Source of the DNA: a virus
IMG/VR virus record: IMGVR_UViG_3300031507_000003
Location: 1 to 57,886 of that record
DNA length: 57,886 nucleotides
Reading direction: 5' to 3' (one strand)
The position numbers and the translations under genes were made by a program. A model generated the notes under the pieces. The model did no database searches, was not told the origin of the DNA, and was given only the letters and a program-made list of their open reading frames with translations. Below are positions 1 to 57,886 of the stretch, piece by piece. Every line of letters starts with the position of its first letter. Position 1 is the first letter of the stretch.

Positions 1-117
1 CGATGAGTTCGGCGTCCGGGGCGATCGTCGTCTTGAGCGCGCTCTCTTCGATCTGCCAGGCGCCCCAGTGATTCACGTCACCCATGCCGAGCAGGACTTC
101 GGCCGGGATGTTCACCT
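1..117. repeat. Terminal overlap, copy 1 (identical to the last 117 bases)
   Basis: Bases 1-117 are identical to the last 117 bases. The repeat lies inside the portal gene and the reading frame continues across the join. This is what a circular assembly with a residual overlap gives, rather than a biological terminal repeat. Removing one copy gives a 57,769-bp circle. Confidence 0.95.
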
Positions 118-1072
118 GGGTGGCCAGACGCTTGATCGCGCTGTCCCTCTTCTCGATGATCTTCTCATCGATCTTCATCGTGAAATCGACATGGGAGTTG
201 GCCACGTCCTTGATCCACTCGCCCGGCATCTGCATCAGCAGCGGGATCACAGCGGACGCCGTACCCGGCTCCGCGATCGCCAGCCGCGCCAGTTCCACGA
301 TCTCCGCCATGATCGGGTTCGGCATGTCGGCGAACTCCTCCCGTACGGGGAAGTCCACCTCGTTGGGCAGGAACCAGATACCCGCAGAGGCCAGCCGGGA
401 CAGGTACTGCGCCAGAATGTGCCGGTTGACCAGCTCCAGTTCCCGCATCGTGGTCCGGGCAGACCGGGCAGAGGAATCAGCCAGGTGGTACCAGCGCTTG
501 TGCGGGCGCCATACCCGGAACACATGCCCGCCCACTACGTCACGCCACTGGTCGGAGTTGGGCGCGTTCTCGTCTTTGACCTGCCACTGCTTGTGTCTGG
601 CCTGGACTTCGTCCACGGACCGTACCGACCAGCTCTCCGCACCCTGCCGGGTCTCCCCGACCAGGTACCCCTCACCCGGTACCGCGAGCTGCACCGCGAG
701 CGAAGACATGAGGGAGATCTGGCCTGCCACTCCGCCGGCCAGCTTGTTCATCACGTCCACGGCCGGGTGGTTGTCCTCCAGCCGTACCGGTTCGTCCTGG
801 CCGGGCACCAGCTCGGCCGCGTACAGCCGGACGCGGGACAGCATGGCGGACAGCCAGGACACCGCATAGTTGAACTCGCCAAGGGTGTCGTAGTACCGCC
901 ATACCTCCTGCTGCCACGTCTCCGTGGTGCGCAGCAGATCGGAGCGCGGAGCATCCACTTCCACCGCAGCGGAGGTCAGCGCCTGCGGAGCGTGCGCCCG
1001 CTGGTACGCGGCTGACAGCGCCTCCCGCGGGAGCTGGGGGGTACGTCCCAGACCGAACGTCCACCACGGCAT
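1..1072 (-). CDS. Portal protein, N-terminal part (gene continues at the right end of the window)
   Basis: This is the N-terminal part of the portal protein, the dodecameric ring at the capsid vertex through which DNA is packaged. The frame starts at an ATG (complement of 1070-1072) preceded by a GGGAGG ribosome site and begins MPWWTFGLGRTPQLP. It runs off base 1 with no stop. Because of the 117-bp overlap it joins the frame ending at 57054, giving a protein of about 595 aa. Conserved-looking stretches include GEYLVGE-like and W-R-P-H-K segments typical of actinophage portals. It lies downstream of the terminase gene and upstream of the MuF/protease gene, the usual packaging order. Family assignment rests on overall look and context. 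Confidence 0.85.
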   Translation of the reverse strand, partial: MPWWTFGLGRTPQLPREALSAAYQRAHAPQALTSAAVEVDAPRSDLLRTTETWQQEVWRYYDTLGEFNYAVSWLSAMLSRVRLYAAELVPGQDEPVRLEDNHPAVDVMNKLAGGVAGQISLMSSLAVQLAVPGEGYLVGETRQGAESWSVRSVDEVQARHKQWQVKDENAPNSDQWRDVVGGHVFRVWRPHKRWYHLADSSARSARTTMRELELVNRHILAQYLSRLASAGIWFLPNEVDFPVREEFADMPNPIMAEIVELARLAIAEPGTASAVIPLLMQMPGEWIKDVANSHVDFTMKIDEKIIEKRDSAIKRLATQVNIPAEVLLGMGDVNHWGAWQIEESALKTTIAPDAELI

Positions 1073-1191
1073 GAGGCGCCTCCCGAATCGCTGCGACGGT
1101 CTCACTGTAGCCAGGCACCGGGACGGGGGCAGCCCGAAGCCCCCGGGATTTGGGGTCACCGGGGGCTTCTCAGTGGGGGCTGTAGTCCCAG

Positions 1192-1611
1192 TTAAGCGTA
1201 ATCGTGCTGCGCGAGCAAGGCCCCGAGCGCCCACGAACCGAGCCACATGAGGACCGGCACGGGCAGTCCGATGATGAGCCACGTCCCGCCTGTCACACCT
1301 GCTGCCAGCCATCCGCTTGTGCACCAAGGGCAGCTCATCAGCTCGGAGAAGAACAGCGGGATCCACGGGGTCCGGTCGTTCCACCGCTGCCTCTCCCCGC
1401 TCAGGTCCGACCAGTCCCAGGACACCTCCGCGTTCGGGGTGAGTATTACCCCCCGCAGCTCGTTCGTCTCCGCCAGGGTCAGCGGTCGCCACCCGCCCAC
1501 GACCCGGTCACGGAGCCACAGCACGGGCGGGAAGTCCAGGTCCACCACCAGCTTGGTCAGGATGAAGGTGGCCAGCGACATGACCGCCAGCAGGAACCAG
1601 GGGTTGTTCAT
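1192..1611 (-). CDS. Membrane protein, DUF1360-like
   Basis: A 139-aa protein with an N-terminal hydrophobic segment (about residues 5-20) and two more hydrophobic segments near the C terminus (about 100-118 and 120-134). It carries the stretch ELMSCPWCTSGW, which resembles the cysteine motif of DUF1360 membrane proteins found in many actinophages. Its start overlaps the stop of the upstream 1608-1919 gene. It lies between terminase and portal. The function is unknown. Confidence 0.6.
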   Translation of the reverse strand: MNNPWFLLAVMSLATFILTKLVVDLDFPPVLWLRDRVVGGWRPLTLAETNELRGVILTPNAEVSWDWSDLSGERQRWNDRTPWIPLFFSELMSCPWCTSGWLAAGVTGGTWLIIGLPVPVLMWLGSWALGALLAQHDYA

Positions 1612-1919
1612 GCGTCCTCCGTCGTCTCACTTCGTTCGGTCAGCTCCCGCATGGGGACCGGGGCGCGATGGCGCCCGCGGCGGTACAGCGGCTGCTTGGC
1701 GTACCCCAGCAGCCAGCCCCAGCGCTTGCCCTTGTTCTGCTCCAGCCATCGGGACGCGGCGTAGTAGACGGTGCCGAAGACCAGCACCAGCCCCGCCTCT
1801 ACCGACTGTTCGTCCAGGTGCAGCCCCCACCGCGCGGCTGCGGCACAGATGAAGCCGACCAGGTACGGGATGAAGGTCCGCCACAGGGACAGGAGCAGGG
1901 TGTATCGCGCGTCGCTCAC
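1608..1919 (-). CDS. Small membrane protein
   Basis: A 103-aa protein starting at GTG 1919 (VSDARYTLLLSLWR), preceded by a purine-rich AGAAAGAGAC. Two hydrophobic segments (about residues 12-30 and 37-55) are followed by a basic C-terminal tail. It has the general look of the small holin-like or anchor proteins found beside terminase genes in actinophages. It overlaps the next gene by four bases. No specific function can be assigned. An upstream in-frame GTG at 1946 is a less likely start. Confidence 0.55.
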   Translation of the reverse strand: MSDARYTLLLSLWRTFIPYLVGFICAAAARWGLHLDEQSVEAGLVLVFGTVYYAASRWLEQNKGKRWGWLLGYAKQPLYRRGRHRAPVPMRELTERSETTEDA

Positions 1920-1954
1920 GTGCGTCTCTTTCTGTCGTTCATGCACGTGAGTGT

Positions 1955-1975
1955 ACCGGTTTAACGAATCCGTAC
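1955..1975 (-). promoter_or_regulatory. TTTAATTAAA-type element upstream of 1608-1919
   Basis: The sequence ACCGGTTTAACGAATCCGTA is a near-palindrome with GGTTTA/AATCC half-sites. It overlaps the terminase stop codon and lies about 40 bp upstream of the next gene. It matches the element found at the 5' ends of most transcription units here. Confidence 0.4.
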
Positions 1976-3328
1976 CCCACCGATGTTCTGCTGCGCGGCC
2001 TGCGCCCCGGACGAGCCCCGGCCGGAACCGGTGGTGTGTGCGAGCTTCATCTGCCACGTGGTCCAGACCATCGCGTCGAGCCGGTCCGGGGACCAGCCGA
2101 TCTCCGGGTGCCAGGTGCAGAGCTGGTCTTCAAGAGCTTCGAACGTCCCCGCGTGGTGCCAGCGTCCCTGCGCGGTCAGCGCGCTGACGGGCTGCGCACG
2201 GACCGCCTTGCCCCGCGTGGCCGTAACGGTCTTGATCGGGATGCTGACCCCGAGCGCGTCGGCTGCGGTGCGCAGCGTGGCCACGCACATGGCCCCGCCG
2301 TAGTTCGTCTCGGCCACGATCTCATCGGCGTCCCAGTCGATCGCGGCCTGGACCGCGCGCCGTCCCCACCCGTCCGGGGACAGGTGGCACGTCCGGTCAT
2401 CGAGCACGTATCCGTGCGCCTGGGGCCGTCCTCCGTTGCCCGGCAGTACGAGACCTGACTTGCCGGCCACCACGATGCCCTGTTCTCCGGCCCCGCCGGA
2501 GGGGTCCACTCCGACCGTGATCTTCACCAGGTCCGGCACCGCGTCCGGGAGCACCCGCGCGGCATCGATCATGGACCGGGTCCACAGGGCGTTCTCGTCC
2601 TCTTCCATGATCTTGCCCAGCAGCTCCTGGCTGCCGAGCTGGGTCCCCGCGTACGTCTCTTCCAGCGCGTCCCGGATGTGCTGCGGTAGGTGGGGGTTGT
2701 CGTACGTGGTGATGCCCGTGGTCAGTTCCACGTTCCGGATCTCTCCGGCTGCCAGCTTCTTGATCAGTGGCTTCGGCTTAGGGGTCGTGGACCCCACCCA
2801 GTGCGGCCGGGGGCCGGCCCGCAGACCGAACCGCATATGGTCCCAGCAGTCGTCCAGGTGCCGCCACGCGGCCAACTCCTCGGCCCAGATCAGGCACCGG
2901 TTCGAGCCGGCGCGCAGGCGTTCCGCTTCCTCCGGGGTGTGCGCACCAAAGATCTTGGCCTCGCTGCCGTTGGACCAGCGGACCACGGTGCCCCCGGCCG
3001 TGGTCACCAGCCTGGCCCCGGGGTCGTGCGCCTTGAGCCCGGACGGACCGTTCACACAAGACGTGACCGCGTCACCCTGGGTCGGGCCGATGATCCCCAT
3101 CCAGTGCGGGACCGGTCCGGGCAGGCACGGAGGTCCCTTCACGTGCTCGGTCATGTACGACGCGCACGCATCGGTCTTGCCGGCGCCGCGTCCGGCCAGC
3201 AGCAGCCACCCGTACCAGTCCCCTGGTGGCGGGACCTGGTGCGGGAGCGGGGACCACTTCGGGGACGCGAACCGCGCAGCGAGGGCGGAAGCGGCTGCAC
3301 GCCCCACGGCTGCGCGGTCAGTGGTCAT
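1961..3328 (-). CDS. terL: Terminase large subunit
   Basis: The packaging motor ATPase and nuclease, 455 aa. Walker A AGRGAGKT is at residues 45-52, the Walker B-like CLIWAEE at 145-151, and a coupling motif GSTTPK at 179-184. The RNase-H-fold nuclease domain opens with TVGVDPSGG, whose aspartate (about residue 275) would bind metal. Length is typical. It translocates concatemeric DNA into the prohead through the portal encoded downstream. The probable small subunit (8536-9087) is not adjacent but lies about 5 kb upstream in the same strand block, with a sugar cassette in between. Confidence 0.93.
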   Translation of the reverse strand: MTTDRAAVGRAAASALAARFASPKWSPLPHQVPPPGDWYGWLLLAGRGAGKTDACASYMTEHVKGPPCLPGPVPHWMGIIGPTQGDAVTSCVNGPSGLKAHDPGARLVTTAGGTVVRWSNGSEAKIFGAHTPEEAERLRAGSNRCLIWAEELAAWRHLDDCWDHMRFGLRAGPRPHWVGSTTPKPKPLIKKLAAGEIRNVELTTGITTYDNPHLPQHIRDALEETYAGTQLGSQELLGKIMEEDENALWTRSMIDAARVLPDAVPDLVKITVGVDPSGGAGEQGIVVAGKSGLVLPGNGGRPQAHGYVLDDRTCHLSPDGWGRRAVQAAIDWDADEIVAETNYGGAMCVATLRTAADALGVSIPIKTVTATRGKAVRAQPVSALTAQGRWHHAGTFEALEDQLCTWHPEIGWSPDRLDAMVWTTWQMKLAHTTGSGRGSSGAQAAQQNIGGVRIR

Positions 3329-3381
3329 GGGTTGAGTGTGCCCGACTCAACGACGACGCTGCGCCCGAAGCTTGCGGTACC

Positions 3382-3395
3382 CTGATTTAGGAATC
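3382..3395 (+). promoter_or_regulatory. TTTAATTAAA-type element (CTGATTTAGGAATC)
   Basis: CTGATTTAGGAATC shares the 12-mer CCTGATTTAGGA with the element at 20902 that precedes the structured locus at 20.9 kb. Both are followed on the plus strand by hairpin-rich non-coding sequence. Read on the minus strand it could instead serve terL. Confidence 0.4.
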
Positions 3396-3530
3396 TCGCG
3401 AAGCTGTATCGGCGGGACAGCAGCGCCCTCGGCCTGGCCGTGGGCGCGGTGGTCCGGATGTGCACCCGTGATCGGGAACTGACCCGAAGCGGCCGGATGA
3501 CATACCGGGGGTTCGACTCTCCTCCGGGAT
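3396..3530 (+). ncRNA. Hairpin-rich non-coding segment, possible structured RNA
   Basis: On the plus strand this holds a 5-bp stem GCTGT/ACAGC (3403-3421) and a long hairpin at 3423-3447 (6 bp, T-T mismatch, then 4 bp with a CTG loop). A 7-bp hairpin at 3505-3527 has a loop, TTCGACTCT, that mimics a tRNA T-loop. The stems GGAATCTC (3390) and GGGATTCC (3527) could close the whole segment. It is too long and wrongly shaped for a tRNA. Whether it is transcribed is unknown. Confidence 0.3.
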
Positions 3531-3534
3531 TCCC

Positions 3535-4173
3535 TCAACGACGACGCTGCGCCCGGCGCCGAACCGGCTGTGGTCCAGCGTCACCCCGTCCCGGCATGCC
3601 GCTGGAATTATGCGGTCCGTGAACCCAGGTCCAAGATCTTTTAGGCAGGTGCACGATCTGGGCTCCGGCTGCCACGCACCCGAGAGTGAAACCCCAGTCC
3701 TCCCCGCCCCGGTTCCCGTCCGGAGCCCTCGGGGAGTCCTCGGGCACATCCGCGAACCCGACCTGCTGAGCCAGCCCGGTACGGACCAGTACCGTGACCG
3801 TGGTCTGGTGCGGGGCATCATCGTCCCACGGACGGCCGAAGAACATCGGGAACGGGTCGGTCCCGCCCACGACCCGGAACCATGGGTACACGTAATCCGC
3901 CCCGGTCTCGCTCGCGCAAGCCACCAGGGCTTCGATGTGGTCCGGGTCCATGGTGTCGTCACTGTCCAGGAACGCGGTCCACTGGGTGGTCACCTCCAGC
4001 AGCCCGCAGTGCCGGGTGAGGGCCGCTCCCTTGGCGTGCACGTCCCTGGCCAGGACCAGTTCTGTGGGGTACGTCTGCGCCCGCACCGAGGCCGCTGCCC
4101 GCTCCAGCATCCCGTTCAGTTCCCTGGCCGGGTGAAAGGGAACGACTACGGTCACGCCCGGGCGCAGCGTCAC
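3535..4173 (-). CDS. Glycosyltransferase family 2
   Basis: A 212-aa protein starting at GTG 4173, which overlaps the stop of the methyltransferase (GTGA overlap). The N terminus VTVVVPFHPAREL is the GT-A nucleotide-binding strand. The DXD-type metal motif FLDSDDTMD lies at residues 69-76 and a GGEDWGF segment near residue 165. It would transfer a sugar from a nucleotide-sugar donor. It is the last gene of a sugar cassette. Its C terminus (AQRRR) comes from the right copy of the 22-bp repeat, so the original end of the protein may have been different. Confidence 0.8.
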   Translation of the reverse strand: MTLRPGVTVVVPFHPARELNGMLERAAASVRAQTYPTELVLARDVHAKGAALTRHCGLLEVTTQWTAFLDSDDTMDPDHIEALVACASETGADYVYPWFRVVGGTDPFPMFFGRPWDDDAPHQTTVTVLVRTGLAQQVGFADVPEDSPRAPDGNRGGEDWGFTLGCVAAGAQIVHLPKRSWTWVHGPHNSSGMPGRGDAGPQPVRRRAQRRR

Positions 4174-4604
4174 CGGGGCGACCCCCGCCACATGATCTCG
4201 TTGTCGCCCTGAAGCACCAGCTCCAGTGTGGTCCACGGCAGGATGCCGTAGTCAGCCCAGGCAGCGAACAGCCCGTCGAAATAGTGAAAGGACTCCAGCA
4301 CCCAGAAGCTGACGTGCGTCGGGTCCGCGTATGCGTGCCAGCCCTGTGCCGCGTTCGGCACCCGCACCGTGAACACGCCCCCGGGCCTGAGCACCCGGTG
4401 CGCCTCGTTCATCACGAAGATGCGGGGCTCCGCGGCCGGGATGTGCTCCATCACGTGACTGGCCAGGATGCCGTCCACCGACCCGTCAGCGGCCGGCCAG
4501 GGGCCGTCCTGCGCCCGCCGCTTCCAGCCCTCGGTGCCATGCACCGGGTCCAGGTTGGTCCAGCCTGGCGGGGCCAGCGTGCCCCCGCCGATCTCGATGT
4601 TCAT
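4170..4604 (-). CDS. Class I SAM-dependent methyltransferase
   Basis: A 144-aa protein starting at ATG 4604 inside the end of the upstream gene. It begins MNIEIGGG, a SAM-binding motif I of the Methyltransf_11 type. VDGILASHVMEHIP is motif IV and HRVLRPGGVFTVRVPN the post-motif strand. It is short for the family, a size seen for phage sugar or small-molecule methyltransferases. Its position between sugar-transfer genes suggests that it modifies a sugar or a glycosylated product. The substrate cannot be read from the sequence. Confidence 0.75.
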   Translation of the reverse strand: MNIEIGGGTLAPPGWTNLDPVHGTEGWKRRAQDGPWPAADGSVDGILASHVMEHIPAAEPRIFVMNEAHRVLRPGGVFTVRVPNAAQGWHAYADPTHVSFWVLESFHYFDGLFAAWADYGILPWTTLELVLQGDNEIMWRGSPR

Positions 4605-4870
4605 CCCACACGCTCCGGCCAGTGCCAGGATCCGCCCTGGTTCTCGGTGAAGTCCGCCAGGCATCCCCCGGCTTCCAGCGGATGGAAGAACAGCCCGGTC
4701 GGGTTCGAGACCTGAAGACCTACCCGGTACGTGTCTAGAGCGTCAACCTCGGTGACGATGGCTGCCCGGCACTGGGCCGTGTACGCCTGTGTGCCGTCCT
4801 CCCGGACGGGCGTTCCGTGACTGACGTAGTGGACCATCCGGCCCACGCTCGGTACCTGTTCTGTGCTCAT
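4601..4870 (-). CDS. Conserved actinophage hypothetical protein
   Basis: An 89-aa protein reading MVHYVSHGTPVRED near its start, followed by CRAAIVTEV and VGLQVSNPTGLFFHP. This pattern is common in small proteins of actinophages and prophages and is predicted to be all-beta. There is no known function. It starts at ATG 4870, touching the stop of the DUF616-like gene, so it is translationally coupled with the sugar cassette. Confidence 0.65.
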   Translation of the reverse strand: MSTEQVPSVGRMVHYVSHGTPVREDGTQAYTAQCRAAIVTEVDALDTYRVGLQVSNPTGLFFHPLEAGGCLADFTENQGGSWHWPERVG

Positions 4871-5544
4871 CAGTGCTTCTCACTTCCTTCGTAGTTCAGC
4901 CACGGGTTCGCGAAGTGCGTCCCGGGCAGCGGGACCGGGCGCAGCCCTGCGAGGCGCAGCGCCACCGGCTGGCTGACCTGGTCCTGGAACGTATGCCGGT
5001 CGATCATTCCCGACCAGAAATCCGAGATCTCCCCTACGGGCCACGGATCGTGCTGCCGGGCGATCACCCCCGTGGCCCACAACCCCCAGTGCTCCGGATG
5101 ACCCAGTTCCCGGGCGTCCTTCACCTGCGGGCCGAAGTCCTCTCCCGCGTACTTGGCCAGCTTCGCCGACTCCTCCGCCTCGGTGTAGATGCAGTCCCGC
5201 CACGGGTGCACGAACTGGGCCACCGGATCGGAGACGGACGTGCACGCCAGCGCACCTGCCACGAAGTCGGGAGAGGTGACGCGGAACGACGCGTCCAGCC
5301 ACACGGAGGAGTCCGCGTCGGTGTGGGCCCACGGGAACAGCTTCGGTCCCTTCGCCGCCCGGTTGGGGTGCACGCCCGGCCGGGGCAGGTGGACCACGCG
5401 CCAGCCCAGGGCGCCGCCCCGCAGGGACGCGTCGTCGGTGACCAGCACCCAGTCCACGTTCAGACCGGTTTGCGGCATCACGGGCTTGAGGGTGTCGTAT
5501 CCGCCGTACAGCGCCTGGACCACAGCCGCGTCGGGGCGGGTCAC
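4870..5544 (-). CDS. DUF616/TOD1-MUCI70-like glycosyltransferase
   Basis: A 224-aa protein starting at GTG 5544, overlapping the epimerase stop. The segments VDWVLVTDD, WRVVHLP, NRAAKGPKLFPW and SSVWLDASFRV follow the pattern of the DUF616 (TOD1/MUCI70) family, which is related to glycosyltransferases with a GT-A-like fold. It is proposed to act in sugar transfer together with its neighbours. The catalytic role of this family in phages is not established. Confidence 0.65.
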   Translation of the reverse strand: MTRPDAAVVQALYGGYDTLKPVMPQTGLNVDWVLVTDDASLRGGALGWRVVHLPRPGVHPNRAAKGPKLFPWAHTDADSSVWLDASFRVTSPDFVAGALACTSVSDPVAQFVHPWRDCIYTEAEESAKLAKYAGEDFGPQVKDARELGHPEHWGLWATGVIARQHDPWPVGEISDFWSGMIDRHTFQDQVSQPVALRLAGLRPVPLPGTHFANPWLNYEGSEKH

Positions 5545-6347
5545 CGGTACCACCGCACCGTGTCCGCCAGCCGGTCCCAGTCCATGACCGGGCGCCAGTC
5601 CAGGCGGTCCCAGCCTTCGCCCTTGGCCACGATCGTGGTCGGTTCCTCGCCCGTGCGCATCGGCAGGTACTCCACCCCGGCGCTGCTCCCGGTGATCCTG
5701 AGAACGACCTCCGCCACCGCGTTGACACTGACCGCCTCGCCCGTCCCCGCGTCGAACACGGCGTCGTCCCCGTGCCCGGCCGCGTCCACCAGCATCCGGC
5801 CCACATCGTCCGCGTGCACCAGGTCCACGGTCTGGGTTCCATCGCCCCACACCGGGACCGGCTTGCCCTGCCACGCGGCACGGGCGAATGTGGGGACGAT
5901 CTTCTGGGGGTGGCCGGGGCCGTGCGCCTGGCCGGGGCCGTAGGCGTTGAAGGCCCGCACATGGCTCACCGGCACACCGAACGCCCGGTGCCAGTTCGTG
6001 GCCAGGCTCTGAGCGCACACCTTCGTGGCCGTGTACACGCTCGGGAACACCGGGGGCATGGTGATGCCCACGTAGCCGGCGCCGTTGGCCCGGCACCACT
6101 GAAGGATGCGGAGCGTGCCCTTGATGTTCACCTCGACGGCCCATTCGGGGTTGTCGAACAGTTCGGAGGTGCCGAGCACCCCGGCCAGGTGGATGACCGT
6201 GTCGGCGCCGGACAAGGCGGCCAGGTCCCCGAGGACATCGTTCCCGTCGGCCCGGTCGAAGCTCCACACGTCGTTGCCCGCGTTCTCCGCGGCCGTGATC
6301 GTGGCCTGGCCGATGAACCCGGCCCCTCCGGTTACTGCGATCCTCAT
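5541..6347 (-). CDS. NAD-dependent sugar epimerase/dehydratase (extended SDR)
   Basis: A 268-aa protein of the GalE/RmlB type. The NAD-binding glycine motif TGGAGFIG is at residues 6-13, HLAGV at 53-57 and the catalytic YTATK (Y105, K109) in place. The segment AYGPGQAHGPG and the downstream DLVHADDVGRML match sugar-nucleotide SDRs. The usual catalytic Ser/Thr lies around residue 96-103. It would make or convert a nucleotide sugar used by the adjacent transferases. It starts at ATG 6347. Confidence 0.88.
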   Translation of the reverse strand: MRIAVTGGAGFIGQATITAAENAGNDVWSFDRADGNDVLGDLAALSGADTVIHLAGVLGTSELFDNPEWAVEVNIKGTLRILQWCRANGAGYVGITMPPVFPSVYTATKVCAQSLATNWHRAFGVPVSHVRAFNAYGPGQAHGPGHPQKIVPTFARAAWQGKPVPVWGDGTQTVDLVHADDVGRMLVDAAGHGDDAVFDAGTGEAVSVNAVAEVVLRITGSSAGVEYLPMRTGEEPTTIVAKGEGWDRLDWRPVMDWDRLADTVRWYR

Positions 6348-6366
6348 GCGCCCTCGCTCTCGTTGG

Positions 6367-7032
6367 TCACCACGCCGGACGCCCCCACTTTTCCACGAAC
6401 CGGGCCATGTCCTTGCCCGCCTGCTCGGTCAGCTCCGGGCGCGCCACGGTGTACCCGTTGGGGTGCAGGTGCTGATGGTCCACGCCGGGGACCGTGACCA
6501 TGCCCCCGGCGTCGGCAGCCTGCCACGAAATGTCATTGTCGCCGGTCCACCACACCAGCTCTTCATCCGCCCGCAGACCCGTTTCTCCACGCAGGGCGAA
6601 GCACCAGCCAGCGATGCGGGGCGGAGGCTGTTTCGAGTCACGCCACAGACGGATAGTGGGGCCGTCCCAGGGCGATGCGAGATCGGCCTCCCAGTAGTCC
6701 CGCAGCCCTGCGGTGAGGGTTGCGACGGAACCAGGGGCCATGATCGTGTCGTCGTTGATCACCAGCACGTTCCAGCGGTCCTGGCGCCGGGTCTCGGACA
6801 GGCCCTGCGCCACCTTGAGCCCGTTGTTCCACCAGCGGGAGATGTTCGGGCTCTCGGTGTCCGCGTCCTCGATCACGGCCAGTTGTACGCCGCTCACGTC
6901 CCGGGCCCCGTACCCGTTGTTGGTGGCCAGAATCACGGTGTCCACCTGGTCCCGGAGCGCGGCCACACAGTCGTGCAGGCACGGGCGTCCCTCGGTGGGG
7001 ATGACCGCGTACGTGGGGATGGTGCCGGTCAC
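6367..7032 (-). CDS. Glycosyltransferase, GT2-like
   Basis: A 221-aa protein with YAVIPTEGRPCLHDCV at the N terminus (GT-A fold first strand and loop) and the metal-binding VLVINDDTI (D94, D95). A later GDNDISWQAADAGG segment matches the acceptor/catalytic region of family 2 enzymes. It begins at GTG 7032 overlapping the 7029-7265 gene. First of the sugar cassette genes in transcription order. Likely acts in the host cytoplasm on a virion or cell-surface substrate. Confidence 0.75.
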   Translation of the reverse strand: MTGTIPTYAVIPTEGRPCLHDCVAALRDQVDTVILATNNGYGARDVSGVQLAVIEDADTESPNISRWWNNGLKVAQGLSETRRQDRWNVLVINDDTIMAPGSVATLTAGLRDYWEADLASPWDGPTIRLWRDSKQPPPRIAGWCFALRGETGLRADEELVWWTGDNDISWQAADAGGMVTVPGVDHQHLHPNGYTVARPELTEQAGKDMARFVEKWGRPAW

Positions 7033-7265
7033 AACAGCTCCGTCTCATGGGCGTGAGCGTCCGCGTGAGTCTGCGCCACGGTCACGATATGAATCAGCGT
7101 CGGGGCCGCAACGTGAGCGGGCCAGTCCCAGGACTGCTCCATTGCCGGATCTGCGTGACTCCACGTGCACCTCAGCGTCAGTCCGCCCGCGGGCAGCGAT
7201 ACGAGGGTGAAATGCTCCATCTCCTCGCAGCCACGTGACGTGAACAGGTTGCTGTAGTCGGTCAC
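7029..7265 (-). CDS. Hypothetical protein beginning MTDYSN
   Basis: A 78-aa protein starting at GTG 7265. Its first six residues and the underlying bases repeat those of the upstream 7287-7532 gene (MTDYSN), so the two starts probably arose by duplication. Two tryptophans in a WSHADPAMEQSWDW stretch are notable. No domain recognised. It overlaps the downstream transferase by four bases. Confidence 0.5.
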   Translation of the reverse strand: MTDYSNLFTSRGCEEMEHFTLVSLPAGGLTLRCTWSHADPAMEQSWDWPAHVAAPTLIHIVTVAQTHADAHAHETELL

Positions 7266-7286
7266 AGCGTGGCCCCCTCGGCCTCG

Positions 7287-7532
7287 TTATTGCTCGCGGA
7301 TTGAGTAGCGCACGAGAATGGCGTCCCCGAGGGAGATACCGACCTCACGTGCATGTACGGTGCGGATTCCGTCGAGCAGGGTTCCCACGGTGGCGCCGGG
7401 CGGCGGCGTGTAGCTGCCGGCCCGGTCCTTTGACGGGTTGGCCCCGCCTCGTACAGGACCACACGTCAGCGTTGCACTCCAGGCGTAGCTGCTGGAGGTG
7501 AGCGGCGTGGACGGGTTGCTGTAGTCGGTCAT
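7287..7532 (-). CDS. Hypothetical protein beginning MTDYSN (paralogous start)
   Basis: An 81-aa protein starting at ATG 7532 in a four-base overlap with the upstream membrane-protein gene. The N terminus repeats that of the next gene. Its middle (PPPGATVGTLLDGIRTV) is unlike known families. Predicted soluble, with no signal sequence. The function is unknown. Confidence 0.5.
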   Translation of the reverse strand: MTDYSNPSTPLTSSSYAWSATLTCGPVRGGANPSKDRAGSYTPPPGATVGTLLDGIRTVHAREVGISLGDAILVRYSIREQ

Positions 7533-7744
7533 CGGGTCGGCTCCATCTCGCGGTCGATCCACTTGATCCCGCACACCGTGGAGGCAACCCAAAAGAGTGT
7601 GAACAGGACCCAGAACGCGTCATCGGTCCATGGCGCCGTACCCAGCCACAGAGTCAGCACGCTGGCGCACTCCAGCCCTACAGCTATACCGGCCCAGCCC
7701 AGCGGGTTCAGGCCACGTGTGTCGTGGAAGATACCCTCGCTCAT
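7529..7744 (-). CDS. Small two-helix membrane protein
   Basis: A 71-aa protein starting at ATG 7744, with hydrophobic segments at about residues 14-36 and 43-60 and a charged C-terminal tail. It sits in a run of small overlapping genes. Possibly an anchor or superinfection-related membrane protein, but nothing in the sequence decides this. Confidence 0.5.
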   Translation of the reverse strand: MSEGIFHDTRGLNPLGWAGIAVGLECASVLTLWLGTAPWTDDAFWVLFTLFWVASTVCGIKWIDREMEPTR

Positions 7745-8052
7745 CAGGCACCTGCCGGAGCGGTGCGCCGGGTACCGGTGAACGCACGGCCCAACTTGCG
7801 CAGGCGCCACTTCGTGTCGTCGCCCCCGCCACCCTTCCACCACATCCAGAGAGACAGGGCCGTACTGGCTGCCATGTACGCCACCCAGGCCGTGGGGAGG
7901 CCTGCTCGCAGACCCGAGATCCCAACAGCCCCTGTCCACACGCCGTACTGGCCGAGCACGCGGTACATCTCGATCCGGCCTGCGATTAGCCGCCTGCAAG
8001 CTCGGCACGTGACCGCAAAATCCAGCGCCATCATGATCCAGAACGTGTTCAC
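7744..8052 (-). CDS. Small membrane protein
   Basis: A 102-aa protein starting at GTG 8052, with hydrophobic segments around residues 2-16, 32-50 and 56-72 and a basic C terminus. An N-terminal CRAC pair of cysteines follows the first segment. It overlaps both neighbours by a few bases, so the cluster is translationally coupled. Function unknown. Confidence 0.5.
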   Translation of the reverse strand: MNTFWIMMALDFAVTCRACRRLIAGRIEMYRVLGQYGVWTGAVGISGLRAGLPTAWVAYMAASTALSLWMWWKGGGGDDTKWRLRKLGRAFTGTRRTAPAGA

Positions 8053-8252
8053 GGCGTGGCCCCCTCGGCTTCGGCGATGCGGAGCAGCGAGGCGTAGTCG
8101 TCCGCCTGCTGCTGGATCAGTTCCACCCGCTTGCCCATCGTCAGGGAGCGGCCACCGACCGGCAGCGTCCGCCAGTCCTGGCGAAGGCGCTCGGCACGCT
8201 CCGCCAACTGGGCCTGGCGCAGCCGGAGTTCGGCGATCGTCAAGGGGTTCAC
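8049..8252 (-). CDS. Hypothetical coiled-coil protein
   Basis: A 67-aa, almost entirely helical, charged protein (IAELRLRQAQLAERAERLR). It starts at GTG 8252, overlapping the upstream stop. Coiled-coil propensity suggests oligomerisation. Function unknown. Confidence 0.5.
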   Translation of the reverse strand: MNPLTIAELRLRQAQLAERAERLRQDWRTLPVGGRSLTMGKRVELIQQQADDYASLLRIAEAEGATP

Positions 8253-8494
8253 GACGTCCCTGATTCCGGGGCCCAGTGGCTGTCCTTCGCGTCGGGGTTG
8301 CCGTCGAACGTGATCCTGGTTTTGGACTCCGGATCGATCACGAGACTGCCCAGCATCCGAGCCGATTTCAGATCGTCCCTGTCCGTAAGCGTGCCCTCGA
8401 TCCAGCCCCAGGTGACGGGGACCAGCTCACTCTGTTCGTAGTAGTCGCCATCGAAGATGACCTCGACCGCGAGCAGTGCCTTGTGCCTCGCCAT
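8249..8494 (-). CDS. Hypothetical protein
   Basis: An 81-aa protein starting at ATG 8494 directly after GACGGAGGAAGC, the standard strong ribosome site of this genome. The start is favoured over an upstream in-frame ATG at 8515. Mixed alpha/beta composition with an aromatic DGDYYEQS stretch. First gene of its run behind the regulatory element at 8527. Function unknown. Confidence 0.55.
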   Translation of the reverse strand: MARHKALLAVEVIFDGDYYEQSELVPVTWGWIEGTLTDRDDLKSARMLGSLVIDPESKTRITFDGNPDAKDSHWAPESGTS

Positions 8495-8526
8495 GCTTCC
8501 TCCGTCATCGGTCACAGTGTCCCGAC

Positions 8527-8543
8527 CAGTTTACCTTATTCAG
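8527..8543 (-). promoter_or_regulatory. TTTAATTAAA-type element upstream of 8249-8494
   Basis: CAGTTTACCTTATTCAG is a near-palindrome with GTTTA/TTATTC half-sites, about 40 bp upstream of the ATG at 8494. It overlaps the stop codon of the upstream gene. Confidence 0.45.
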
Positions 8544-9087
8544 CGGACAGAAGCCTCTCCTGCGCGGCGCCCAATGCCTTCATCCGCTGCTCCTGGGGCA
8601 GCTCCAGCGCGTCCAGCGCGGCGGTCAGCGCGTCCGCCACCAGACCGCCTTCCATGTCCAGCCTGCGGGTCAGCGCCTCCATCACGCCCCCGTCCACCGC
8701 GGCCTTGGCCAGCCGGCCCGCGGTCAGCCGCTCCTGGCGGGACTCCTTCAGCCACGGCTTCATGGACGCCGGGGGATTCAGCGGATCGCCCCCTTCCTCC
8801 ACGTGCCGGCGGAGTTTCTCTTCCAGCACCAGGTCCACGTACGCGGCCCGGGACATCGACACGCTCACCAGCTTGAGCAGCGCGTCGATCGGCCCGGTGC
8901 CCTCGCTCTTTGCCAGTTCCATGGCCTGCTCCCATGCCTGTTCCACCTGGGGCCAGCGACCCCCGTGCACCTCACACGAACCGTAACCGAGATGCCCGGT
9001 TCCCTTGCCCGCCGGATGGGTGCACATGGCTCCGCCCCGGGTCCGCTGGGGACACCGGGGCAGATCGTTGGTCCGGGGGGTTGCCAC
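8536..9087 (-). CDS. Probable terminase small subunit
   Basis: A 183-aa protein whose N terminus carries RCPQRTRGGAMC, then C and HGG, a C-x7-C...C-x2-HGG metal-binding pattern common in terminase small subunits and related phage proteins of actinobacteria. The rest is helical (residues 45-183) with several amphipathic segments, as expected for a DNA-binding and oligomerisation region. It starts at GTG 9087. TerL lies about 5 kb downstream on the same strand. The role is inferred from pattern and strand, not from a diagnostic motif. Confidence 0.5.
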   Translation of the reverse strand: MATPRTNDLPRCPQRTRGGAMCTHPAGKGTGHLGYGSCEVHGGRWPQVEQAWEQAMELAKSEGTGPIDALLKLVSVSMSRAAYVDLVLEEKLRRHVEEGGDPLNPPASMKPWLKESRQERLTAGRLAKAAVDGGVMEALTRRLDMEGGLVADALTAALDALELPQEQRMKALGAAQERLLSAE

Positions 9088-9096
9088 GCGCCTGCG

Positions 9097-9249
9097 TTAC
9101 CGGAATTTGCGCTGGTCAGGCAGTGGAAAGCCTGCCTCTTTCAGATGCTGGATCAGGTCCAGTACATCGCTGGACAGGGCAAAGCCGTTCTCTGCCGACT
9201 GCTTCCACTGCGCGATGGCCCGCAGGATCGCCTCCGCGTCCGGGCTCAT
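9097..9249 (-). CDS. Small hypothetical protein
   Basis: A 50-aa protein starting at ATG 9249, sharing a TGATG stop-start with the resolvase gene, so probably coupled to it. Helical and mostly charged (AEAILRAIAQWKQSAENG). Function unknown. Confidence 0.5.
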   Translation of the reverse strand: MSPDAEAILRAIAQWKQSAENGFALSSDVLDLIQHLKEAGFPLPDQRKFR

Positions 9250-9869
9250 CAGCGTGCCTCGAAGTGGCACGGGACCGGGTCGCTGATGCCGACCCGGACC
9301 GGGGATCCGGCGTCCAGCCGGGCGCTGAGCAGCACCGGTTCGTAGAAGGACGATTCCGGATCCGGGTCCGGCACCTTCGGCCAGTCCACGGAGTCCAGGA
9401 ACGCCCGCTGCGCCTGAGGAACGGCCACCACCGCGCACCCGAACCGGTCCATCCCCATGGCCCGCAACCAGTACGCGTCGCACTGGTTGTCGTCGGGGAA
9501 CTCCAGCGCGACCCGCTTGAACGCGGCCATGGCCATGGCGGTCTTGTCCGCGCCCTTCTTGCCCGTGGCGTAGGCCTTGAGCGTGGACGGGTTCACCACC
9601 GCGTACGGCACCCCCACGTCCAGCAGGGCCACCCGCACCGCCCCCTGCACCATGTGGATCGCCTTGATCGCCGGACCTTTCAGGCCGGGCGGGGCTTCCT
9701 CCATCACGACCAGGTCCACACCGGCCAGCGCCAGCGTCACCGCGTCCCGGATCACCGCCAGCCGGGCGTCCTTGTGCTTCGCGTTCGTCGCGACCGTCCG
9801 CGTCCGGCCGTCCGGGAAGGCAATCCCGGTGGCGGTCATCGAAAGATCCAGCCCCAGTACGTTCATCAT
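9249..9869 (-). CDS. RuvC-like Holliday junction resolvase
   Basis: A 206-aa protein with an RNase-H-like resolvase core. The first catalytic aspartate is in NVLGLDLSMTATG (D8), the acidic pair in VDLVVMEEAP (E57/E58), and the C-terminal acidic cluster in FPDDNQCDAYWLRAMG (D126, D127, D131). It probably resolves branched replication or recombination DNA before packaging. Start at ATG 9869, overlapping the upstream gene. The C-terminal 60 residues are extra compared with the short phage versions. Confidence 0.85.
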   Translation of the reverse strand: MMNVLGLDLSMTATGIAFPDGRTRTVATNAKHKDARLAVIRDAVTLALAGVDLVVMEEAPPGLKGPAIKAIHMVQGAVRVALLDVGVPYAVVNPSTLKAYATGKKGADKTAMAMAAFKRVALEFPDDNQCDAYWLRAMGMDRFGCAVVAVPQAQRAFLDSVDWPKVPDPDPESSFYEPVLLSARLDAGSPVRVGISDPVPCHFEAR

Positions 9870-10153
9870 CCCGCTTCCTCCGTCATCAGATCAGTGATCT
9901 CCTGCATACCGTCCACCGAAGCGGCCAGCTTGACCAGGTCCAGCGCCCGCTTCGTCAGGTCCCGCGCGTCGTCCGCGTAGGGTCCGTTCCCCCGCTCCAG
10001 CGCCCGGCCGAAGCTGCGCACCCGGTGCTCCAGCGTCTCGGTGTCCCGGGCCAGGCGGCGGGTCTGACGGGACCGCCAGCGCTCCGCTGCCGTGGCCATG
10101 GTCTCAGCCCCGTCCCCGTCGGCCCGCAGCCACTCGGTGACCCCAGCGGGCAC
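9866..10153 (-). CDS. Hypothetical helical protein
   Basis: A 95-aa charged helical protein. The start may be GTG 10153 (taken here), which overlaps the upstream gene by 50 bases, or ATG 10099 behind a GGGGACGGGG stretch. The overlap region reads more like a normal protein in this frame than in the other. Possible DNA-associated role by composition only. Confidence 0.5.
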   Translation of the reverse strand: MPAGVTEWLRADGDGAETMATAAERWRSRQTRRLARDTETLEHRVRSFGRALERGNGPYADDARDLTKRALDLVKLAASVDGMQEITDLMTEEAG

Positions 10154-10307
10154 CGCGCAGGAACGACTTCGCCAGCCAGCCCCGCCTTCGGGCGACGAAC
10201 GTGATGCGGGGGTAATCGGCAGGCAGCGAGGGCGGGCCCCAGTCGTCCCGGTTCCAGTCCGCCTCCCGGGCCCAGCGCTGCTCCCACTGTGCGGGTGTCT
10301 CGGCCAT
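10104..10307 (-). CDS. Hypothetical basic protein
   Basis: A 67-aa protein starting at ATG 10307 after GACGGAGGAACG, a perfect copy of the genome's strong ribosome site. The N-terminal half is tryptophan-rich (WEQRWAREADWNRDDW). The C-terminal third is Arg/Gly-rich where it overlaps the next gene. Function unknown. Confidence 0.55.
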   Translation of the reverse strand: MAETPAQWEQRWAREADWNRDDWGPPSLPADYPRITFVARRRGWLAKSFLRGARWGHRVAAGRRGRG

Positions 10308-10318
10308 CGTTCCTCCGT

Positions 10319-10339
10319 CCGGTTTCGTTAAACCGTACC
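10319..10339 (-). promoter_or_regulatory. TTTAATTAAA-type element upstream of 10104-10307
   Basis: On the minus strand GGTACGGTTTAACGAAACCG has GGTTTA/GAAACC half-sites, about 12 bp upstream of the ribosome site. The core matches the element at 1955 (GGTTTAACGAA in both). Confidence 0.5.
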
Positions 10340-10344
10340 AGTTC

Positions 10345-13300
10345 TCAGTCTTTGTAGCAGTCGGCCCACGTGCGGCCGGCGGGGCTGCGCCCCCACGTGA
10401 TCGCGACGCCCTTGAACTCCATCGTCATCGAGTCCAGGACCATGGCGCTGATCTCGTCCACCCGGTCCTCAGGGATGCTCATCACGATCTCATCGTGGAC
10501 GATCAGTCGAAGCAGCGGGATCAGCTCGGGATGCATTGCCTTCATCCGCAGCAGTCCCTCTGCCACGATGTCCCTGGTGCAGGACTGACCGATCAGTGCC
10601 GGAGCCTGGGTGTACTCACGTCCCGGCTCGCACCGCAGGCGCCGGCCGAAACCGTTGTCGAGCAACTGACCCGACTCCGCTTGGGTACGCACCTCGTTCT
10701 GCCACACCCTGACCCGCTCGAACTGCTCGTACATCGATGCGTCCACCCGTTCGGCCGCTTCCCGCTCGATGCCGGGGGTGTTGGCCAGGCCGTTGACGGA
10801 CCGGCCGTAGAACCACCCCAGGTCACAGCTCTTGGCGTGGAACCGGTGCTTGCCCAGCGCGTCCCCGAACGCCATCACAGCGACCTCGCTGTGGATGTCG
10901 CGGTCCGGGTCGTTGACGATCGCGATCAGGTTCGGGTCCTGCGAGTGGGCCGCGACGCACCGGATGTCCACCTGGTTGGCGTCGAACGACACCACGACAT
11001 GTCCGGGCTCACCCAGCAGGTACTGGCGCTCACTGTCCTCGCCGTCCTTGGCCAGCACCGACAGGCCCGGCTCCTTCACCGACCAGCGGCCGGCACCCTG
11101 GAACGGCTCGAAGCGGGGGTGGACCCGGTCCCCGGCCACGCACCGCAGCAGGTTCGCCGCGTTGTTGCGCAGCCCGTTCATCTCCGAGACGGCCCGGATG
11201 ACCGACGCCGCTCCCTCGTTCCCGGTCTTCTCCGCGTGGGCCAGGGCGAACGCCATGATCTCCTTGCCGAGCGAGAGCGATCCGTCCTTGCCCCGGGTCC
11301 AGCGCGCCAGCGGGAAACCGGCCGCGGACAGAGCAGCCTCGAACGCGGCCTTGCCCGCCGTGGTGCGCTGCGGGGCCTTCGCCGGCTTGCCCTGACCGTT
11401 GACGAGCGGGAAGCCGTACGTGCCCGACAGCAGCTCCTTGCCCGCTGCCGACTCCGCGTCCAGCTCCGCGACACGGGTGGTGAGTCCGGGAACGTCCACC
11501 CGGAAGCCGCTGAGCGTGGCGCGCGCCGTAACGGCAGCGACCTCCATCTCACGCCGGTCGTAGTCGGTCTGCGGGATCACCTGGGCCAGACGCAGCGCCA
11601 GTGACACATCGTCCCGGCAGTACGCGACGTACCGGGGGTCGTCCACCGGGATGGACCCCCATCCGCCGAACTCCTTCGCAAGCAGCTTCCCGTCGGGTGA
11701 CTTCTCGCCGTCCAGGTACCGGTGCGCCAGCGCGTCCAGCGAGTAGCTCTTGAACATCGGGCCGGGTTTGGTCTGCGCGCTGGACGGGGGGTCGAGCTGG
11801 AACGCGGCGAACCGGAGATCGTGGGCCCGGGGGATCGTGTCCTCCACCGGAAGCCCCAGGTGCCTGTCTGCGGCGATCAGATCGAAGAGTGCGAGGTTGT
11901 GGCCAACCAGGGTCCCGGAGGCCGTCAGAGGGGCGCACAGGGCCGTGTCGGGGGTAACGGTGACGTTGTCCTCGGTCCCGGCTCCGACCAGACGGACGAA
12001 CTCACCGGCAGGGTGGGTGAACAGATCGGCCGCGTCGTAGGTCTCCAGATCGAACCCGGTCAGGGTGTTCGTCACGCTCTGTGACACAGGGCCCGGAGTG
12101 GGCTCTGGAGTGGACGGTGTCAGGAGTGTGGGCATCGCCCCTTCTAGGCCATGTCTCTGTGACTGAGCCCCCTTTTCTTCATGATCATTAAGCTTTGATT
12201 CCCGCACGTATGGCCTAGAAGGAGAGATCACGACACTCGTCACTCCGTCCGCACCCCCCATAGCGGTACCCTCTTCCCCATCCTCGGGCGAAACGGACAG
12301 GTGCGGTGTGGATTCCGGCGGTGTGGGGTTCGCTCCCGGTGTGACATTGAGGCCCACGTTCTTGTTCTCGTTCCGGAGCCTCACCTCCCCGACCCCGTTC
12401 ACGCTCCGCAACCGTTCGATGAACTTGCGACTCGACATAGGTGCGGACGAATCCTCATCCTTCGCCCACGTCTTGAACATCTCGTGCAAAGTGGACTTCT
12501 TGGTTCCCTGCTCCGGGCCGACCAGCTTCCCGGCCGCGTCCGCATGAACGGTGCACTTCTCGCTCACCCACAGGGCGACCCGGTCGCTGCGGGTCTCGAA
12601 CTCCCGCATCACCCGCGGGTCCGTCGGCAGGTACCCCCCACGGGCCGTGTACCGCTGCCACGCGGCCACCCAGCGCACCAGGATCCCCGGCAGCTCCGCC
12701 ATGATCCGGTCCTCGATGGAGGGGTCCTCCCGGCCGGCGAAGGTGAAAGGGAACTCGAACGGCTTGATCCGGTTGGCGTACGCGCGGGACGCCTCGCTCA
12801 CCGTGGGCAGCTCGTTCGCAGAGAACGCGAACAGCGCCTGGTTGGTGAACTGGAACTCCTTGCCGTACTTGCGGTTGGCGTGGATCACGTCCTCGCCGGT
12901 CAGCATCTTGAACGTGGCCAGGTTCGTGACGTGCTTGGCCTCCAGCTCAGCAGCCACGTTCAGCATGCGCTGGTAGAGGTTGGCGGCCGCGAACTTGTCG
13001 TCACCGAGCTGGTGCAGCGTCACCGCGCTGTGGTTCTCAGGCCCCGTCGCAGCGGCCATGATCCGCAGGTACGTGGACTTGCCCGAGTGCGACGGCCCGA
13101 ACAGGAATACGGCCTTTCCCGGGGTGCGGGACGGGTCCAGCATCAGGGACACGGACTCTTCCAGGTCATCGATCTGGAAGCCGGGCAGCACCGTGGCCAG
13201 CCAGGCCTCGTACTGAGGACAGGTGGCGGCCGGGTCCCAGGCGATGGTGATCTGGGCGGTGGACAGGTACTTCGGGTCGTGCGGGTGCAGCTCCCCGGTG

Positions 13301-14403
13301 CGCAGGTCCAGCATCCCGTTCCGGCAGTTGAGCACCGGTTCCGGCATGCGCTCGGGAAGCCGCACGTCGTCCATGGCCAGACGCCCGATCAGCACCTCTT
13401 CGATCGTCGTGCGCCAGGCGGGGCGGTACTCCTCCCCCAGCTTGTCCTGGACGGCCGCGAAGAGCTGTTCCCGCCCGCGGTCCAGGACGTACCTGCCGTC
13501 CCGGTACAGCGCCACCATGGACCCGTGCGCCAGCGCCGCGGGCTGGCCTTCCAGCACCGCTGACGCGGCGGTCTGCGCGAGCAGCGACCCTTTCTCGTTG
13601 AACAGGGATGCCGCGTCCCCGGAGACCTTCCGTGCCGGCGCCCGGCTCAGCGTCTTCTTCGCCGCGTCACAGACCCGGCGCAGGTACGGGGTCCGCTTGT
13701 CCGGCTCGCGACGGCCCAGGACATCGTCCAGCCCCTCCTTGGCCTTCGCTCCGGCCAGCGACGCGAAGCGCACCGAGGCTGCGCCCTCCGCGTCCAGCGC
13801 CTCCTTCAGCCCGGTCGCCGCTTCCCACACGTCCCGGTTGTGGGACACGTCCGCGTCGAACAGGCAGACGACGTCCCGGTCCTCGGCCCAGGACAGGTCC
13901 GTACCGGTCCAGTTCTGGCACCCGGGCACGGCAACCACTCCCCACCCGTCCGGGGCCCACACAGCGGCAGCCAGGCCCTGCTTGGTACCCTCCACGAACA
14001 GCACCGGATCGCTGGCGCTCTCCGGGGCCCGCAGGTGCCCGAGGAACGTCCCGCACCCGCCGGGGAAGATGTACTTGTGCGGGGTCTCCTTGCCGGTGGC
14101 GGGGTCCTTGTCCATCACCGGGATGTCCGGGCGGAACTGGGTCACGGTCCGGTCCCCGTCGCGCCACTCGAACAGCATGCCGGGACTCTTCACCCAGCGG
14201 CGGTGGATGTCGTCCGGCACATGGTCGGGGTGCCGCACCGAGCGCACCCCATACCGCAGCGCCTCCGCGATCGGGATCCCGCCGGAGTCCAGCAGCGCCA
14301 GGGAGGCAGGGGTGAACTCCGTGCCGAACGCGTCCATCACCCGCTCGGTCGCCTGTTCGGCCGTACCTGCCGGGGACCCGTTGGATTCGATAACATCGGT
14401 CAT
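10345..14403 (-). CDS. Fused TOPRIM primase - SF3 helicase - DNA polymerase I
   Basis: A single 1352-aa protein with a whole replication enzyme set. Residues about 1-330 hold a primase-like N terminus with a TOPRIM-type module (LFVEGTKQ and CLFDADVS supply the acidic residues). Residues about 330-690 are a D5/P4-type SF3 helicase with Walker A GPSHSGKST near 435. A low-complexity linker (about 700-775) follows. A 3'-5' exonuclease starts with TGFDLETYD near 780. The C-terminal third is an A-family polymerase: motif A VVSFDANQVDIR, motif B around HRFHAKSCDLGWFYG, motif C IVHDE. Start chosen at ATG 14403 after GAGCGAGAG; a GTG at 14442 is possible. The gene has no frame interruption. The linker DNA carries origin-like repeats (see repeat at 12097). 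Confidence 0.88.
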   Translation of the reverse strand: MTDVIESNGSPAGTAEQATERVMDAFGTEFTPASLALLDSGGIPIAEALRYGVRSVRHPDHVPDDIHRRWVKSPGMLFEWRDGDRTVTQFRPDIPVMDKDPATGKETPHKYIFPGGCGTFLGHLRAPESASDPVLFVEGTKQGLAAAVWAPDGWGVVAVPGCQNWTGTDLSWAEDRDVVCLFDADVSHNRDVWEAATGLKEALDAEGAASVRFASLAGAKAKEGLDDVLGRREPDKRTPYLRRVCDAAKKTLSRAPARKVSGDAASLFNEKGSLLAQTAASAVLEGQPAALAHGSMVALYRDGRYVLDRGREQLFAAVQDKLGEEYRPAWRTTIEEVLIGRLAMDDVRLPERMPEPVLNCRNGMLDLRTGELHPHDPKYLSTAQITIAWDPAATCPQYEAWLATVLPGFQIDDLEESVSLMLDPSRTPGKAVFLFGPSHSGKSTYLRIMAAATGPENHSAVTLHQLGDDKFAAANLYQRMLNVAAELEAKHVTNLATFKMLTGEDVIHANRKYGKEFQFTNQALFAFSANELPTVSEASRAYANRIKPFEFPFTFAGREDPSIEDRIMAELPGILVRWVAAWQRYTARGGYLPTDPRVMREFETRSDRVALWVSEKCTVHADAAGKLVGPEQGTKKSTLHEMFKTWAKDEDSSAPMSSRKFIERLRSVNGVGEVRLRNENKNVGLNVTPGANPTPPESTPHLSVSPEDGEEGTAMGGADGVTSVVISPSRPYVRESKLNDHEEKGAQSQRHGLEGAMPTLLTPSTPEPTPGPVSQSVTNTLTGFDLETYDAADLFTHPAGEFVRLVGAGTEDNVTVTPDTALCAPLTASGTLVGHNLALFDLIAADRHLGLPVEDTIPRAHDLRFAAFQLDPPSSAQTKPGPMFKSYSLDALAHRYLDGEKSPDGKLLAKEFGGWGSIPVDDPRYVAYCRDDVSLALRLAQVIPQTDYDRREMEVAAVTARATLSGFRVDVPGLTTRVAELDAESAAGKELLSGTYGFPLVNGQGKPAKAPQRTTAGKAAFEAALSAAGFPLARWTRGKDGSLSLGKEIMAFALAHAEKTGNEGAASVIRAVSEMNGLRNNAANLLRCVAGDRVHPRFEPFQGAGRWSVKEPGLSVLAKDGEDSERQYLLGEPGHVVVSFDANQVDIRCVAAHSQDPNLIAIVNDPDRDIHSEVAVMAFGDALGKHRFHAKSCDLGWFYGRSVNGLANTPGIEREAAERVDASMYEQFERVRVWQNEVRTQAESGQLLDNGFGRRLRCEPGREYTQAPALIGQSCTRDIVAEGLLRMKAMHPELIPLLRLIVHDEIVMSIPEDRVDEISAMVLDSMTMEFKGVAITWGRSPAGRTWADCYKD
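12097..12342. repeat. Iteron-like repeats and 13-bp inverted repeat within the replication fusion gene
   Basis: The linker-coding DNA has GGAGTG words in direct order (12097-12133), CACTC words in the opposite order (12231-12250) and GGTGTGGATTCCG plus TCCGGCGGTGTGGGGT at 12305-12329. A perfect 13-bp inverted repeat, CCTTCTAGGCCAT, lies at 12140-12152 and 12210-12222 around a 57-base AT-richer loop. The words at 12201-12213 and 12305-12329 recur exactly at 45062-45139. Confidence 0.7.
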
Positions 14404-14503
14404 GGCGACTCGCTCTCGCTCGTGCCCCCGGCGCCGGCCCACGGCTTCCGGGGGTTTCGCATGTTCACTTGGGTGGGTTGAGAGTAGACCACACTGCCCA
14501 CAC

Positions 14504-14764
14504 TCATAGACACGGGATCACCCCCAGAAGACGGTCCGTACTGTCGTACTGGACCACGGCCCTGCGGTTGTCCAGCATGGTCTGGAAGCGGCTCCACCGG
14601 CCGTTCCGGTACAGGCCGGACGGCTCCAGGACGATGACCCGGGGCTGGTCCACTGCACGCAACTGTTCGGGTTCGAGAATGATGCGGCAGGTCCGTGGGT
14701 CCAGCCCGGACAGGTTGGCGTAGTACCGCGCATTGTGCAGGGACCAGCCGATGAGATAGATCAC
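14504..14764 (-). CDS. Hypothetical protein
   Basis: An 86-aa protein starting at ATG 14764, overlapping the nuclease stop. Predicted mixed alpha/beta. The sequence PRVIVLEPSGLYRNGRW has no family I recognise. It is co-transcribed with the nuclease and replication fusion. Two CACACT words at 14498-14516, just beyond its stop, resemble the iterons at 45 kb. Confidence 0.5.
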   Translation of the reverse strand: MIYLIGWSLHNARYYANLSGLDPRTCRIILEPEQLRAVDQPRVIVLEPSGLYRNGRWSRFQTMLDNRRAVVQYDSTDRLLGVIPCL

Positions 14765-15225
14765 CCCGACTCCCCGAACTCGAAGCGCGCACTCCGTGCC
14801 GCGGTGAGCGCGTCCCTCAGCGCCTGCGCGGTGTGCGCCGGCATCCAGTCGGTACGCACGTCCTGGACCGTCTTCCCGGTCACCAGGAAGGAGCGGGCCG
14901 GGATGTCCACGGTGCCGGGTCCCGGGCGGGGGACACCCCCGACCAGCATCAGCGTGACGTAGCCGGCCGCGTACGCCTCCACCGCGAACTCACGCACCTT
15001 GGACAGCTCCCGGTCCGTCGGCTCCGCGCCCTTGATCTCAAGGAAAATCTTCAGGTCGGGCAGCTTGAAGTCGGGCAGGTACCGGCGCCCGGAGGGGAGC
15101 TGGAACCCCTGCCCCTCGTACTCCCACGTGAGGCTGAGCCGGTCCATGAACACGGCAAATCTCGCCTCCGTTCGGCTACGAAACAGACACCCTGCGTAAC
15201 GGGTCTCTATGGCGGAGATCGTCAC
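14761..15225 (-). CDS. PD-(D/E)XK nuclease
   Basis: A 154-aa protein with a restriction-endonuclease-like core. An N-terminal glutamate is in FRSRTEARFAVFMD (E20), the catalytic aspartate in RRYLPDFKLP (D52) and the ExK signature in KIFLEIKGAEP (E63, K65). It is similar in plan to phage endonucleases and VSR/homing-like PD-(D/E)XK proteins. It is likely to nick or cut DNA during recombination, replication or host takeover. It overlaps neighbours on both sides. Confidence 0.8.
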   Translation of the reverse strand: MTISAIETRYAGCLFRSRTEARFAVFMDRLSLTWEYEGQGFQLPSGRRYLPDFKLPDLKIFLEIKGAEPTDRELSKVREFAVEAYAAGYVTLMLVGGVPRPGPGTVDIPARSFLVTGKTVQDVRTDWMPAHTAQALRDALTAARSARFEFGESG

Positions 15226-15524
15226 TGGTTCACCTCCGTTTTCCGTGTGGCCAGTTCGATCCGCAGCCGGTGGATGACCTCAACGAATTCGTCCAGGGGG
15301 TGCTGGGCCAGATGAGCACGCAAGGCCGCGTCCGTCTGCTTCGCCCGGCACAGGAGGCCCTGTCGGATGATGGAGGTGAGCGCGTGGCCCAGTGTCTCCG
15401 GGCCCGGCTCCGGGCTGATCCCTGCCAGGTCGTCCAGGGACGGGGGCGGTACGTCGTAGTGCCAGTCGCACAGCTCTTCCAGATGGCACAGGTACCGGGT
15501 GGTCCCGGGTTCCGGATCGGTCAC
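15222..15524 (-). CDS. Hypothetical protein
   Basis: A 100-aa protein starting at GTG 15524, overlapping the HTH gene stop (GTGA). The N terminus has YLCHLEELCDWHYD (two Cys, two His), perhaps a small metal site. The rest is helical. Function unknown. Confidence 0.55.
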   Translation of the reverse strand: MTDPEPGTTRYLCHLEELCDWHYDVPPPSLDDLAGISPEPGPETLGHALTSIIRQGLLCRAKQTDAALRAHLAQHPLDEFVEVIHRLRIELATRKTEVNQ

Positions 15525-15721
15525 CGGTCCGCCCCCCGGTCCGGGACGAACAGGTCCGTCGCGTTCTCCAGTTCGTCCGCGTGGATGCGCACTCTGCGGC
15601 TCCGGTTCCTGTACTTGGTCAGGGTGCCGTCCGCCAGCATGCGGTCCACGGTGCGCAGGCTGATGCCCGCGCGCTCCGCCGCTTCCTGCCGGGTCAGCCA
15701 GGTCTTCTGTGCTGTCGTCAT
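15521..15721 (-). CDS. Small helix-turn-helix DNA-binding protein (MerR/excisionase-like)
   Basis: A 66-aa protein reading WLTRQEAAERAGISLRTVDR and then LTKYRNRSRRVRIHADEL, the winged-helix HTH_17 fold of excisionase/MerR-type regulators. It is the first gene of the minus-strand replication block and lies opposite the first gene of the plus arm, so it is well placed to control the divergent region. No integrase is present, so a recombination directionality role is unlikely. Confidence 0.75.
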   Translation of the reverse strand: MTTAQKTWLTRQEAAERAGISLRTVDRMLADGTLTKYRNRSRRVRIHADELENATDLFVPDRGADR

Positions 15722-15773
15722 GGGTGCAGCGTAACAGGTTCTGGCAGTCGGTGGCAGCTAGTGGCAGGCCCGT

Positions 15774-15787
15774 GATATCGTTCAACC
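15774..15787 (+). promoter_or_regulatory. Weak TTTAATTAAA-type element before the first plus-strand gene
   Basis: GATATCGTTCAACC occupies the same position relative to the GACGGAGGAACGATG start as the other elements. The match is poor at the centre. It lies in the 94-bp divergent gap between 15521-15721 and 15816-16199. Confidence 0.3.
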
Positions 15788-15815
15788 AGACGTACCGAGC
15801 AGCGACGGAGGAACG

Positions 15816-16199
15816 ATGACACACAGCGAAGAGACCTACGCGCAGTGGCTGAACCTGCTGGGCAGCGGGAGCGAGGAAAGCCCCGAGCTGCACCAGGAAC
15901 TCCTGGTGATGCGGGTGGTGGCCACATCGTCCGGGGACAGCGAACGGTTCAGCGAGGCGTACATGGACATCCTGCTGGCCCTGGCGCCGGCGGTCGGGGC
16001 ACGGAAGGCCAAGCGGATGACGGAAGCCCTGTCCAACGCTGCTCGCGCGCACCGGGTCCGCTACGTCCCCGGAACCCCGCTGATGATCGACGGCCGCGAC
16101 TGCTCCCCCGACGCCGTACGGGCGCTGCAAGCCGACCGTGACGCGTACCGGTCCATGGTGCTGGAGAACGCCACCCGGTTCGGGAGCGTGACCGCGTGA
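15816..16199 (+). CDS. Hypothetical protein
   Basis: A 127-aa protein starting at ATG 15816 behind GACGGAGGAACG. Mostly helical and acidic. No motif recognised. First gene of the rightward arm and four-base-coupled to the next gene. Confidence 0.6.
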   Translation: MTHSEETYAQWLNLLGSGSEESPELHQELLVMRVVATSSGDSERFSEAYMDILLALAPAVGARKAKRMTEALSNAARAHRVRYVPGTPLMIDGRDCSPDAVRALQADRDAYRSMVLENATRFGSVTA

Positions 16200-16798
16200 G
16201 CCACGACGACCGATACCAGGTCTACACCTCCGACCGCAGCGACGCGGTACGCGAGATCGTGGGCGACGACCCGCACTACACGGTCTGGGACCGGGAGATT
16301 CAGCGGTCCGTCCCGTTCGGGGGATACGGCAGCGCGGACGCGGCCCAGCGCCGGGCGTACCGGATGAACCAGCCCACCGGCTGGGACACCGGAAGCCAGC
16401 GGCTGTGCATCAAGTGCGCGGACGCGTACGCGGCCACGTCCGTCACTGAGACCGGGGGCGGGAACCGGACCGGCTGGCTGCCCGTCCAGGGGACGATCGA
16501 GCAGGCCTGCGCCTGGTGCGGGATCTCCCTGCGCCGCACCGACCAGCGGGTCAAGTCCTGCGGGGCGTTCGCCGACCACGATCCCCACCCGCACGGCACC
16601 GCGGACCTGCGCTGCCCCGGCAACGGCCCGTTCAGGGACTCCGAGCTGGCGAAGCTGGCGCCGACCACCCACCCCGGTCCGCCGTGCGTGTGCAGCGACT
16701 CGATCAGGTCCGCAGTCGGTCACTGCCCGCCCCGGGGCGACCGGGAGTACGGCTACTGCCCGGTGCGGTCCGGCCGGCTCAAGCGGAACGGAGACTGA
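16196..16798 (+). CDS. Cysteine-rich hypothetical protein
   Basis: A 200-aa protein starting at GTG 16196 inside the stop of the previous gene. It has LCIKCADAY and ACAWCGISL pairs (two CxxC knuckles, about 35 residues apart), a probable zinc ribbon. A C-terminal part has four further cysteines (CPGNG, CVCS, HCPPRG). Function unknown. Probably DNA- or protein-binding. Confidence 0.6.
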   Translation: MSHDDRYQVYTSDRSDAVREIVGDDPHYTVWDREIQRSVPFGGYGSADAAQRRAYRMNQPTGWDTGSQRLCIKCADAYAATSVTETGGGNRTGWLPVQGTIEQACAWCGISLRRTDQRVKSCGAFADHDPHPHGTADLRCPGNGPFRDSELAKLAPTTHPGPPCVCSDSIRSAVGHCPPRGDREYGYCPVRSGRLKRNGD

Positions 16799-16802
16799 AC
16801 CC

Positions 16803-17180
16803 GTGGCTGAGCCCAGGTTCATGTGCGCACGGTGCGGCACGTTCGTCTGCGACAACTGCGGGAGAAAACGGCCGACCACCGACGTCCGATACTGCTCGTA
16901 CCCGTGTCCCCGGTGCCGGGGGCTGGTCGGTGTGCTGGTCCCGACGATGCACACCGAGAAGATGTGGCGTACCCACAACGACGGGGAATTGCCCTTCCCG
17001 TACCCCTACGGCACGACGGCCGGTCAGGGCGAATGGGCCCCGGGTTTCGGCCCCCGTACGGTCCCCCAGCCGGCGTACCGGGGCGTTCCCCGGCCCGGTC
17101 CGGAGTCGGATGTCACCGACATGGACTCATGGAGGCGTGGCGTGGACGCGGCTCTGATCTGGATGAGAGAGGAACGATGA
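16803..17180 (+). CDS. Zinc-finger hypothetical protein
   Basis: A 125-aa protein starting at GTG 16803. The N terminus FMCARCGTFVCDNCGRK and then CSYPCPRC makes four CxxC or CxxxC groups, a double zinc-ribbon pattern. The proline-rich middle is followed by a short C-terminal helix. It overlaps the helicase start. Function unknown. Confidence 0.6.
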   Translation: MAEPRFMCARCGTFVCDNCGRKRPTTDVRYCSYPCPRCRGLVGVLVPTMHTEKMWRTHNDGELPFPYPYGTTAGQGEWAPGFGPRTVPQPAYRGVPRPGPESDVTDMDSWRRGVDAALIWMREER

Positions 17181-18826
17181 ACGCAACCGCCATCCACCTC
17201 CGCCCCTACCAGCGCGAAGCTATAGAAGCGGTGACAGCCGCCTGGGCGGATGGGACCCGGCGCCCGGCCATCGTGCTGGCCACGGGCCTGGGCAAGACCG
17301 TGATCTTCTCTCAGCTCGCGTCCGAGTTCATCGAGCGCACCGGTCAGCGCGTGCTGATCCTGGTTCACAGGGACGAACTGGCCTCGCAGGCGATGGACAA
17401 GATCCGGGGTATCGCGCCGCACCTGTCCGTGGGCAAGGTCAAGGCACAGGACAACGACGTTCACGCGAGCGTGGTCGTGGCCTCGGTGCAGACCGCGTCG
17501 CGGTCCAGCCGGCTGCACCAGGTGCGCCAGTCCGAACTTCTTACCGGACCGGTCGGCCTGGTGATCACCGACGAATGCCACCACGGGGTGAGCCCCAGCT
17601 ACGTCAAGATCTACGACGCGTTCCCGGACGCGGTCCAGCTCGGGGTGACCGCGACACTGGCCCGGGGCGACGGTATCGGCCTCGGGTCCGTCTGGGACGA
17701 CGTGGTGTACGAGAAGTCCATCGCCTGGGGGATCAAGAAGAAGTTCCTGTCCCCGGTGCGCGGTGTCGCGGTGCGGGCGCCGGAGCTGGACCTGTCTGCG
17801 GTGAAGCGGTCCGGAGGCGACTACCAGGCAGGTGACCTGGGCCGGGCGCTGGCCACCTGCGGGGCGCTGGACGTGATCCCGAAGGCGTACGCCGAACACG
17901 CCTCCGACCGCTCCGGGGTCGTCTTCTCCCCCACGGTGGAGACGGCGGAGTACACGGCCGAAGTCCTGCGCGAATCAGGCATCACCTCCGCGGTCATCTC
18001 CGGTTCCACGCCCCGCGACGAACGCACTCGGATCTTCGAGGACCACCGCACCGGCCGCGTCCAGGTGCTGAGCAATTGCATGGTGCTGTCCGAAGGCTGG
18101 GACGGACCGCACACGTCCTGCATCGTCATCGCCCGGCCCACCCAGTCCAACCCGCTGTACGTCCAGATGGTGGGCCGCGGTACCCGCACCTACCCGGGCA
18201 AGACTGACTGCCTGGTCCTGGACATCGTGGGCGCCGGCGCGACGAACAAGCTGCGCACCCTGGTGGACCTGGAACCGGGGATGTTCCCGGACACCCAGCC
18301 GTGCGAGGTCTGCAACCGCATTCCGTGCGTCTGCCCGTGCTCGGGCTGCGGCGGACCGAGGCCCTGCGCCGCGTGCAGCGAGCGTCCGGAACTGGAGCTG
18401 GTCCAGGGCAAGACCGAGGAAGTGGACCTGTTCGCGGGCTCCACCCAGTCCTGGCTGATGACCAAGGGCGGGGTGATGTTCGTTCCCGCGGGGGACGCCG
18501 GGGAGATCGTTCTGTGGGCCAGCTCCACCCCGGGGCTGTGGGACGTGGTGCACGCCCCGAAGACCGGCAAATGGCTCCGGCTGCACGAGGCGCTCCCGCT
18601 GGGCACAGCCAGCGCCTGGGGAGAGACGGAGGCGGACGACCTGGCCGGGTTCAACGTCCGCAAGACCGCGAGCTGGCGGAAGAAGCGCCCGTCCGAGGCA
18701 CAGCTTGACTTCGCCACCCGGCTCCGGATCGACCTGCCGAAGGACGTACGGTCCGGGGAGCTGGGCAACCTGATTTCGGTAGCACTCGCGTCCAAGCGGA
18801 TCGACCGGTACTTGCCCCGTGTGTGA
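17177..18826 (+). CDS. SF2 DNA/RNA helicase with C-terminal cysteine cluster
   Basis: A 549-aa helicase starting at ATG 17177. Q-like region LRPYQREAIEAV, Walker A ATGLGKT (35-41), DEAH-variant box DECHH (132-136), motif III VTATL (158-161), and motif VI in MVGRGTRTYPGK. After the second RecA domain comes a cluster of nine cysteines (about residues 376-402, CEVCNRIPCVCPCSGCGG), a likely zinc module uncommon in plain phage SF2 helicases. The C-terminal domain of about 140 residues is unassigned. It probably unwinds DNA in replication or repair alongside the exonuclease downstream. Confidence 0.88.
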   Translation: MNATAIHLRPYQREAIEAVTAAWADGTRRPAIVLATGLGKTVIFSQLASEFIERTGQRVLILVHRDELASQAMDKIRGIAPHLSVGKVKAQDNDVHASVVVASVQTASRSSRLHQVRQSELLTGPVGLVITDECHHGVSPSYVKIYDAFPDAVQLGVTATLARGDGIGLGSVWDDVVYEKSIAWGIKKKFLSPVRGVAVRAPELDLSAVKRSGGDYQAGDLGRALATCGALDVIPKAYAEHASDRSGVVFSPTVETAEYTAEVLRESGITSAVISGSTPRDERTRIFEDHRTGRVQVLSNCMVLSEGWDGPHTSCIVIARPTQSNPLYVQMVGRGTRTYPGKTDCLVLDIVGAGATNKLRTLVDLEPGMFPDTQPCEVCNRIPCVCPCSGCGGPRPCAACSERPELELVQGKTEEVDLFAGSTQSWLMTKGGVMFVPAGDAGEIVLWASSTPGLWDVVHAPKTGKWLRLHEALPLGTASAWGETEADDLAGFNVRKTASWRKKRPSEAQLDFATRLRIDLPKDVRSGELGNLISVALASKRIDRYLPRV

Positions 18827-18838
18827 TTTAATGAATCC
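18823..18838 (+). promoter_or_regulatory. TTTAATTAAA-type element upstream of 18862
   Basis: GTGATTTAATGAATCC overlaps the helicase stop codon and lies about 15 bp upstream of GACGGAGGAACGATG. Near-palindrome with ATTTA/GAATCC half-sites. Confidence 0.5.
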
Positions 18839-18861
18839 ATGAACTGAGAGACGGAGGAACG

Positions 18862-19059
18862 ATGAACGCAGAGGTACAGCAGCGGAACATGGACCAGCTC
18901 CGGAAGCTGGTGAAAAAGCACGGCCCGGAGATCCTGCCTCGGATCAAAGAAATGATCCTGGAACGGGCAGAGTCCTTCCCGGACCGTGATCGGCACGTAG
19001 TGTGGATCATCAAAGTCAGCAACGACGGCCGGGGGATCGCCCTGGACGTGAGGCCGTGA
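18862..19059 (+). CDS. Small hypothetical protein
   Basis: A 65-aa protein starting at ATG 18862 behind GACGGAGGAACG. Basic, helical N terminus (LRKLVKKHGPEILPRIKEM), beta C terminus. Overlaps the next start. Function unknown. Confidence 0.6.
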   Translation: MNAEVQQRNMDQLRKLVKKHGPEILPRIKEMILERAESFPDRDRHVVWIIKVSNDGRGIALDVRP

Positions 19060-20891
19060 CCGAGACCCCGCGCCACGCCTGCAAGGAATGCACCCGCACC
19101 GACCTGTCCCTGACCGCCAACGGCCGGGTCCGGTCTCACGCGGCGGACGGCAGGCGCCCCGGCCCGGACAACCCGAACTGCCCCGGCGGGTCGGACTGGC
19201 CGAAGCACGACCACGACTACGCACCTGCGGGTACCTCCGGGTACGTGTGCACCGTGTGCGGGGAGACGGACCTCCGCCCCACCGCGTCCGAGATCCTGGC
19301 CGGACCGAACCCGTACCGTGCCCCGCTCCCGGACCACGTCCACCGGTACGAGTACGTGGCGCAGGACCAGACCCGGGGACAGTTCGTCTGTGCCGTGTGC
19401 GGAAGCCCGGAGGGACTTCCTCCGGGCTGGACCGGCCCGTCTCCGTTGATGAACCAGCGGTTCATGGAGTACCTGAAGAACCGGACCCCGGAACAGAAGC
19501 TGGCGACGGCCCTGAGCATGGACGCCACCGCGTCCGCTGTCCTGGGTCTCCCACTGGACCCTGAGCTTCCCCACGACCGGCACACAGACACACCGACGGA
19601 GGACGATCCATGGCAGACCCGTTCGACTCACCCGGTGACCGCAGCGGCCCCGGACCCTGGTTCAGCGCCTCGTTCGAATCCGACTGCGACGGATGCGGGT
19701 GCGGTATCTACCCCGGCGACATCCTCCGGGCCGACGGAGACGGCGGGTACGAGGGGCAGGACTGCTGCGGTGACGACTGAGACGGCGGATGCGTTCGACT
19801 CCGCCACCGCCCCGGTGCAGCGAGCGGAACAGCGGGTGGAACGCGACGGATACGGGAGATATCGCCTGATCCACCCGGTCACCGGCAAGAAGCAGGCGTG
19901 GCAGCGCTGCACGACCTTCGCCAAGATGCTGGAGGACACCTTCGGGCTGGGCAAGTGGCAGCGGAGGATGGCGGCCAAGGGCCTGGCCCTGCGCCCGGAC
20001 CTGCTGGACATGATCGCCACGCTGGAGGTCAAGCAGGACTCTCAGCGGATGGACCTGCTGCTGGAGCAGGCCATGGACGCGGCCGGCCAGAAGGTGGCAG
20101 CGAACCAGGGCACGGTGTGTCACAAGCACACCGAGGACGTGGACCGGGGTGACTCCCTGGACGACGTGCCGCCCAAGTACCGCGCGGACGTGACCGCCTA
20201 CGTGAAGGCGATCCGCGACGCCGGGATCACGATCGTGCCCGAGCTGATCGAGCGCATCACGGCCGTCCCGGATCTGGGAGTGGGCGGGACCCTGGACCGG
20301 GTGGTGCGGGACCGGCACGGGAAGTACCGGATCCTGGACGTGAAGACCGGGAACATGGACTTTGGCCAGCTCGGGATCTGTGTCCAGCTCGCGGTGTACG
20401 CGGCCGGGGTGAACACGGCCGGGGTGTACGACCTGGACACCGGCACGTGGCAGCAGGGTCCGAAGGTCGAGACGGACTACGCCCTGGTGGCCCATATCCC
20501 GGTCGGCTCCGGCACCTGCGAGCTGCTCAAGGTCCCGATCGACACCGGGTGGGAAGCGGTGCAGACGGCTGTCCAGGTCCGCGACTGGCGGAAGATGAAG
20601 CGGCTGTTCACCTCCTACGACCCGGAGGACGGTCCCGAGGAAGATGGACCGACCGGTGTCGGGGGGTACTTGGACGCGCTGGCCAAGGAAGTAGGCGACC
20701 CCGGTACGGTCCTGTCCGTACACACGCCCCCGACGTGGGAAGAGCGGTTCCGCGCGGTGTCCTCCCGGGCCGAGGCCGCGGCCCTGTACGGACAGGCCTC
20801 CAAGGAGTTCGCCCCCGGCACCCAGGGTCTGAACCGACTGGTTGCCCTCGGCATGGCGGCACTGGCAGCGTTGGAGCAGCGGACCGGTTGA
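19056..20891 (+). CDS. Zinc-ribbon protein reading through in frame into the exonuclease
   Basis: From GTG 19056 the frame is open to 20891 (611 codons). Residues about 1-180 form a separate module with several Cys pairs (CKECTRTD, CTVCGETDL, CAVCGSPEG). The next 60 residues are low-complexity Ser/Thr/Ala/Pro. From residue about 239 the sequence is the exonuclease described at 19770. A small gene in another frame (19610) occupies the low-complexity part. The likeliest reading is that two neighbouring genes lost the stop between them, giving a read-through fusion with an internal start. A sequencing error removing a stop is the other possibility. Confidence 0.5.
   Translation: MTETPRHACKECTRTDLSLTANGRVRSHAADGRRPGPDNPNCPGGSDWPKHDHDYAPAGTSGYVCTVCGETDLRPTASEILAGPNPYRAPLPDHVHRYEYVAQDQTRGQFVCAVCGSPEGLPPGWTGPSPLMNQRFMEYLKNRTPEQKLATALSMDATASAVLGLPLDPELPHDRHTDTPTEDDPWQTRSTHPVTAAAPDPGSAPRSNPTATDAGAVSTPATSSGPTETAGTRGRTAAVTTETADAFDSATAPVQRAEQRVERDGYGRYRLIHPVTGKKQAWQRCTTFAKMLEDTFGLGKWQRRMAAKGLALRPDLLDMIATLEVKQDSQRMDLLLEQAMDAAGQKVAANQGTVCHKHTEDVDRGDSLDDVPPKYRADVTAYVKAIRDAGITIVPELIERITAVPDLGVGGTLDRVVRDRHGKYRILDVKTGNMDFGQLGICVQLAVYAAGVNTAGVYDLDTGTWQQGPKVETDYALVAHIPVGSGTCELLKVPIDTGWEAVQTAVQVRDWRKMKRLFTSYDPEDGPEEDGPTGVGGYLDALAKEVGDPGTVLSVHTPPTWEERFRAVSSRAEAAALYGQASKEFAPGTQGLNRLVALGMAALAALEQRTG
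19610..19780 (+). CDS. Small cysteine-rich protein nested in another frame
   Basis: A 56-aa protein (starts MADPFDSPGDRSG) behind GACGGAGGACGATCC, a strong ribosome site. It contains SFESDCDGCGCGIYPGD and ends with EGQDCCGDD, the pattern of small zinc-binding proteins common in actinophages. It lies wholly within the 19056-20891 open frame but in a different frame, and the frame-1 translation there is low-complexity. This argues that this small gene is the real one at 19610-19780. Confidence 0.7.
   Translation: MADPFDSPGDRSGPGPWFSASFESDCDGCGCGIYPGDILRADGDGGYEGQDCCGDD
19770..20891 (+). CDS. RecB/Cas4-type PD-(D/E)XK exonuclease
   Basis: A 373-aa protein from GTG 19770, which overlaps the stop of the nested small gene. 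The core reads GTVCHKHTE (H118), GVGGTLDRVV (D176), YRILDVKTG (D190, K192) and CVQLAVYA (Q206), the H-D-DxK-QxxxY order of RecB-like/Cas4 nucleases. It probably degrades or resects DNA for recombination with the protein at 21508. Whether it is made alone or as part of the longer frame starting at 19056 is open. Confidence 0.8.
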   Translation: MTTETADAFDSATAPVQRAEQRVERDGYGRYRLIHPVTGKKQAWQRCTTFAKMLEDTFGLGKWQRRMAAKGLALRPDLLDMIATLEVKQDSQRMDLLLEQAMDAAGQKVAANQGTVCHKHTEDVDRGDSLDDVPPKYRADVTAYVKAIRDAGITIVPELIERITAVPDLGVGGTLDRVVRDRHGKYRILDVKTGNMDFGQLGICVQLAVYAAGVNTAGVYDLDTGTWQQGPKVETDYALVAHIPVGSGTCELLKVPIDTGWEAVQTAVQVRDWRKMKRLFTSYDPEDGPEEDGPTGVGGYLDALAKEVGDPGTVLSVHTPPTWEERFRAVSSRAEAAALYGQASKEFAPGTQGLNRLVALGMAALAALEQRTG

Positions 20892-20901
20892 CAACCGGCT
20901 C

Positions 20902-20918
20902 CTGATTTAGGAAAATGG
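20902..20918 (+). promoter_or_regulatory. Promoter-like element before the structured RNA locus
   Basis: CTGATTTAGGAAAATGG follows a consensus -35 hexamer TTGACA (20888-20893) that overlaps the exonuclease stop. GAAAAT at 20911-20916 lies 17 bp further, so a promoter aimed at the gene-free locus is plausible. A small hairpin CCGGTT/AACCGG (20884-20898) overlaps the stop. Confidence 0.45.
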
Positions 20919-20920
20919 AC

Positions 20921-21075
20921 GTAGCGCGGGACCGGGAAACCGGGCCAGCTGCCCGACCCCCAGCGGGTGCGCATGCTGGGGGAGCGGGGCCGGGTCAAGG
21001 TGAATACCGCCGGCCCCGCGTACTAGACCTACAACTCCACAGAGACTGCCCCGGGAACGGGGCGCAGGAAGTCGC
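20921..21075 (+). ncRNA. Structured non-coding RNA candidate with four hairpins and two GNRA tetraloops
   Basis: No convincing gene lies here. The plus strand folds into hairpin 1 (20932-20943, CCGG-GAAA-CCGG), hairpin 2 (CCCCCAGC 20957-64 with GCTGGGGG 20975-82), hairpin 3 (GCGGGGCCGG 20984-93 with CCGGCCCCGC 21010-19) and hairpin 4 (21048-21063, GCCCCG-GGAA-CGGGGC). The perfect stems of 8-10 bp and two GNRA loops suggest a conserved RNA fold. The possible promoter at 20888-20918 would transcribe it. I do not recognise the family. Confidence 0.5.
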
Positions 21076-21142
21076 AGCAGATCGATCCGGGTACCTGAGC
21101 CGGGGGATTGTTTGGCGACTGGCGACGGCCGGTAAACGTGGC

Positions 21143-21212
21143 TCACCGAGTGGCCGAAGCGAAGCCCCTGAGACGGGATGCGTGAGAGCCGGTTCGAATC
21201 CGGCACGGTGAA
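21143..21212 (+). tRNA. Degenerate tRNA-like fold (anticodon loop CTGAGAC, Leu GAG)
   Basis: The acceptor TCACCGA/ACGGTGA pairs 6 of 7. The T-arm GCCGG-TTCGAAT-CCGGC is canonical. The stem AGCCC/GGGAT encloses the 7-base loop CTGAGAC with U33 and anticodon GAG (21170-21172). The D-arm is too short and one anticodon-stem pair is mismatched. No CCA is encoded. It could be a minimal phage tRNA, a decayed one or a tRNA mimic. Confidence 0.4.
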
Positions 21213-21224
21213 CGAACGATCAGG

Positions 21225-21240
21225 CGGGGTGGCCACCCCG
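21225..21240. repeat. 16-bp perfect palindrome
   Basis: CGGGGTGGCCACCCCG lies between the two tRNA-like folds. It can form an 8-bp hairpin or serve as a protein-binding dyad. Confidence 0.6.
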
Positions 21241-21300
21241 GATGTTCTCGGACTCCCTGTCCTGGTCCAGGTGGGTCGCCCCGGCGGGGGTCAAGCCGCA

Positions 21301-21369
21301 AGGGTGGCGTATGGCAGTGCGTAACCGGGACCATGGCCCGGGATGCGGGTTCGAATCCCGTCCACCCAC
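21301..21369 (+). tRNA. Degenerate tRNA-like fold (anticodon CAT, Met-like)
   Basis: The acceptor AGGGTGG/CCACCCA pairs 6 of 7. The anticodon arm CCGGG-ACCATGG-CCCGG gives CAT at 21332-21334 but with C instead of U at position 33. The T-arm GCGGG-TTCGAAT-CCCGT is canonical. The D-arm has only a 4-bp stem with a short loop lacking the GG pair. No CCA is encoded. Functional status is uncertain. Confidence 0.4.
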
Positions 21370-21507
21370 TCCTCCGGACATTGAGACGGGTTGCCAGACC
21401 TGGTCCGGTGGGCACACAGCGGGGCCCTGGCGCACGGACCGTCTATCAACCGGCCCGGTACGCGGGGCCCCGCACCCAACGGAAACAGCAACGGAAAGAG
21501 ACAGAGC

Positions 21508-22002
21508 ATGAGCAACGAAGACCCGTTCGCCAGCGCCTCCGGATTCGAGTCGATCATCGACGCGGACCACTTTGGCAAGCTGATCCTGTTCACCCCGCTG
21601 GAGCACGTCTTCGGCGTGAAGACGAAGTTCTCCACCACCGAGAACCCCACCTGCGACGTGATCGACACGGACGCCGTGGTTCTGGACGGAGACGACGGGA
21701 TCGAGGAGTTCGAAGCGGTGCGCGTCTTCCAGGGCCCGGTCATCGCCACCCTGAAGAGGGCCGCAAAGTTCAACGACGCGAACCCGAACGGGGACCCGAA
21801 GACCGGCAAGCCGAAGATGGTCCTGGGCCGGCTGGACCGGGGCGAGGACAAGACCGGCAAGCTGACTCCGCAGCTGGAGTTCACCGCCGCGGACAAGCGG
21901 GCGTGGATCCTCACGCCTCCCTCGGAGGAGGACAAGCAGATGGCCCGGGACTACCTGGCCAAGCGGCCGGCCGCTGAGGCCCCGAACCCCTTCGAGATGT
22001 AG
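21508..22002 (+). CDS. Possible ssDNA-binding/recombination protein
   Basis: A 164-aa protein starting at ATG 21508 after GGAAAGAGACAGAGC. Predicted beta-rich in the first 110 residues (LILFTPLEHVFGVKTKF, CDVIDTDAVVLDG). A charged C terminus ends NPFEM, similar in spirit to SSB tails. It follows the exonuclease, as recombination partners do. I do not recognise a decisive motif, so the role is inference. Confidence 0.5.
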   Translation: MSNEDPFASASGFESIIDADHFGKLILFTPLEHVFGVKTKFSTTENPTCDVIDTDAVVLDGDDGIEEFEAVRVFQGPVIATLKRAAKFNDANPNGDPKTGKPKMVLGRLDRGEDKTGKLTPQLEFTAADKRAWILTPPSEEDKQMARDYLAKRPAAEAPNPFEM

Positions 22003-22016
22003 TACCCCGATGGACC

Positions 22017-22063
22017 GGAACGGCCCTCGCTTCCCCGCCCCCGTGGGAAGTGGGGGCCGTTCC
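22017..22063 (+). terminator. Hairpin after the 21508 gene
   Basis: GGAACGGCCC (22017-22026) pairs with GGGCCGTTCC (22054-22063), with an inner CTTCCC/GGGAAG stem. It is a strong hairpin without a long T run, typical of high-GC terminators. Confidence 0.6.
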
Positions 22064-22117
22064 CTGTTCCGGATACGCTGACAGACGATGAAGCGGACGA
22101 CACACGACGGAGGAACG

Positions 22118-22579
22118 ATGACGACACACGACACCCTGCCTGGCCCGGACGACGTGGGTGACTACGGGAGATGGCTCCTGCCCGCGTCCGGCGGAGGCGA
22201 CCCGGTCCCCCTGGACGGGCAGTTCATCGGCATGGCGAGCAGCCAGCGCGACAGCCACAATCACCGCATCCCGCACCCGGACGGCTTCGCCCCGCCCAAC
22301 AGCCGCGGGCAGTGCAGTACGTGCCGGTGGACGGAGATCCGGGTGTTCCGGGACGCGGAGGGGTATCTCATCCACCGCTCCGGCATGACGATCGTCCCCG
22401 GGGAGAGTGCCCGCCACCCGGTGGTGCGGGTGAGGACCGCGTACGAGGTGGTGGAGTCGCTGACCTCCCGCGTGGCCGGCGGGGCGCACCTGACCCGCAC
22501 TCCGGCCATGGCGCTGGCCCAGTGCGCTGCGTACGACGTGCCGCTGCGGGACGCGTACGAGAACCGCGCGGTGAGCTGA
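22118..22579 (+). CDS. Hypothetical protein with CxxC
   Basis: A 153-aa protein starting at ATG 22118 behind GACGGAGGAACG (an earlier ATG at 22088 lacks such a site). It has GQCSTCRWTEIRVF in the middle, a single CxxC, and a helical C-terminal half. Function unknown. Confidence 0.6.
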   Translation: MTTHDTLPGPDDVGDYGRWLLPASGGGDPVPLDGQFIGMASSQRDSHNHRIPHPDGFAPPNSRGQCSTCRWTEIRVFRDAEGYLIHRSGMTIVPGESARHPVVRVRTAYEVVESLTSRVAGGAHLTRTPAMALAQCAAYDVPLRDAYENRAVS

Positions 22580-22586
22580 CCCAGTC

Positions 22587-22603
22587 TGTGGTTTAATTAA
22601 AGG
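22587..22603 (+). promoter_or_regulatory. TTTAATTAAA-type element upstream of the C5 methyltransferase
   Basis: TGTGGTTTAATTAAAGG contains the perfect core palindrome TTTAATTAAA and lies about 10 bp upstream of the purine-rich leader and GACGGAGGAACGATG. Confidence 0.6.
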
Positions 22604-22624
22604 AAAGCTACAGACGGAGGAACG

Positions 22625-23344
22625 ATGACGGACAAACCCAGGGTCCTTGACCTGTTCTGCTGCCAGGGAGGGGCCACGAAGGGCTACCAGCGGCTGGGGT
22701 TCCACGTGACCGGCGTGGACATCGGCCCGCAGCCCCGGTACTGCGGGGACCGGTTCCACCAGGGCGACGCTGTCCAGTTCGTCCGGGACTACCTGGACTG
22801 GATCAGGAACACGTTCGTTTTCGTGCACGCGTCCCCTCCCTGCCAGTTCGACAGCCGGTGCCAGCGCATCATGGACCGGGACCACCCCGACCTGATCGGC
22901 CCCACCAGGGACGTGCTGGAACTGACCGGCCTGCCGTACGTGATCGAGAACGTTGAGGACGCCGTGCCGAAGCTGAAGGATCCCGTCATGCTCTGCGGGT
23001 CCATGTTCGGGCTCACCCGCACGTACCGCCACCGGTACTTCGAAGCGCACGGGTTCACGCTGGCTCCCCCGGACCATCCGGAGCACACCTCCCCGCAGGT
23101 GAAGATGGGGCGTGCGCCCCGCCCCGGGGAGCGGATCCAGGCCATCGGCAACTTCTCCGGGGTCGGCCTGGTCCGGGACGACTGGGGCACCCCGTGGATG
23201 AACAGGGACGGGGTGAGGGAAGCAGTCCCGCCGGCGTACACGGAGTGGATTGGCCGCTCCTTCCTCGCGCAGCAGACGGCCCGGGCAGTGGACTACACCC
23301 CTCCGCCCGGGTCACTGGACCCCGAACCGTTCGGCCACTTCTGA
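22625..23344 (+). CDS. DNA (cytosine-5) methyltransferase
   Basis: A 239-aa protein with motif I VLDLFCCQGGATKGY (residues 7-21), motif IV ASPPCQ (69-74, catalytic Cys73) and motif VI VIENVE (106-111). It is shorter than host Dcm-type enzymes because the target recognition part is small. It probably methylates phage DNA against host restriction. It is preceded by one of the best operator-like elements, so it is its own transcription unit. Confidence 0.9.
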   Translation: MTDKPRVLDLFCCQGGATKGYQRLGFHVTGVDIGPQPRYCGDRFHQGDAVQFVRDYLDWIRNTFVFVHASPPCQFDSRCQRIMDRDHPDLIGPTRDVLELTGLPYVIENVEDAVPKLKDPVMLCGSMFGLTRTYRHRYFEAHGFTLAPPDHPEHTSPQVKMGRAPRPGERIQAIGNFSGVGLVRDDWGTPWMNRDGVREAVPPAYTEWIGRSFLAQQTARAVDYTPPPGSLDPEPFGHF

Positions 23345-23370
23345 GCTGATCTCGCAATCCGGCCACGTAT

Positions 23371-23386
23371 CGGTTAAGCTAAATCA
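23371..23386 (+). promoter_or_regulatory. TTTAATTAAA-type element upstream of 23408
   Basis: CGGTTAAGCTAAATCA has TTAAGC/TAAATC half-sites and is a variant of the common element. The gene starts 22 bp downstream. Confidence 0.45.
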
Positions 23387-23407
23387 GACAGAGGAAGGAG
23401 CGGCACC

Positions 23408-23665
23408 ATGTCGCAGGAGACCGAAGTGAAGCTCGGCCGTGGCCGGCCGCGTCCGGAAGAGGCGATCCAGCGGGATGCGTCCGTACTGAAGCTGCTCAGG
23501 AGCGGCCCACTCACCCGCAACCAGCTCCGGGACGCGACCGGGCTGACGGGCACGATCGTGTACCTGTCCCTGAGCCGGCTGCGGCGCGAGGGCAAGGTAA
23601 AGCTGTGCCAGGGCACCGCGGGCAACCGGGTGTGGTCCACGGACGTGACCGGCCCGTGCCCCTGA
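23408..23665 (+). CDS. Winged-helix DNA-binding protein
   Basis: An 85-aa protein with LLRSGPLTRNQLRDATGL and TGTIVYLSLSRLRREGKVKL, a compact winged-helix (recognition helix followed by wing). A basic N terminus GRGRPRPEE precedes it. It is a likely transcription regulator. It is followed by a perfect terminator palindrome that isolates it from the GntR gene. Confidence 0.7.
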   Translation: MSQETEVKLGRGRPRPEEAIQRDASVLKLLRSGPLTRNQLRDATGLTGTIVYLSLSRLRREGKVKLCQGTAGNRVWSTDVTGPCP

Positions 23666-23686
23666 CGCTGTGAGCCGTTCCACTTA

Positions 23687-23718
23687 CAAGAGGCCCCGTC
23701 ATATGACGGGGCCTCTTG
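23687..23718. terminator. Perfect 32-bp palindrome (bidirectional terminator)
   Basis: CAAGAGGCCCCGTCAT and its exact reverse complement meet at 23702/23703, a perfect 16-bp inverted repeat between the winged-helix and GntR genes. It would form a strong GC-rich hairpin on either strand. Confidence 0.8.
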
Positions 23719-23737
23719 CGTACCTCCGGTAACCTCC

Positions 23738-23752
23738 GCTTTAATTAAATCC
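23738..23752 (+). promoter_or_regulatory. TTTAATTAAA-type element upstream of the GntR gene
   Basis: GCTTTAATTAAATCC has the perfect core. It lies about 95 bp upstream of the GntR start and would allow autoregulation if that protein is the binder. Confidence 0.55.
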
Positions 23753-23845
23753 GTCGGAGGAACCGAACAGACGGACGACCCGGGACACCGGCCGGCCCCC
23801 ACAGACGTATGCTGGTCAGGTAAACCCGTAAAGGAGAAACTTACC

Positions 23846-24610
23846 GTGGACAGTCAATCCCCCCGCACGACGAAGTATCGGGCGCTGGCGGACGCCCTGC
23901 GCTCCGCGATCGAACGCGGCGAGTACCCCGCCGGCGGGACGCTGCCCACAGTGGCCGAACTGAGGGCCGCGTACGGGGCCACCAACGACACGGTGAAGTC
24001 CGCGTTCCAGGTGCTGGCCCGCGAGGGCCTCATCGACACCGGACAGGGCCGACGCACCCGCGTGCTGTCCCGGCGCCCGGTCATCCACACGTCCAGCTCC
24101 TACGTCGCCCCGGCCGCTGACGGAGGCCAGCAGACCTGGACCAAGCGCCTGGCCGAACTCGGCATGCGGGGCACCCAGCGGCTGGGCCGGGTCGGGGAGG
24201 TTCCGGCGCCGGACGACGTAGCCACCGAGCTGGACATCGAGCCGGGTTCGCCCGTGCTGCTCCGGCCGCGGGTCATGCTGGCGGACGGGGAACCGGTGGA
24301 ACTCGCCGATTCCTACTACCTGCTGGCCGTGGCCTCGGGCACCGCGATCGCCCAGCAGGGACTGGTGCGCGGCGGTACCTACGGCATCTTCGCCGACCGG
24401 GGCTACCCGCTGGTGGACCGGCAGGAGACGATCGCGTTCGGACCGGCCACCGAGACGGACCAGCGGGACCTGGCGCTGCCGTCCTCCGCCTGGGTGGTCC
24501 GGATGCTCATCGTCCATCGGACAACCGATGGAGCCCCGATCAGCGTGGACCGGTGCACCCTGCGGGCCGACCGGCACCGGCTGACGTACACGGTTCCCGT
24601 CCACGGCTGA
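23846..24610 (+). CDS. GntR/HutC-family regulator (KorSA-like)
   Basis: A 254-aa protein starting at GTG 23846 after AAAGGAGAAAC. Residues about 10-75 form the GntR winged helix (KYRALADALRSAIERGEYPAGG, then LPTVAELRAAYG). Residues about 90-250 fit a UTRA ligand domain (ELDIEPGSPVLLRPRVM, ELADSYYLL). It resembles the KorSA/TraR-type repressors that control transfer genes of Streptomyces plasmids. Position upstream of a SpdB-like and a TraB-like gene supports this. It is the best candidate for the protein that reads the repeated TTTAATTAAA elements. Confidence 0.82.
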   Translation: MDSQSPRTTKYRALADALRSAIERGEYPAGGTLPTVAELRAAYGATNDTVKSAFQVLAREGLIDTGQGRRTRVLSRRPVIHTSSSYVAPAADGGQQTWTKRLAELGMRGTQRLGRVGEVPAPDDVATELDIEPGSPVLLRPRVMLADGEPVELADSYYLLAVASGTAIAQQGLVRGGTYGIFADRGYPLVDRQETIAFGPATETDQRDLALPSSAWVVRMLIVHRTTDGAPISVDRCTLRADRHRLTYTVPVHG

Positions 24611-24633
24611 GTGTTGCGGCTCCGTAGGAACCG

Positions 24634-24649
24634 TGGTTTACTTAAATCA
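24634..24649 (+). promoter_or_regulatory. Promoter and TTTAATTAAA-type element upstream of 24678
   Basis: TGGTTTACTTAAATCA. TTGCGG at 24614-24619 is 18 bp upstream of TTACTT (24638-24643), a possible -35/-10 pair with the -10 inside the palindrome. Confidence 0.55.
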
Positions 24650-24677
24650 AAACGGACAGAGACGACGGAGGAAGACC

Positions 24678-24860
24678 ATGGAACTGACGGACGCACAGGT
24701 AGTGATCATGGAAGACATCCTCAACGAGTTCCGGGACCGGCTCCGTCACTACCCGGACGCTGAGATGGGCTGGGACGCGGAGCAGGTCCAGGCCTTCAAC
24801 GACCTGGACGCCAAGCACCTGGCCGAGGCCAAGAAGCGGAAACTCTGGTGGGCCCGGTAA
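24678..24860 (+). CDS. Small acidic helical protein
   Basis: A 60-aa protein starting at ATG 24678 behind GACGGAGGAAGACC. Entirely helical and charged (ELTDAQVVIMEDILNEFRD). Function unknown. Followed by a strong terminator. Confidence 0.65.
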   Translation: MELTDAQVVIMEDILNEFRDRLRHYPDAEMGWDAEQVQAFNDLDAKHLAEAKKRKLWWAR

Positions 24861-24884
24861 CACCGACCGAATCCAGCTCAACCC

Positions 24885-24920
24885 GAAGCCCCCGCAGGGA
24901 ACGTTCTCTGCGGGGGCTTC
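24885..24920 (+). terminator. Terminator hairpin
   Basis: GAAGCCCCCGCAG (24885-24897) pairs with CTGCGGGGGCTTC (24908-24920) around a 10-base loop. It is a classic high-GC intrinsic terminator-like hairpin just after the small gene. Confidence 0.8.
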
Positions 24921-24931
24921 GTCATGTCCGC

Positions 24932-25056
<125 letters not shown>

Positions 25057-25108
25057 CTGTCCCGCGAAGGGGGTTGTCCTGGCTGTACCGGTTAGGTTAC
25101 GGTGTTCT

Positions 25109-25123
25109 GGTATAGTTAATTCA
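25109..25123 (+). promoter_or_regulatory. TTTAATTAAA-type element upstream of the SpdB-like gene
   Basis: GGTATAGTTAATTCA contains a TATAGT hexamer that would serve well as a -10. The SpdB-like gene starts 30 bp downstream after GACGGAGGAAGCG. Confidence 0.5.
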
Positions 25124-25152
25124 GACGCACCGAGACACCGACGGAGGAAGCG

Positions 25153-26103
25153 ATGAAGACGGTCACCCGCATGGTCCCGGTGGAGCGGGACGGGAAGCAG
25201 CACCTCGTTCCGCAGGAGTTCCAGGTGCCCCGGGACTACGACGCGATGGCGCTGACCGCTGTCCTGTCCGCAGCATCCCTGGCCGTTGCCGGTGCCATCA
25301 CCTGGTCCACGGTCGCGATCGGCGGGCTGCTGTCGGGCGTGGCGCCCGTATGGGCCGCGTACCTGGTGGCCGGGGTGTTCGACCTGGCCTGGATCGTCTG
25401 CCTGATCCTGGAATGGCTGTGCCGGTTCGACCGTGCCCGTGCCGCTCTCCCGGTCGCCTGCGGGTGGATCGCGCTGGCCCTGTCCGTGTGCCTGATCACC
25501 CTGCACGGAGCCTCCAACGGGGGCACGGCGCTGATGGCCGGGACCGTGGACTGGTCGGGCCGGGGCACGGTCCTCGGGGCCTGCGGAGGGGCCGTCTCGG
25601 TCATCGCCAAGGGCATGGCAACCGTGGTCATGAGGCACACGTCGGTGGCCATGGACCCGGCGTCGGAGGCCTGGCTGAGCGCGGAGCGCGCGGAGGTGAA
25701 CGCCACGCTGGCCGTGACCGCGGCCCGGCGCCAGCTCACCCGGACCCAGTCCCGCATCGCGACCGAGACGCTGGCGCTGTCCGCCCCTGTCCAGGACAGC
25801 AGGACCGAAGTTGTCCGGACTGTCCCGACCGGACAGGACAACTTGTCCGCTGTCCCTGTCCTGTCCCAGGACAACGGACAGGACAGGACAGCTCTCCCCC
25901 GGACAGTCCGGGACAACACCGCTGACCTGTCCGGACGGCTGTCCCAGCGGGCGTTCGTCCGGGGCCTGCTGTCTGCCGATCCCGGACTGTCCGACACCGA
26001 CCTGTCCTCCGCTGTCCGCACCGAGTACGGGGCGGACACGAAGGCGGACAGCATCCGCAAGGCGATCCAGCGGGCCCGGGGCGACCTGTCCCAGGCCGTG
26101 TGA
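25153..26103 (+). CDS. DUF2637/SpdB-type membrane protein
   Basis: A 316-aa protein. Residues about 30-165 hold four hydrophobic segments (around 32-54, 60-88, 98-117, 130-155) and resemble DUF2637/SpdB2 proteins, which help intramycelial spread of Streptomyces plasmids. Residues about 205-270 are a low-complexity Asp/Ser/Thr/Val stretch encoded by DNA packed with GGACAG/CTGTCC words. The last 50 residues (RAFVRGLLSADPGLSDTDLSSAV) look like a small helical DNA-binding end. It lies between the GntR gene and a TraB-type gene. Confidence 0.75.
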   Translation: MKTVTRMVPVERDGKQHLVPQEFQVPRDYDAMALTAVLSAASLAVAGAITWSTVAIGGLLSGVAPVWAAYLVAGVFDLAWIVCLILEWLCRFDRARAALPVACGWIALALSVCLITLHGASNGGTALMAGTVDWSGRGTVLGACGGAVSVIAKGMATVVMRHTSVAMDPASEAWLSAERAEVNATLAVTAARRQLTRTQSRIATETLALSAPVQDSRTEVVRTVPTGQDNLSAVPVLSQDNGQDRTALPRTVRDNTADLSGRLSQRAFVRGLLSADPGLSDTDLSSAVRTEYGADTKADSIRKAIQRARGDLSQAV

Positions 26104-26126
26104 ACCGACAACCGAAAGAGGAACCC

Positions 26127-26246
26127 ATGAGCTACACCAACAACCCGGCAGACCAGCAGGCCCAGGCCGCGATCGCCCGATCGCAGGCAGCAGCGGCAGC
26201 GGCAGCGGCCGCGAAGGCCGCGGCAGACGCACAGCGCAACCGCTGA
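26127..26246 (+). CDS. Small alanine-rich peptide
   Basis: A 39-aa protein (starts MSYTNNPADQQAQ) with nine consecutive alanines flanked by Q, R and K residues, behind GAAAGAGGAACCC. Such short Ala/Gln peptides occur in Streptomyces plasmid transfer regions. Function unknown. Confidence 0.6.
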   Translation: MSYTNNPADQQAQAAIARSQAAAAAAAAAKAAADAQRNR

Positions 26247-26338
26247 GCCCCAGCGCTCCCCCGGATGAGTCCGGCACCCGCGTCACGGCGGAGGGGCGCA
26301 CGTAGCAGACGGAAGCGACCGGGACGACGGAGGAAGAG

Positions 26339-26650
26339 ATGAACAGCACCATCGGATGGGCCGCGTACGCGGCGGTGAACACAGCGGCCGGCGCGGTGGC
26401 AGCGGAAGGCCTGTCCCCGGCGCTGGTGGCGGGGCTGGGGCCGGTGGCCGCAGCCGCGGTGACGCTGGTGGCGGGAACGAAGGCGCTGCTGGACCTCAGC
26501 GCCGCGTACGGCCTTGTACCGGCCGTTCTCGCACCCGCCCTGGTCCAGGTCACCGCGCTGCTGGGAAGCGGCCACAGCAGCGCTCCGGCAGCCGCATCGG
26601 TTGCCCTGGCCGTGCTCGCGCAGTCAGCCCGGAAGGTGTCCCGCTCATGA
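26339..26650 (+). CDS. Hydrophobic membrane protein
   Basis: A 103-aa protein starting at ATG 26339 behind GACGGAGGAAGAG. Very alanine- and valine-rich, with about three hydrophobic segments (6-22, 28-48, 60-76). Could be a Spd-type spread protein by context. Overlaps the next start. Confidence 0.6.
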   Translation: MNSTIGWAAYAAVNTAAGAVAAEGLSPALVAGLGPVAAAAVTLVAGTKALLDLSAAYGLVPAVLAPALVQVTALLGSGHSSAPAAASVALAVLAQSARKVSRS

Positions 26651-26784
26651 CCGTCGTTCCGCTGCTGATCGCAGCGCTCCTGATCGTCCTCGGTGGCGGT
26701 GAGCCCGGCTGGAAGCGGACGGGCGCCATGGTCGCTGTCTTCGCACTCGGCGCCCTGTCCGGGGCGTTTGCCGTACTGAACTGA
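26647..26784 (+). CDS. Small two-helix membrane protein
   Basis: A 45-aa protein starting at ATG 26647 in the ATGA overlap with the previous stop. Two hydrophobic segments are joined by a short GGGEPGWKRTG turn. Small Spd-like proteins of this plan are frequent in Streptomyces plasmids. Function unknown. Confidence 0.6.
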   Translation: MTVVPLLIAALLIVLGGGEPGWKRTGAMVAVFALGALSGAFAVLN

Positions 26785-26798
26785 AAGGAGGAACGGCC

Positions 26799-27293
26799 AT
26801 GAATTACGTATCGCTCGGAGGCCTGGCCGTAGGTCTCGCCATCATTGCCGGGCACATCACGCTGTGGGTAATGGGCGGGAAAGGGCGGGGGTGGCGGGGA
26901 CTGGTTCTGCCGTTCCTCCCGATCTTTCTCTACGGAATGCTGCTCACCCTTTCCGCAGGCGGGGTGCTGGGATGGCTCGCGCACATTTCCCTGTGGGGCT
27001 CCAACCAGGTCGGGGACCTGTCCCTGAAGTACGGCGTCGGCAGCGGAACGCAGCGTGTGACCCGTTCCGTCTCCCTGGTGCTCACCCCGGCCGGCCACAT
27101 GGTCGTGCTGGTGGCCACCGTGGTGCTGGTCCTGGTCTTCCTGAGGTCCAAGAAGATCAGCCGGGTCAGGGTCTCGCTGTACTTCATCAGCGGCACGTGC
27201 CTGGCCCTGTCCTCGGGAGTGGCCGGGTTCGTCGCCACGGGGATGGCCCCGGGAGTGAACAGTCTGGGTGGCCTGGTGGCCGGGGTCGTATAG
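26799..27293 (+). CDS. Membrane protein with four hydrophobic segments
   Basis: A 164-aa protein after AAAGGAGGAACGGCC. Hydrophobic stretches at about residues 5-24, 35-62, 95-118 and 128-158, with basic loops. No family recognised. Possibly Spd-type by position between SpdB-like and TraB-like genes. Confidence 0.6.
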   Translation: MNYVSLGGLAVGLAIIAGHITLWVMGGKGRGWRGLVLPFLPIFLYGMLLTLSAGGVLGWLAHISLWGSNQVGDLSLKYGVGSGTQRVTRSVSLVLTPAGHMVVLVATVVLVLVFLRSKKISRVRVSLYFISGTCLALSSGVAGFVATGMAPGVNSLGGLVAGVV

Positions 27294-27294
27294 C

Positions 27295-27391
27295 CGTTCG
27301 TTCGGTGTTCGTTCGGCCCCGGAAAGACCCTCCGGGGCCGTTCGGCGGTAGCCGACCTGGGCGAACGCACCGAACGAACACCGAACGAACG
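27295..27391. repeat. 22-bp inverted repeat enclosing a terminator-like hairpin
   Basis: Bases 27295-27316 (built of GTTCG units) are exactly complementary to 27370-27391 (built of CGAAC units). Between them GGCCCCGG/CCGGGGCC forms an inner 8-bp stem. Two further CCGAACAG words follow at about 27396-27412. The locus lies directly before the TraB-type gene and could be an operator, a terminator or a cis-acting transfer site. Confidence 0.85.
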
Positions 27392-27435
27392 CTCCACCGA
27401 ACAGCGCCGAACAGTGACCGGAAGGGAAGAGGATC

Positions 27436-29166
27436 ATGGACTACGGGGCATCCACAGCGGTTCCGGCGCAGCCGGTCACCGAGCAGCAGCCGGACAGCGG
27501 GATCAGCGCGGGAGGGGTGTTCACCCTCGTTGTCGCGGTCGGGATCGCGGTGGCGGTGAAGTGGACTGGGCGCCGGGGGAAGACCGTTGCGCAGGACCGG
27601 CCGAAGCAGGGAAAGAAGCACCGGAAGGACTCCGGAAGCGCCCCGGAAGCGCTGCCGGTCGTCGGCATGGAGCAGCTCCGAGGGGATGCTCCTGTGCCGG
27701 TCCTGGAAAAGGCGACGGAAAAGGGATCATCCCTGATGGACGGACCCCGGGCAAAGCTGCTCGCGCACAAGCTCGGTATCCCGCAGGCCCTGGCCCAGCG
27801 GCTCCAGAAGGAATCCTGGTCCGCGATGTGCCGTAATCGGGGACTGGCCGGACTGGAGCGCGGCGATATGGAAGCGACCCCGTACGGCGTGGCCGTTCAT
27901 GTGGAATTCCGGGGGCGCCTGGACTTCGCCGCGGTACAGCGGGGCGTGGACCAGATCGAAACCGGGCTCGACGTGCTGACCGGCACGATCCGCCTGCGCA
28001 AGGGGGCCACCGCCGGCCGCGGCATCGTGGACGTACGGCTGAGGGACCCGCTGGAAGGCGGGGTGCCGTGGGAGGCTCCGGCCGTCCCGGTCCGCCTGGC
28101 GCACCCGCTGCGCCTGGCGGTGACCGCGTTCGGGGACACGGTGGAGGTGAGCCTGAAGCAGCGTCTCGGAGTCTTCGGCACGTCGGGTTCCGGGAAGTCG
28201 TGCGCTCAGCGGCTGATCGGGGCGCACGTCGCGGCGGCGATCGATGCCGAGATGGACGTCTGGGACTTCAAGCACGGGGTGGAGTCCCAGCACTACGCGG
28301 GCAAGGCGCATCGGGTGACCTCGATTGATGCGGCGGTGTCCCGGGTGGACTGGTTGCTGGAGACCGAGTTCCCGCGGCGCGCGGCGAAGATGAAGGAGCG
28401 GGGCGTCTCCGAATGGCTGGAGACCCCGTGGGACCCGGCACTGGTCATCGTGGTCGATGAGGGCAATGCCCTGGTCCGTGGCTTCGGGGAGTGGCGCGAG
28501 GAAGCGGAGGAAGAGGGAGGGAAGGCCGGCGCGAAGGGTGCCCCGCTCAAGCGGCTGTTCACCGCGGTGGAACAGGGCCGTGCGCTCGGCGTGTACTGGG
28601 TGTGGGCTACCCAGTTCCCGAAGGCCGCTTCGCTCCCGACCGAGATCCGGTCCCAGCTCAACGCCACGGTGTGCATGAAGCTGCGCACCGACGGGGAAGC
28701 GCGCGTGGTCTTCGGCGACGACAACGTATCCGCCGGCTGGGCTCCGCAGGATCTGTACGGCCCCGGCTGGCTGCTGGTCCAGGACGACACGCACACCGAA
28801 CCGGTGGACGCGAAGGCTGTCTGGCTGTCCGTGGACAGCTTCCGGTCCCTGTCCGCCTCTGTCCCGGACACGGACAGGACAGCGATGCCTGTCCGGACAG
28901 CGGGACAGTCCCTGTCCTCCGGCGGTCCTGTCCCGGCTCCTGTCCTGTCCGCTGTCCCGGACAGGACAGCGTCCACGGTGTCCCTGGACATCTGGACTGT
29001 CCTGCTGCTGTCCGAGGACAGTCTGTCCCTGTCCGAGCTGGCGGACAGGACAGGCCGGGCGAAGTCTTCGGTCCACGGCGCCCTGGCGAAGATGCTGGAG
29101 AAGAACGAGGTGGTCCGGGACGGGGATGACTACCGGCTGCGGGTGGCGGACACCGACTGCGGGTGA
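27436..29166 (+). CDS. FtsK/SpoIIIE-type DNA translocase (TraB-like)
   Basis: A 576-aa protein. One hydrophobic segment (about 25-43) anchors it. The RecA-like motor has Walker A GTSGSGKS (248-255) and Walker B LVIVVDEGN (336-344). Residues about 465-530 are low-complexity and encoded by DNA dense in GGACAG/CTGTCC. The last 50 residues (LSLSELADRTGRAKSSVHGAL) are a winged helix, like the gamma domain by which FtsK and TraB recognise short DNA repeats. In Streptomyces plasmids TraB moves double-stranded DNA between hyphae. Its job in a phage is inference: transfer of a plasmid-like prophage or DNA movement during infection. Confidence 0.82.
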   Translation: MDYGASTAVPAQPVTEQQPDSGISAGGVFTLVVAVGIAVAVKWTGRRGKTVAQDRPKQGKKHRKDSGSAPEALPVVGMEQLRGDAPVPVLEKATEKGSSLMDGPRAKLLAHKLGIPQALAQRLQKESWSAMCRNRGLAGLERGDMEATPYGVAVHVEFRGRLDFAAVQRGVDQIETGLDVLTGTIRLRKGATAGRGIVDVRLRDPLEGGVPWEAPAVPVRLAHPLRLAVTAFGDTVEVSLKQRLGVFGTSGSGKSCAQRLIGAHVAAAIDAEMDVWDFKHGVESQHYAGKAHRVTSIDAAVSRVDWLLETEFPRRAAKMKERGVSEWLETPWDPALVIVVDEGNALVRGFGEWREEAEEEGGKAGAKGAPLKRLFTAVEQGRALGVYWVWATQFPKAASLPTEIRSQLNATVCMKLRTDGEARVVFGDDNVSAGWAPQDLYGPGWLLVQDDTHTEPVDAKAVWLSVDSFRSLSASVPDTDRTAMPVRTAGQSLSSGGPVPAPVLSAVPDRTASTVSLDIWTVLLLSEDSLSLSELADRTGRAKSSVHGALAKMLEKNEVVRDGDDYRLRVADTDCG

Positions 29167-29191
29167 GGGGTTGCGGCCGTTCCCTGACTCT

Positions 29192-29206
29192 GCTTTAATT
29201 AAATCA
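29192..29206 (+). promoter_or_regulatory. Promoter and TTTAATTAAA-type element upstream of 29312
   Basis: GCTTTAATTAAATCA. TTGCGG at 29171-29176 is 18 bp upstream of TTAATT (29195-29200), so this looks like a -35/-10 promoter whose -10 is the palindrome. Confidence 0.6.
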
Positions 29207-29209
29207 GAC

Positions 29210-29278
29210 GGAGGGCGGGACGAGAGACCAAGGTCTCGACCGTCCGGGAGCACCGGAGCGGGGTCGCAACCGCCCTCC
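29210..29278 (+). other. Structured 5' leader of the 29312 gene
   Basis: GGAGGGCGG (29210-29218) pairs with CCGCCCTCC (29270-29278), enclosing the hairpin GAGACC-AA-GGTCTC (29224-29237) and further short stems. It starts a few bases after the promoter element and includes a GGAGG that would be masked. It could regulate translation or be a small RNA. Confidence 0.5.
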
Positions 29279-29311
29279 GCCACAGACACCGGACCCACGA
29301 CGGAGGACAGC

Positions 29312-29572
29312 ATGAGCGAGGGCATCTGGATCCTTGAGAAGGGGATCATCCAGGAGGGCGGAGAGGTCCTCGGGGTCTGGACCGGCCCGAACGCCAAGGA
29401 CGCGGCTGTTGCCCGCTTCGATCAGATCGTATGGACCGTGAACAGCGACCCCAGCGAGATCTCCCGGGGTGACGGGGAACCGGGAAACGAGCGGGGCACC
29501 GCGTACGCCTGCGGCCGGAACGAGTGGCTGTACCTGGGCTACTACGAGAACGGCTGGACCAAGGGCAACTGA
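29312..29572 (+). CDS. Hypothetical protein
   Basis: An 86-aa protein starting at ATG 29312 behind GACGGAGGACAGC. Aromatic and acidic (WILEKGIIQEGGEVLGVWTG), predicted beta. Function unknown. Confidence 0.6.
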   Translation: MSEGIWILEKGIIQEGGEVLGVWTGPNAKDAAVARFDQIVWTVNSDPSEISRGDGEPGNERGTAYACGRNEWLYLGYYENGWTKGN

Positions 29573-29612
29573 CCGCACCACCCGACCGAGGAACGAACGA
29601 GAGGCACCGACC

Positions 29613-29774
29613 ATGTGGAACCCCTTCAGGCGCAGCGACTCCTACAGCTACGCCAGCCGGAGCAAGGCCACCGCCCAGTGGAAGGCCGGCACCGCGGCCC
29701 GCTCCGCCGGCCACTGGAAGAACCTGAAGAAGAACGCGGACAAGGGCCAGGCCTGGTCAGACCGCCAGCGCTGA
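29613..29774 (+). CDS. Small basic protein ending DRQR
   Basis: A 53-aa protein (starts MWNPFRRSDSYSYAS) with many Lys/Arg, behind a GAACGAACGAGAGG leader. It ends WSDRQR, like the next gene's YDRQR end, so the two may be related. Function unknown. Confidence 0.6.
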   Translation: MWNPFRRSDSYSYASRSKATAQWKAGTAARSAGHWKNLKKNADKGQAWSDRQR

Positions 29775-29829
29775 TCCACCGGCCAGGGGCCGGAAGAAGC
29801 AAACCGGAAACGATCAGAGGGAGAAGAAG

Positions 29830-29976
29830 ATGTCTGACGCGAACGCGCTCGACGCCGCCTCGCAGCAGGTCCGCCACGCCGAGCCGGTCAAGCAGCACAC
29901 CACCGCCACGCCTCCGCCCCGGGTGGAGAACCCCCAGCCCGGCACGACCATCGACGAGTACGACCGCCAGCGCTGA
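29830..29976 (+). CDS. Small proline-rich protein ending DRQR
   Basis: A 48-aa protein (starts MSDANALDAASQQVR) behind AGAGGGAGAAGAAG. Proline-rich and probably disordered. Followed by a strong terminator. Confidence 0.6.
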   Translation: MSDANALDAASQQVRHAEPVKQHTTATPPPRVENPQPGTTIDEYDRQR

Positions 29977-29988
29977 TCCCTGGCCCCA

Positions 29989-30017
29989 GAACCCCCGCCT
30001 GAATCAGGCGGGGGTTC
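29989..30017 (+). terminator. Terminator hairpin
   Basis: GAACCCCCGCCTGA pairs with TCAGGCGGGGGTTC. It is a long GC stem right after the 29830 gene. Confidence 0.8.
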
Positions 30018-30040
30018 CGTGTTGCGCGCCGAGCCGGTCT

Positions 30041-30057
30041 GTGGTTTAATTAAATCA
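30041..30057 (+). promoter_or_regulatory. Promoter and TTTAATTAAA-type element upstream of 30090
   Basis: GTGGTTTAATTAAATCA, the fullest form of the element. TTGCGC at 30022-30027 is 18 bp upstream of TTAATT (30046-30051). Confidence 0.65.
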
Positions 30058-30089
30058 GACGGAGAGAGCAGCGGACGAAGGAGCGGGAC

Positions 30090-30530
30090 ATGATCAAGGT
30101 CTACGAGCGCACCGAGAACGGCGTCACCACCCAGGTGAGTATCGAGACCGGGCGCGCCGAAGGTGACCACGCGATGATGGCCGGCAAGCGCGATGTCCGC
30201 TCGATGTCCTCCAGCTACGGGCACCACGTCATCGAGTACAAGGACGGACGGAAGGTCACCCTCAAAATGATCGAAGTTGAGGAGCCGGAGCCGGTTGAGA
30301 CGGACAGCGAGGGACAGCGGATCGTCACAGTCAAGGGCAAGCGGTACATCGTAGGCACCCTTATCCCGGCCCGACCCAAGACCGAGGGCGTCCCCACCTG
30401 GATCCCCGAGGCGTACGCCAATTACTGGTCCGAGCGCAATGGCAAGATCTTCGGAGCCACACGGAACATGTGCGGAAGCCAGAAGCCGGGCACCGTAGGC
30501 CGCGCCATCTGGGACGCGGTGTACCGCTGA
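30090..30530 (+). CDS. Hypothetical protein
   Basis: A 146-aa protein starting at ATG 30090 after AAGGAGCGGGAC. The middle (VTVKGKRYIVGTLIP) is beta-rich and the end aromatic. No family recognised. It is isolated by its own promoter element and a terminator, so it is a monocistronic unit. Confidence 0.6.
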   Translation: MIKVYERTENGVTTQVSIETGRAEGDHAMMAGKRDVRSMSSSYGHHVIEYKDGRKVTLKMIEVEEPEPVETDSEGQRIVTVKGKRYIVGTLIPARPKTEGVPTWIPEAYANYWSERNGKIFGATRNMCGSQKPGTVGRAIWDAVYR

Positions 30531-30537
30531 CCCGCTC

Positions 30538-30567
30538 AGGGCCCCGGGGTTGCTGCCTCGGGGCCCT
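30538..30567 (+). terminator. Terminator hairpin
   Basis: AGGGCCCCG (30538-30546) pairs with CGGGGCCCT (30559-30567). It closes the 30090 unit just before the next promoter. Confidence 0.75.
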
Positions 30568-30570
30568 CTG

Positions 30571-30585
30571 TGGTTTAATTAATTC
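30571..30585 (+). promoter_or_regulatory. TTTAATTAAA-type element upstream of 30621
   Basis: TGGTTTAATTAATTC with TTGCTG (30550-30555) 19 bp upstream of TTAATT (30575-30580). Confidence 0.6.
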
Positions 30586-30620
30586 AGCAGGACAGCACCG
30601 GACAGACGACGGAGGACCCG

Positions 30621-30971
30621 ATGAACGCCAGCAGCCGCACCGCCCGACAGATCATCCGGAACCGACGGATCGAGAACCGGGCTGTGAAAGCGGTACGGAA
30701 CCGCGAACTCCAGCCGGCCCGCACTCACCTCCTGGCCACGGGGATCGACGCGGCCACCGCAAAGCGGTTCGCCGGAGCCTTCAGCAATCGGACCGTGCCC
30801 ACCTGGACCGGCGGTAAGACGGTGATCAAGCTCAAGGGTCGCCGCACGAAGCTGGTCCCGGTCAAGCTGTACGACCTGCCCGCCTTCACCGCCCGGCTGT
30901 CCGTGTACCGCCCGCGTGACCTCACCGCTGCCGGGATCTTCGCCCGTGCGGCCCACCGCCTCGCTGCCTGA
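30621..30971 (+). CDS. Basic hypothetical protein
   Basis: A 116-aa very basic protein (ARQIIRNRRIENRAVKAVRN) starting at ATG 30621 behind GACGGAGGACCCG. Composition suggests nucleic-acid binding. No family recognised. Confidence 0.6.
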   Translation: MNASSRTARQIIRNRRIENRAVKAVRNRELQPARTHLLATGIDAATAKRFAGAFSNRTVPTWTGGKTVIKLKGRRTKLVPVKLYDLPAFTARLSVYRPRDLTAAGIFARAAHRLAA

Positions 30972-30985
30972 TCGGAGAAAGAACC

Positions 30986-31204
30986 ATGGCCACTAAGACG
31001 ACACTGGAACTGGAACAGGGCGACCGAGTGTGGCCCCGGGGAACTGAAGAAGTCCGGATCTGCAAAGTGACCCGGACGCATCAGAACCGCAGTGACGGCC
31101 ACAACTTCCGGGTAGCGGCTGTCGGTATCCGGACCAACGAAATCCACCACTGGACTTGCGGTGAACAGGCCAAGTGGTCCATGAGCGTCGTTCAAGACTC
31201 CTAA
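30986..31204 (+). CDS. Hypothetical protein
   Basis: A 72-aa protein starting at ATG 30986 after GGAGAAAGAACC. Predicted small beta fold (GDRVWPRGTEEVRICKVTRT). Followed by a terminator hairpin. Function unknown. Confidence 0.6.
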   Translation: MATKTTLELEQGDRVWPRGTEEVRICKVTRTHQNRSDGHNFRVAAVGIRTNEIHHWTCGEQAKWSMSVVQDS

Positions 31205-31212
31205 CCTCGACC

Positions 31213-31243
31213 CCCGCCCCGGTCTCCGCAAGGGACCGGGGCG
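31213..31243 (+). terminator. Terminator hairpin
   Basis: CCGCCCCGGTC (31213-31223) pairs exactly with GACCGGGGCGG (31233-31243). The next promoter element begins one base later. Confidence 0.8.
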
Positions 31244-31259
31244 GTGCTTTAATCAAACT
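31244..31259 (+). promoter_or_regulatory. TTTAATTAAA-type element upstream of 31281
   Basis: TGCTTTAATCAAACTG, a variant with one changed base in the core, directly after the terminator hairpin and 22 bp before the gene. Confidence 0.5.
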
Positions 31260-31280
31260 GACAACGGACGGAGGACGGAC

Positions 31281-31670
31281 ATGGTGTACGGACACTTCAC
31301 CGAGCGCAGCGCGTACGCGGAACTGGTCTGCGAGGACGTGAGCGACGGGGGCCTGCTGGTCTTCGTCAGGCAGACCCGGGGCAGCGAGGACGGGGAGGCC
31401 CGGATCACCCTGTCCGCGAACCAGGTCTCGTCCCTGCGCACGTGGCTGGCCACGGACCGGGACGCGGACACCTGCGCCTGCCCCGAGCTGCACCCGGGTA
31501 TGGAGCACGCCGCGTGGACCGATGAGCTGGCGCGCAGCGAGCCGGGGGACATCCCGCTGCACCTGGAAACCCAGGCTGAGCGGGAGACCCGGACCACGGC
31601 TCTGAGCTCTGACGATCTGACGCTCTACCTGGCCTGGCGTGACCGCATCCGCCACACCCACGGGTCGTGA
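31281..31670 (+). CDS. Hypothetical protein
   Basis: A 129-aa acidic protein starting at ATG 31281 behind GACGGAGGACGGAC. It has CACPELHPGMEH, a small Cys/His group. Overlaps the WhiB-like gene by four bases, so coupled to it. Confidence 0.6.
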   Translation: MVYGHFTERSAYAELVCEDVSDGGLLVFVRQTRGSEDGEARITLSANQVSSLRTWLATDRDADTCACPELHPGMEHAAWTDELARSEPGDIPLHLETQAERETRTTALSSDDLTLYLAWRDRIRHTHGS

Positions 31671-32101
31671 GCACCGTGGTACGGCCACGCCCCCGTACGA
31701 TGGTCTCGATCTCCCCCGGCCGCGCTCCGGTGCTGCCCCCGCGCCCGCACTGGCAGGATCTAGCCGCGTGCAGCGGGACGGATGATCCTGTGTTTTTCGA
31801 CCCGGTCAACGAGCTGGCCCAGGCCGAGCTGGCTTCGCAGAGGTACTGCGACAGGTGCCCGGTTCGGGTCCAGTGCCTGGCCACGGCCCTGAGGACCAAG
31901 AGCCCCGGGGTGTGGGCGGGGACGACCCTGGTCCAGCGCACGGCGATGGCCAGAATCCGCACCCGGTCCAAGTGCCCGGTCTGCTCATGTAGCACACTCA
32001 TTCGAATCGAGGACCACGACGCGTGTCTTGCCTGCGGACGGTCGTGGCGCACGGAACGCGGGCGTGAAGGACAACAGTCTGATGGTGATGACGACCGATG
32101 A
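31667..32101 (+). CDS. whiB: WhiB-family iron-sulfur regulator
   Basis: A 144-aa protein starting at GTG 31667. The WhiB pattern is complete: C35 (LAACSGTDDPVFF), C61-x2-C64-x5-C70 (YCDRCPVRVQC) and the GVWAGT turn (81-86). The four cysteines bind a 4Fe-4S cluster and the protein acts with the housekeeping sigma factor. A second CxxC pair lies near the C terminus (KCPVCSC, CLACG), an added zinc-type knuckle. Actinophages use WhiB-like proteins to alter host transcription or division. Confidence 0.9.
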   Translation: MSTVVRPRPRTMVSISPGRAPVLPPRPHWQDLAACSGTDDPVFFDPVNELAQAELASQRYCDRCPVRVQCLATALRTKSPGVWAGTTLVQRTAMARIRTRSKCPVCSCSTLIRIEDHDACLACGRSWRTERGREGQQSDGDDDR

Positions 32102-32261
32102 CCTGCGCGAGCACGCGGAGAACCTGGACCGCGCGCTGAACCGCAAGATCACCGATCTGTGGGAGTGCGACGACCCGGCCCGGCGCACGGCCCTGCTGAA
32201 GCAGACCAAAGCGATACGGGCCCGTATCGCTGAACTGAACGAACTGATCGAGACAGACTGA
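32082..32261 (+). CDS. Small coiled-coil protein
   Basis: A 59-aa protein overlapping the end of the WhiB-like gene. Start at ATG 32082 (ATG 32088 also possible), after AAGGACAAC. Helical and charged (HAENLDRALNRKITDLWE). Function unknown. Confidence 0.55.
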   Translation: MVMTTDDLREHAENLDRALNRKITDLWECDDPARRTALLKQTKAIRARIAELNELIETD

Positions 32262-32271
32262 TGGAGGAATC

Positions 32272-32535
32272 ATGGAAGACGCACGCCAGCGGGTAATCGA
32301 TCTGTCCGAGCTGAACCCGGGCCGGCCGAAGTACATGGAGTTCGTCCAGGCTCTGGACATGTACGGGCTTGAGCGGGAGACCGTGGCGAGGACGGATCTG
32401 CTGGTCCAAGCCCAGGCACTCCGCGCCACGATCGCCGAGTTGGAGGAGCGGTCCGAGCGACTGGGCAAGCTGGAAGCTGCCGGGGTGGACAACTGGGAAG
32501 GCTACGGCTCCGCTTTCCGGGACGACGAAGACTAG
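32272..32535 (+). CDS. Small coiled-coil protein
   Basis: An 87-aa protein after GATGGAGGAATC. The C-terminal half is a coiled coil (LRATIAELEERSERLGKLEAAG). Last gene of the plus arm. Its end overlaps the end of the convergent glycosyltransferase by four bases. Confidence 0.6.
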   Translation: MEDARQRVIDLSELNPGRPKYMEFVQALDMYGLERETVARTDLLVQAQALRATIAELEERSERLGKLEAAGVDNWEGYGSAFRDDED

Positions 32536-33611
32536 ACCCCGATCACCGAAGGCGTACGGACTCCCCGCTGGAGTTCGTACGCCTTCTCCCATGCCTCCTG
32601 CCAACGCCAGGCGTGGTCTTCCAGCCGGTTCGCCGCGGCCACCGCACGGCCGGCCTGGGACAGTTCCTCCCGCAGCGCCGGGGACTCCCTCAGCCGCTTC
32701 AGCTCCCGGTACCAGGTGCGCGGACGGTCCGCCAGGACCCCCGCGCCGGCAGCATGCAGCCGGGCGTACTCCGGGCGGGGCGACGCCACCCACGGGACCC
32801 CCGCCGCGCACATCTCCAACGGCTTGAGCCGGGACTTGCTCCGGTTGAACCGGGTGTCCGCCAGGGGTGCGATGCCGATACCGATCCGGCCGACCGATTC
32901 CGGCCACTGTTCCAGCGGAATCCTCCCGCCCTCCGGCTCCTCCGTCAGACCGAAGGCGGTCGCGCATCCGGCCGGGTCCCCGCGTACCTCGAACCTGGTG
33001 CCCTCCGCCACCAGCCGGGAGACCGCCGCACCGACCGCTTCCGGGTCGTTGGGGTGGGAGTGCAGCGACGCCGGCCAGCCGATGATGTCGGAGTCCACAT
33101 GGGGCACGTGGTCGTACGCGGAGGGCAGGTAGTTGTCCAGCACCACGCCCCGGCCGTGCGCCGCGTAGACGGGCAGCAGCGCCTTCGTGGACACCGTGAC
33201 CAGGGTGGCCGCCCGGCAGGCCGCGTTCAGGTTGCGCCATGACGACATGGACACGGTCCCGCCCGGCAGCTTGCGCCCCTCGTTGCGGGGATGGAGCCCG
33301 TGCCACGCCGGGTTGTTCGGATGAACGGAGGTCAGGTCGTCGTCCACGTCCACGACCACCGCGGTGCCCTGCCGGCGCAGCACGCTCACCGCCTGCGCGA
33401 GCCGGCTGTTCGTGATCCGCTGGAACACCACCACGTCCGCTTCGGTGTCCACCTTGACGACCTCTTCGCCCCGCATGTGCAGCATGACGCGGCGGTCCGC
33501 CTGCTTCACCACGGTCACGTCGTGACCGGCCCGGCGCAGCGCCTCACCGGGCCCGGTCATGCGGAACAGCCCGCAGCCCCACGAATCCGTGGGGTACACC
33601 AGCACCTTCAC
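32532..33611 (-). CDS. Glycosyltransferase family 4/1 (GT-B)
   Basis: A 359-aa protein starting at GTG 33611. The N-terminal Rossmann half begins KVLVYPTDSWGCGLFRMTGP. The C-terminal half has IGIGIAPLADTRFNRSKSRLKPLEMCAAGVPWVAS, the donor-binding E-x7-E-like region of GT4 enzymes (KSxLKxLE). It is the last gene of the late minus block, after endolysin and holin, and is a fourth transferase besides the cassette at 3.5-7 kb. It could glycosylate a virion protein or cell surface. Confidence 0.8.
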   Translation of the reverse strand: MKVLVYPTDSWGCGLFRMTGPGEALRRAGHDVTVVKQADRRVMLHMRGEEVVKVDTEADVVVFQRITNSRLAQAVSVLRRQGTAVVVDVDDDLTSVHPNNPAWHGLHPRNEGRKLPGGTVSMSSWRNLNAACRAATLVTVSTKALLPVYAAHGRGVVLDNYLPSAYDHVPHVDSDIIGWPASLHSHPNDPEAVGAAVSRLVAEGTRFEVRGDPAGCATAFGLTEEPEGGRIPLEQWPESVGRIGIGIAPLADTRFNRSKSRLKPLEMCAAGVPWVASPRPEYARLHAAGAGVLADRPRTWYRELKRLRESPALREELSQAGRAVAAANRLEDHAWRWQEAWEKAYELQRGVRTPSVIGV

Positions 33612-33814
33612 GCGGGGTCCGTCGCCTTCCTCGCACGGGCCGGGCGCGGAGCGATCTGGGCCTCCAGTGCGGCCACCCGGGCAGTCAGCGCGTCCACCTT
33701 CGTGGCCAGGGCGTGCAGCTCGGTGTGCAGGCTGTCGGGACCGGCGTCCGCCTCGGTCAGTACGCGGTCCACTTCCTGGCGGACCAGGTGAATGATCCGG
33801 TCATCCATCGCCAT
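33608..33814 (-). CDS. Small coiled-coil protein
   Basis: A 68-aa protein with a heptad-repeat middle (ALATKVDALTARVAALEAQI). It lies between holin and glycosyltransferase genes. Possibly a lysis accessory protein; no direct evidence. Confidence 0.55.
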   Translation of the reverse strand: MAMDDRIIHLVRQEVDRVLTEADAGPDSLHTELHALATKVDALTARVAALEAQIAPRPARARKATDPA

Positions 33815-33826
33815 CGTCGGTACTCC

Positions 33827-34132
33827 TCAGGCTGCGGTGGTGAAGGCGGACTGGACCTTCGCGCTGATCAGGGTCGGCTTGTAGAAGCCGAAATGCGCGG
33901 CCACACCGACGACGAACGAGACCGCGGTCAGGACCAGAGCGGTGCCGAAGTCGAACCCGTCCGGGGCCGTGGACCACTCGGTGACGAAGGACAGTACGGC
34001 GGACAGGAACAGGTGCAGGACCGCCTTCACCCCGGCCGGGATGCTGGCGGAGGTGACCAGGCCCACCAGGACCGGGAGCACGAAGGAAATGGCCAGGCCC
34101 AGCCAGTAGGCGGTGTCCAGGTTGACGTCCAT
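33827..34132 (-). CDS. Holin
   Basis: A 101-aa protein with three hydrophobic segments (about 9-30, 38-53, 64-83), short N terminus and basic C-terminal region, starting at ATG 34132. It lies immediately after the endolysin, the usual order in actinophages. Makes the membrane lesions that release endolysin. Confidence 0.75.
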   Translation of the reverse strand: MDVNLDTAYWLGLAISFVLPVLVGLVTSASIPAGVKAVLHLFLSAVLSFVTEWSTAPDGFDFGTALVLTAVSFVVGVAAHFGFYKPTLISAKVQSAFTTAA

Positions 34133-34143
34133 GACGGTTCCTC

Positions 34144-35037
34144 TCAGGAAGCGAGTCTGGCAGCGAGCAGGTCCGCCACCTTGGTTGCGAGTGCGTCCAG
34201 ATCCACGCCGCCGACTGCGAGAGCGTCCACGGACGCCTTCACCTCGGCAAGCGTCTTCTCGATGCTGCGGACCTTCACCGTGGTGGACTGCACATGTGTC
34301 CCGAAGGCCCAGTAGTGGTTGGGGGATGCGGGGTCGGGCGAGTACCCCGAGGCGTCCGGAGGGGCCACGAAGACCCCGTCCGTACTCGCGAGCTGCTTCA
34401 CGTCCACTGCGCTGATCGTCATGTCGTCCTCCGTGCTCGGTCCGGCTGCCAGGTGCGCGGCCACCAGTGCCCGCATGCTCACCATAGTGAATCCGCGCGG
34501 GTCGATCTTCCGGGCGGTCCACTCCAGGTGGCCGATGACGGACTGCGCCCCCCAGCCATGGAACTCACAGACGGCCGCCTGCACCCGGACCATGGCTTCG
34601 AGCTGCACATCGGGCCATGGGTCCTTGCCGGTGCCCAGGTTCACGCACTCCCACCCGTAGAAGTGCGCGTTGCCGTCCACCGTGTCCGCGCCCGGCGCCG
34701 GGATCCTCAGTTCGTCCAGTACGGCGCTGTAGACGTTGAACGCGCCGGCTCCGGCATGGTTGGCCCGTCCGTTGCCGACCAGCGTCACCGTGCCGTCCTT
34801 GTGAACCACCCCGTGGCACAGCGGGCCGGGAAGGTCGGCCCGGCCCGCGTAGCACAGCTCCACGATCCCCGTGCCGTCACCAGACGCAGTGTGATGGATC
34901 ATGGACCCGTTGACCGGGCCCCAGGCTCCGTGCCCGGCCCGGTTGTTGGTCCGCCATCCGGGATGCTCGGTGAAGCTCACGCCCCACCGCTTGAGCTGGG
35001 CGGTGAGCTGGTCCGCGGTCATCGGCTCTGTCGTCAT
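34144..35037 (-). CDS. Endolysin, N-acetylmuramoyl-L-alanine amidase
   Basis: A 297-aa protein with an Amidase_2/PGRP domain (about residues 15-190). MIHHTASG gives the first zinc histidine, CHGVVHKDGTVTLVGNGRANHAG the core, and GHLEWTARKIDPRGF the second histidine and aspartate pattern. The C-terminal 90 residues (after EDDMTISAVDVKQ) are a coiled-coil-like targeting or wall-binding part ending LATKVADLLAARLAS. It cleaves the stem-peptide amide link of peptidoglycan. Confidence 0.9.
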   Translation of the reverse strand: MTTEPMTADQLTAQLKRWGVSFTEHPGWRTNNRAGHGAWGPVNGSMIHHTASGDGTGIVELCYAGRADLPGPLCHGVVHKDGTVTLVGNGRANHAGAGAFNVYSAVLDELRIPAPGADTVDGNAHFYGWECVNLGTGKDPWPDVQLEAMVRVQAAVCEFHGWGAQSVIGHLEWTARKIDPRGFTMVSMRALVAAHLAAGPSTEDDMTISAVDVKQLASTDGVFVAPPDASGYSPDPASPNHYWAFGTHVQSTTVKVRSIEKTLAEVKASVDALAVGGVDLDALATKVADLLAARLAS

Positions 35038-35061
35038 CGGTTCCTCCTTCGTCTGTCCTGG

Positions 35062-35598
35062 TCAGGGTGCTACGCGGTACATGGTCAGCCGGGGACCCGC
35101 GAAGGTGGCGACGAAAGCCCCGGTGTTCTGGATCACGGTGGTGGTGATGATGTCCCCCGCGACCATGTTCGGGACCAGGGCACCGACCATCAGCCGGGGC
35201 CGGGACGGGGCATTACCCTCATGGACCACCCGGCCGAAGTCGGTGGTGTTGACGCGGATGAACGCTTCCAGCACCGAGGTCACGTCCGGGGCGCTGACCA
35301 GGAACTGGAGAAAGTACGTTCCCGGAACCCGGACAGTGATCCGGTTCCCCCCGGCGCCTATCGCTCCGGCCCCGTTGTTGTAGACCGTCCGGTTGTACCC
35401 CGCTGCGGTCTCCACTCCGGAGAAGAGCACCGCGAAGTCGTTCCCGTCGAACACTGACAGCGGGGGCGGTGTGACCAGGTTGACCAGAGCCTGGACGTCC
35501 GCGTCCACCGCGCGGGCCAGATCTTCCAGCCCTCCGGCGAAGTCGGCCGCGTCGGACGGGTCCGGGTAGGGGTAGCTGCGGTTGGCGGTTGTTCCCAC
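35062..35598 (-). CDS. Minor tail / distal tail protein
   Basis: A 178-aa protein whose N terminus (NRSYPYPDPSDAADF) is shared in plan with 36914-37459 (NRSYPFPECSPP) and partly with 35614-36183. A C1q/TNF-like beta fold is suggested by YNRTVYNNGAG, GTYFLQFLVSA and LTMYRVAP. Probably part of the tail tip or a short fibre. Confidence 0.6.
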   Translation of the reverse strand: MGTTANRSYPYPDPSDAADFAGGLEDLARAVDADVQALVNLVTPPPLSVFDGNDFAVLFSGVETAAGYNRTVYNNGAGAIGAGGNRITVRVPGTYFLQFLVSAPDVTSVLEAFIRVNTTDFGRVVHEGNAPSRPRLMVGALVPNMVAGDIITTTVIQNTGAFVATFAGPRLTMYRVAP

Positions 35599-35613
35599 GG
35601 GTCGCCCTCCCTC

Positions 35614-36183
35614 TCAGAGTGTGGACAGGCGGAACGCCTGCAACTGCTTGGTGACCGTGTTCAGCGCGACGCTGGACGTCTGGAGCGTCTGGAACGTCAT
35701 GGTCTCCCCGGGTGTGTACACCGGAACGGCAACGGTCGTGCTGAGGGCGGCCCCGTCGGAGACTGTTCCGAGCTGGGTGTTACGCGCCACGATCCCCAGG
35801 GTGGAATGGGTAAACGTAACCCTGCGGACCCCTCCACCGGACGCGGTGGCCACATAGGTGCACCGCAGTGCCACCAGGTAGATCCCGGCGTGGGTGAAGA
35901 CAAGCGTGCCGTTGGTTACCGAGTTGTCCCACATCGTGTCGTTGTCGAACGACTGCGACCCCGCCGGCCACGTCAGGTTCGTGTCCGTGTTGTTGGGGAT
36001 CGACTGTGTCGTGGACGTGGCCGCACGCATGGCCGGCTTCGCCGCGCCGATCGCCCGCGCGTCGTACAGCGACTGCACGGCGGTGTCCGCGGTGTCCGCC
36101 AGATCCTGGATCGACTGGCTGATGTCGGCCGGGTCGGTAAACGTCTGATAAACGAGGCCCCATGTCACTGTGGGTGCAGTCAT
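35614..36183 (-). CDS. Minor tail protein
   Basis: A 189-aa protein starting at ATG 36183. The N-terminal 45 residues are helical (ISQSIQDLADTADTAVQSLY), as in short fibre adaptors. The rest is beta (GTLVFTHAGIYLVALRCTYVA), similar in layout to the neighbour at 35062. The two may form heteromeric tip fibres. Confidence 0.6.
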   Translation of the reverse strand: MTAPTVTWGLVYQTFTDPADISQSIQDLADTADTAVQSLYDARAIGAAKPAMRAATSTTQSIPNNTDTNLTWPAGSQSFDNDTMWDNSVTNGTLVFTHAGIYLVALRCTYVATASGGGVRRVTFTHSTLGIVARNTQLGTVSDGAALSTTVAVPVYTPGETMTFQTLQTSSVALNTVTKQLQAFRLSTL

Positions 36184-36914
36184 GCGGTCCGCCTCCCCAC
36201 TACGAAATCCCATTGCATGCCGACCCCGGTCGCGAGCACCGAGCGCAGCCCGGCACGGGCGAACAGACTTGCTCCTGCCGGGACCACCGCGGTACCGGAG
36301 ATCGACGTGTACGGGGCCGGCTGGGCCACGTCGTTGACGCTGGCCGCGGTCACGTCCGCGGTCGTGGTGGGCATCAGGTCGGTGGGGCCTGCGAAGCACA
36401 GCAGATGCAGTTCGATGTCCCCGGTCGAATCGTCCACCCCGCCGGCGAACGCGGACAGGGCGTACGTCTGGCCGGGCTCCACCGCCCACGGCTGGCTGTA
36501 CATCACCGTGGTCCGCGCCCCGGTGTCCGGGTTGATCTGGAGCACGAAGTCCCCCGACGGGGCATCGGTGACCGACAGAACCTGGGTGGTCGCGGTGCCG
36601 GATTCGTCGTAAAGGAACCAGTCGGACGGTACTCCCGGCGTCTCCCCGTCCGCTTCGAATCCACCGTTCTCCACCAGGTTGGGCCCGACACCGGCTTGCT
36701 TGCCGAGCACGATCCAGCTCGCGTCCTGGTTCCCCACGACCACCAGGTCCCCTTCGGCTGCCGCGTAGGAGTGCAGGTACGCGGCCGTGATGGTCGTTCC
36801 CCCCACGACCACATCAAGTGTTGTGGAGGACACTGCGGACACGGTGCCCACCCGGTAGGTCCCCGGCCGGGGTGAGACCGACTGCACCGCTTTGGCCATG
36901 CTCGTGACTGCCAT
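36180..36914 (-). CDS. Minor tail protein with carbohydrate-binding-like module
   Basis: A 244-aa protein. Residues about 20-75 are an SH3/OB-like beta module (VGTVSAVSSTTLDVVVGG). From NLVENGGFEADGETPG onward it resembles a CBM4/9-like jelly roll seen in tail proteins. Start at ATG 36914 in overlap with the upstream stop. Confidence 0.6.
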   Translation of the reverse strand: MAVTSMAKAVQSVSPRPGTYRVGTVSAVSSTTLDVVVGGTTITAAYLHSYAAAEGDLVVVGNQDASWIVLGKQAGVGPNLVENGGFEADGETPGVPSDWFLYDESGTATTQVLSVTDAPSGDFVLQINPDTGARTTVMYSQPWAVEPGQTYALSAFAGGVDDSTGDIELHLLCFAGPTDLMPTTTADVTAASVNDVAQPAPYTSISGTAVVPAGASLFARAGLRSVLATGVGMQWDFVVGRRTA

Positions 36915-37459
36915 CACAGGGCCACCAATCGGGTCGCGGAGAACCAGCAGTTGTCGAAGTTGGACGGAGACGTTCCGGTGAAGAACACCCGCAGCCCCAA
37001 CGCGGCTCCCGCCGTTCGGATCGTGACACCGCTGCCGGTCATCTGGCCCCGGTTCGACGCGGTCGGGGAGGTGCCCTGAAGGAAGAACCCGGAGCCGTCC
37101 CCGGTGAACTGCACCGCGAGTTGCTGGACGTTCTCTCCGGACGCGCAGGCCACGAAGCCTGTCACCAGCCACAGACCGTTCGGGGCCTGGACTGTGTCTC
37201 CGTTCGACCAGCCCTGGGGGTCGTACTCGACCACATCGAACGGCACGTCGTCGCCGCTGGCGATCGAGGTGCTGGAACTAATGCGCAGGATCGTGGTGGG
37301 GAGCTGGTAAGTGGCCTCGATCAGGGCGTCCACCGTGGTGAAGTCCGCGTCCATGGCCTCGGCGAGAGCGCGGGTCTGTACCGGGGCGTTCGCCTCGTCC
37401 TCGACAAGCGGAGGACTGCACTCCGGAAACGGATAGCTCCGATTCGGTGTCAGGTCCAT
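36914..37459 (-). CDS. Minor tail protein
   Basis: A 181-aa protein with the NRSYPFPE start shared with 35062-35598 and a C-terminal beta domain (ATRLVAL end). Located between the DUF5047-like tail protein and the carbohydrate-binding-like protein. Probable tail tip component. Confidence 0.6.
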   Translation of the reverse strand: MDLTPNRSYPFPECSPPLVEDEANAPVQTRALAEAMDADFTTVDALIEATYQLPTTILRISSSTSIASGDDVPFDVVEYDPQGWSNGDTVQAPNGLWLVTGFVACASGENVQQLAVQFTGDGSGFFLQGTSPTASNRGQMTGSGVTIRTAGAALGLRVFFTGTSPSNFDNCWFSATRLVAL

Positions 37460-37462
37460 AGC

Positions 37463-38572
37463 TCAGGTCCCTTCCCCGACGGTGACCGGCGGGGCGATCG
37501 CTGAGCGGGTGCTCAGGCTCATCGTGCCGTCCGTGGTCAGAGGGTACGTGATCGAATCAATCACCTGGTCCGCTGTCTGCCCCCGGTAGCTCAGCCGCAC
37601 CGTGTCGCCTGGTTCCAGCGTGGAGTCCGGCACCATCTGCACCGACCATTGTTCGGACAAAGCCGACTGGGCAGCCAGTTGCTGGGTGGCCAGCGCCTGC
37701 GCGGCCGCGGACGACAACGGGGTCTGGATCGTGATGACCTGGGACACGCGGCCGTACAGATTCCCGAACATCGTCGGGGAGGATGCGTCCGTGTTCCGCG
37801 CCGTCACCCGGATGGGGGTGGTGCCGTCGATCCGCTCCGCCACCACGGTCACGGAGTTCACCACCCCGTCCCGGGTCAGCGTGCGATTGGCGGTGGACAG
37901 CAGCCCGTCCGGCCCGTCGCTGATGTCGGAGACCACGGATCCCAGCGCGTACGGGAACAGACGCACCACGAAGTCCCCGTTGCCTAGGGAATACCAGCGG
38001 CCCTGAAGCACTTCAGCCAGATCGTCCAGTGCCTGTCCCCGGTCCTGGTCCCAGGTCAGTGCCGGGGAATTCTGGTCGGTCACGTCGTTCGTGCCGTACA
38101 CGGCCTCGGGCACGGCCTGGGTGATGAGCTTGCGGATCTCGGTGAGCACCGTGGTGGACGTGCCCACGTTCTGCGGTGCCTCGAACCGGTACGCCACCAC
38201 ATCGGCCGCACGGTCGTCCGCCCGGACCGTCACCGTGCCGTCCGCCTGGCGCTGCGGGGTATACACCCGGCCGGTGAAGACCGGGAAGACCTCCCACAGA
38301 CCGTTCGGGTACTGGATCCCGGTACTGATCCGGATGACGCTCTGATACGGGGACAGGATCGAGTTCACGTCCCCGGGGAAGTCCGCATCACTGAACGTCA
38401 GCGATGCGGAGCGGGTGACCCGGGAGGTGAGGTTCGCGGTCACCGACCCGGCGCTGAACGTCAGATCACTGATGCTGGCCACCTGGACCCCGCCCTGGAA
38501 CACGTCCAGCAGGGTGTACCGCTTGTGCGGACCCTTCAGTACGGCCGGATAGGTGGCTGATGAGGTCAACAT
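37463..38572 (-). CDS. Minor tail protein, DUF5047-like
   Basis: A 369-aa protein starting at ATG 38572. Stretches such as GGVQVASISDLTFSAGSV, VFTGRVYTPQRQADGTVTV and EPGDTVRLSYRGQ resemble DUF5047-type tail hub proteins of actinophages. Probably a baseplate hub component next to the spike. Confidence 0.65.
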   Translation of the reverse strand: MLTSSATYPAVLKGPHKRYTLLDVFQGGVQVASISDLTFSAGSVTANLTSRVTRSASLTFSDADFPGDVNSILSPYQSVIRISTGIQYPNGLWEVFPVFTGRVYTPQRQADGTVTVRADDRAADVVAYRFEAPQNVGTSTTVLTEIRKLITQAVPEAVYGTNDVTDQNSPALTWDQDRGQALDDLAEVLQGRWYSLGNGDFVVRLFPYALGSVVSDISDGPDGLLSTANRTLTRDGVVNSVTVVAERIDGTTPIRVTARNTDASSPTMFGNLYGRVSQVITIQTPLSSAAAQALATQQLAAQSALSEQWSVQMVPDSTLEPGDTVRLSYRGQTADQVIDSITYPLTTDGTMSLSTRSAIAPPVTVGEGT

Positions 38573-40674
38573 CAGGAAGCCGTCATCACAACGACGATGC
38601 CGTTGGCTCCTGCTCCACCGGCCCCGGAGTTGCTGCCGTCCAGGCTCGCGCCACCGCCACCGCCACCGGCTCCGTAGGTTCCGCCTGCACCACCGGTTCC
38701 GCCGACCGCGGCCGTGGCAGAGCCACCGCCACCGCCAGCCGTACCGGTCAGCGGAGCCCCCGCGGTCACCGAGACACCCGCCCCGCCCGGGTTGCCTGCT
38801 GTACCCGCCGTGCCACCCGCGTTGCCCCCGGAGGACGAGACGTTTCCGCCTGCCCCGCCGGCCGATGCAGCGGCCACGGTGGTCACCCCGCCTCCGCTGC
38901 CACCGCCCGGGGCTGCCAGTCCCACCGAGGTGCCCGCGCTGCCGGCCCCGCCCGTGGCGGACGACGAAGCCCCTGCCCCGCCGTTGGCCCCGCCCCCGCC
39001 CCCGGCTCCTCCGGACGCTGCGCCCGCAGCCGTACCGCCCCCGCCGAGCACGCCCGCGTTGGCGACCAGGAAGGTGGACGACTTGAAGACGGAGTTGGTG
39101 CCGGTGGACCCGGGATTGCCTACGGTGCCGTTCGTGGTGATCGCGGTTCCCCCGGCTCCGCCCGCCCCCACGGTCACGGTCTCCGTGGCGCTCAGCAGGG
39201 AAGCCGGCACGGTGCGGATGGTGTACGCGGACCCGCCTCCGCCGGCACCTCCGGTGGACAGGGTGAGGCTGGGTTCGCGTGCTCCGGATCCGCCTCCGCC
39301 TCCGCCTCCGATGGCAACGATGGTGACCGTCTTCGCTCCGGCCGGTTTGGTCCAAGTACCCGACCCTGTGAAGGTCTGCACGTCTCCGTTGTTCCCGGTA
39401 GCGGTCCACACACCCGCAATGCGTATGTACAGCTCTCCTGCGGATGTGTCGATGGCGAAGGTGCCGTTCAGCGGGGTGTGGGTGAAGTCCCCGTCCACCG
39501 GTACGCCCGCGATCTGCTTGACCGGGTGCTGGCCGGACCAGCGGATCGGCACCGTGCCACCGGACTGACCGCCGGTGCTGCCGTAGCAGTTCGTCACATG
39601 GAAATCGGCGGTGGACGACGCGTCGTAGAAAATGTGGCTGCCGACCGGGGCCGTGGTGTACGCACCGATCACCGTGTCCAGCCGGGCGGTACTAGCTGCT
39701 CCGGAGAACAGCAGTACGCCGCTGTTGACTGTGGCCACCGCCCCGTTGGCGATGAGCACGTTGGCCAGCTCGGAGGCCTGCGGAGCCCAGTTGACGATGT
39801 TCTGTTCGGTGGAGTACCCGGAGAAGAACGCCCCTGCGAAGCAGTACAGGCCGTTGACGTACACGCCCTTGCACTCCGCGTTCACCCGCAGGTGACTGCC
39901 ACCGCGCAGGTTGCTGGACTCCATCTTGCAGTCCGTGATGAAGATCGCGTTCGGGTTGTTCGTGTTGCTGGTGCCCTGCTCGATACGGATCGCGCCGTTG
40001 TAGAAGTCCTCGAACCGGCAGGCCACGAAGGCGATGTTGTTCGTGTTGTCCGCGGAGAACCCGAAGCCGGACGCGGCCACGGAGTTGCGGAGCCGGACCA
40101 TGGGCATGACCGCGTCCGCAGCCCCGCCGGAACTCTCGAACGTGCAGGAGATGAAGCGGGAGTCCCAGAACTCCGCCGTCTGGACGATCGTGTCCGCGTT
40201 GGAGGTGAAGTGGACCTCGCGGAAGTACAGGTTGTCCGCGTAGTACAGCTGGAGCAGGGCTCCGCTGGTGGAGTTGCCGTTCAGGCCGATGTTCTCCACC
40301 GAGCTGTACCGGGCGTGCGTGGCCCCGGTCGCGTCGGTGGACGGGCCCGAGATGGACAGCAGCACACCCGCCGAACTCTTCTTCAGGAACGTGGACTTGC
40401 GGCCCGACCCGACAATGCGCACGTTGCTGGGCACCGCGAGAACGTTCGGGCTGCACAGGTACGTGCCGGCGGGGAAGTAAACGACACCTCCCCCGGCCCC
40501 GGACACGGCCGTGATGGCTGCCTGGACCGCCGTGGTGTCGTTGGTGACCCCGTCGCCCATTGCTCCGTAGGCCGCGTCGGTGACGTTGGTCGCCAGGTCA
40601 CCTATCTGGTCCAGGGCCGCGTTGAGGTCCGCGCCCCAGGGGTCTTGGCCGATGGTGGGTTTGCTGATCGGCAT
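38572..40674 (-). CDS. Tail spike with pectate-lyase-like and glycine-rich domains
   Basis: A 700-aa protein. Residues about 30-330 (GAMGDGVTNDTTAVQAAITA, VVYFPAGTYLCS) are a right-handed beta-helix of the pectate-lyase type. Residues about 470-700 are extremely glycine-rich, with GGAGG and GGGG runs, resembling the polyglycine-sandwich adhesin tips of T-even gp38. The plan suggests receptor binding plus possible polysaccharide degradation. It is the second beta-helix spike in the genome (see 47993). Confidence 0.75.
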   Translation of the reverse strand: MPISKPTIGQDPWGADLNAALDQIGDLATNVTDAAYGAMGDGVTNDTTAVQAAITAVSGAGGGVVYFPAGTYLCSPNVLAVPSNVRIVGSGRKSTFLKKSSAGVLLSISGPSTDATGATHARYSSVENIGLNGNSTSGALLQLYYADNLYFREVHFTSNADTIVQTAEFWDSRFISCTFESSGGAADAVMPMVRLRNSVAASGFGFSADNTNNIAFVACRFEDFYNGAIRIEQGTSNTNNPNAIFITDCKMESSNLRGGSHLRVNAECKGVYVNGLYCFAGAFFSGYSTEQNIVNWAPQASELANVLIANGAVATVNSGVLLFSGAASTARLDTVIGAYTTAPVGSHIFYDASSTADFHVTNCYGSTGGQSGGTVPIRWSGQHPVKQIAGVPVDGDFTHTPLNGTFAIDTSAGELYIRIAGVWTATGNNGDVQTFTGSGTWTKPAGAKTVTIVAIGGGGGGGSGAREPSLTLSTGGAGGGGSAYTIRTVPASLLSATETVTVGAGGAGGTAITTNGTVGNPGSTGTNSVFKSSTFLVANAGVLGGGGTAAGAASGGAGGGGGANGGAGASSSATGGAGSAGTSVGLAAPGGGSGGGVTTVAAASAGGAGGNVSSSGGNAGGTAGTAGNPGGAGVSVTAGAPLTGTAGGGGGSATAAVGGTGGAGGTYGAGGGGGGASLDGSNSGAGGAGANGIVVVMTAS

Positions 40675-40677
40675 CGT

Positions 40678-41595
40678 CTAGCCTCCATCGCCGTAAGGAC
40701 CTGAGCCGTACGGGCCGAAACCGTACCCGTCCGGAATCGGAACGGGTGTCGCTGTGCAGTCAGCCATCTGAAGCCACGTGAGCCCGGTGTTGACCAGATC
40801 CTGGATGGTCCCGTACCGCTCCGCCACCAGGCACCAGTTGGAGCACACGGTGCCCTGCCCGGCTGCGGCCGGGGAGGGCTGGTCCACCTGCACCAGCGGG
40901 ACCGACCACAGCCGGAACGGCACCCGCTGGTCGTTGGACCCGGTGTAGTTCTCCGCCAGGTCCCCCGGCTGCCAGTACGCGTCGGGCCAGCCGAACAGCG
41001 GGTCGAACTGGAGCAGCAGCGGACCTCCGGCCGTGAACAGGTCATAGACCGCGTCCACGGCCGTCAGGCTGCGGGTGAGGAAGACGACGGAGGAGACGAT
41101 GCCCTTGCGGCGCGCCCAGATGTCCGCCGGCTTTTCCCGGTCCAGGACACCGATCAGGTTCGCGTCCGAGGCCCGGGTCTTGTTGCCGAGCTGGATCAGG
41201 GACACGCCGGTTTCGTCGGTGCAGGGCGCCCCCTGGGGGCACAGGTCCACCCGGACGTTGGCCCACGGCCGCGCGGGGTCCTTGAACCAGCTGTACGTGG
41301 TCACGATCGTCACCGTGCCGGAGACCGCCTGGTTGGCGGTGGGCCCCAGCCCGTCCACATCCTCGTACGCCCGGTAGTGGACGGGCGTGTTCAGCGGGGC
41401 CTCGGTGTCGATGAGGAAGTAGTCCAGCGTGACCGGGAACAGAACCACCCGGTACCCGCCCCGGACGATGGTCTCCGTGCCGTCAGCGGCCACCCGGACA
41501 ATGGTGAAGGAGTTGTCGATCAGCGTCGTATCGAAGTCGATGACCAGCTCGACTTCAGCGTTGTCGTTGTCGGCGGTCGCCACCAGGGTGTTCAT
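40678..41595 (-). CDS. Minor tail protein
   Basis: A 305-aa protein immediately after the tape measure gene, with beta-rich sequence (VELVIDFDTTLID, YRVVLFPVTLDYFLID, TVTIVTTYSW). In position it matches the distal tail protein or first minor tail protein of siphoviruses. Start at ATG 41595 overlapping the tape measure stop. Confidence 0.65.
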   Translation of the reverse strand: MNTLVATADNDNAEVELVIDFDTTLIDNSFTIVRVAADGTETIVRGGYRVVLFPVTLDYFLIDTEAPLNTPVHYRAYEDVDGLGPTANQAVSGTVTIVTTYSWFKDPARPWANVRVDLCPQGAPCTDETGVSLIQLGNKTRASDANLIGVLDREKPADIWARRKGIVSSVVFLTRSLTAVDAVYDLFTAGGPLLLQFDPLFGWPDAYWQPGDLAENYTGSNDQRVPFRLWSVPLVQVDQPSPAAAGQGTVCSNWCLVAERYGTIQDLVNTGLTWLQMADCTATPVPIPDGYGFGPYGSGPYGDGG

Positions 41596-44297
41596 CAGAT
41601 CCTCACCCCCTGCGCGAGCTGGCGCGCCACGGCTACGTTGTTGTCGTCGATCAGGACTTGCACATGATCATTGATCACCTTGTTCCCGATCATCACGGTG
41701 ACCCGCGGAGCGGCCGTGTTCACGCTCACGTTCGGAGCGGCCGCCTGCGCGGTGACCGTTCCGGCGGTGTGGGTGGAGGACAGCAGGGATGCGACACCCT
41801 GTCCGGCGGAGACGGGCGCGGCCGCTCCGGAGACCAGCCGGCTGGTAGCACGGGTCACCAACGACTGGTTGGCCCGGATGCCCGCGGCGAAGTCGGAGGC
41901 CAGCGCCTCCCCGGAGTACAGCGTCCAGCCCTTGCCGCTCAGCGGGCCCTCCTTGGCCGGGGACGACCCGAAGAACCCCCGGACCTTGCCCACGACTGCG
42001 GACGCGGCATCCTTGGCCGCGGACAGCATCGACTTGATGCCGTTGATGAATCCGGAAATCAGGGAACGCCCTGAGTTGTACAGCAGCGACCCCACCCCGC
42101 TGAACGCCCCGGTGATCCTGTCCTTCAGGCTGCTGGCCGTACGTACCGCGGCGCCGATCGCGTCGGAGACGGCGGTACGCACCCGGTTGAAGGCCGAGGA
42201 CGTGGCACCGGCGACCGCGTTCCACGCGGAGGAGAACAGAACCCGGATCGTGCCCGTGGCAAAGGAGACCGCCCCGACAATCGCCGTCATGGCGGACCGG
42301 ACCACTCCCATCACGCCGTTGAAGGTGGTCGATATCTGACGTCCGACCCCGGCCACCAGGGAGCCCAGCGCGCGAAACGCCCCGGACAGGTCGCCCCGGA
42401 ACAGTGCGACCAGGGTATTGATCACCGGGACGACTATGTTCGTGATGACCCCTGCCAGGTTGGTCACCAGCACTGCAACAATCCGGGCGGTCAGGCTGAT
42501 CCACTGGGCGAACAGAGGTATCACGAACGCGATCGCCTGGGCCACCAGACCGATGACCGGCAACAGGGCGGTCTGGAGCTGGAGCACCGCCGTGGCAACC
42601 TGAACGATCGTCGGAGCCAGCTGCACAAGAAGATTCGCCAGGATCGGCAGCACCTGGACCGCCAGCGCCACCAGCTGGGTCTGGACCCCCGCGAAAGCGG
42701 ACACGAACGCGGTGACGACCGGGGCCAGTTGCACGAACAGACCGGACAGGACCGGCAGCAGGGTGGCGGTGAGCTGGGTAAACACGTCCAGCAGCGGGGA
42801 AATGTTCGTGGACAGACCTGCGATGGCCGGAGCCAGAGCAGACACGAAGGTGTCCGCCACCTGGACGATCAGCGGGGCCGCGTCGGTGAACAGCTGAGTG
42901 ATCGTGTCCAGGACCGGGACCAGCGCGGGCAGCAGGGACGCGATCAGGTCCCCGATGATCGGCAGCAGCGGGGAGAACGCGATGACGATCGAGCCGACTG
43001 CCTGTGCAGTTCCCTCAAGGACCGGGCCGAGAGCCGCGATGATCGGGGACAGACCGGCACCGAGCGCCTGCACCAGGGTCTGCACGGGGCCGGCCAGGGC
43101 CACGAACACCGGGCCCAGCACCGCGATCGCCTGCCCGAGCAGCGGCCCCACGGTGTCCGCCACCACGCCCATGGTCTGAACCAGGGCGCCGATCGCATCC
43201 TGGAATCCCTTGGTGGCTGTCGCGTCCTGCAAGGTCTGGGTAATAGACGTGAGCACCTGGAACAGACCGGCCCCGCCCGTGGACGCGGCCCCCAGGACGT
43301 TCTTCAGGGTGCCGAAGACGTTCCCCGCGATGTCCCCCAGCCCGGACAGTACGTCGATCGCGGTGTTGATCGCGTCTTCCAGGCCTCCGGACGCGAATGC
43401 CTTGCTCAGCTTGTCCGAGATCGAACCGGCCGCGCCGGCAGCGGCCTGGGTGATCCGGTCGAACGCCGGGGCCGCTGCGGTCGCGAGCTGGCCCAGTCCG
43501 GTGACGACCAGGGCCGGGATCCCGGCCAGGTTCGTCAGACCCTGATTGGCGCCCGCCATGGCCTTGCCCAGGGTTCCGTTCGTGGCGAGCTGACCGGCCG
43601 CGGCAGCGGTGCTCAGTGCCACCTGGTTCAGCGTGGTAGCCGTGGCCGTGAGGTTGGTCTTCAGGACCGGCAGGACGGAGCCCGCCAGGCTCTTCAGTTC
43701 CTTGGAGAACCCGGTGAAGACCGTGTCCTGGATGCTCTGCTGGAACTTCGTGAACTCCGGGACCATGGACTTGATGGTGAGAACGAAGTCCTTCGCGTTC
43801 GGTCCAAGAGTCTTCAGTGCCTTGTCGAACTTCTTCGTCCCTAGGGCCGAGGTGTCGAACGCGGCCTTCGCCGCGTCCCCGACCCCGGCCATGCTGAGCT
43901 TCACCACGGCGTTCGCCTGGGCGATGGCCAGGGCGCCCGTGGTGGCCACCGCAGCGGCCGGGGCTATCTGCTCCAGAGCGGTGACCACGGAGGCGATCAG
44001 GGGCAGCGCTGTGCCCGCCGCGGCCCCGATACCGCCAACCCCCAGCGCTGTCTTCCCCAGGATCCCGGCCAGCGGGCCCAGGGACACGCTCAGTCCCCGC
44101 AGGGACAGCCCGAAGCGTTCGGTGTCGCGGGTGGTGCTCTCCAGCGACCGGGAGATCTGCGCGCCCTCAGCGGCGAAACGGCCCCGGATGTCGTGCAGGC
44201 GCCCGTTCGCGTCCCGGCTGAACTCCCGCAGCGCGAGCTGCGCCGGAAGCGTGTTCATATCCACTTGGATATGGGCTTCGCCGATCTGCTCGCTCAC
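41595..44297 (-). CDS. Tape measure protein
   Basis: A 900-aa protein starting at GTG 44297. Helical N terminus (QLALREFSRDANGRLHDIRG), then hydrophobic segments (GILGKTALGVGGIGAAAGTA and others), long Ala/Leu/Val-rich repeats around 360-640, and a C terminus with SPAKEGPLSGKGWTLYSGEA, a pattern common in tape measure proteins. It fixes tail length: 900 aa at about 0.15 nm per residue would give roughly 135 nm. It follows the frameshifted chaperone genes as expected. Confidence 0.9.
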   Translation of the reverse strand: MSEQIGEAHIQVDMNTLPAQLALREFSRDANGRLHDIRGRFAAEGAQISRSLESTTRDTERFGLSLRGLSVSLGPLAGILGKTALGVGGIGAAAGTALPLIASVVTALEQIAPAAAVATTGALAIAQANAVVKLSMAGVGDAAKAAFDTSALGTKKFDKALKTLGPNAKDFVLTIKSMVPEFTKFQQSIQDTVFTGFSKELKSLAGSVLPVLKTNLTATATTLNQVALSTAAAAGQLATNGTLGKAMAGANQGLTNLAGIPALVVTGLGQLATAAAPAFDRITQAAAGAAGSISDKLSKAFASGGLEDAINTAIDVLSGLGDIAGNVFGTLKNVLGAASTGGAGLFQVLTSITQTLQDATATKGFQDAIGALVQTMGVVADTVGPLLGQAIAVLGPVFVALAGPVQTLVQALGAGLSPIIAALGPVLEGTAQAVGSIVIAFSPLLPIIGDLIASLLPALVPVLDTITQLFTDAAPLIVQVADTFVSALAPAIAGLSTNISPLLDVFTQLTATLLPVLSGLFVQLAPVVTAFVSAFAGVQTQLVALAVQVLPILANLLVQLAPTIVQVATAVLQLQTALLPVIGLVAQAIAFVIPLFAQWISLTARIVAVLVTNLAGVITNIVVPVINTLVALFRGDLSGAFRALGSLVAGVGRQISTTFNGVMGVVRSAMTAIVGAVSFATGTIRVLFSSAWNAVAGATSSAFNRVRTAVSDAIGAAVRTASSLKDRITGAFSGVGSLLYNSGRSLISGFINGIKSMLSAAKDAASAVVGKVRGFFGSSPAKEGPLSGKGWTLYSGEALASDFAAGIRANQSLVTRATSRLVSGAAAPVSAGQGVASLLSSTHTAGTVTAQAAAPNVSVNTAAPRVTVMIGNKVINDHVQVLIDDNNVAVARQLAQGVRI

Positions 44298-44982
44298 AGG
44301 CTCACCCCCATCGCCTTGAGGAAGGAGTCCGACGCGTCTTCCTCATCGGTCCACCACCACGGTGCCTTCGGGTCACGCTGCTTCACGCGCTTCGGGCCGG
44401 AGCCGGGCACGGCCCAGCCGGCCACGGACAGCATGCTGTCCAGGACCTTACGCGCGTCCTCCGCGCTCTGGCCTTCGTGTACCCGCACCCGCTGGAGCAT
44501 CTCGGCGTAGACCAGGTTCAGGAACCGGTCGGCAGGAAGGTAGGCGAAATCGGTACCGGCTGCTGCGGAGCGTCCGTCGAGTTCGTGCCAGATGCCGGGT
44601 TGCCGGACCCACCCGCAGAGTTCGAGGACGGCTGTGTAGGGCGCAGCCCGTACTTCTCCAGCAGCCAGATCATGACCTCGCTGGCCTGCTCCAGCTCGAT
44701 CGGGTTCTCCAGGTCCCCCAGCCGCTTGGACACCGCCGCGGCGGAGTCGGGGAGCAGCACCAGCCCGAGCGCGTCCAGGATCGCGTCCACCTGGGCGTTG
44801 ACCGGCATGGCGCCGATCTTCTCGAAGCGGGTGGCGAACTCCGTCAGCGTTTTGCCGGGCAGTGCCCGCGCCGCTTCGAACAGGTCCCCGTCGATGCGGA
44901 ACCTGATCCGTTCGTGCGCTCGGGTGAAGTCCTTCACCCCGTCGTCTGTGGACCCGGTCAGCGGGCCCGTGCTCTCGCTCAT
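44294..44982 (-). CDS. Tail assembly chaperone, frameshifted product
   Basis: The -1 frame of this region stays open past the stop of the shorter gene (44518) and runs to 44294, continuing ...CGWVRQPGIWHELDGRS to DASDSFLKAMGVSL. This is the usual arrangement of siphovirus tail chaperones (gpG/gpGT). The frames are related as -1 (codon starts of class 0 then class 1). I could not identify a canonical slippery heptamer, so the join point is not known. Coordinates give the span from first start to second stop. Confidence 0.7.
44518..44982 (-). CDS. Tail assembly chaperone
   Basis: A 154-aa protein starting at ATG 44982 (MSESTGPLTG). Helical core (DFTRAHERIRFRIDGDLFEA, VNAQVDAILDALGLVLLP) with a Ser/Pro/Thr-rich C terminus. 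It wraps the tape measure protein during tail assembly together with its frameshifted longer form. Located directly upstream of the tape measure gene. Confidence 0.75.
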   Translation of the reverse strand: MSESTGPLTGSTDDGVKDFTRAHERIRFRIDGDLFEAARALPGKTLTEFATRFEKIGAMPVNAQVDAILDALGLVLLPDSAAAVSKRLGDLENPIELEQASEVMIWLLEKYGLRPTQPSSNSAGGSGNPASGTNSTDAPQQPVPISPTFLPTGS

Positions 44983-45047
44983 GGAGCCACCGTAGGGGAC
45001 TGCGGGAGAGATCTTGACCGGGCCGGATTCCGTCACGGTCGGTGAGA

Positions 45048-45320
45048 GTGTGGGGCCCGAGTCCGGCGGTGTGGGGTGTGGATTCCGTTGCCCACACTCC
45101 GGCATTTAGGGACACACCGGGTTACACCCGCACGTATGGACGGACAAACGGGGCGGAATCGTTTCCTCCGGTGTGAGGTTGGGTGTGGAGTGTGGGGTAC
45201 CACCCCTCGTCCTATGCGTTTGGGAGTGAAGGGAAGTTGATCATGGAAATAGCTCTGTTGAGTGCCAAAGGCATGGCGGCGAAAGGGCGATCCCCACACT
45301 CCTCACTCCGAAAACACTCC
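45048..45320. repeat. GTGTGGGG iterons in both orientations, candidate origin or operator array
   Basis: In the gene-free stretch 44983-45418 the words GTGTGGGG or GTGTGG occur at 45048, 45069, 45076, 45183 and 45190, and their complements at 45091 and 45292, with more CACTCC words to 45320. GGAGTGTGGGG (45187-45197) and CCCCACACTCC (45292-45302) form an 11-bp inverted pair around an AT-richer centre (45235-45270). The words TCCGGCGGTGTGGGGT, GGTGTGGATTCCG and CCCGCACGTATGG also occur in the replication fusion gene. No gene is evident here. Confidence 0.75.
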
Positions 45321-45380
45321 CGCAGGTCAGCCCGGTCTGATTCCCCGCTACGCTCCGTTACTGGTTTCCGGGCTTGATCC

Positions 45381-45398
45381 GTGGTTTACTTAAATGAA
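45381..45398 (+). promoter_or_regulatory. TTTAATTAAA-type element upstream of 45419
   Basis: GTGGTTTACTTAAATGAA lies about 12 bp before GACGGAGGAACGATG of the plus-strand island. It is the only such element in the late region that faces right. Confidence 0.55.
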
Positions 45399-45418
45399 CC
45401 CGACCCGACGGAGGAACG

Positions 45419-45691
45419 ATGAACGAACCAGGACTCAGCGACACCGCTGCATTGGACGGAGCCCGCGGGTACGGCTGGTCCGTATCCCAGTTCCCGGGTG
45501 GATTCACGGCCCAGTCAGGGGCCCGCATCGTGACCGCCACGTTCACGGCCGGCGGTGGCCTCATTCACGCGTCCGTCCGCAGGGGTTTCCTGGGCCCGGG
45601 ACAGAGCCTGCGCGCGAGTGAAGTGATTGGAACCCTGGCTCAGTACGGACAGCACGGTTTGATCCCCGCGGACCCGACGGAGGAGCGATGA
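45419..45691 (+). CDS. Hypothetical protein of the plus-strand island
   Basis: A 90-aa protein behind GACGGAGGAACG. Predicted small beta-rich fold (YGWSVSQFPGGFTAQSGARI) with a helical end (SEVIGTLAQYGQHG). It lies on the strand opposite to the surrounding structural genes and has its own promoter element, as a moron would. Function unknown. Confidence 0.65.
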   Translation: MNEPGLSDTAALDGARGYGWSVSQFPGGFTAQSGARIVTATFTAGGGLIHASVRRGFLGPGQSLRASEVIGTLAQYGQHGLIPADPTEER

Positions 45692-45978
45692 CGAAACCCA
45701 CGGCCCTCACAGCGGCCGAACTCACCGACCGGATCGCTGAGCAGGTGGTCTGGGCCATGCACGCCCGGGACCGCATCCTGGGGGACCTGTCCGACGCCGG
45801 CTACGTGGTCCGGGACAATCTCACCGGCCAGATCAGCGGCCTGCGCTGGACCCTGTGCCTGCTCCAGGGCTGGAACCCGGCGCGCGAGTGCGAGCACGAA
45901 GGCCGGGCGGACCGCTTCGTACGCGTCTGGCACAACCTCCCCGGCCACTGCACCGAACCGGGGTGCGGACCGTGGTAG
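45688..45978 (+). CDS. Hypothetical protein of the plus-strand island
   Basis: A 96-aa protein starting at ATG 45688 in ATGA overlap with the previous gene. It has ECEHEG and HCTEPGCGPW near the end, a possible small metal site. Function unknown. Confidence 0.6.
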   Translation: MTKPTALTAAELTDRIAEQVVWAMHARDRILGDLSDAGYVVRDNLTGQISGLRWTLCLLQGWNPARECEHEGRADRFVRVWHNLPGHCTEPGCGPW

Positions 45979-46088
45979 GGATCCTGCTGGGCATCTGGCC
46001 GGGGATCGGCTTCGGTATCGGCATCGTGTGGTTCGGGACGTGCTGGGTCGCGCACCGGATCAGAGTGCGGCGCGCAGCGCCTCGATGA
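45972..46088 (+). CDS. Small membrane peptide of the plus-strand island
   Basis: A 38-aa peptide from GTG 45972 overlapping the previous stop, with one hydrophobic segment (GILLGIWPGIGFGIGIVWFG) and a basic end. It converges with and overlaps the end of 46060-46452 by 29 bases. Moderate support only. Confidence 0.45.
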   Translation: MVGILLGIWPGIGFGIGIVWFGTCWVAHRIRVRRAAPR

Positions 46089-46452
46089 GGAACCCGTTCG
46101 GACGCGTGCCCGGATGCGAGACGTACCGCGCGTACACGACCCGGCCCCCGATCTCGAATCGCAGGACGCCCCCGGCGCGCTTCGGTCGGATGATGTGGGG
46201 CCGGGTCCCGTTCACCACGTAGATGGTCGCGGGGTGCGTGGACGTGATCGTTCCCACCGGCCCGTCATGGGTGTAGCGCAGGGACGTACGGATGCCGTTG
46301 CCCATGGACCCCGGTGCAAGCCTCTGTGCGGCTGCCTGCACGCGTTCCACGCGCCGCCTGAGGCTCCGGTCCACCGCACCTCCGGGAAGCCGTAGGAGAC
46401 GCGCTACGCGGCTCTGGTCGAGCCGGAACGAGGTGGACACGTTGAAGGACAT
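46060..46452 (-). CDS. Tail completion / minor head-tail protein (HK97 gp10-like)
   Basis: A 130-aa protein starting at ATG 46452. The C terminus (YARYVSHPGTRPNGFLIEAL) has the HPGT-P-FL pattern of HK97 gp10-like head-tail proteins. Located among the connector genes. Helps join heads and tails. Confidence 0.65.
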   Translation of the reverse strand: MSFNVSTSFRLDQSRVARLLRLPGGAVDRSLRRRVERVQAAAQRLAPGSMGNGIRTSLRYTHDGPVGTITSTHPATIYVVNGTRPHIIRPKRAGGVLRFEIGGRVVYARYVSHPGTRPNGFLIEALRAAL

Positions 46453-46453
46453 G

Positions 46454-46957
46454 TCAGTTCCTCGGCAGCGCGGCCAGGAAGCGCAGCTCACTGCCCACGC
46501 ACCCTCCGGACGGACCCTGTGCGGTGAGCGGGTTGAGAAAGAAGTCGATGATCTCCCGGTCCGCCTTCATCTCGCACAGCTTGACCGAGACCGCCTTCAG
46601 CAGGCCGTAGGCGTCGGTCAGGATCTCCTGGGCCGATGCAGTCAGGTCAGCGATCGTCGGGACAAGGGTCTGGTCGTCCGGGTTAGGGGCACAGCGGATG
46701 AGCTGCACCACGATCTCCGCCACGTCCCACGCGGCCCGGCACGCGGTCGCGGTGGTGAGCGGCAGCGGGAAGTTGTCGGAAAGGTAGATCCGGGCCACGG
46801 ACACCGCCAACAGCCCGCAGTCGCACGCGTCCCAGGCGATGGCCCCGGGTACGACGCTGGACCGGTCCGGAGGGTTCGCCGCGATCTCGGCATCGATCGC
46901 CAGGCGCACGGTCTCCGCGACGGTGTACCACTTCAGGGGTCCGGTGATGAGCGGCAT
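46454..46957 (-). CDS. Probable head-tail connector / tail terminator
   Basis: A 167-aa protein directly after the adaptor gene (one-base overlap). Mixed alpha/beta with CDCGLLAVSVARIYLS. By order it could be the stopper or tail terminator. I cannot assign it by motif. Confidence 0.5.
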   Translation of the reverse strand: MPLITGPLKWYTVAETVRLAIDAEIAANPPDRSSVVPGAIAWDACDCGLLAVSVARIYLSDNFPLPLTTATACRAAWDVAEIVVQLIRCAPNPDDQTLVPTIADLTASAQEILTDAYGLLKAVSVKLCEMKADREIIDFFLNPLTAQGPSGGCVGSELRFLAALPRN

Positions 46958-47787
46958 CAGGTGGGCCTCCGGACCGGTGGCCGGTCGGGGCTGACGATCC
47001 GGGCCTTCTGGCGTAGGCCGTACGGGTTCCAGGTGGCCAGGAACATATCCACCAGGTACAGCCCCGTCCGCCCCTGCCGGAACAGCTCCCCCACGTCCGG
47101 GTACTGGATCGTCACGCCCTGGCGGACCAGTTGCTGGAGCCCGGCCGGCAGCTTGCAGTCACCACCCGTTGCGGCCCTCAGGATCTCGCAGACCAGCGCC
47201 CCCATGGCGAACGCCGCGCCCTCGGGGACCGCCTCCCCGTACGTGGCGGTGACGGACCAGGTGTCCTGCTCCGTGTCGTCCCTAGACAGGTCGTTGCAGC
47301 GGGGCCAGACTCCCCCGTCCGTGCGGACCACGATCCGGTTGTTGTCCAGGCGGTACCCGCCCGTCACCATGGGTTCGCCGTCGATCCTGATCTCGATGAT
47401 CTCGTTCACCGGGGCAGGGAGGACGAACTCACTGACCCGCGAGCACGAACAGGATCCGGCGCATCCCCCGCACACCAGGTTGAACCACAGTCCGCCGATC
47501 AGCGCCGGAGTGGGCCAGGAGTTGGCGAACCACGATGGCCCGAAATCGTCGTACATACGTCCGCTGTAGCAGTCCTGACGGCACGGGCGCAGCGTCACGG
47601 TGCACAGCCCGAACCGCATGCCGGTCAGCGCCCACAGCACCTCGGTCGCGGTTGCCACGGCAGCCCCGGTCAGCGGAGCCGTCTCCGCCGTGACCTCACA
47701 CAGCCACTGAACCGGCCATGTGGCGCAAGGACCGAAATCCGCTCCGCTGTTGCTGCCGGTGGCGGTCACCGGGTTGATGACGGGCAT
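46957..47787 (-). CDS. Head-to-tail adaptor
   Basis: A 276-aa protein. The N-terminal half is cysteine-rich (VTLRPCRQDCYSGRMYDD, LVCGGCAGSCSC) and the rest reads PVNEIIEIRIDGEPM, YRLDNNRIVVR. This is the layout of the gp6-like adaptor of many actinophages, with an added Cys group. It connects portal and tail. Confidence 0.7.
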   Translation of the reverse strand: MPVINPVTATGSNSGADFGPCATWPVQWLCEVTAETAPLTGAAVATATEVLWALTGMRFGLCTVTLRPCRQDCYSGRMYDDFGPSWFANSWPTPALIGGLWFNLVCGGCAGSCSCSRVSEFVLPAPVNEIIEIRIDGEPMVTGGYRLDNNRIVVRTDGGVWPRCNDLSRDDTEQDTWSVTATYGEAVPEGAAFAMGALVCEILRAATGGDCKLPAGLQQLVRQGVTIQYPDVGELFRQGRTGLYLVDMFLATWNPYGLRQKARIVSPDRPPVRRPT

Positions 47788-47802
47788 CGTGCACCTTCCC
47801 GG

Positions 47803-47976
47803 TCAGGCGTCGGAGGGGTTGTCGTTGGGCCAGGTGTGGTCGTCCACCAGCGCCTGGGTGTGGACCAGGTGGTCTCCGACGTGGGCCCCCTCTTCGCCCC
47901 AGTGGACGCACCGCAGTTCCAGGGGCTCCCCGTTCACGATCAGCGTGTCGGTCGCGGGGCAGCGGGCACGGGCCAC
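47803..47976 (-). CDS. Small hypothetical protein
   Basis: A 57-aa protein starting at GTG 47976 after GGAGGTGACC. Short beta-type sequence (TLIVNGEPLELRCVHWGEEG) seen in small proteins near the connectors of actinophages. Function unknown. Confidence 0.5.
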   Translation of the reverse strand: MARARCPATDTLIVNGEPLELRCVHWGEEGAHVGDHLVHTQALVDDHTWPNDNPSDA

Positions 47977-47992
47977 GTGGTCACCTCCGGGG

Positions 47993-50149
47993 TCATACGG
48001 CGAACCAGCCCCAGGCGGATCCGTCGAACAGGGCCGACAGCCGCAGTATCGCACCCGAGGCGACCACCACGCTGGTGGCGCCGGGCATCGCCAGGGCCGT
48101 GATGGTCTGCGCGGATCCGGTCGCCACGGTCAGCACGTCGGACCCCGTGTTGTGGAAGGTGTACGTCACCGGGTTGAAGTCGGCCCCAGCTGCGGGCAGC
48201 GTGGCGGTGAAGGCGCCCACGGCGTCCGTGTCGCAGATCAGGGCGCGGTCGATGGGGCGCGCGGTGAAGTTGGCGGTCAGACGCCGGATGGCCTTGGGTA
48301 CCGCCCCGTTGACCAGCTCGACCCCGCACGGACCGGACGTGCTCACCCCCGACTCGGTGAACAGCCCGGTCAGCCGGACCCGGCCTAGGGCGAACTTCAC
48401 CGCGTTGGCGGAGTTGCCGTCGATGTTCGGGGTGCTGGATTCGGTGGAGATGTTGGCGTAGATCGTCGGGCCGACACCGGAGGACCCCGGGCCGATGATG
48501 TACAGCTCGTGGACGCACGCTTCGATGGACGCGGAGATCACGTCCATGGCGTGAACGGACCCAACGGACCCGAAGTACGTGCCGACCGGGCACAGTGCGG
48601 CCCAGCAGTACAGGATCATCAGCCGGAGCATGACCCCGTGCTCGGTGAAGGCGAGCGCGTACGTGTACCCGCCTCCGCAGCTCACGTTCTCCGCGATGCA
48701 GTGGTCATTGTTTCCCGGCGCCGGCATCAGGGCTCCGAAGCTGAGCCCGGTACCGAACACGCCCGGGGAGCTGTAGTCGGTGCTCGGGCTGGCGACCGTG
48801 CCCGCCGTGCCGTACCCCACGTTCGCCACGTGCGCGTTGGCGCAGCCGTAGAAGTTGAAGGCGCCGTAGGTGAGCCCGAAGGAGCTGTGAGCCGTGAGGA
48901 TCGCCAGGTTCTTCAGCACGGCCTGGGTGTTGCTGTACACCGCCCCGACGCCGTACCCGCTGCCTTCGTTCGGTCCACAGATCACGCCCGGGTTCCCGGC
49001 CGCGTTGATGCTGGTTATCTGGGCCGCGGTGGACGCGTACACCCCGAAGCTGATCAAGCAGGACCCGGCGAACTGCGGAACGGTCTGCTGCCAGTGCCGC
49101 ACCGCTGCGGCCCCGTCGCTCTCGCCCCGGAACTCAAAGATCTTCTTCACGCCGGTCGTGGGCTGCGGGCCGAAGACGACCTGACCGTTCCCGCTCTTGG
49201 ACGTGTTCAGGGCCCCGGCCACGATGAAGGGCTGCGGAGGCACGTACACCTGCGCGTACGTGTGCGTGGCCAGGTACGTCTCCGCCGCGTCGGTCGCGGC
49301 CTGGATCGCGGTCTGGTTGTCCGTGCCCCAGATCACCACGGCGTTGGCCAGCGCCCCGCCGGACGCGTTGCTGAACGACAGCGTGAGCTGGTTGGCGCTG
49401 GTGCGGACCAGCACGGTGCCGGACGCGGTCGTGACCCCGTTGACCCCGGCGCCTTTCACCGAGATGGCCTTGCCCACGATGCCGACCGCGAATGCCCCGG
49501 TCGCGCTGGTGAGGACTGCGGACCCGGACGACATGACCCCGTCCCCGACGACCTTCGCGTCCCCCACGGCGCCGTACGCGGGGTCGGCGATGTCGAACAC
49601 CCACTCCGGCGTGACGGACTCCGGGGCGGTCCACGCCGCTGCAGCGGCCCCGGTCGCGGTGAGCACGTCGCCGACGGCCGGAGTACCGGACAGGACCACT
49701 CCGTCGATCGCGGCCACGGTCGGGTCCGGGTACGTGCTGCCTGCCAGGTCTCCGCCGGCCGCACCGGTAGGTGGCCTGGAGTCGCTCAGCCGGGGGTCCG
49801 TGGTGACGACCAGGTCGGCCGTGTCCACGATGCCGTGGACCGCCGTGGTGTCCGCTTCATGGGCAGCCAGTTGGGCCACCGTGGCGAACGGTCCTCCGCT
49901 CCCGGCAGGAACGGTGATCTCGAACGATTCCGTGTCCAGGTGCAGCCAGTACGTGCCTTCCTCGATCCAGAAGGTGAGGAAGGCGTTCGCGTCGGTGACC
50001 GTGGGGTTGGCCACCGGTATGGTGCCGCCCGCGTCGGCCCACAGCGGGGCGAAGGTGTTCGTGTCGTGCAGGAAGACCCTGGACACCACCCCCGGCGCCA
50101 GCGCGCCGGAGGGGAACCAGAACTTCTGGGAGTACAGGGCCAGTGCCAT
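47993..50149 (-). CDS. Tail spike, pectate-lyase-like beta-helix
   Basis: A 718-aa protein. N terminus (VVSRVFLHDTNTFAPLWADAGGT) is a fibre-type module, then a linker with PDPTVAAIDGVVLSGTPAVGDV, the motif found in phage fibre trimerisation regions. Residues about 215-640 (ADPAYGAVGDAKVVGDG) form a right-handed beta-helix. A C-terminal beta domain (TATLPAAGADFNPVTYTFHN) closes it. It is placed between the major tail protein and the connectors, away from the other spike, and may bind a different receptor or degrade capsular material. Confidence 0.75.
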   Translation of the reverse strand: MALALYSQKFWFPSGALAPGVVSRVFLHDTNTFAPLWADAGGTIPVANPTVTDANAFLTFWIEEGTYWLHLDTESFEITVPAGSGGPFATVAQLAAHEADTTAVHGIVDTADLVVTTDPRLSDSRPPTGAAGGDLAGSTYPDPTVAAIDGVVLSGTPAVGDVLTATGAAAAAWTAPESVTPEWVFDIADPAYGAVGDAKVVGDGVMSSGSAVLTSATGAFAVGIVGKAISVKGAGVNGVTTASGTVLVRTSANQLTLSFSNASGGALANAVVIWGTDNQTAIQAATDAAETYLATHTYAQVYVPPQPFIVAGALNTSKSGNGQVVFGPQPTTGVKKIFEFRGESDGAAAVRHWQQTVPQFAGSCLISFGVYASTAAQITSINAAGNPGVICGPNEGSGYGVGAVYSNTQAVLKNLAILTAHSSFGLTYGAFNFYGCANAHVANVGYGTAGTVASPSTDYSSPGVFGTGLSFGALMPAPGNNDHCIAENVSCGGGYTYALAFTEHGVMLRLMILYCWAALCPVGTYFGSVGSVHAMDVISASIEACVHELYIIGPGSSGVGPTIYANISTESSTPNIDGNSANAVKFALGRVRLTGLFTESGVSTSGPCGVELVNGAVPKAIRRLTANFTARPIDRALICDTDAVGAFTATLPAAGADFNPVTYTFHNTGSDVLTVATGSAQTITALAMPGATSVVVASGAILRLSALFDGSAWGWFAV

Positions 50150-50169
50150 GCCGCGCCCTTCGGATCAGG

Positions 50170-50844
50170 TCACAGCGTGAGCGTGGTGGAGTCGCAGGCC
50201 GCGTCCGGGGGCGGAGTCGTGGTGACGTTCCAGATCCAGTGCCTTCCGGTCTCCAGCACGGTGCCCGCCGGAAGCCAGTCCGCCCCGACCTCTTCCAGCC
50301 AGTTGACGCCTACGGCCTGTGTCTCGGACACGCTCTGGAAGGTGGACTTGTCGTTCTCCACCGTGTAGTCACCGTGCTGGGTGTTGCCCACGTTGGGCCA
50401 GGCGTTGTAGATGAACCGCTGGTTGCCCGAGCTGTCGCAGGCACCTGATCCGGCCACTTCCTGCCAGATCTCCAGCGAGAACCGGTTGTCGTCCCCGCCC
50501 TCACCGAAGGCGAAGCCGGTACCGGTGACGGGGGTTCCGGTCCCCAGGAGCTGGGCGTCGATCACGTACGCGGCGAGAAGTACGTTCACCTCACACCAAT
50601 CGACCGTGATCTCCTCCCGCTTGAAGATCGGCTTGTCCTTCTGGTTGATGCACGCGTCGCCCGCGGCGTTGCGCTGGAAGAACTCCGTACCGTCCTCGTA
50701 CTGCGGGCTCGTCACGGCTTGAATGAAGCCGTCGCTGGTGATGACCAGCCCGGAGTCCCCGGTGATCGGGACACCGCACACGTCCACGGCCACGATGCGC
50801 AGGTGCGTCCCCTTGATGGGAGCTGCACAGGTGGATGCTGCCAT
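50170..50844 (-). CDS. Major tail protein
   Basis: A 224-aa protein starting at ATG 50844 (AAGGAG six bases before). AASTCAAPIKGTHLRIVAVD and QAVTSPQYEDGTEFFQRNA followed by GFAFGEGGDDNRFSLEIWQ match the tail tube proteins of Streptomyces siphophages as I know them. It polymerises around the tape measure. Its position before the connectors rather than after them is unusual. Confidence 0.75.
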   Translation of the reverse strand: MAASTCAAPIKGTHLRIVAVDVCGVPITGDSGLVITSDGFIQAVTSPQYEDGTEFFQRNAAGDACINQKDKPIFKREEITVDWCEVNVLLAAYVIDAQLLGTGTPVTGTGFAFGEGGDDNRFSLEIWQEVAGSGACDSSGNQRFIYNAWPNVGNTQHGDYTVENDKSTFQSVSETQAVGVNWLEEVGADWLPAGTVLETGRHWIWNVTTTPPPDAACDSTTLTL

Positions 50845-50854
50845 GGTCAACTCC

Positions 50855-51763
50855 TTATACGGTGGGGACGCCCAGGTCCGTCAGCGCTGCCAGCAGGCAG
50901 CAGGTGAAACCGAGCACGTACGTGCGCTCAGCGATCATCTTGACTGTGTTCTCGGCCCGGTCGAAACTCTCGTCGCGCCGGGTGGCCCGTACCTCGCTCC
51001 GGTATCCGAACAGCGGCCCGGTCGCGTAGATCCAGGACGTAGCCGTAGCCGGAGGAGCCCCTGCCGGGGATGTCCCGGGGAACAGTCCGCTCACCACGAC
51101 CTTGTTACCGGAGGAACTGATCAGGGTTCCATTGACATCCTTGACCAGCCGGAGCGATTCCAGTGTGGGGAGCGCGAGCCGGGGGACGTAGATGATCCCG
51201 ATACCCCCGTAGCACTGATCCAGTTGCTGGGTCAGCTCACCGAACGCCACGGCCGGATCCAGGGTGACCGCGTCCGTGCCCATGGCTGCGATCGTGGCCA
51301 CCGGCTGGAGCACGATGCCGTGTTCGTCCACGACTTCGGTATCGGCCGCCAGGTGCGGGAAGACGACTGTCTGACCGCCGGCGACGCCGGTCCAGAACGC
51401 AGCTTCCACCTGGGACGATTCGGTCCGGTCCAGGGCCTCGGTCGCCAGAGCGTTGATCGCCGCTTCGTCACCCAGACCGACCGGGGAGCAGTCGAACTCG
51501 GCGAACACCGTGAACGGCGTGGCGCCCCGGAACTCCTGCAGCACGTTGTCGGTCTTGGCAGGCGGGGCCGGGGGCGACCCCCCGTCGGAGCCGGTGACGA
51601 TGACACATTCGTCGTAGGTGCTGTCCCCGGCCGGGCACATGTCGATCCAGGTAATTCCCGCCTGCCAGTGGGCCGGGGCGGTCGGGTGCTCCGCCGTGTC
51701 CCACAGACCGTACGGCAGCGGGGTGAACGCGGGCGGGTTGACGATGGGTCGCGCGCTAGCCAC
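50855..51763 (-). CDS. Virion structural protein
   Basis: A 302-aa protein starting at GTG 51763, directly between major capsid and major tail genes. Mixed beta sequence (GITWIDMCPAGDSTYDECV, VFAEFDCSPVGLGDEAAI). Conserved location suggests a head decoration or connector role. No family recognised with confidence. Confidence 0.6.
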   Translation of the reverse strand: MASARPIVNPPAFTPLPYGLWDTAEHPTAPAHWQAGITWIDMCPAGDSTYDECVIVTGSDGGSPPAPPAKTDNVLQEFRGATPFTVFAEFDCSPVGLGDEAAINALATEALDRTESSQVEAAFWTGVAGGQTVVFPHLAADTEVVDEHGIVLQPVATIAAMGTDAVTLDPAVAFGELTQQLDQCYGGIGIIYVPRLALPTLESLRLVKDVNGTLISSSGNKVVVSGLFPGTSPAGAPPATATSWIYATGPLFGYRSEVRATRRDESFDRAENTVKMIAERTYVLGFTCCLLAALTDLGVPTV

Positions 51764-51804
51764 CTGCGCTCACCTCCCTTCTGTTGCTCGCTGCGGGAAG
51801 GGGA

Positions 51805-53577
51805 TCAGACGCGGACGGTGCCGGAGAGCAGGGCGGAGGTGGAGCCGTTGACGTTGAATCCGACGGAGTACTGCCGGGAGGCGTGACCCACCATGGCGAT
51901 CAGGTGGCACTCCTCGCTCCACGCGGCGGTGTAGTCGTTCTCGGCGTTCAGCACGCTGTCCCGGATCACGCCCAGGTCCAGGGTCATGCCCTGGCCGTGG
52001 AGGAAGGTACCGGCCGCGAAGATCATGAAGTTGACCGTCGTAGGCCAGGCCACCAGCCCGGTGGCGTTGCCGAACTGACCGGAACCGCGCACCTGCCAGT
52101 CCGAGACCCACTGCACGCGGACGTTGCGGGCGGTGAAGAACGAGGTGATCTCCGCGTCCGCGACCGCCTGCCAGGCGTCCACCCCCGCCTTCCAGGCCAG
52201 GTCCGCGCGGAGCACGTCCCTCACCCAGTACGGGAGAACGACCTCGAGCACGTCATCGGTGCACATGCCGTAGCGGGCGCGGTAGTCGGTCGCGGCCAGG
52301 CTCACCGCGTCGTAGATGCGGGGCGCGGCCGCGTCGGTCGCGGCGCCGCCCGTGATGGCGGTGGCAGCGCCGGAGGCCGCGACCATGAGCGCGATGAGCC
52401 GGGCGTTGATGGCCCGCTCGTGCGCGGCCATGAGCAGCTGAAGGGTGTTCTGGGTGGCCTCGGGGTACGCGTCGTTCGTGAGGTTGCCGGCGGTCAGGCA
52501 GATGCCGTAGCAGTCCAGCCGCTCCTCGTCGAAGGTCGGGCAGGGCACCCGCATGCACGGCTTGTTCGGGGAGCCGGTGACCGTGGCTTCGTCGTCCGCC
52601 TCGGTCCACAGCCACGGCACGGAGGCGTTGGAGAACGCGACCGCGAATCCGCCGAAGGCATTGGTCCCGACCGCGTCCGCGAGCGAGGGGGAGACCGGGA
52701 ACTGGATCCCGCCGCGGGTGATGCCCACGGTCGGCAGGTCGATCAGGCCGTCCGAGCACGCGATGTTGAAGAAGTCGTAGCGGATCTCGGACGGGGCGCA
52801 CCAGCCACCGCCGGCCACCAGGGCTTCGGCCATCTCGGGCCGGGTCAGGTGCTTGATGAGCTGCCCGACCTTGGAGAACGAGGTGTTGTTGTCGACCGTG
52901 TGCTCGAACTGGTTCTTGATCGTGGCCACGATGTGGCCCTGCTCGGTGGAACCGGTGCGGCTGATCGGGATGGCGCGGGACTTCTTGGAGAACGCGTCGC
53001 CCAGGTCGTCCATGCTGACGATGTCGGCGCCGGCAGCCTTGCCGGGGATGTCGATCGACGCGGTTACCGCGAGCCGAGGGGTGACCTCACCCTGGGTCTG
53101 CGGGGCGACCGCGGCCGTGGCGGACAGCGACGCGGTGGCCCGGGTGACCTGGCCCTGGAACCTGCTGCCCATCATGTCCGCAAGCGCGGCGGTGACGCCC
53201 TGCGCGGTGGCACGGGCGATCGCGTCGGTGTCCACGGCAGCGGCGACCGGGGCCGCGGGCTCGGTCGGTGCGGCGGGGCCGTTGACGCGGGCCGCGATGG
53301 CCGCCATCTGGTCTGCGTTGCGGATCCGGGCCTGGTCCGCGAGCCGTGCGGCCGTGGCCTGCTTGCCTTCCAGCTCGGCCGCGATGCGGTCCAGGTCGTC
53401 CGCGACGCGCCCGGCGTAGGCGATGCGCTGCTGCGCGGACTCTGCGGTGATCTCGCCCGGGTCCTCGGAGTTGAGCCGGTTGACCTCCGCCATGCCCTGC
53501 TCTTGCAGGGCAGTCAGGTCAGCGACGCTCATGAGCGTCAGATCCGACGGGGCGGAGAACAGTTCGTCACGGGCCAT
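51805..53577 (-). CDS. Major capsid protein with N-terminal scaffold-like domain
   Basis: A 590-aa protein. Residues about 10-150 are a coiled coil plus Ala/Pro linker (VNRLNSEDPGEITAESAQQR), which in HK97-type capsids acts as a delta/scaffold domain removed by the protease. The rest is HK97-like (FSKVGQLIKHLTRPEMAEA, GGGWCAPSEIRYDFF, YRARYGMCTDDVLEVVLP). It forms the shell. It is preceded by the only late-block regulatory element and a terminator, so it may start a strong late unit. Confidence 0.85.
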   Translation of the reverse strand: MARDELFSAPSDLTLMSVADLTALQEQGMAEVNRLNSEDPGEITAESAQQRIAYAGRVADDLDRIAAELEGKQATAARLADQARIRNADQMAAIAARVNGPAAPTEPAAPVAAAVDTDAIARATAQGVTAALADMMGSRFQGQVTRATASLSATAAVAPQTQGEVTPRLAVTASIDIPGKAAGADIVSMDDLGDAFSKKSRAIPISRTGSTEQGHIVATIKNQFEHTVDNNTSFSKVGQLIKHLTRPEMAEALVAGGGWCAPSEIRYDFFNIACSDGLIDLPTVGITRGGIQFPVSPSLADAVGTNAFGGFAVAFSNASVPWLWTEADDEATVTGSPNKPCMRVPCPTFDEERLDCYGICLTAGNLTNDAYPEATQNTLQLLMAAHERAINARLIALMVAASGAATAITGGAATDAAAPRIYDAVSLAATDYRARYGMCTDDVLEVVLPYWVRDVLRADLAWKAGVDAWQAVADAEITSFFTARNVRVQWVSDWQVRGSGQFGNATGLVAWPTTVNFMIFAAGTFLHGQGMTLDLGVIRDSVLNAENDYTAAWSEECHLIAMVGHASRQYSVGFNVNGSTSALLSGTVRV

Positions 53578-53675
53578 GTTCGGTCCCCTCGTGGCCGGAT
53601 CGTCAGCGCTCAGGCGCTACTCAGGGTCAAGTTAGCACCCGCCACAGGGGACAGCAAAGATCAATATATTTCGTC

Positions 53676-53689
53676 GAATCGGTTAAATC
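53676..53689 (-). promoter_or_regulatory. TTTAATTAAA-type element upstream of the capsid gene
   Basis: On the minus strand GATTTAACCGATTC. It lies about 100 bp upstream of the capsid start in an AT-rich patch (53661-53675), suggesting a capsid promoter. Confidence 0.45.
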
Positions 53690-53707
53690 AATGGTCAGCG
53701 ACGTGGA

Positions 53708-53740
53708 ACAGCCCCCGTGGACCCAGTTCCCGGGGGCTGT
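53708..53740 (-). terminator. Terminator hairpin downstream of the MuF/protease gene
   Basis: ACAGCCCCCG (53708-53717) pairs with CGGGGGCTGT (53731-53740) around a 13-base loop, between the small gene at 53759 and the capsid promoter region. Confidence 0.7.
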
Positions 53741-53758
53741 CGCTGTGACGGTACGTGG

Positions 53759-53821
53759 TCAGGTGGTCGGAGGCGGGGGAGCGACCACAGGCTTGGCCTT
53801 CCGCTTGCCGCATGCGCACAT
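53759..53821 (-). CDS. Tiny Cys-containing peptide
   Basis: A 20-aa peptide (starts MCACGKRKAKPV, proline-rich end) behind GAGGGGAGGTGACGG, which also contains the stop of the MuF/protease gene. Such very short CxxC peptides recur next to head genes of actinophages. Evidence is the ribosome site and tight coupling. Confidence 0.5.
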   Translation of the reverse strand: MCACGKRKAKPVVAPPPPTT

Positions 53822-53829
53822 GGGTTCCG

Positions 53830-56800
53830 TCACCTCCCCTCGGTGAACCGGGCGAGGGTCTGATCCATGATCAGCTTGTACGCCCTGGCGATGTCCATGC
53901 CCTCAGGATGCCAGACGGGAGGGGCCGCACCCGCCGCTACCAGCGCCATGGGCTGTCCTCCGGCCACGCGTGCGCGGGTCCGGAGGTCCGATTCGAGGAA
54001 CCCGGCCGTATTCACCCCGAGCAGCGCCACCAGGCGGAGCTTCCCTCCGATGTTGCGCCAGTCGCCGCTGACGCGGCCCGCTGCCCGCAGGGCGAACACC
54101 GCAGAGGAGTCGGCGCCAGGGCGGATCTGCCCGGCCAGCCAGATCCCGTGCTTGTCGTTGCCGACCGCCACATCTGCCACCGCAGTACCGGTGTTGTCGT
54201 AGTGCTCCGCTGCCGGGCGCGCCCCGACGTACAGCGATGCGTGTCCGGTGCCGATCGTGATCTGCCCGACCGCTGCCCGGGACCCGTCGGAGCAGATCAC
54301 CTCACCGGTCATGTAGTGGTCGTGGGTGTCCTCGCGCGGGGCGGTGACGCACTGCCCGTCGTAGCCGATGTGGCAGGCGTTCCACGGCGCGATGTGCCCG
54401 TACAGGTACCCGTCGTCCGTGATGACCACCCCGGTGTACCCGGCCAGCTTCGGGTCCGCGAACCGGGACGGGTGCGGCCGGAAGTCGGTCATCTCGACCA
54501 GGGCTCCGGCCGTGACAGCATCGTCCAGCACGAACGGCGCCGGGACCTTCCCCGCGTCCTTCAGGTGCGCGGCCACGTGGTTGTACACGCCGCGTTCGTC
54601 TGCCGTCGGGATCGTGGTGCCGCCCCGTCCTCCGTGAAGGACCGCGATGGTGGCGGAGCAGGCAGCCAGGTTCGCCGGGCCGGCGGATCCGTCCGCGTTG
54701 ATCTCGTGGTGGATGAACTTGCAGCCGGTCTTCGGGATCTTCCCCGCGTCCACTGCGCTGTCATCGGTCCACGCGTACGCGGCCTTCGCCTGCGCCAGCG
54801 TGAGCGGAGAGGGAAGCCTCTTCTCGTTGGCCCCCGCGTCCCAGGACGCGTCGGAGGTAGCCGTGTGGTGGACAGCGACGGCCGCGAACGCGTACGGCTC
54901 ACCGCCAGCCACGACGGTCCCCTTGTCGTCGGTGAGCGCCACGTACGCTTCGGCGAACGCCGGGATGTCCACCAGCGTGGCAGCCCGGATCCGCCCCGCA
55001 TGGAAGATCATCTTCTCGGGCGGGGGTCCGCCGAACAGCGCAGCCAGCGGATCGTCCTCCATCACAGCCGCTCCGTCATCGGCCGGGTAGACCAGCTCCA
55101 CGTCCGCATCGGTGATGGAGTCAGCGTCGATGGAGACGCCCCGCAGGAACTTACCCTTGATCAGGTCGTACGCGGTCTGCCCGTCCGGAACCGCCAGGTT
55201 CAGCACGCCGGAACCCATGATCTTGGACCCGTCGCGCCAGATCTTGTCGATCCGGCCCACGTTCACAGCCACGGTGTGCGGCTCGCCCCCGTGGCTGTCC
55301 TCCTTGTTCCAGCGCAGCGGGACCGGAAGATCGGCCCAGGTCAGCGCGTCCGGGGCGAACTCGCGCCCGTCCCCGGTGACGATCCCCTCCACCGCCAGAG
55401 GCCCGGTCCAGGGGGCCGTCTGGGTCCCGGCCGCTGCCACGTAGCCGACTGGTTCCGGGACCACGTCACCGCTGTTCATCTCGTCCGCAGCCTGCGCCGC
55501 TTCCTCGGGCGTGGCGTAGCAGCCGCACACGCTGTCATCCATGGTGTTGACCACCGCGACCGGGGTACTCCCGGTGCACTCGGGCCGGTCCTGGGCCACT
55601 TCGTAGGCCATGCTCACTCCTTCGTCCACGGCTGCCGAAGCGGTCGCGCCGGCCGGTTGGTTCCACACGGTAACGATCGTCCCCCGGCACCGCGATCCGC
55701 CCAGGCACCGCCGGTACCCGCCGGACGGGTACGCGGCGAAGGACGCTGCCAGGCTCTGGTACTCCGTCCCGTCGATGTCCCGGCACGGTTTGCAGGAGTT
55801 CCGGTCCAGCACCTCGCTGGCGAAGTACCGCCCCGTTGGAGCGACCGCGAGAACGGTGCGCCTGCCTTCGGCCTGGGCCTGGGTCACGGCCCCGCCTACG
55901 GATTCCCGGGGCTGGGCATCGGTCAGATTGTCCAGGTGCTGCTGAACCCCGGCCGTCACCGCCCCAGGGGCGTTGCCATGGCCGAACAGGCGCAGCGCCG
56001 TGCGCACCGCGCTCTGCACCAGCGAGGTGGCCATGAGCCGGGCGGTGACCCGGGCCACCTGGTCCAGCAGGTCCCGGCCCGCGGCCGCGGTCACCGTGTC
56101 GGAGGACAGGGACCAGTCCGGGACCGTGACGCCCTGCGCCTCGGCTTCCTTCTGCTGCGCATCCGCAGCCTGCTTCGCGGCCGCGAGCAGAGCTGGCGCC
56201 AGCACCTCGTACGCGGCCTGTTCGTCCACCGTGACGGAGTCCAGGGCGCTCAGATCGTCCGCCTTCGCGGCGACCGAGACCTGCCCCACGATGTCCGCGC
56301 CCTGGGCCTTGAACACCGGCTCCAGATCCTTGAGCACCGCGTCCACAGCCGATTCCCAGGTGGACTGCATCCGTTCGAAGTCGGTGTGGGCTGCCAGCTC
56401 GGTGGAGGTGAGGTTGCGGCGCAGCGGGGCCGCGGCAGCAGTCATCGCCCCGGACAGCGGGATGTCCGTGTAGTCGCCCCCGAAGGCGACCCGCACCCGG
56501 TCGAACTCCACCGGCCCCAGCCGCTTCTGGAGTTCCTTGGCCAGGGACAGGTCGGAGGTGTACGCCATACAGATGTGCGGGGCCCACGGGGTGTGCTGGA
56601 CCGCCAGCTCAGGGCCGTCCAGAAGACTGTCAACGATCCGTTCCCGGAGACTTCCCAGCGTCGTCCAGTTCTCGACCCGGTTCTCTGCCGGTATGTCCCC
56701 GACACCGAGCACCCAGCAGGGATCCTCGCCGTTGCCGTTCCAGTGGTTGACGCCGAACGCGTTCCCCGTCAGCGTGACGGGGCCGAGTGACACCACCGCG

Positions 56801-57057
56801 TCCATGACCGCGTTGGTCATCTCCGACTTGTCGTTCTGGCTGAACACGGACATGTCCGGTCCGAGGTAGAGCAGCGTGACGTGCAGATCGGCAGCGCTCT
56901 CGCCCCCGGCCAGCTTGAGCCGCTTGGCGTCAGCGGCCGTCGGCATGAGGGCGATCATGCCCCCGCTCAGGTGCTCTCCGTCCGCCAGTTCCACCGTGCG
57001 GTGGCCGTGCGCGTGCTGGACGTGGCGGCCCCGGAGATGGAACGGGAGCGGCGTCAC
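53830..57057 (-). CDS. 2H-phosphoesterase / MuF head protein / capsid maturation protease fusion
   Basis: A 1075-aa protein starting at GTG 57057, overlapping the portal stop. Residues about 20-205 are a 2H phosphoesterase (LigT-like) domain: DLHVTLLYLG (HVT 59-61) and WAPHICMAY (HIC 161-163) supply the paired histidines. Residues about 380-470 match MuF head morphogenesis proteins (RYFASEVLDRNSCKPCRDIDGTEY, PSGGYRRC). The following region (GIVTGDGREFAPDALTWADLPVPLRWNKEDSHGGEPH) is a prohead-protease-like segment. C terminus is a long helical/beta tail. It would be packaged near the portal, so the phosphoesterase could be delivered into the host. Confidence 0.8.
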   Translation of the reverse strand: MTPLPFHLRGRHVQHAHGHRTVELADGEHLSGGMIALMPTAADAKRLKLAGGESAADLHVTLLYLGPDMSVFSQNDKSEMTNAVMDAVVSLGPVTLTGNAFGVNHWNGNGEDPCWVLGVGDIPAENRVENWTTLGSLRERIVDSLLDGPELAVQHTPWAPHICMAYTSDLSLAKELQKRLGPVEFDRVRVAFGGDYTDIPLSGAMTAAAAPLRRNLTSTELAAHTDFERMQSTWESAVDAVLKDLEPVFKAQGADIVGQVSVAAKADDLSALDSVTVDEQAAYEVLAPALLAAAKQAADAQQKEAEAQGVTVPDWSLSSDTVTAAAGRDLLDQVARVTARLMATSLVQSAVRTALRLFGHGNAPGAVTAGVQQHLDNLTDAQPRESVGGAVTQAQAEGRRTVLAVAPTGRYFASEVLDRNSCKPCRDIDGTEYQSLAASFAAYPSGGYRRCLGGSRCRGTIVTVWNQPAGATASAAVDEGVSMAYEVAQDRPECTGSTPVAVVNTMDDSVCGCYATPEEAAQAADEMNSGDVVPEPVGYVAAAGTQTAPWTGPLAVEGIVTGDGREFAPDALTWADLPVPLRWNKEDSHGGEPHTVAVNVGRIDKIWRDGSKIMGSGVLNLAVPDGQTAYDLIKGKFLRGVSIDADSITDADVELVYPADDGAAVMEDDPLAALFGGPPPEKMIFHAGRIRAATLVDIPAFAEAYVALTDDKGTVVAGGEPYAFAAVAVHHTATSDASWDAGANEKRLPSPLTLAQAKAAYAWTDDSAVDAGKIPKTGCKFIHHEINADGSAGPANLAACSATIAVLHGGRGGTTIPTADERGVYNHVAAHLKDAGKVPAPFVLDDAVTAGALVEMTDFRPHPSRFADPKLAGYTGVVITDDGYLYGHIAPWNACHIGYDGQCVTAPREDTHDHYMTGEVICSDGSRAAVGQITIGTGHASLYVGARPAAEHYDNTGTAVADVAVGNDKHGIWLAGQIRPGADSSAVFALRAAGRVSGDWRNIGGKLRLVALLGVNTAGFLESDLRTRARVAGGQPMALVAAGAAPPVWHPEGMDIARAYKLIMDQTLARFTEGR

Positions 57058-57886
57058 AGGGTCACGCTCCGGGTGACCCTGTGACCGGACACGTCCTTGT
57101 GCGGGGCCCGGTCGCCGACCCGGAACCGGCCGAACGCGTCCAGGGTGCATTCGTACAGCCCCGGGGTCCCGGGGTAGGCCATGGACTTCAGGGACAGCGC
57201 ACCCTGGGTGAACGGGCAGGAGTACGTGTGCTGGTCGCACGCGGCCGGGTGCAGCAGCTCCCACCCGGCCATCCCGAAGCGGACCGCGTGCACAGCGCGC
57301 GCCTGCCGGATGAGCCGCTCGGCGCGCGCCTGCGCCGCTGCCGGGGTGGTGTCGGGCACCGGGGCCGCTTCGTTCCCGTTGGGCGGTCCGTTAACGGGTA
57401 CGGGAGCCGGTGCGGTGTCCGGGGCAGGAACCGGTACTGGGGGCGCGGCCGCCGGCGGAGTCTCCAGCGTTGTCCCGGTCAGTTCCTTCAGCGCGGTCAG
57501 GGCCTCGGCAGGGATCGTACGCAGGATCAGCTTCAGGGACTGGTCCAGCAGGTCCTCCCCGGTCGGCTTGTCCGCCTCGTCGAATCCGGTCTCCCGGCGC
57601 AGCGCAGCGCCGGACAGTTCCTGCCGGTCGTAGGCCAGTACGGCGTTACCGCTGCGGTCCGGGCGCTGGGTCAGCTCGGACATGTCGTACCAGACCACGA
57701 ACCGGCCCACGTCCTGCTCTCCGCCCGCGGCCAGCCGGGGCTGGAGATAGGCCGTGGTGACCGCGCTGGCGATGAGTTCGGCGTCCGGGGCGATCGTCGT
57801 CTTGAGCGCGCTCTCTTCGATCTGCCAGGCGCCCCAGTGATTCACGTCACCCATGCCGAGCAGGACTTCGGCCGGGATGTTCACCT
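57054..57886 (-). CDS. Portal protein, C-terminal part (continuation of 1-1072)
   Basis: This frame enters from the right edge without a start and ends at 57054. It reads MNIPAEVLLGMGDVNHWGAW at the edge, a segment also covered at 1-117. It adds a basic, proline-rich region (about residues 450-500 of the whole protein) and ends GHRVTRSVTL. The join gives a 595-aa portal. Its stop overlaps the GTG of the MuF fusion gene by three bases. Confidence 0.85.
   Translation of the reverse strand, partial: VNIPAEVLLGMGDVNHWGAWQIEESALKTTIAPDAELIASAVTTAYLQPRLAAGGEQDVGRFVVWYDMSELTQRPDRSGNAVLAYDRQELSGAALRRETGFDEADKPTGEDLLDQSLKLILRTIPAEALTALKELTGTTLETPPAAAPPVPVPAPDTAPAPVPVNGPPNGNEAAPVPDTTPAAAQARAERLIRQARAVHAVRFGMAGWELLHPAACDQHTYSCPFTQGALSLKSMAYPGTPGLYECTLDAFGRFRVGDRAPHKDVSGHRVTRSVTL
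57770..57886. repeat. Terminal overlap, copy 2
   Basis: This copy is identical to bases 1-117. See the copy at the start. The repeat lies inside the portal gene and the frames match. Confidence 0.95.

Follow-up and report, generated by a model that had tools for sequence, protein, structure and literature searches.

A candidate replication origin embedded in the primase-helicase-polymerase gene of a soil phage, with a second copy among the tail genes

Where does replication begin in phages that carry a D5-type replication module? To our knowledge, the origins of such phages are mostly unmapped. In phage P4, the alpha protein is a single primase-helicase with a C-terminal DNA-binding domain, and the ori and crr sites share iterons. 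The interaction of alpha with ori is discussed in PMC4234260, as are pRN1 and Bordetella phage BIP-1, in which a primase, an SF3 helicase and a C-terminal winged helix are followed, just downstream of the gene, by an inverted repeat of about 100 nt whose shape is conserved more than its sequence. The SaPI/PICI origins lie directly 3′ of pri-rep; in them an AT-rich region stands between two iteron sets, which the C-terminal domain of the helicase recognises (PMC6092414, PMC7581432). In lambda, the origin iterons lie inside the initiator gene O (PMC3985674).

The window, by which we mean the whole 57,886-bp stretch analysed here, holds a dyad element twice, about 33 kb apart: once within the primase-PolA ORF of a soil phage and once in an intergenic region among tail genes. 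We propose that these dyad repeats are probably an initiator-bound replication origin embedded in the initiator gene, together with a second, distal copy. The gene that holds the first copy (10345-14403, minus strand) encodes a fusion of primase, SF3 (D5-type) helicase, winged helix, linker and family A DNA polymerase (PolA); its ORF extends to 14442 from an upstream GTG, and gene calls in this analysis come from a simple ORF caller. The fusion matches Pfam families D5_N, DUF5906 and DNA_pol_A as well as PHROG DNA primase and DNA polymerase, and the nearest solved structure of the helicase is the SaPI5 primase-helicase, both by sequence (E=1e-17) and by fold (E=1e-12). AlphaFold2 predicts a winged helix at the helicase C-terminus (about residues 649-702; 12337-12498, minus strand; pLDDT about 85), which we regard as the candidate binder of the dyad element. 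Directly after it the model places the start of a disordered linker (about residues 705-800; 12043-12330, minus strand; pLDDT about 26), and this linker is encoded by the in-gene copy of the element.

The dyad unit is about 150 bp long and consists of inward-facing 9-bp GAGTGTGGG iterons, CCATACGTGYGGGACTC half-sites and an AT-richer GATCAT centre; read from the outside in, each half runs from the GAGTGTGGG iteron through a variable CCCTTCTAGG-like block and CCATACGTGYGGGACTC to the centre with GATCAT. The in-gene copy (12104-12257, no strand assigned) was identified by nhmmer on both strands, by its inverted repeat and by dyad symmetry beyond that of shuffled sequences. Its inverted iteron arms surround an AT-richer centre, with GATCAT at about 12181; exact word searches place a GAGTGTGGG iteron at 12124-12132 on the plus strand and, together with alignment of the copies, an inner half-site CCATACGTGCGGG, the word given as CCCGCACGTATGG in the earlier note, at 12201-12213 on the minus strand. 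The arms are 46 nt long, 78% complementary and 57 nt apart, and the 13-bp inverted repeat at 12140/12210 to which that note had drawn attention is real and forms their inner part. Of 75 positions, 41-50 pair in the linkers, where shuffled sequences reach maxima of 34-36. Among the distinct 60-bp GC minima of the window genome, the centre ranks second-lowest (0.43 vs 0.68). Dyad cores with inverted iterons have a GC content of 0.45-0.53 in genomes of 0.68 GC, the core of G015 not being AT-rich.

The distal copy (45167-45321, no strand assigned) is supported by nhmmer, by alignment with the in-gene copy and by a shared neighbourhood, and is flanked by a tail-region gene (44518-45036, minus strand) on one side and by small rightward genes on the other. 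With the linker alone as the query, nhmmer finds it at E=1.1e-9. In a self-comparison of the window the linker-distal pair scores 55.4 bits, where Markov controls do not exceed 38; leaving aside the repeat at the contig ends and a match of the GGACAG simple repeat, no long-range DNA similarity is stronger. An nhmmer model made from the two window copies finds both copies in G001, G002 and G006, and because of the dyad symmetry its scores are nearly equal on the two strands. The two-copy layout is thus present in four phages of one clade, and the distal copy lies in the same tail-gene neighbourhood where this was checked (window, G001 and G002). In the window and in G002 (L004), the linker region and the distal region are colinearly similar over about 115-150 bp, and the inward iterons, placed by their exact words, are 105-106 bp apart in the G002 linker and in the distal copies of both the window and G002. 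The distal centre is the fourth-lowest distinct 60-bp GC minimum in the window genome and the lowest or nearly lowest GC stretch in G001 and G006. Among the distal copies, that of G002 alone is clearly above shuffles for arm pairing. The model search found no second copy in G003, G004, G007 or G009, whose contigs may be fragments. The linker as query gave no match in a phage DNA collection, and the GC skew of the window tracks gene orientation and carries no origin signal of its own.

Exact GAGTGTGGG occurs six times in the 57,886 bp (12124, 14497, 45046, 45091, 45188 and 45293) and is confined to three places: the linker, the region upstream of the primase gene, and the 45-kb region. The earlier note held that exact words of the linker recur near 45 kb, and they do: CCCGCACGTATGG at 12201 and 45127, GGTGTGGATTCCG at 12305 and 45075, and TCCGGCGGTGTGGGGT at 12314 and 45062, with no further exact occurrence. 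What is repeated is larger than that note had drawn it, the common words being pieces of a dyad of about 150 bp. With a unit of 12104-12257 the words at 12305-12329 fall outside the dyad; they belong to extra GTGTGG-type words (12303-12344, plus strand) that lie beyond the dyad, within the ORF, and are common to 45062-45087. Accessory GTGTGG/CCACAC words and CCCGCACGTATGG also adjoin the distal dyad (45045-45139, no strand assigned). A third group of repeats, placed slightly further right in the earlier note, consists of two 9-bp iterons in tandem, CCACACTGCCCACACTCA, at about 14489-14506; on the minus strand it reads GAGTGTGGG CAGTGTGGT and lies upstream of the primase start. This pair, possibly an operator or a loading site, is kept in G001, G002 and G006, whose sequences further upstream differ. 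The approximately 100 bp upstream of the primase start (14430-14506) are nearly identical in four phages and diverge beyond. A repeated GTGGTTTANTTAA leader at 22588, 24633, 30041, 30570 and 45381, followed in some cases by GACGGAGGAACGATG and in one copy situated beside the distal dyad, is probably a phage promoter or leader class.

Among the relatives, most carry inverted tandem 9-bp iterons just 3′ of the helicase/winged-helix codons. The iterons are of the GTGTGGG type in the window, G001, G002, G003, G004, G006, G007, G009 and G017, the relatives of this type all being uncultured contigs, some incomplete, and of the GTGGCAG or GGGGCAG type in G011, G013, G014 (weakly), G015, L058, L061 and L065; G010 carries GTAGGCAG, L064 shows CCGGCAGTT-type words by eye, and G008 is uncertain. 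Iteron type tracks winged-helix type across these relatives, an agreement that is not independent proof, as both share ancestry. L058, L061 and L065 were examined after the pattern had been seen, and each has inverted tandem GTGGCAG iterons at the predicted spot. In these three and in G015 the primase ends 11-15 codons past the aligned helicase/winged-helix region and the element lies at or just after the stop, where it is essentially intergenic; in the other element-bearing relatives the reading frame continues across it. The core in GTGGCAG members, G015 among them, consists of alternating GC. An IMG/VR-wide scan with the bare pattern GAGTGTGGGN{85,110}CCCACACTC returned four stretches, three of them in this phage group: the two G002 copies, G017, which is the same primase-PolA locus and had been missed by protein searches, and one unrelated contig. 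The unrelated pattern match G018 has no shared genes. Comparison of the linker across relatives, as the earlier note had proposed, shows that the element is kept in most of them; the dyad is absent at the primase 3′ spot in the Woodruffviruses, G012 and G016.

Two other repeats stand apart from the dyads. The window begins and ends with a 117-bp direct repeat (1-117 and 57770-57886; 127 bp in G001), which fits an assembly that is complete and circular. A GGACAG tandem array at 24933-25055 (with 28860-29060) has 12-bp variants in G001 and G002; GGACAG/CTGTCC words crowd the 3′ part of an FtsK-like ORF (27436-29166) and 25.0-26.0 kb, a clustering that is kept in G001, G002 and G006 and that recalls repeat recognition by Streptomyces TraB-like translocases.

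How did an origin-like element come to lie within a reading frame? In the linker, codon positions 1 and 2 change at rates similar to that of position 3 and there is no codon periodicity; in the helicase, by contrast, the first two codon positions are nearly fixed. Selection on the linker coding stretch thus appears to fall on DNA rather than on protein. The earlier note suggested that the fusion may have come about when an origin or binding site between two genes was read through, a view that the relatives do not support. In G001, G002, G006, G007 and G009 the dyad already lies within the primase ORF, and PolA has a gene of its own. The window protein shares 99% identity with G002 in its helicase half; in its PolA half it shares 60-62% with the fused G003, G004 and G008 but 36% with G002. 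The junction, where the homology to G002 stops, is near residue 799 (about 12045), downstream of the dyad. Since the dyad is in-gene in unfused relatives and the PolA half belongs to another lineage, read-through was rejected, and the window fusion is best explained, on these comparisons, as a recombinant joined downstream of the element. An ORF may nonetheless have grown through the origin, as a C-terminal extension of the primase and not as a fusion event; this is possible because one clade has the element at or after the primase stop. In L004, the 93%-identical relative, small ORFs that look RHH-like and HNH-like by eye (12388-12872) separate the primase stop from a PolA that is different, at the recombination boundary.

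Could the dyads instead serve a phage regulator as operators or as other sites of transcription control, with the in-gene copy acting as a roadblock or surviving as a remnant? The distal copy does lie between a leftward and a rightward gene, beside the promoter-like GTGGTTTANTTAA leader, and the primase gene does have an iteron pair upstream. However, the copy that is conserved most widely is in the 3′ end of a gene and is tied to the helicase winged helix, other GTGGTTTANTTAA leaders in the window have no dyad match, and a low-GC centre with paired inward iterons fits initiator sites better. We therefore judge operators unlikely, while giving them more weight than any other alternative. A functionless duplicated fragment, or a low-complexity coincidence, seems very improbable: CCACACC-rich DNA encodes Pro/Thr-rich linkers, so that similar words could recur, but against it stand the two-copy layout with its dyad in four phages and inward iterons 105-106 bp apart where measurable, a bit score well above Markov controls, and a linker conserved without codon bias.

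Equally improbable, in our estimation, is an RNA hairpin in the mRNA that serves processing, control of PolA translation or termination. Arms of 46-50 nt that are 78-94% complementary, with loops of 57-58 nt, would form a hairpin that is strong in the coding orientation. Yet the arms pair no better with their own partners than when swapped (90 of 720 permutations among six non-redundant copies reach the observed value), G-T mismatches occur at the chance rate (16 of 96), and the distal copy is intergenic; on the arm-swap permutation and the mismatch rate, we rejected the hairpin. Because the arms follow the half-site consensus, we read them as protein half-sites. Finally, two similar dyads about 33 kb apart, and PolA modules exchanged near the linker, might bring to mind sites of site-specific recombination or dimer resolution. 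Most relatives show a single copy, however, and tyrosine integrase and serine resolvase families were not found in the window, G001, G002 or G006; with no cognate integrase or resolvase family found, an att or res site was rejected, and we consider it the least probable of the alternatives.

We propose the following for the initiator-bound origin. On either side of the centre, the winged helix at the C-terminus of the phage's SF3 primase-helicase would bind the inward 9-bp iterons together with the inner half-sites, so that two helicase rings could assemble face to face on the dyad and melt the AT-richer GATCAT centre. Bidirectional replication would then fire from the dyad, with the tethered or neighbouring PolA extending primers. 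Such an origin would directly follow the winged-helix codons and sit within the ORF, a place where it could be tolerated since the protein stretch it encodes is a disordered linker. A second site for the same protein may be provided by the distal copy at 45.2 kb, either as a second origin or as a helper like P4 crr, and the iteron pair upstream of the primase gene may give autoregulation. The low-GC centres, the two copies in four phages and the position of the predicted winged helix support an origin, while the restriction of the distal copy to one clade and the lack of the dyad at this spot in the Woodruffviruses and G012/G016 count against it. The earlier note's suggestion that origin-like, initiator-linked repeats occur at two sites appears to hold, as anatomy, conservation and comparison agree. 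A more ambitious version, in which the flexible linker of a primase-helicase-polymerase fusion is itself the replication origin, a single frame codes for initiator, helicase and polymerase and also holds the start site, another full copy of the origin among the tail genes fires or helps, and the in-gene origin is the seam at which polymerases are swapped, is tentative, and we would sooner doubt than assert it.

The locus offers a case in which selection on a coding stretch appears to act on DNA, not protein. The rule that inverted tandem 9-bp iterons stand just after the winged-helix codons foretold the element in further relatives, and the pairing of iteron with winged helix makes initiator-origin recognition testable across many actinobacterial phages.

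How does this locus compare with known systems? The Woodruffviruses (TP1604, phiSAJS1 and Mischief19) share with the window a homologous primase with PolA as neighbour, and large repeated dyads. Each genome has three intergenic dyads of about 300 bp, one of them upstream of the primase, but their cores are GC-alternating and none lies in the primase 3′ end; the dyads of TP1604 contain GTGGCAGAAGTGGGCAG. Across L030-L039 (TP1604, Mischief19 and phiSAJS1) there are palindromic elements with GCGCGC-type cores and a shared GCAGGTCA motif, and the parts of the Woodruffvirus/BG phage literature consulted mention neither repeats nor an origin. pRN1 is reported without iteron structure, whereas the iterons of the window are clear, and the base pairing of the pRN1/BIP-1 stem-loop has no counterpart in the window, where arms show no partner-specific covariation. 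As in lambda, the iterons lie within the initiator's own ORF; the O protein, however, is not a helicase, recruits DnaB through P and binds 19-bp direct repeats, whereas the window has inverted 9-bp sets in an SF3 helicase gene. The two separated copies of the element would parallel ori and crr of P4 if the candidate winged helix binds both; the in-gene position, dyad layout, 33-kb separation, PolA fusion and iteron sequence all differ. The SaPI/PICI origins share with the window a homologous D5/SF3 primase-helicase as initiator and, at the 3′ end of the initiator gene, an AT-richer centre between two sets of iterons. There the origin is immediately 3′ of the gene, a location seen here only in G015, L058, L061 and L065, whereas the element of the window lies within the ORF and codes for the PolA linker; the window also has a second copy 33 kb away and belongs to a phage with structural genes, not to a satellite island. 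Taken with the SaPI5 homology, the SaPI/PICI, pRN1/BIP-1 and lambda parallels point to an initiator-bound origin at the in-gene copy, and by analogy we suggest that the element works like a SaPI/PICI-type origin rather than being filed as a strict member of that class.
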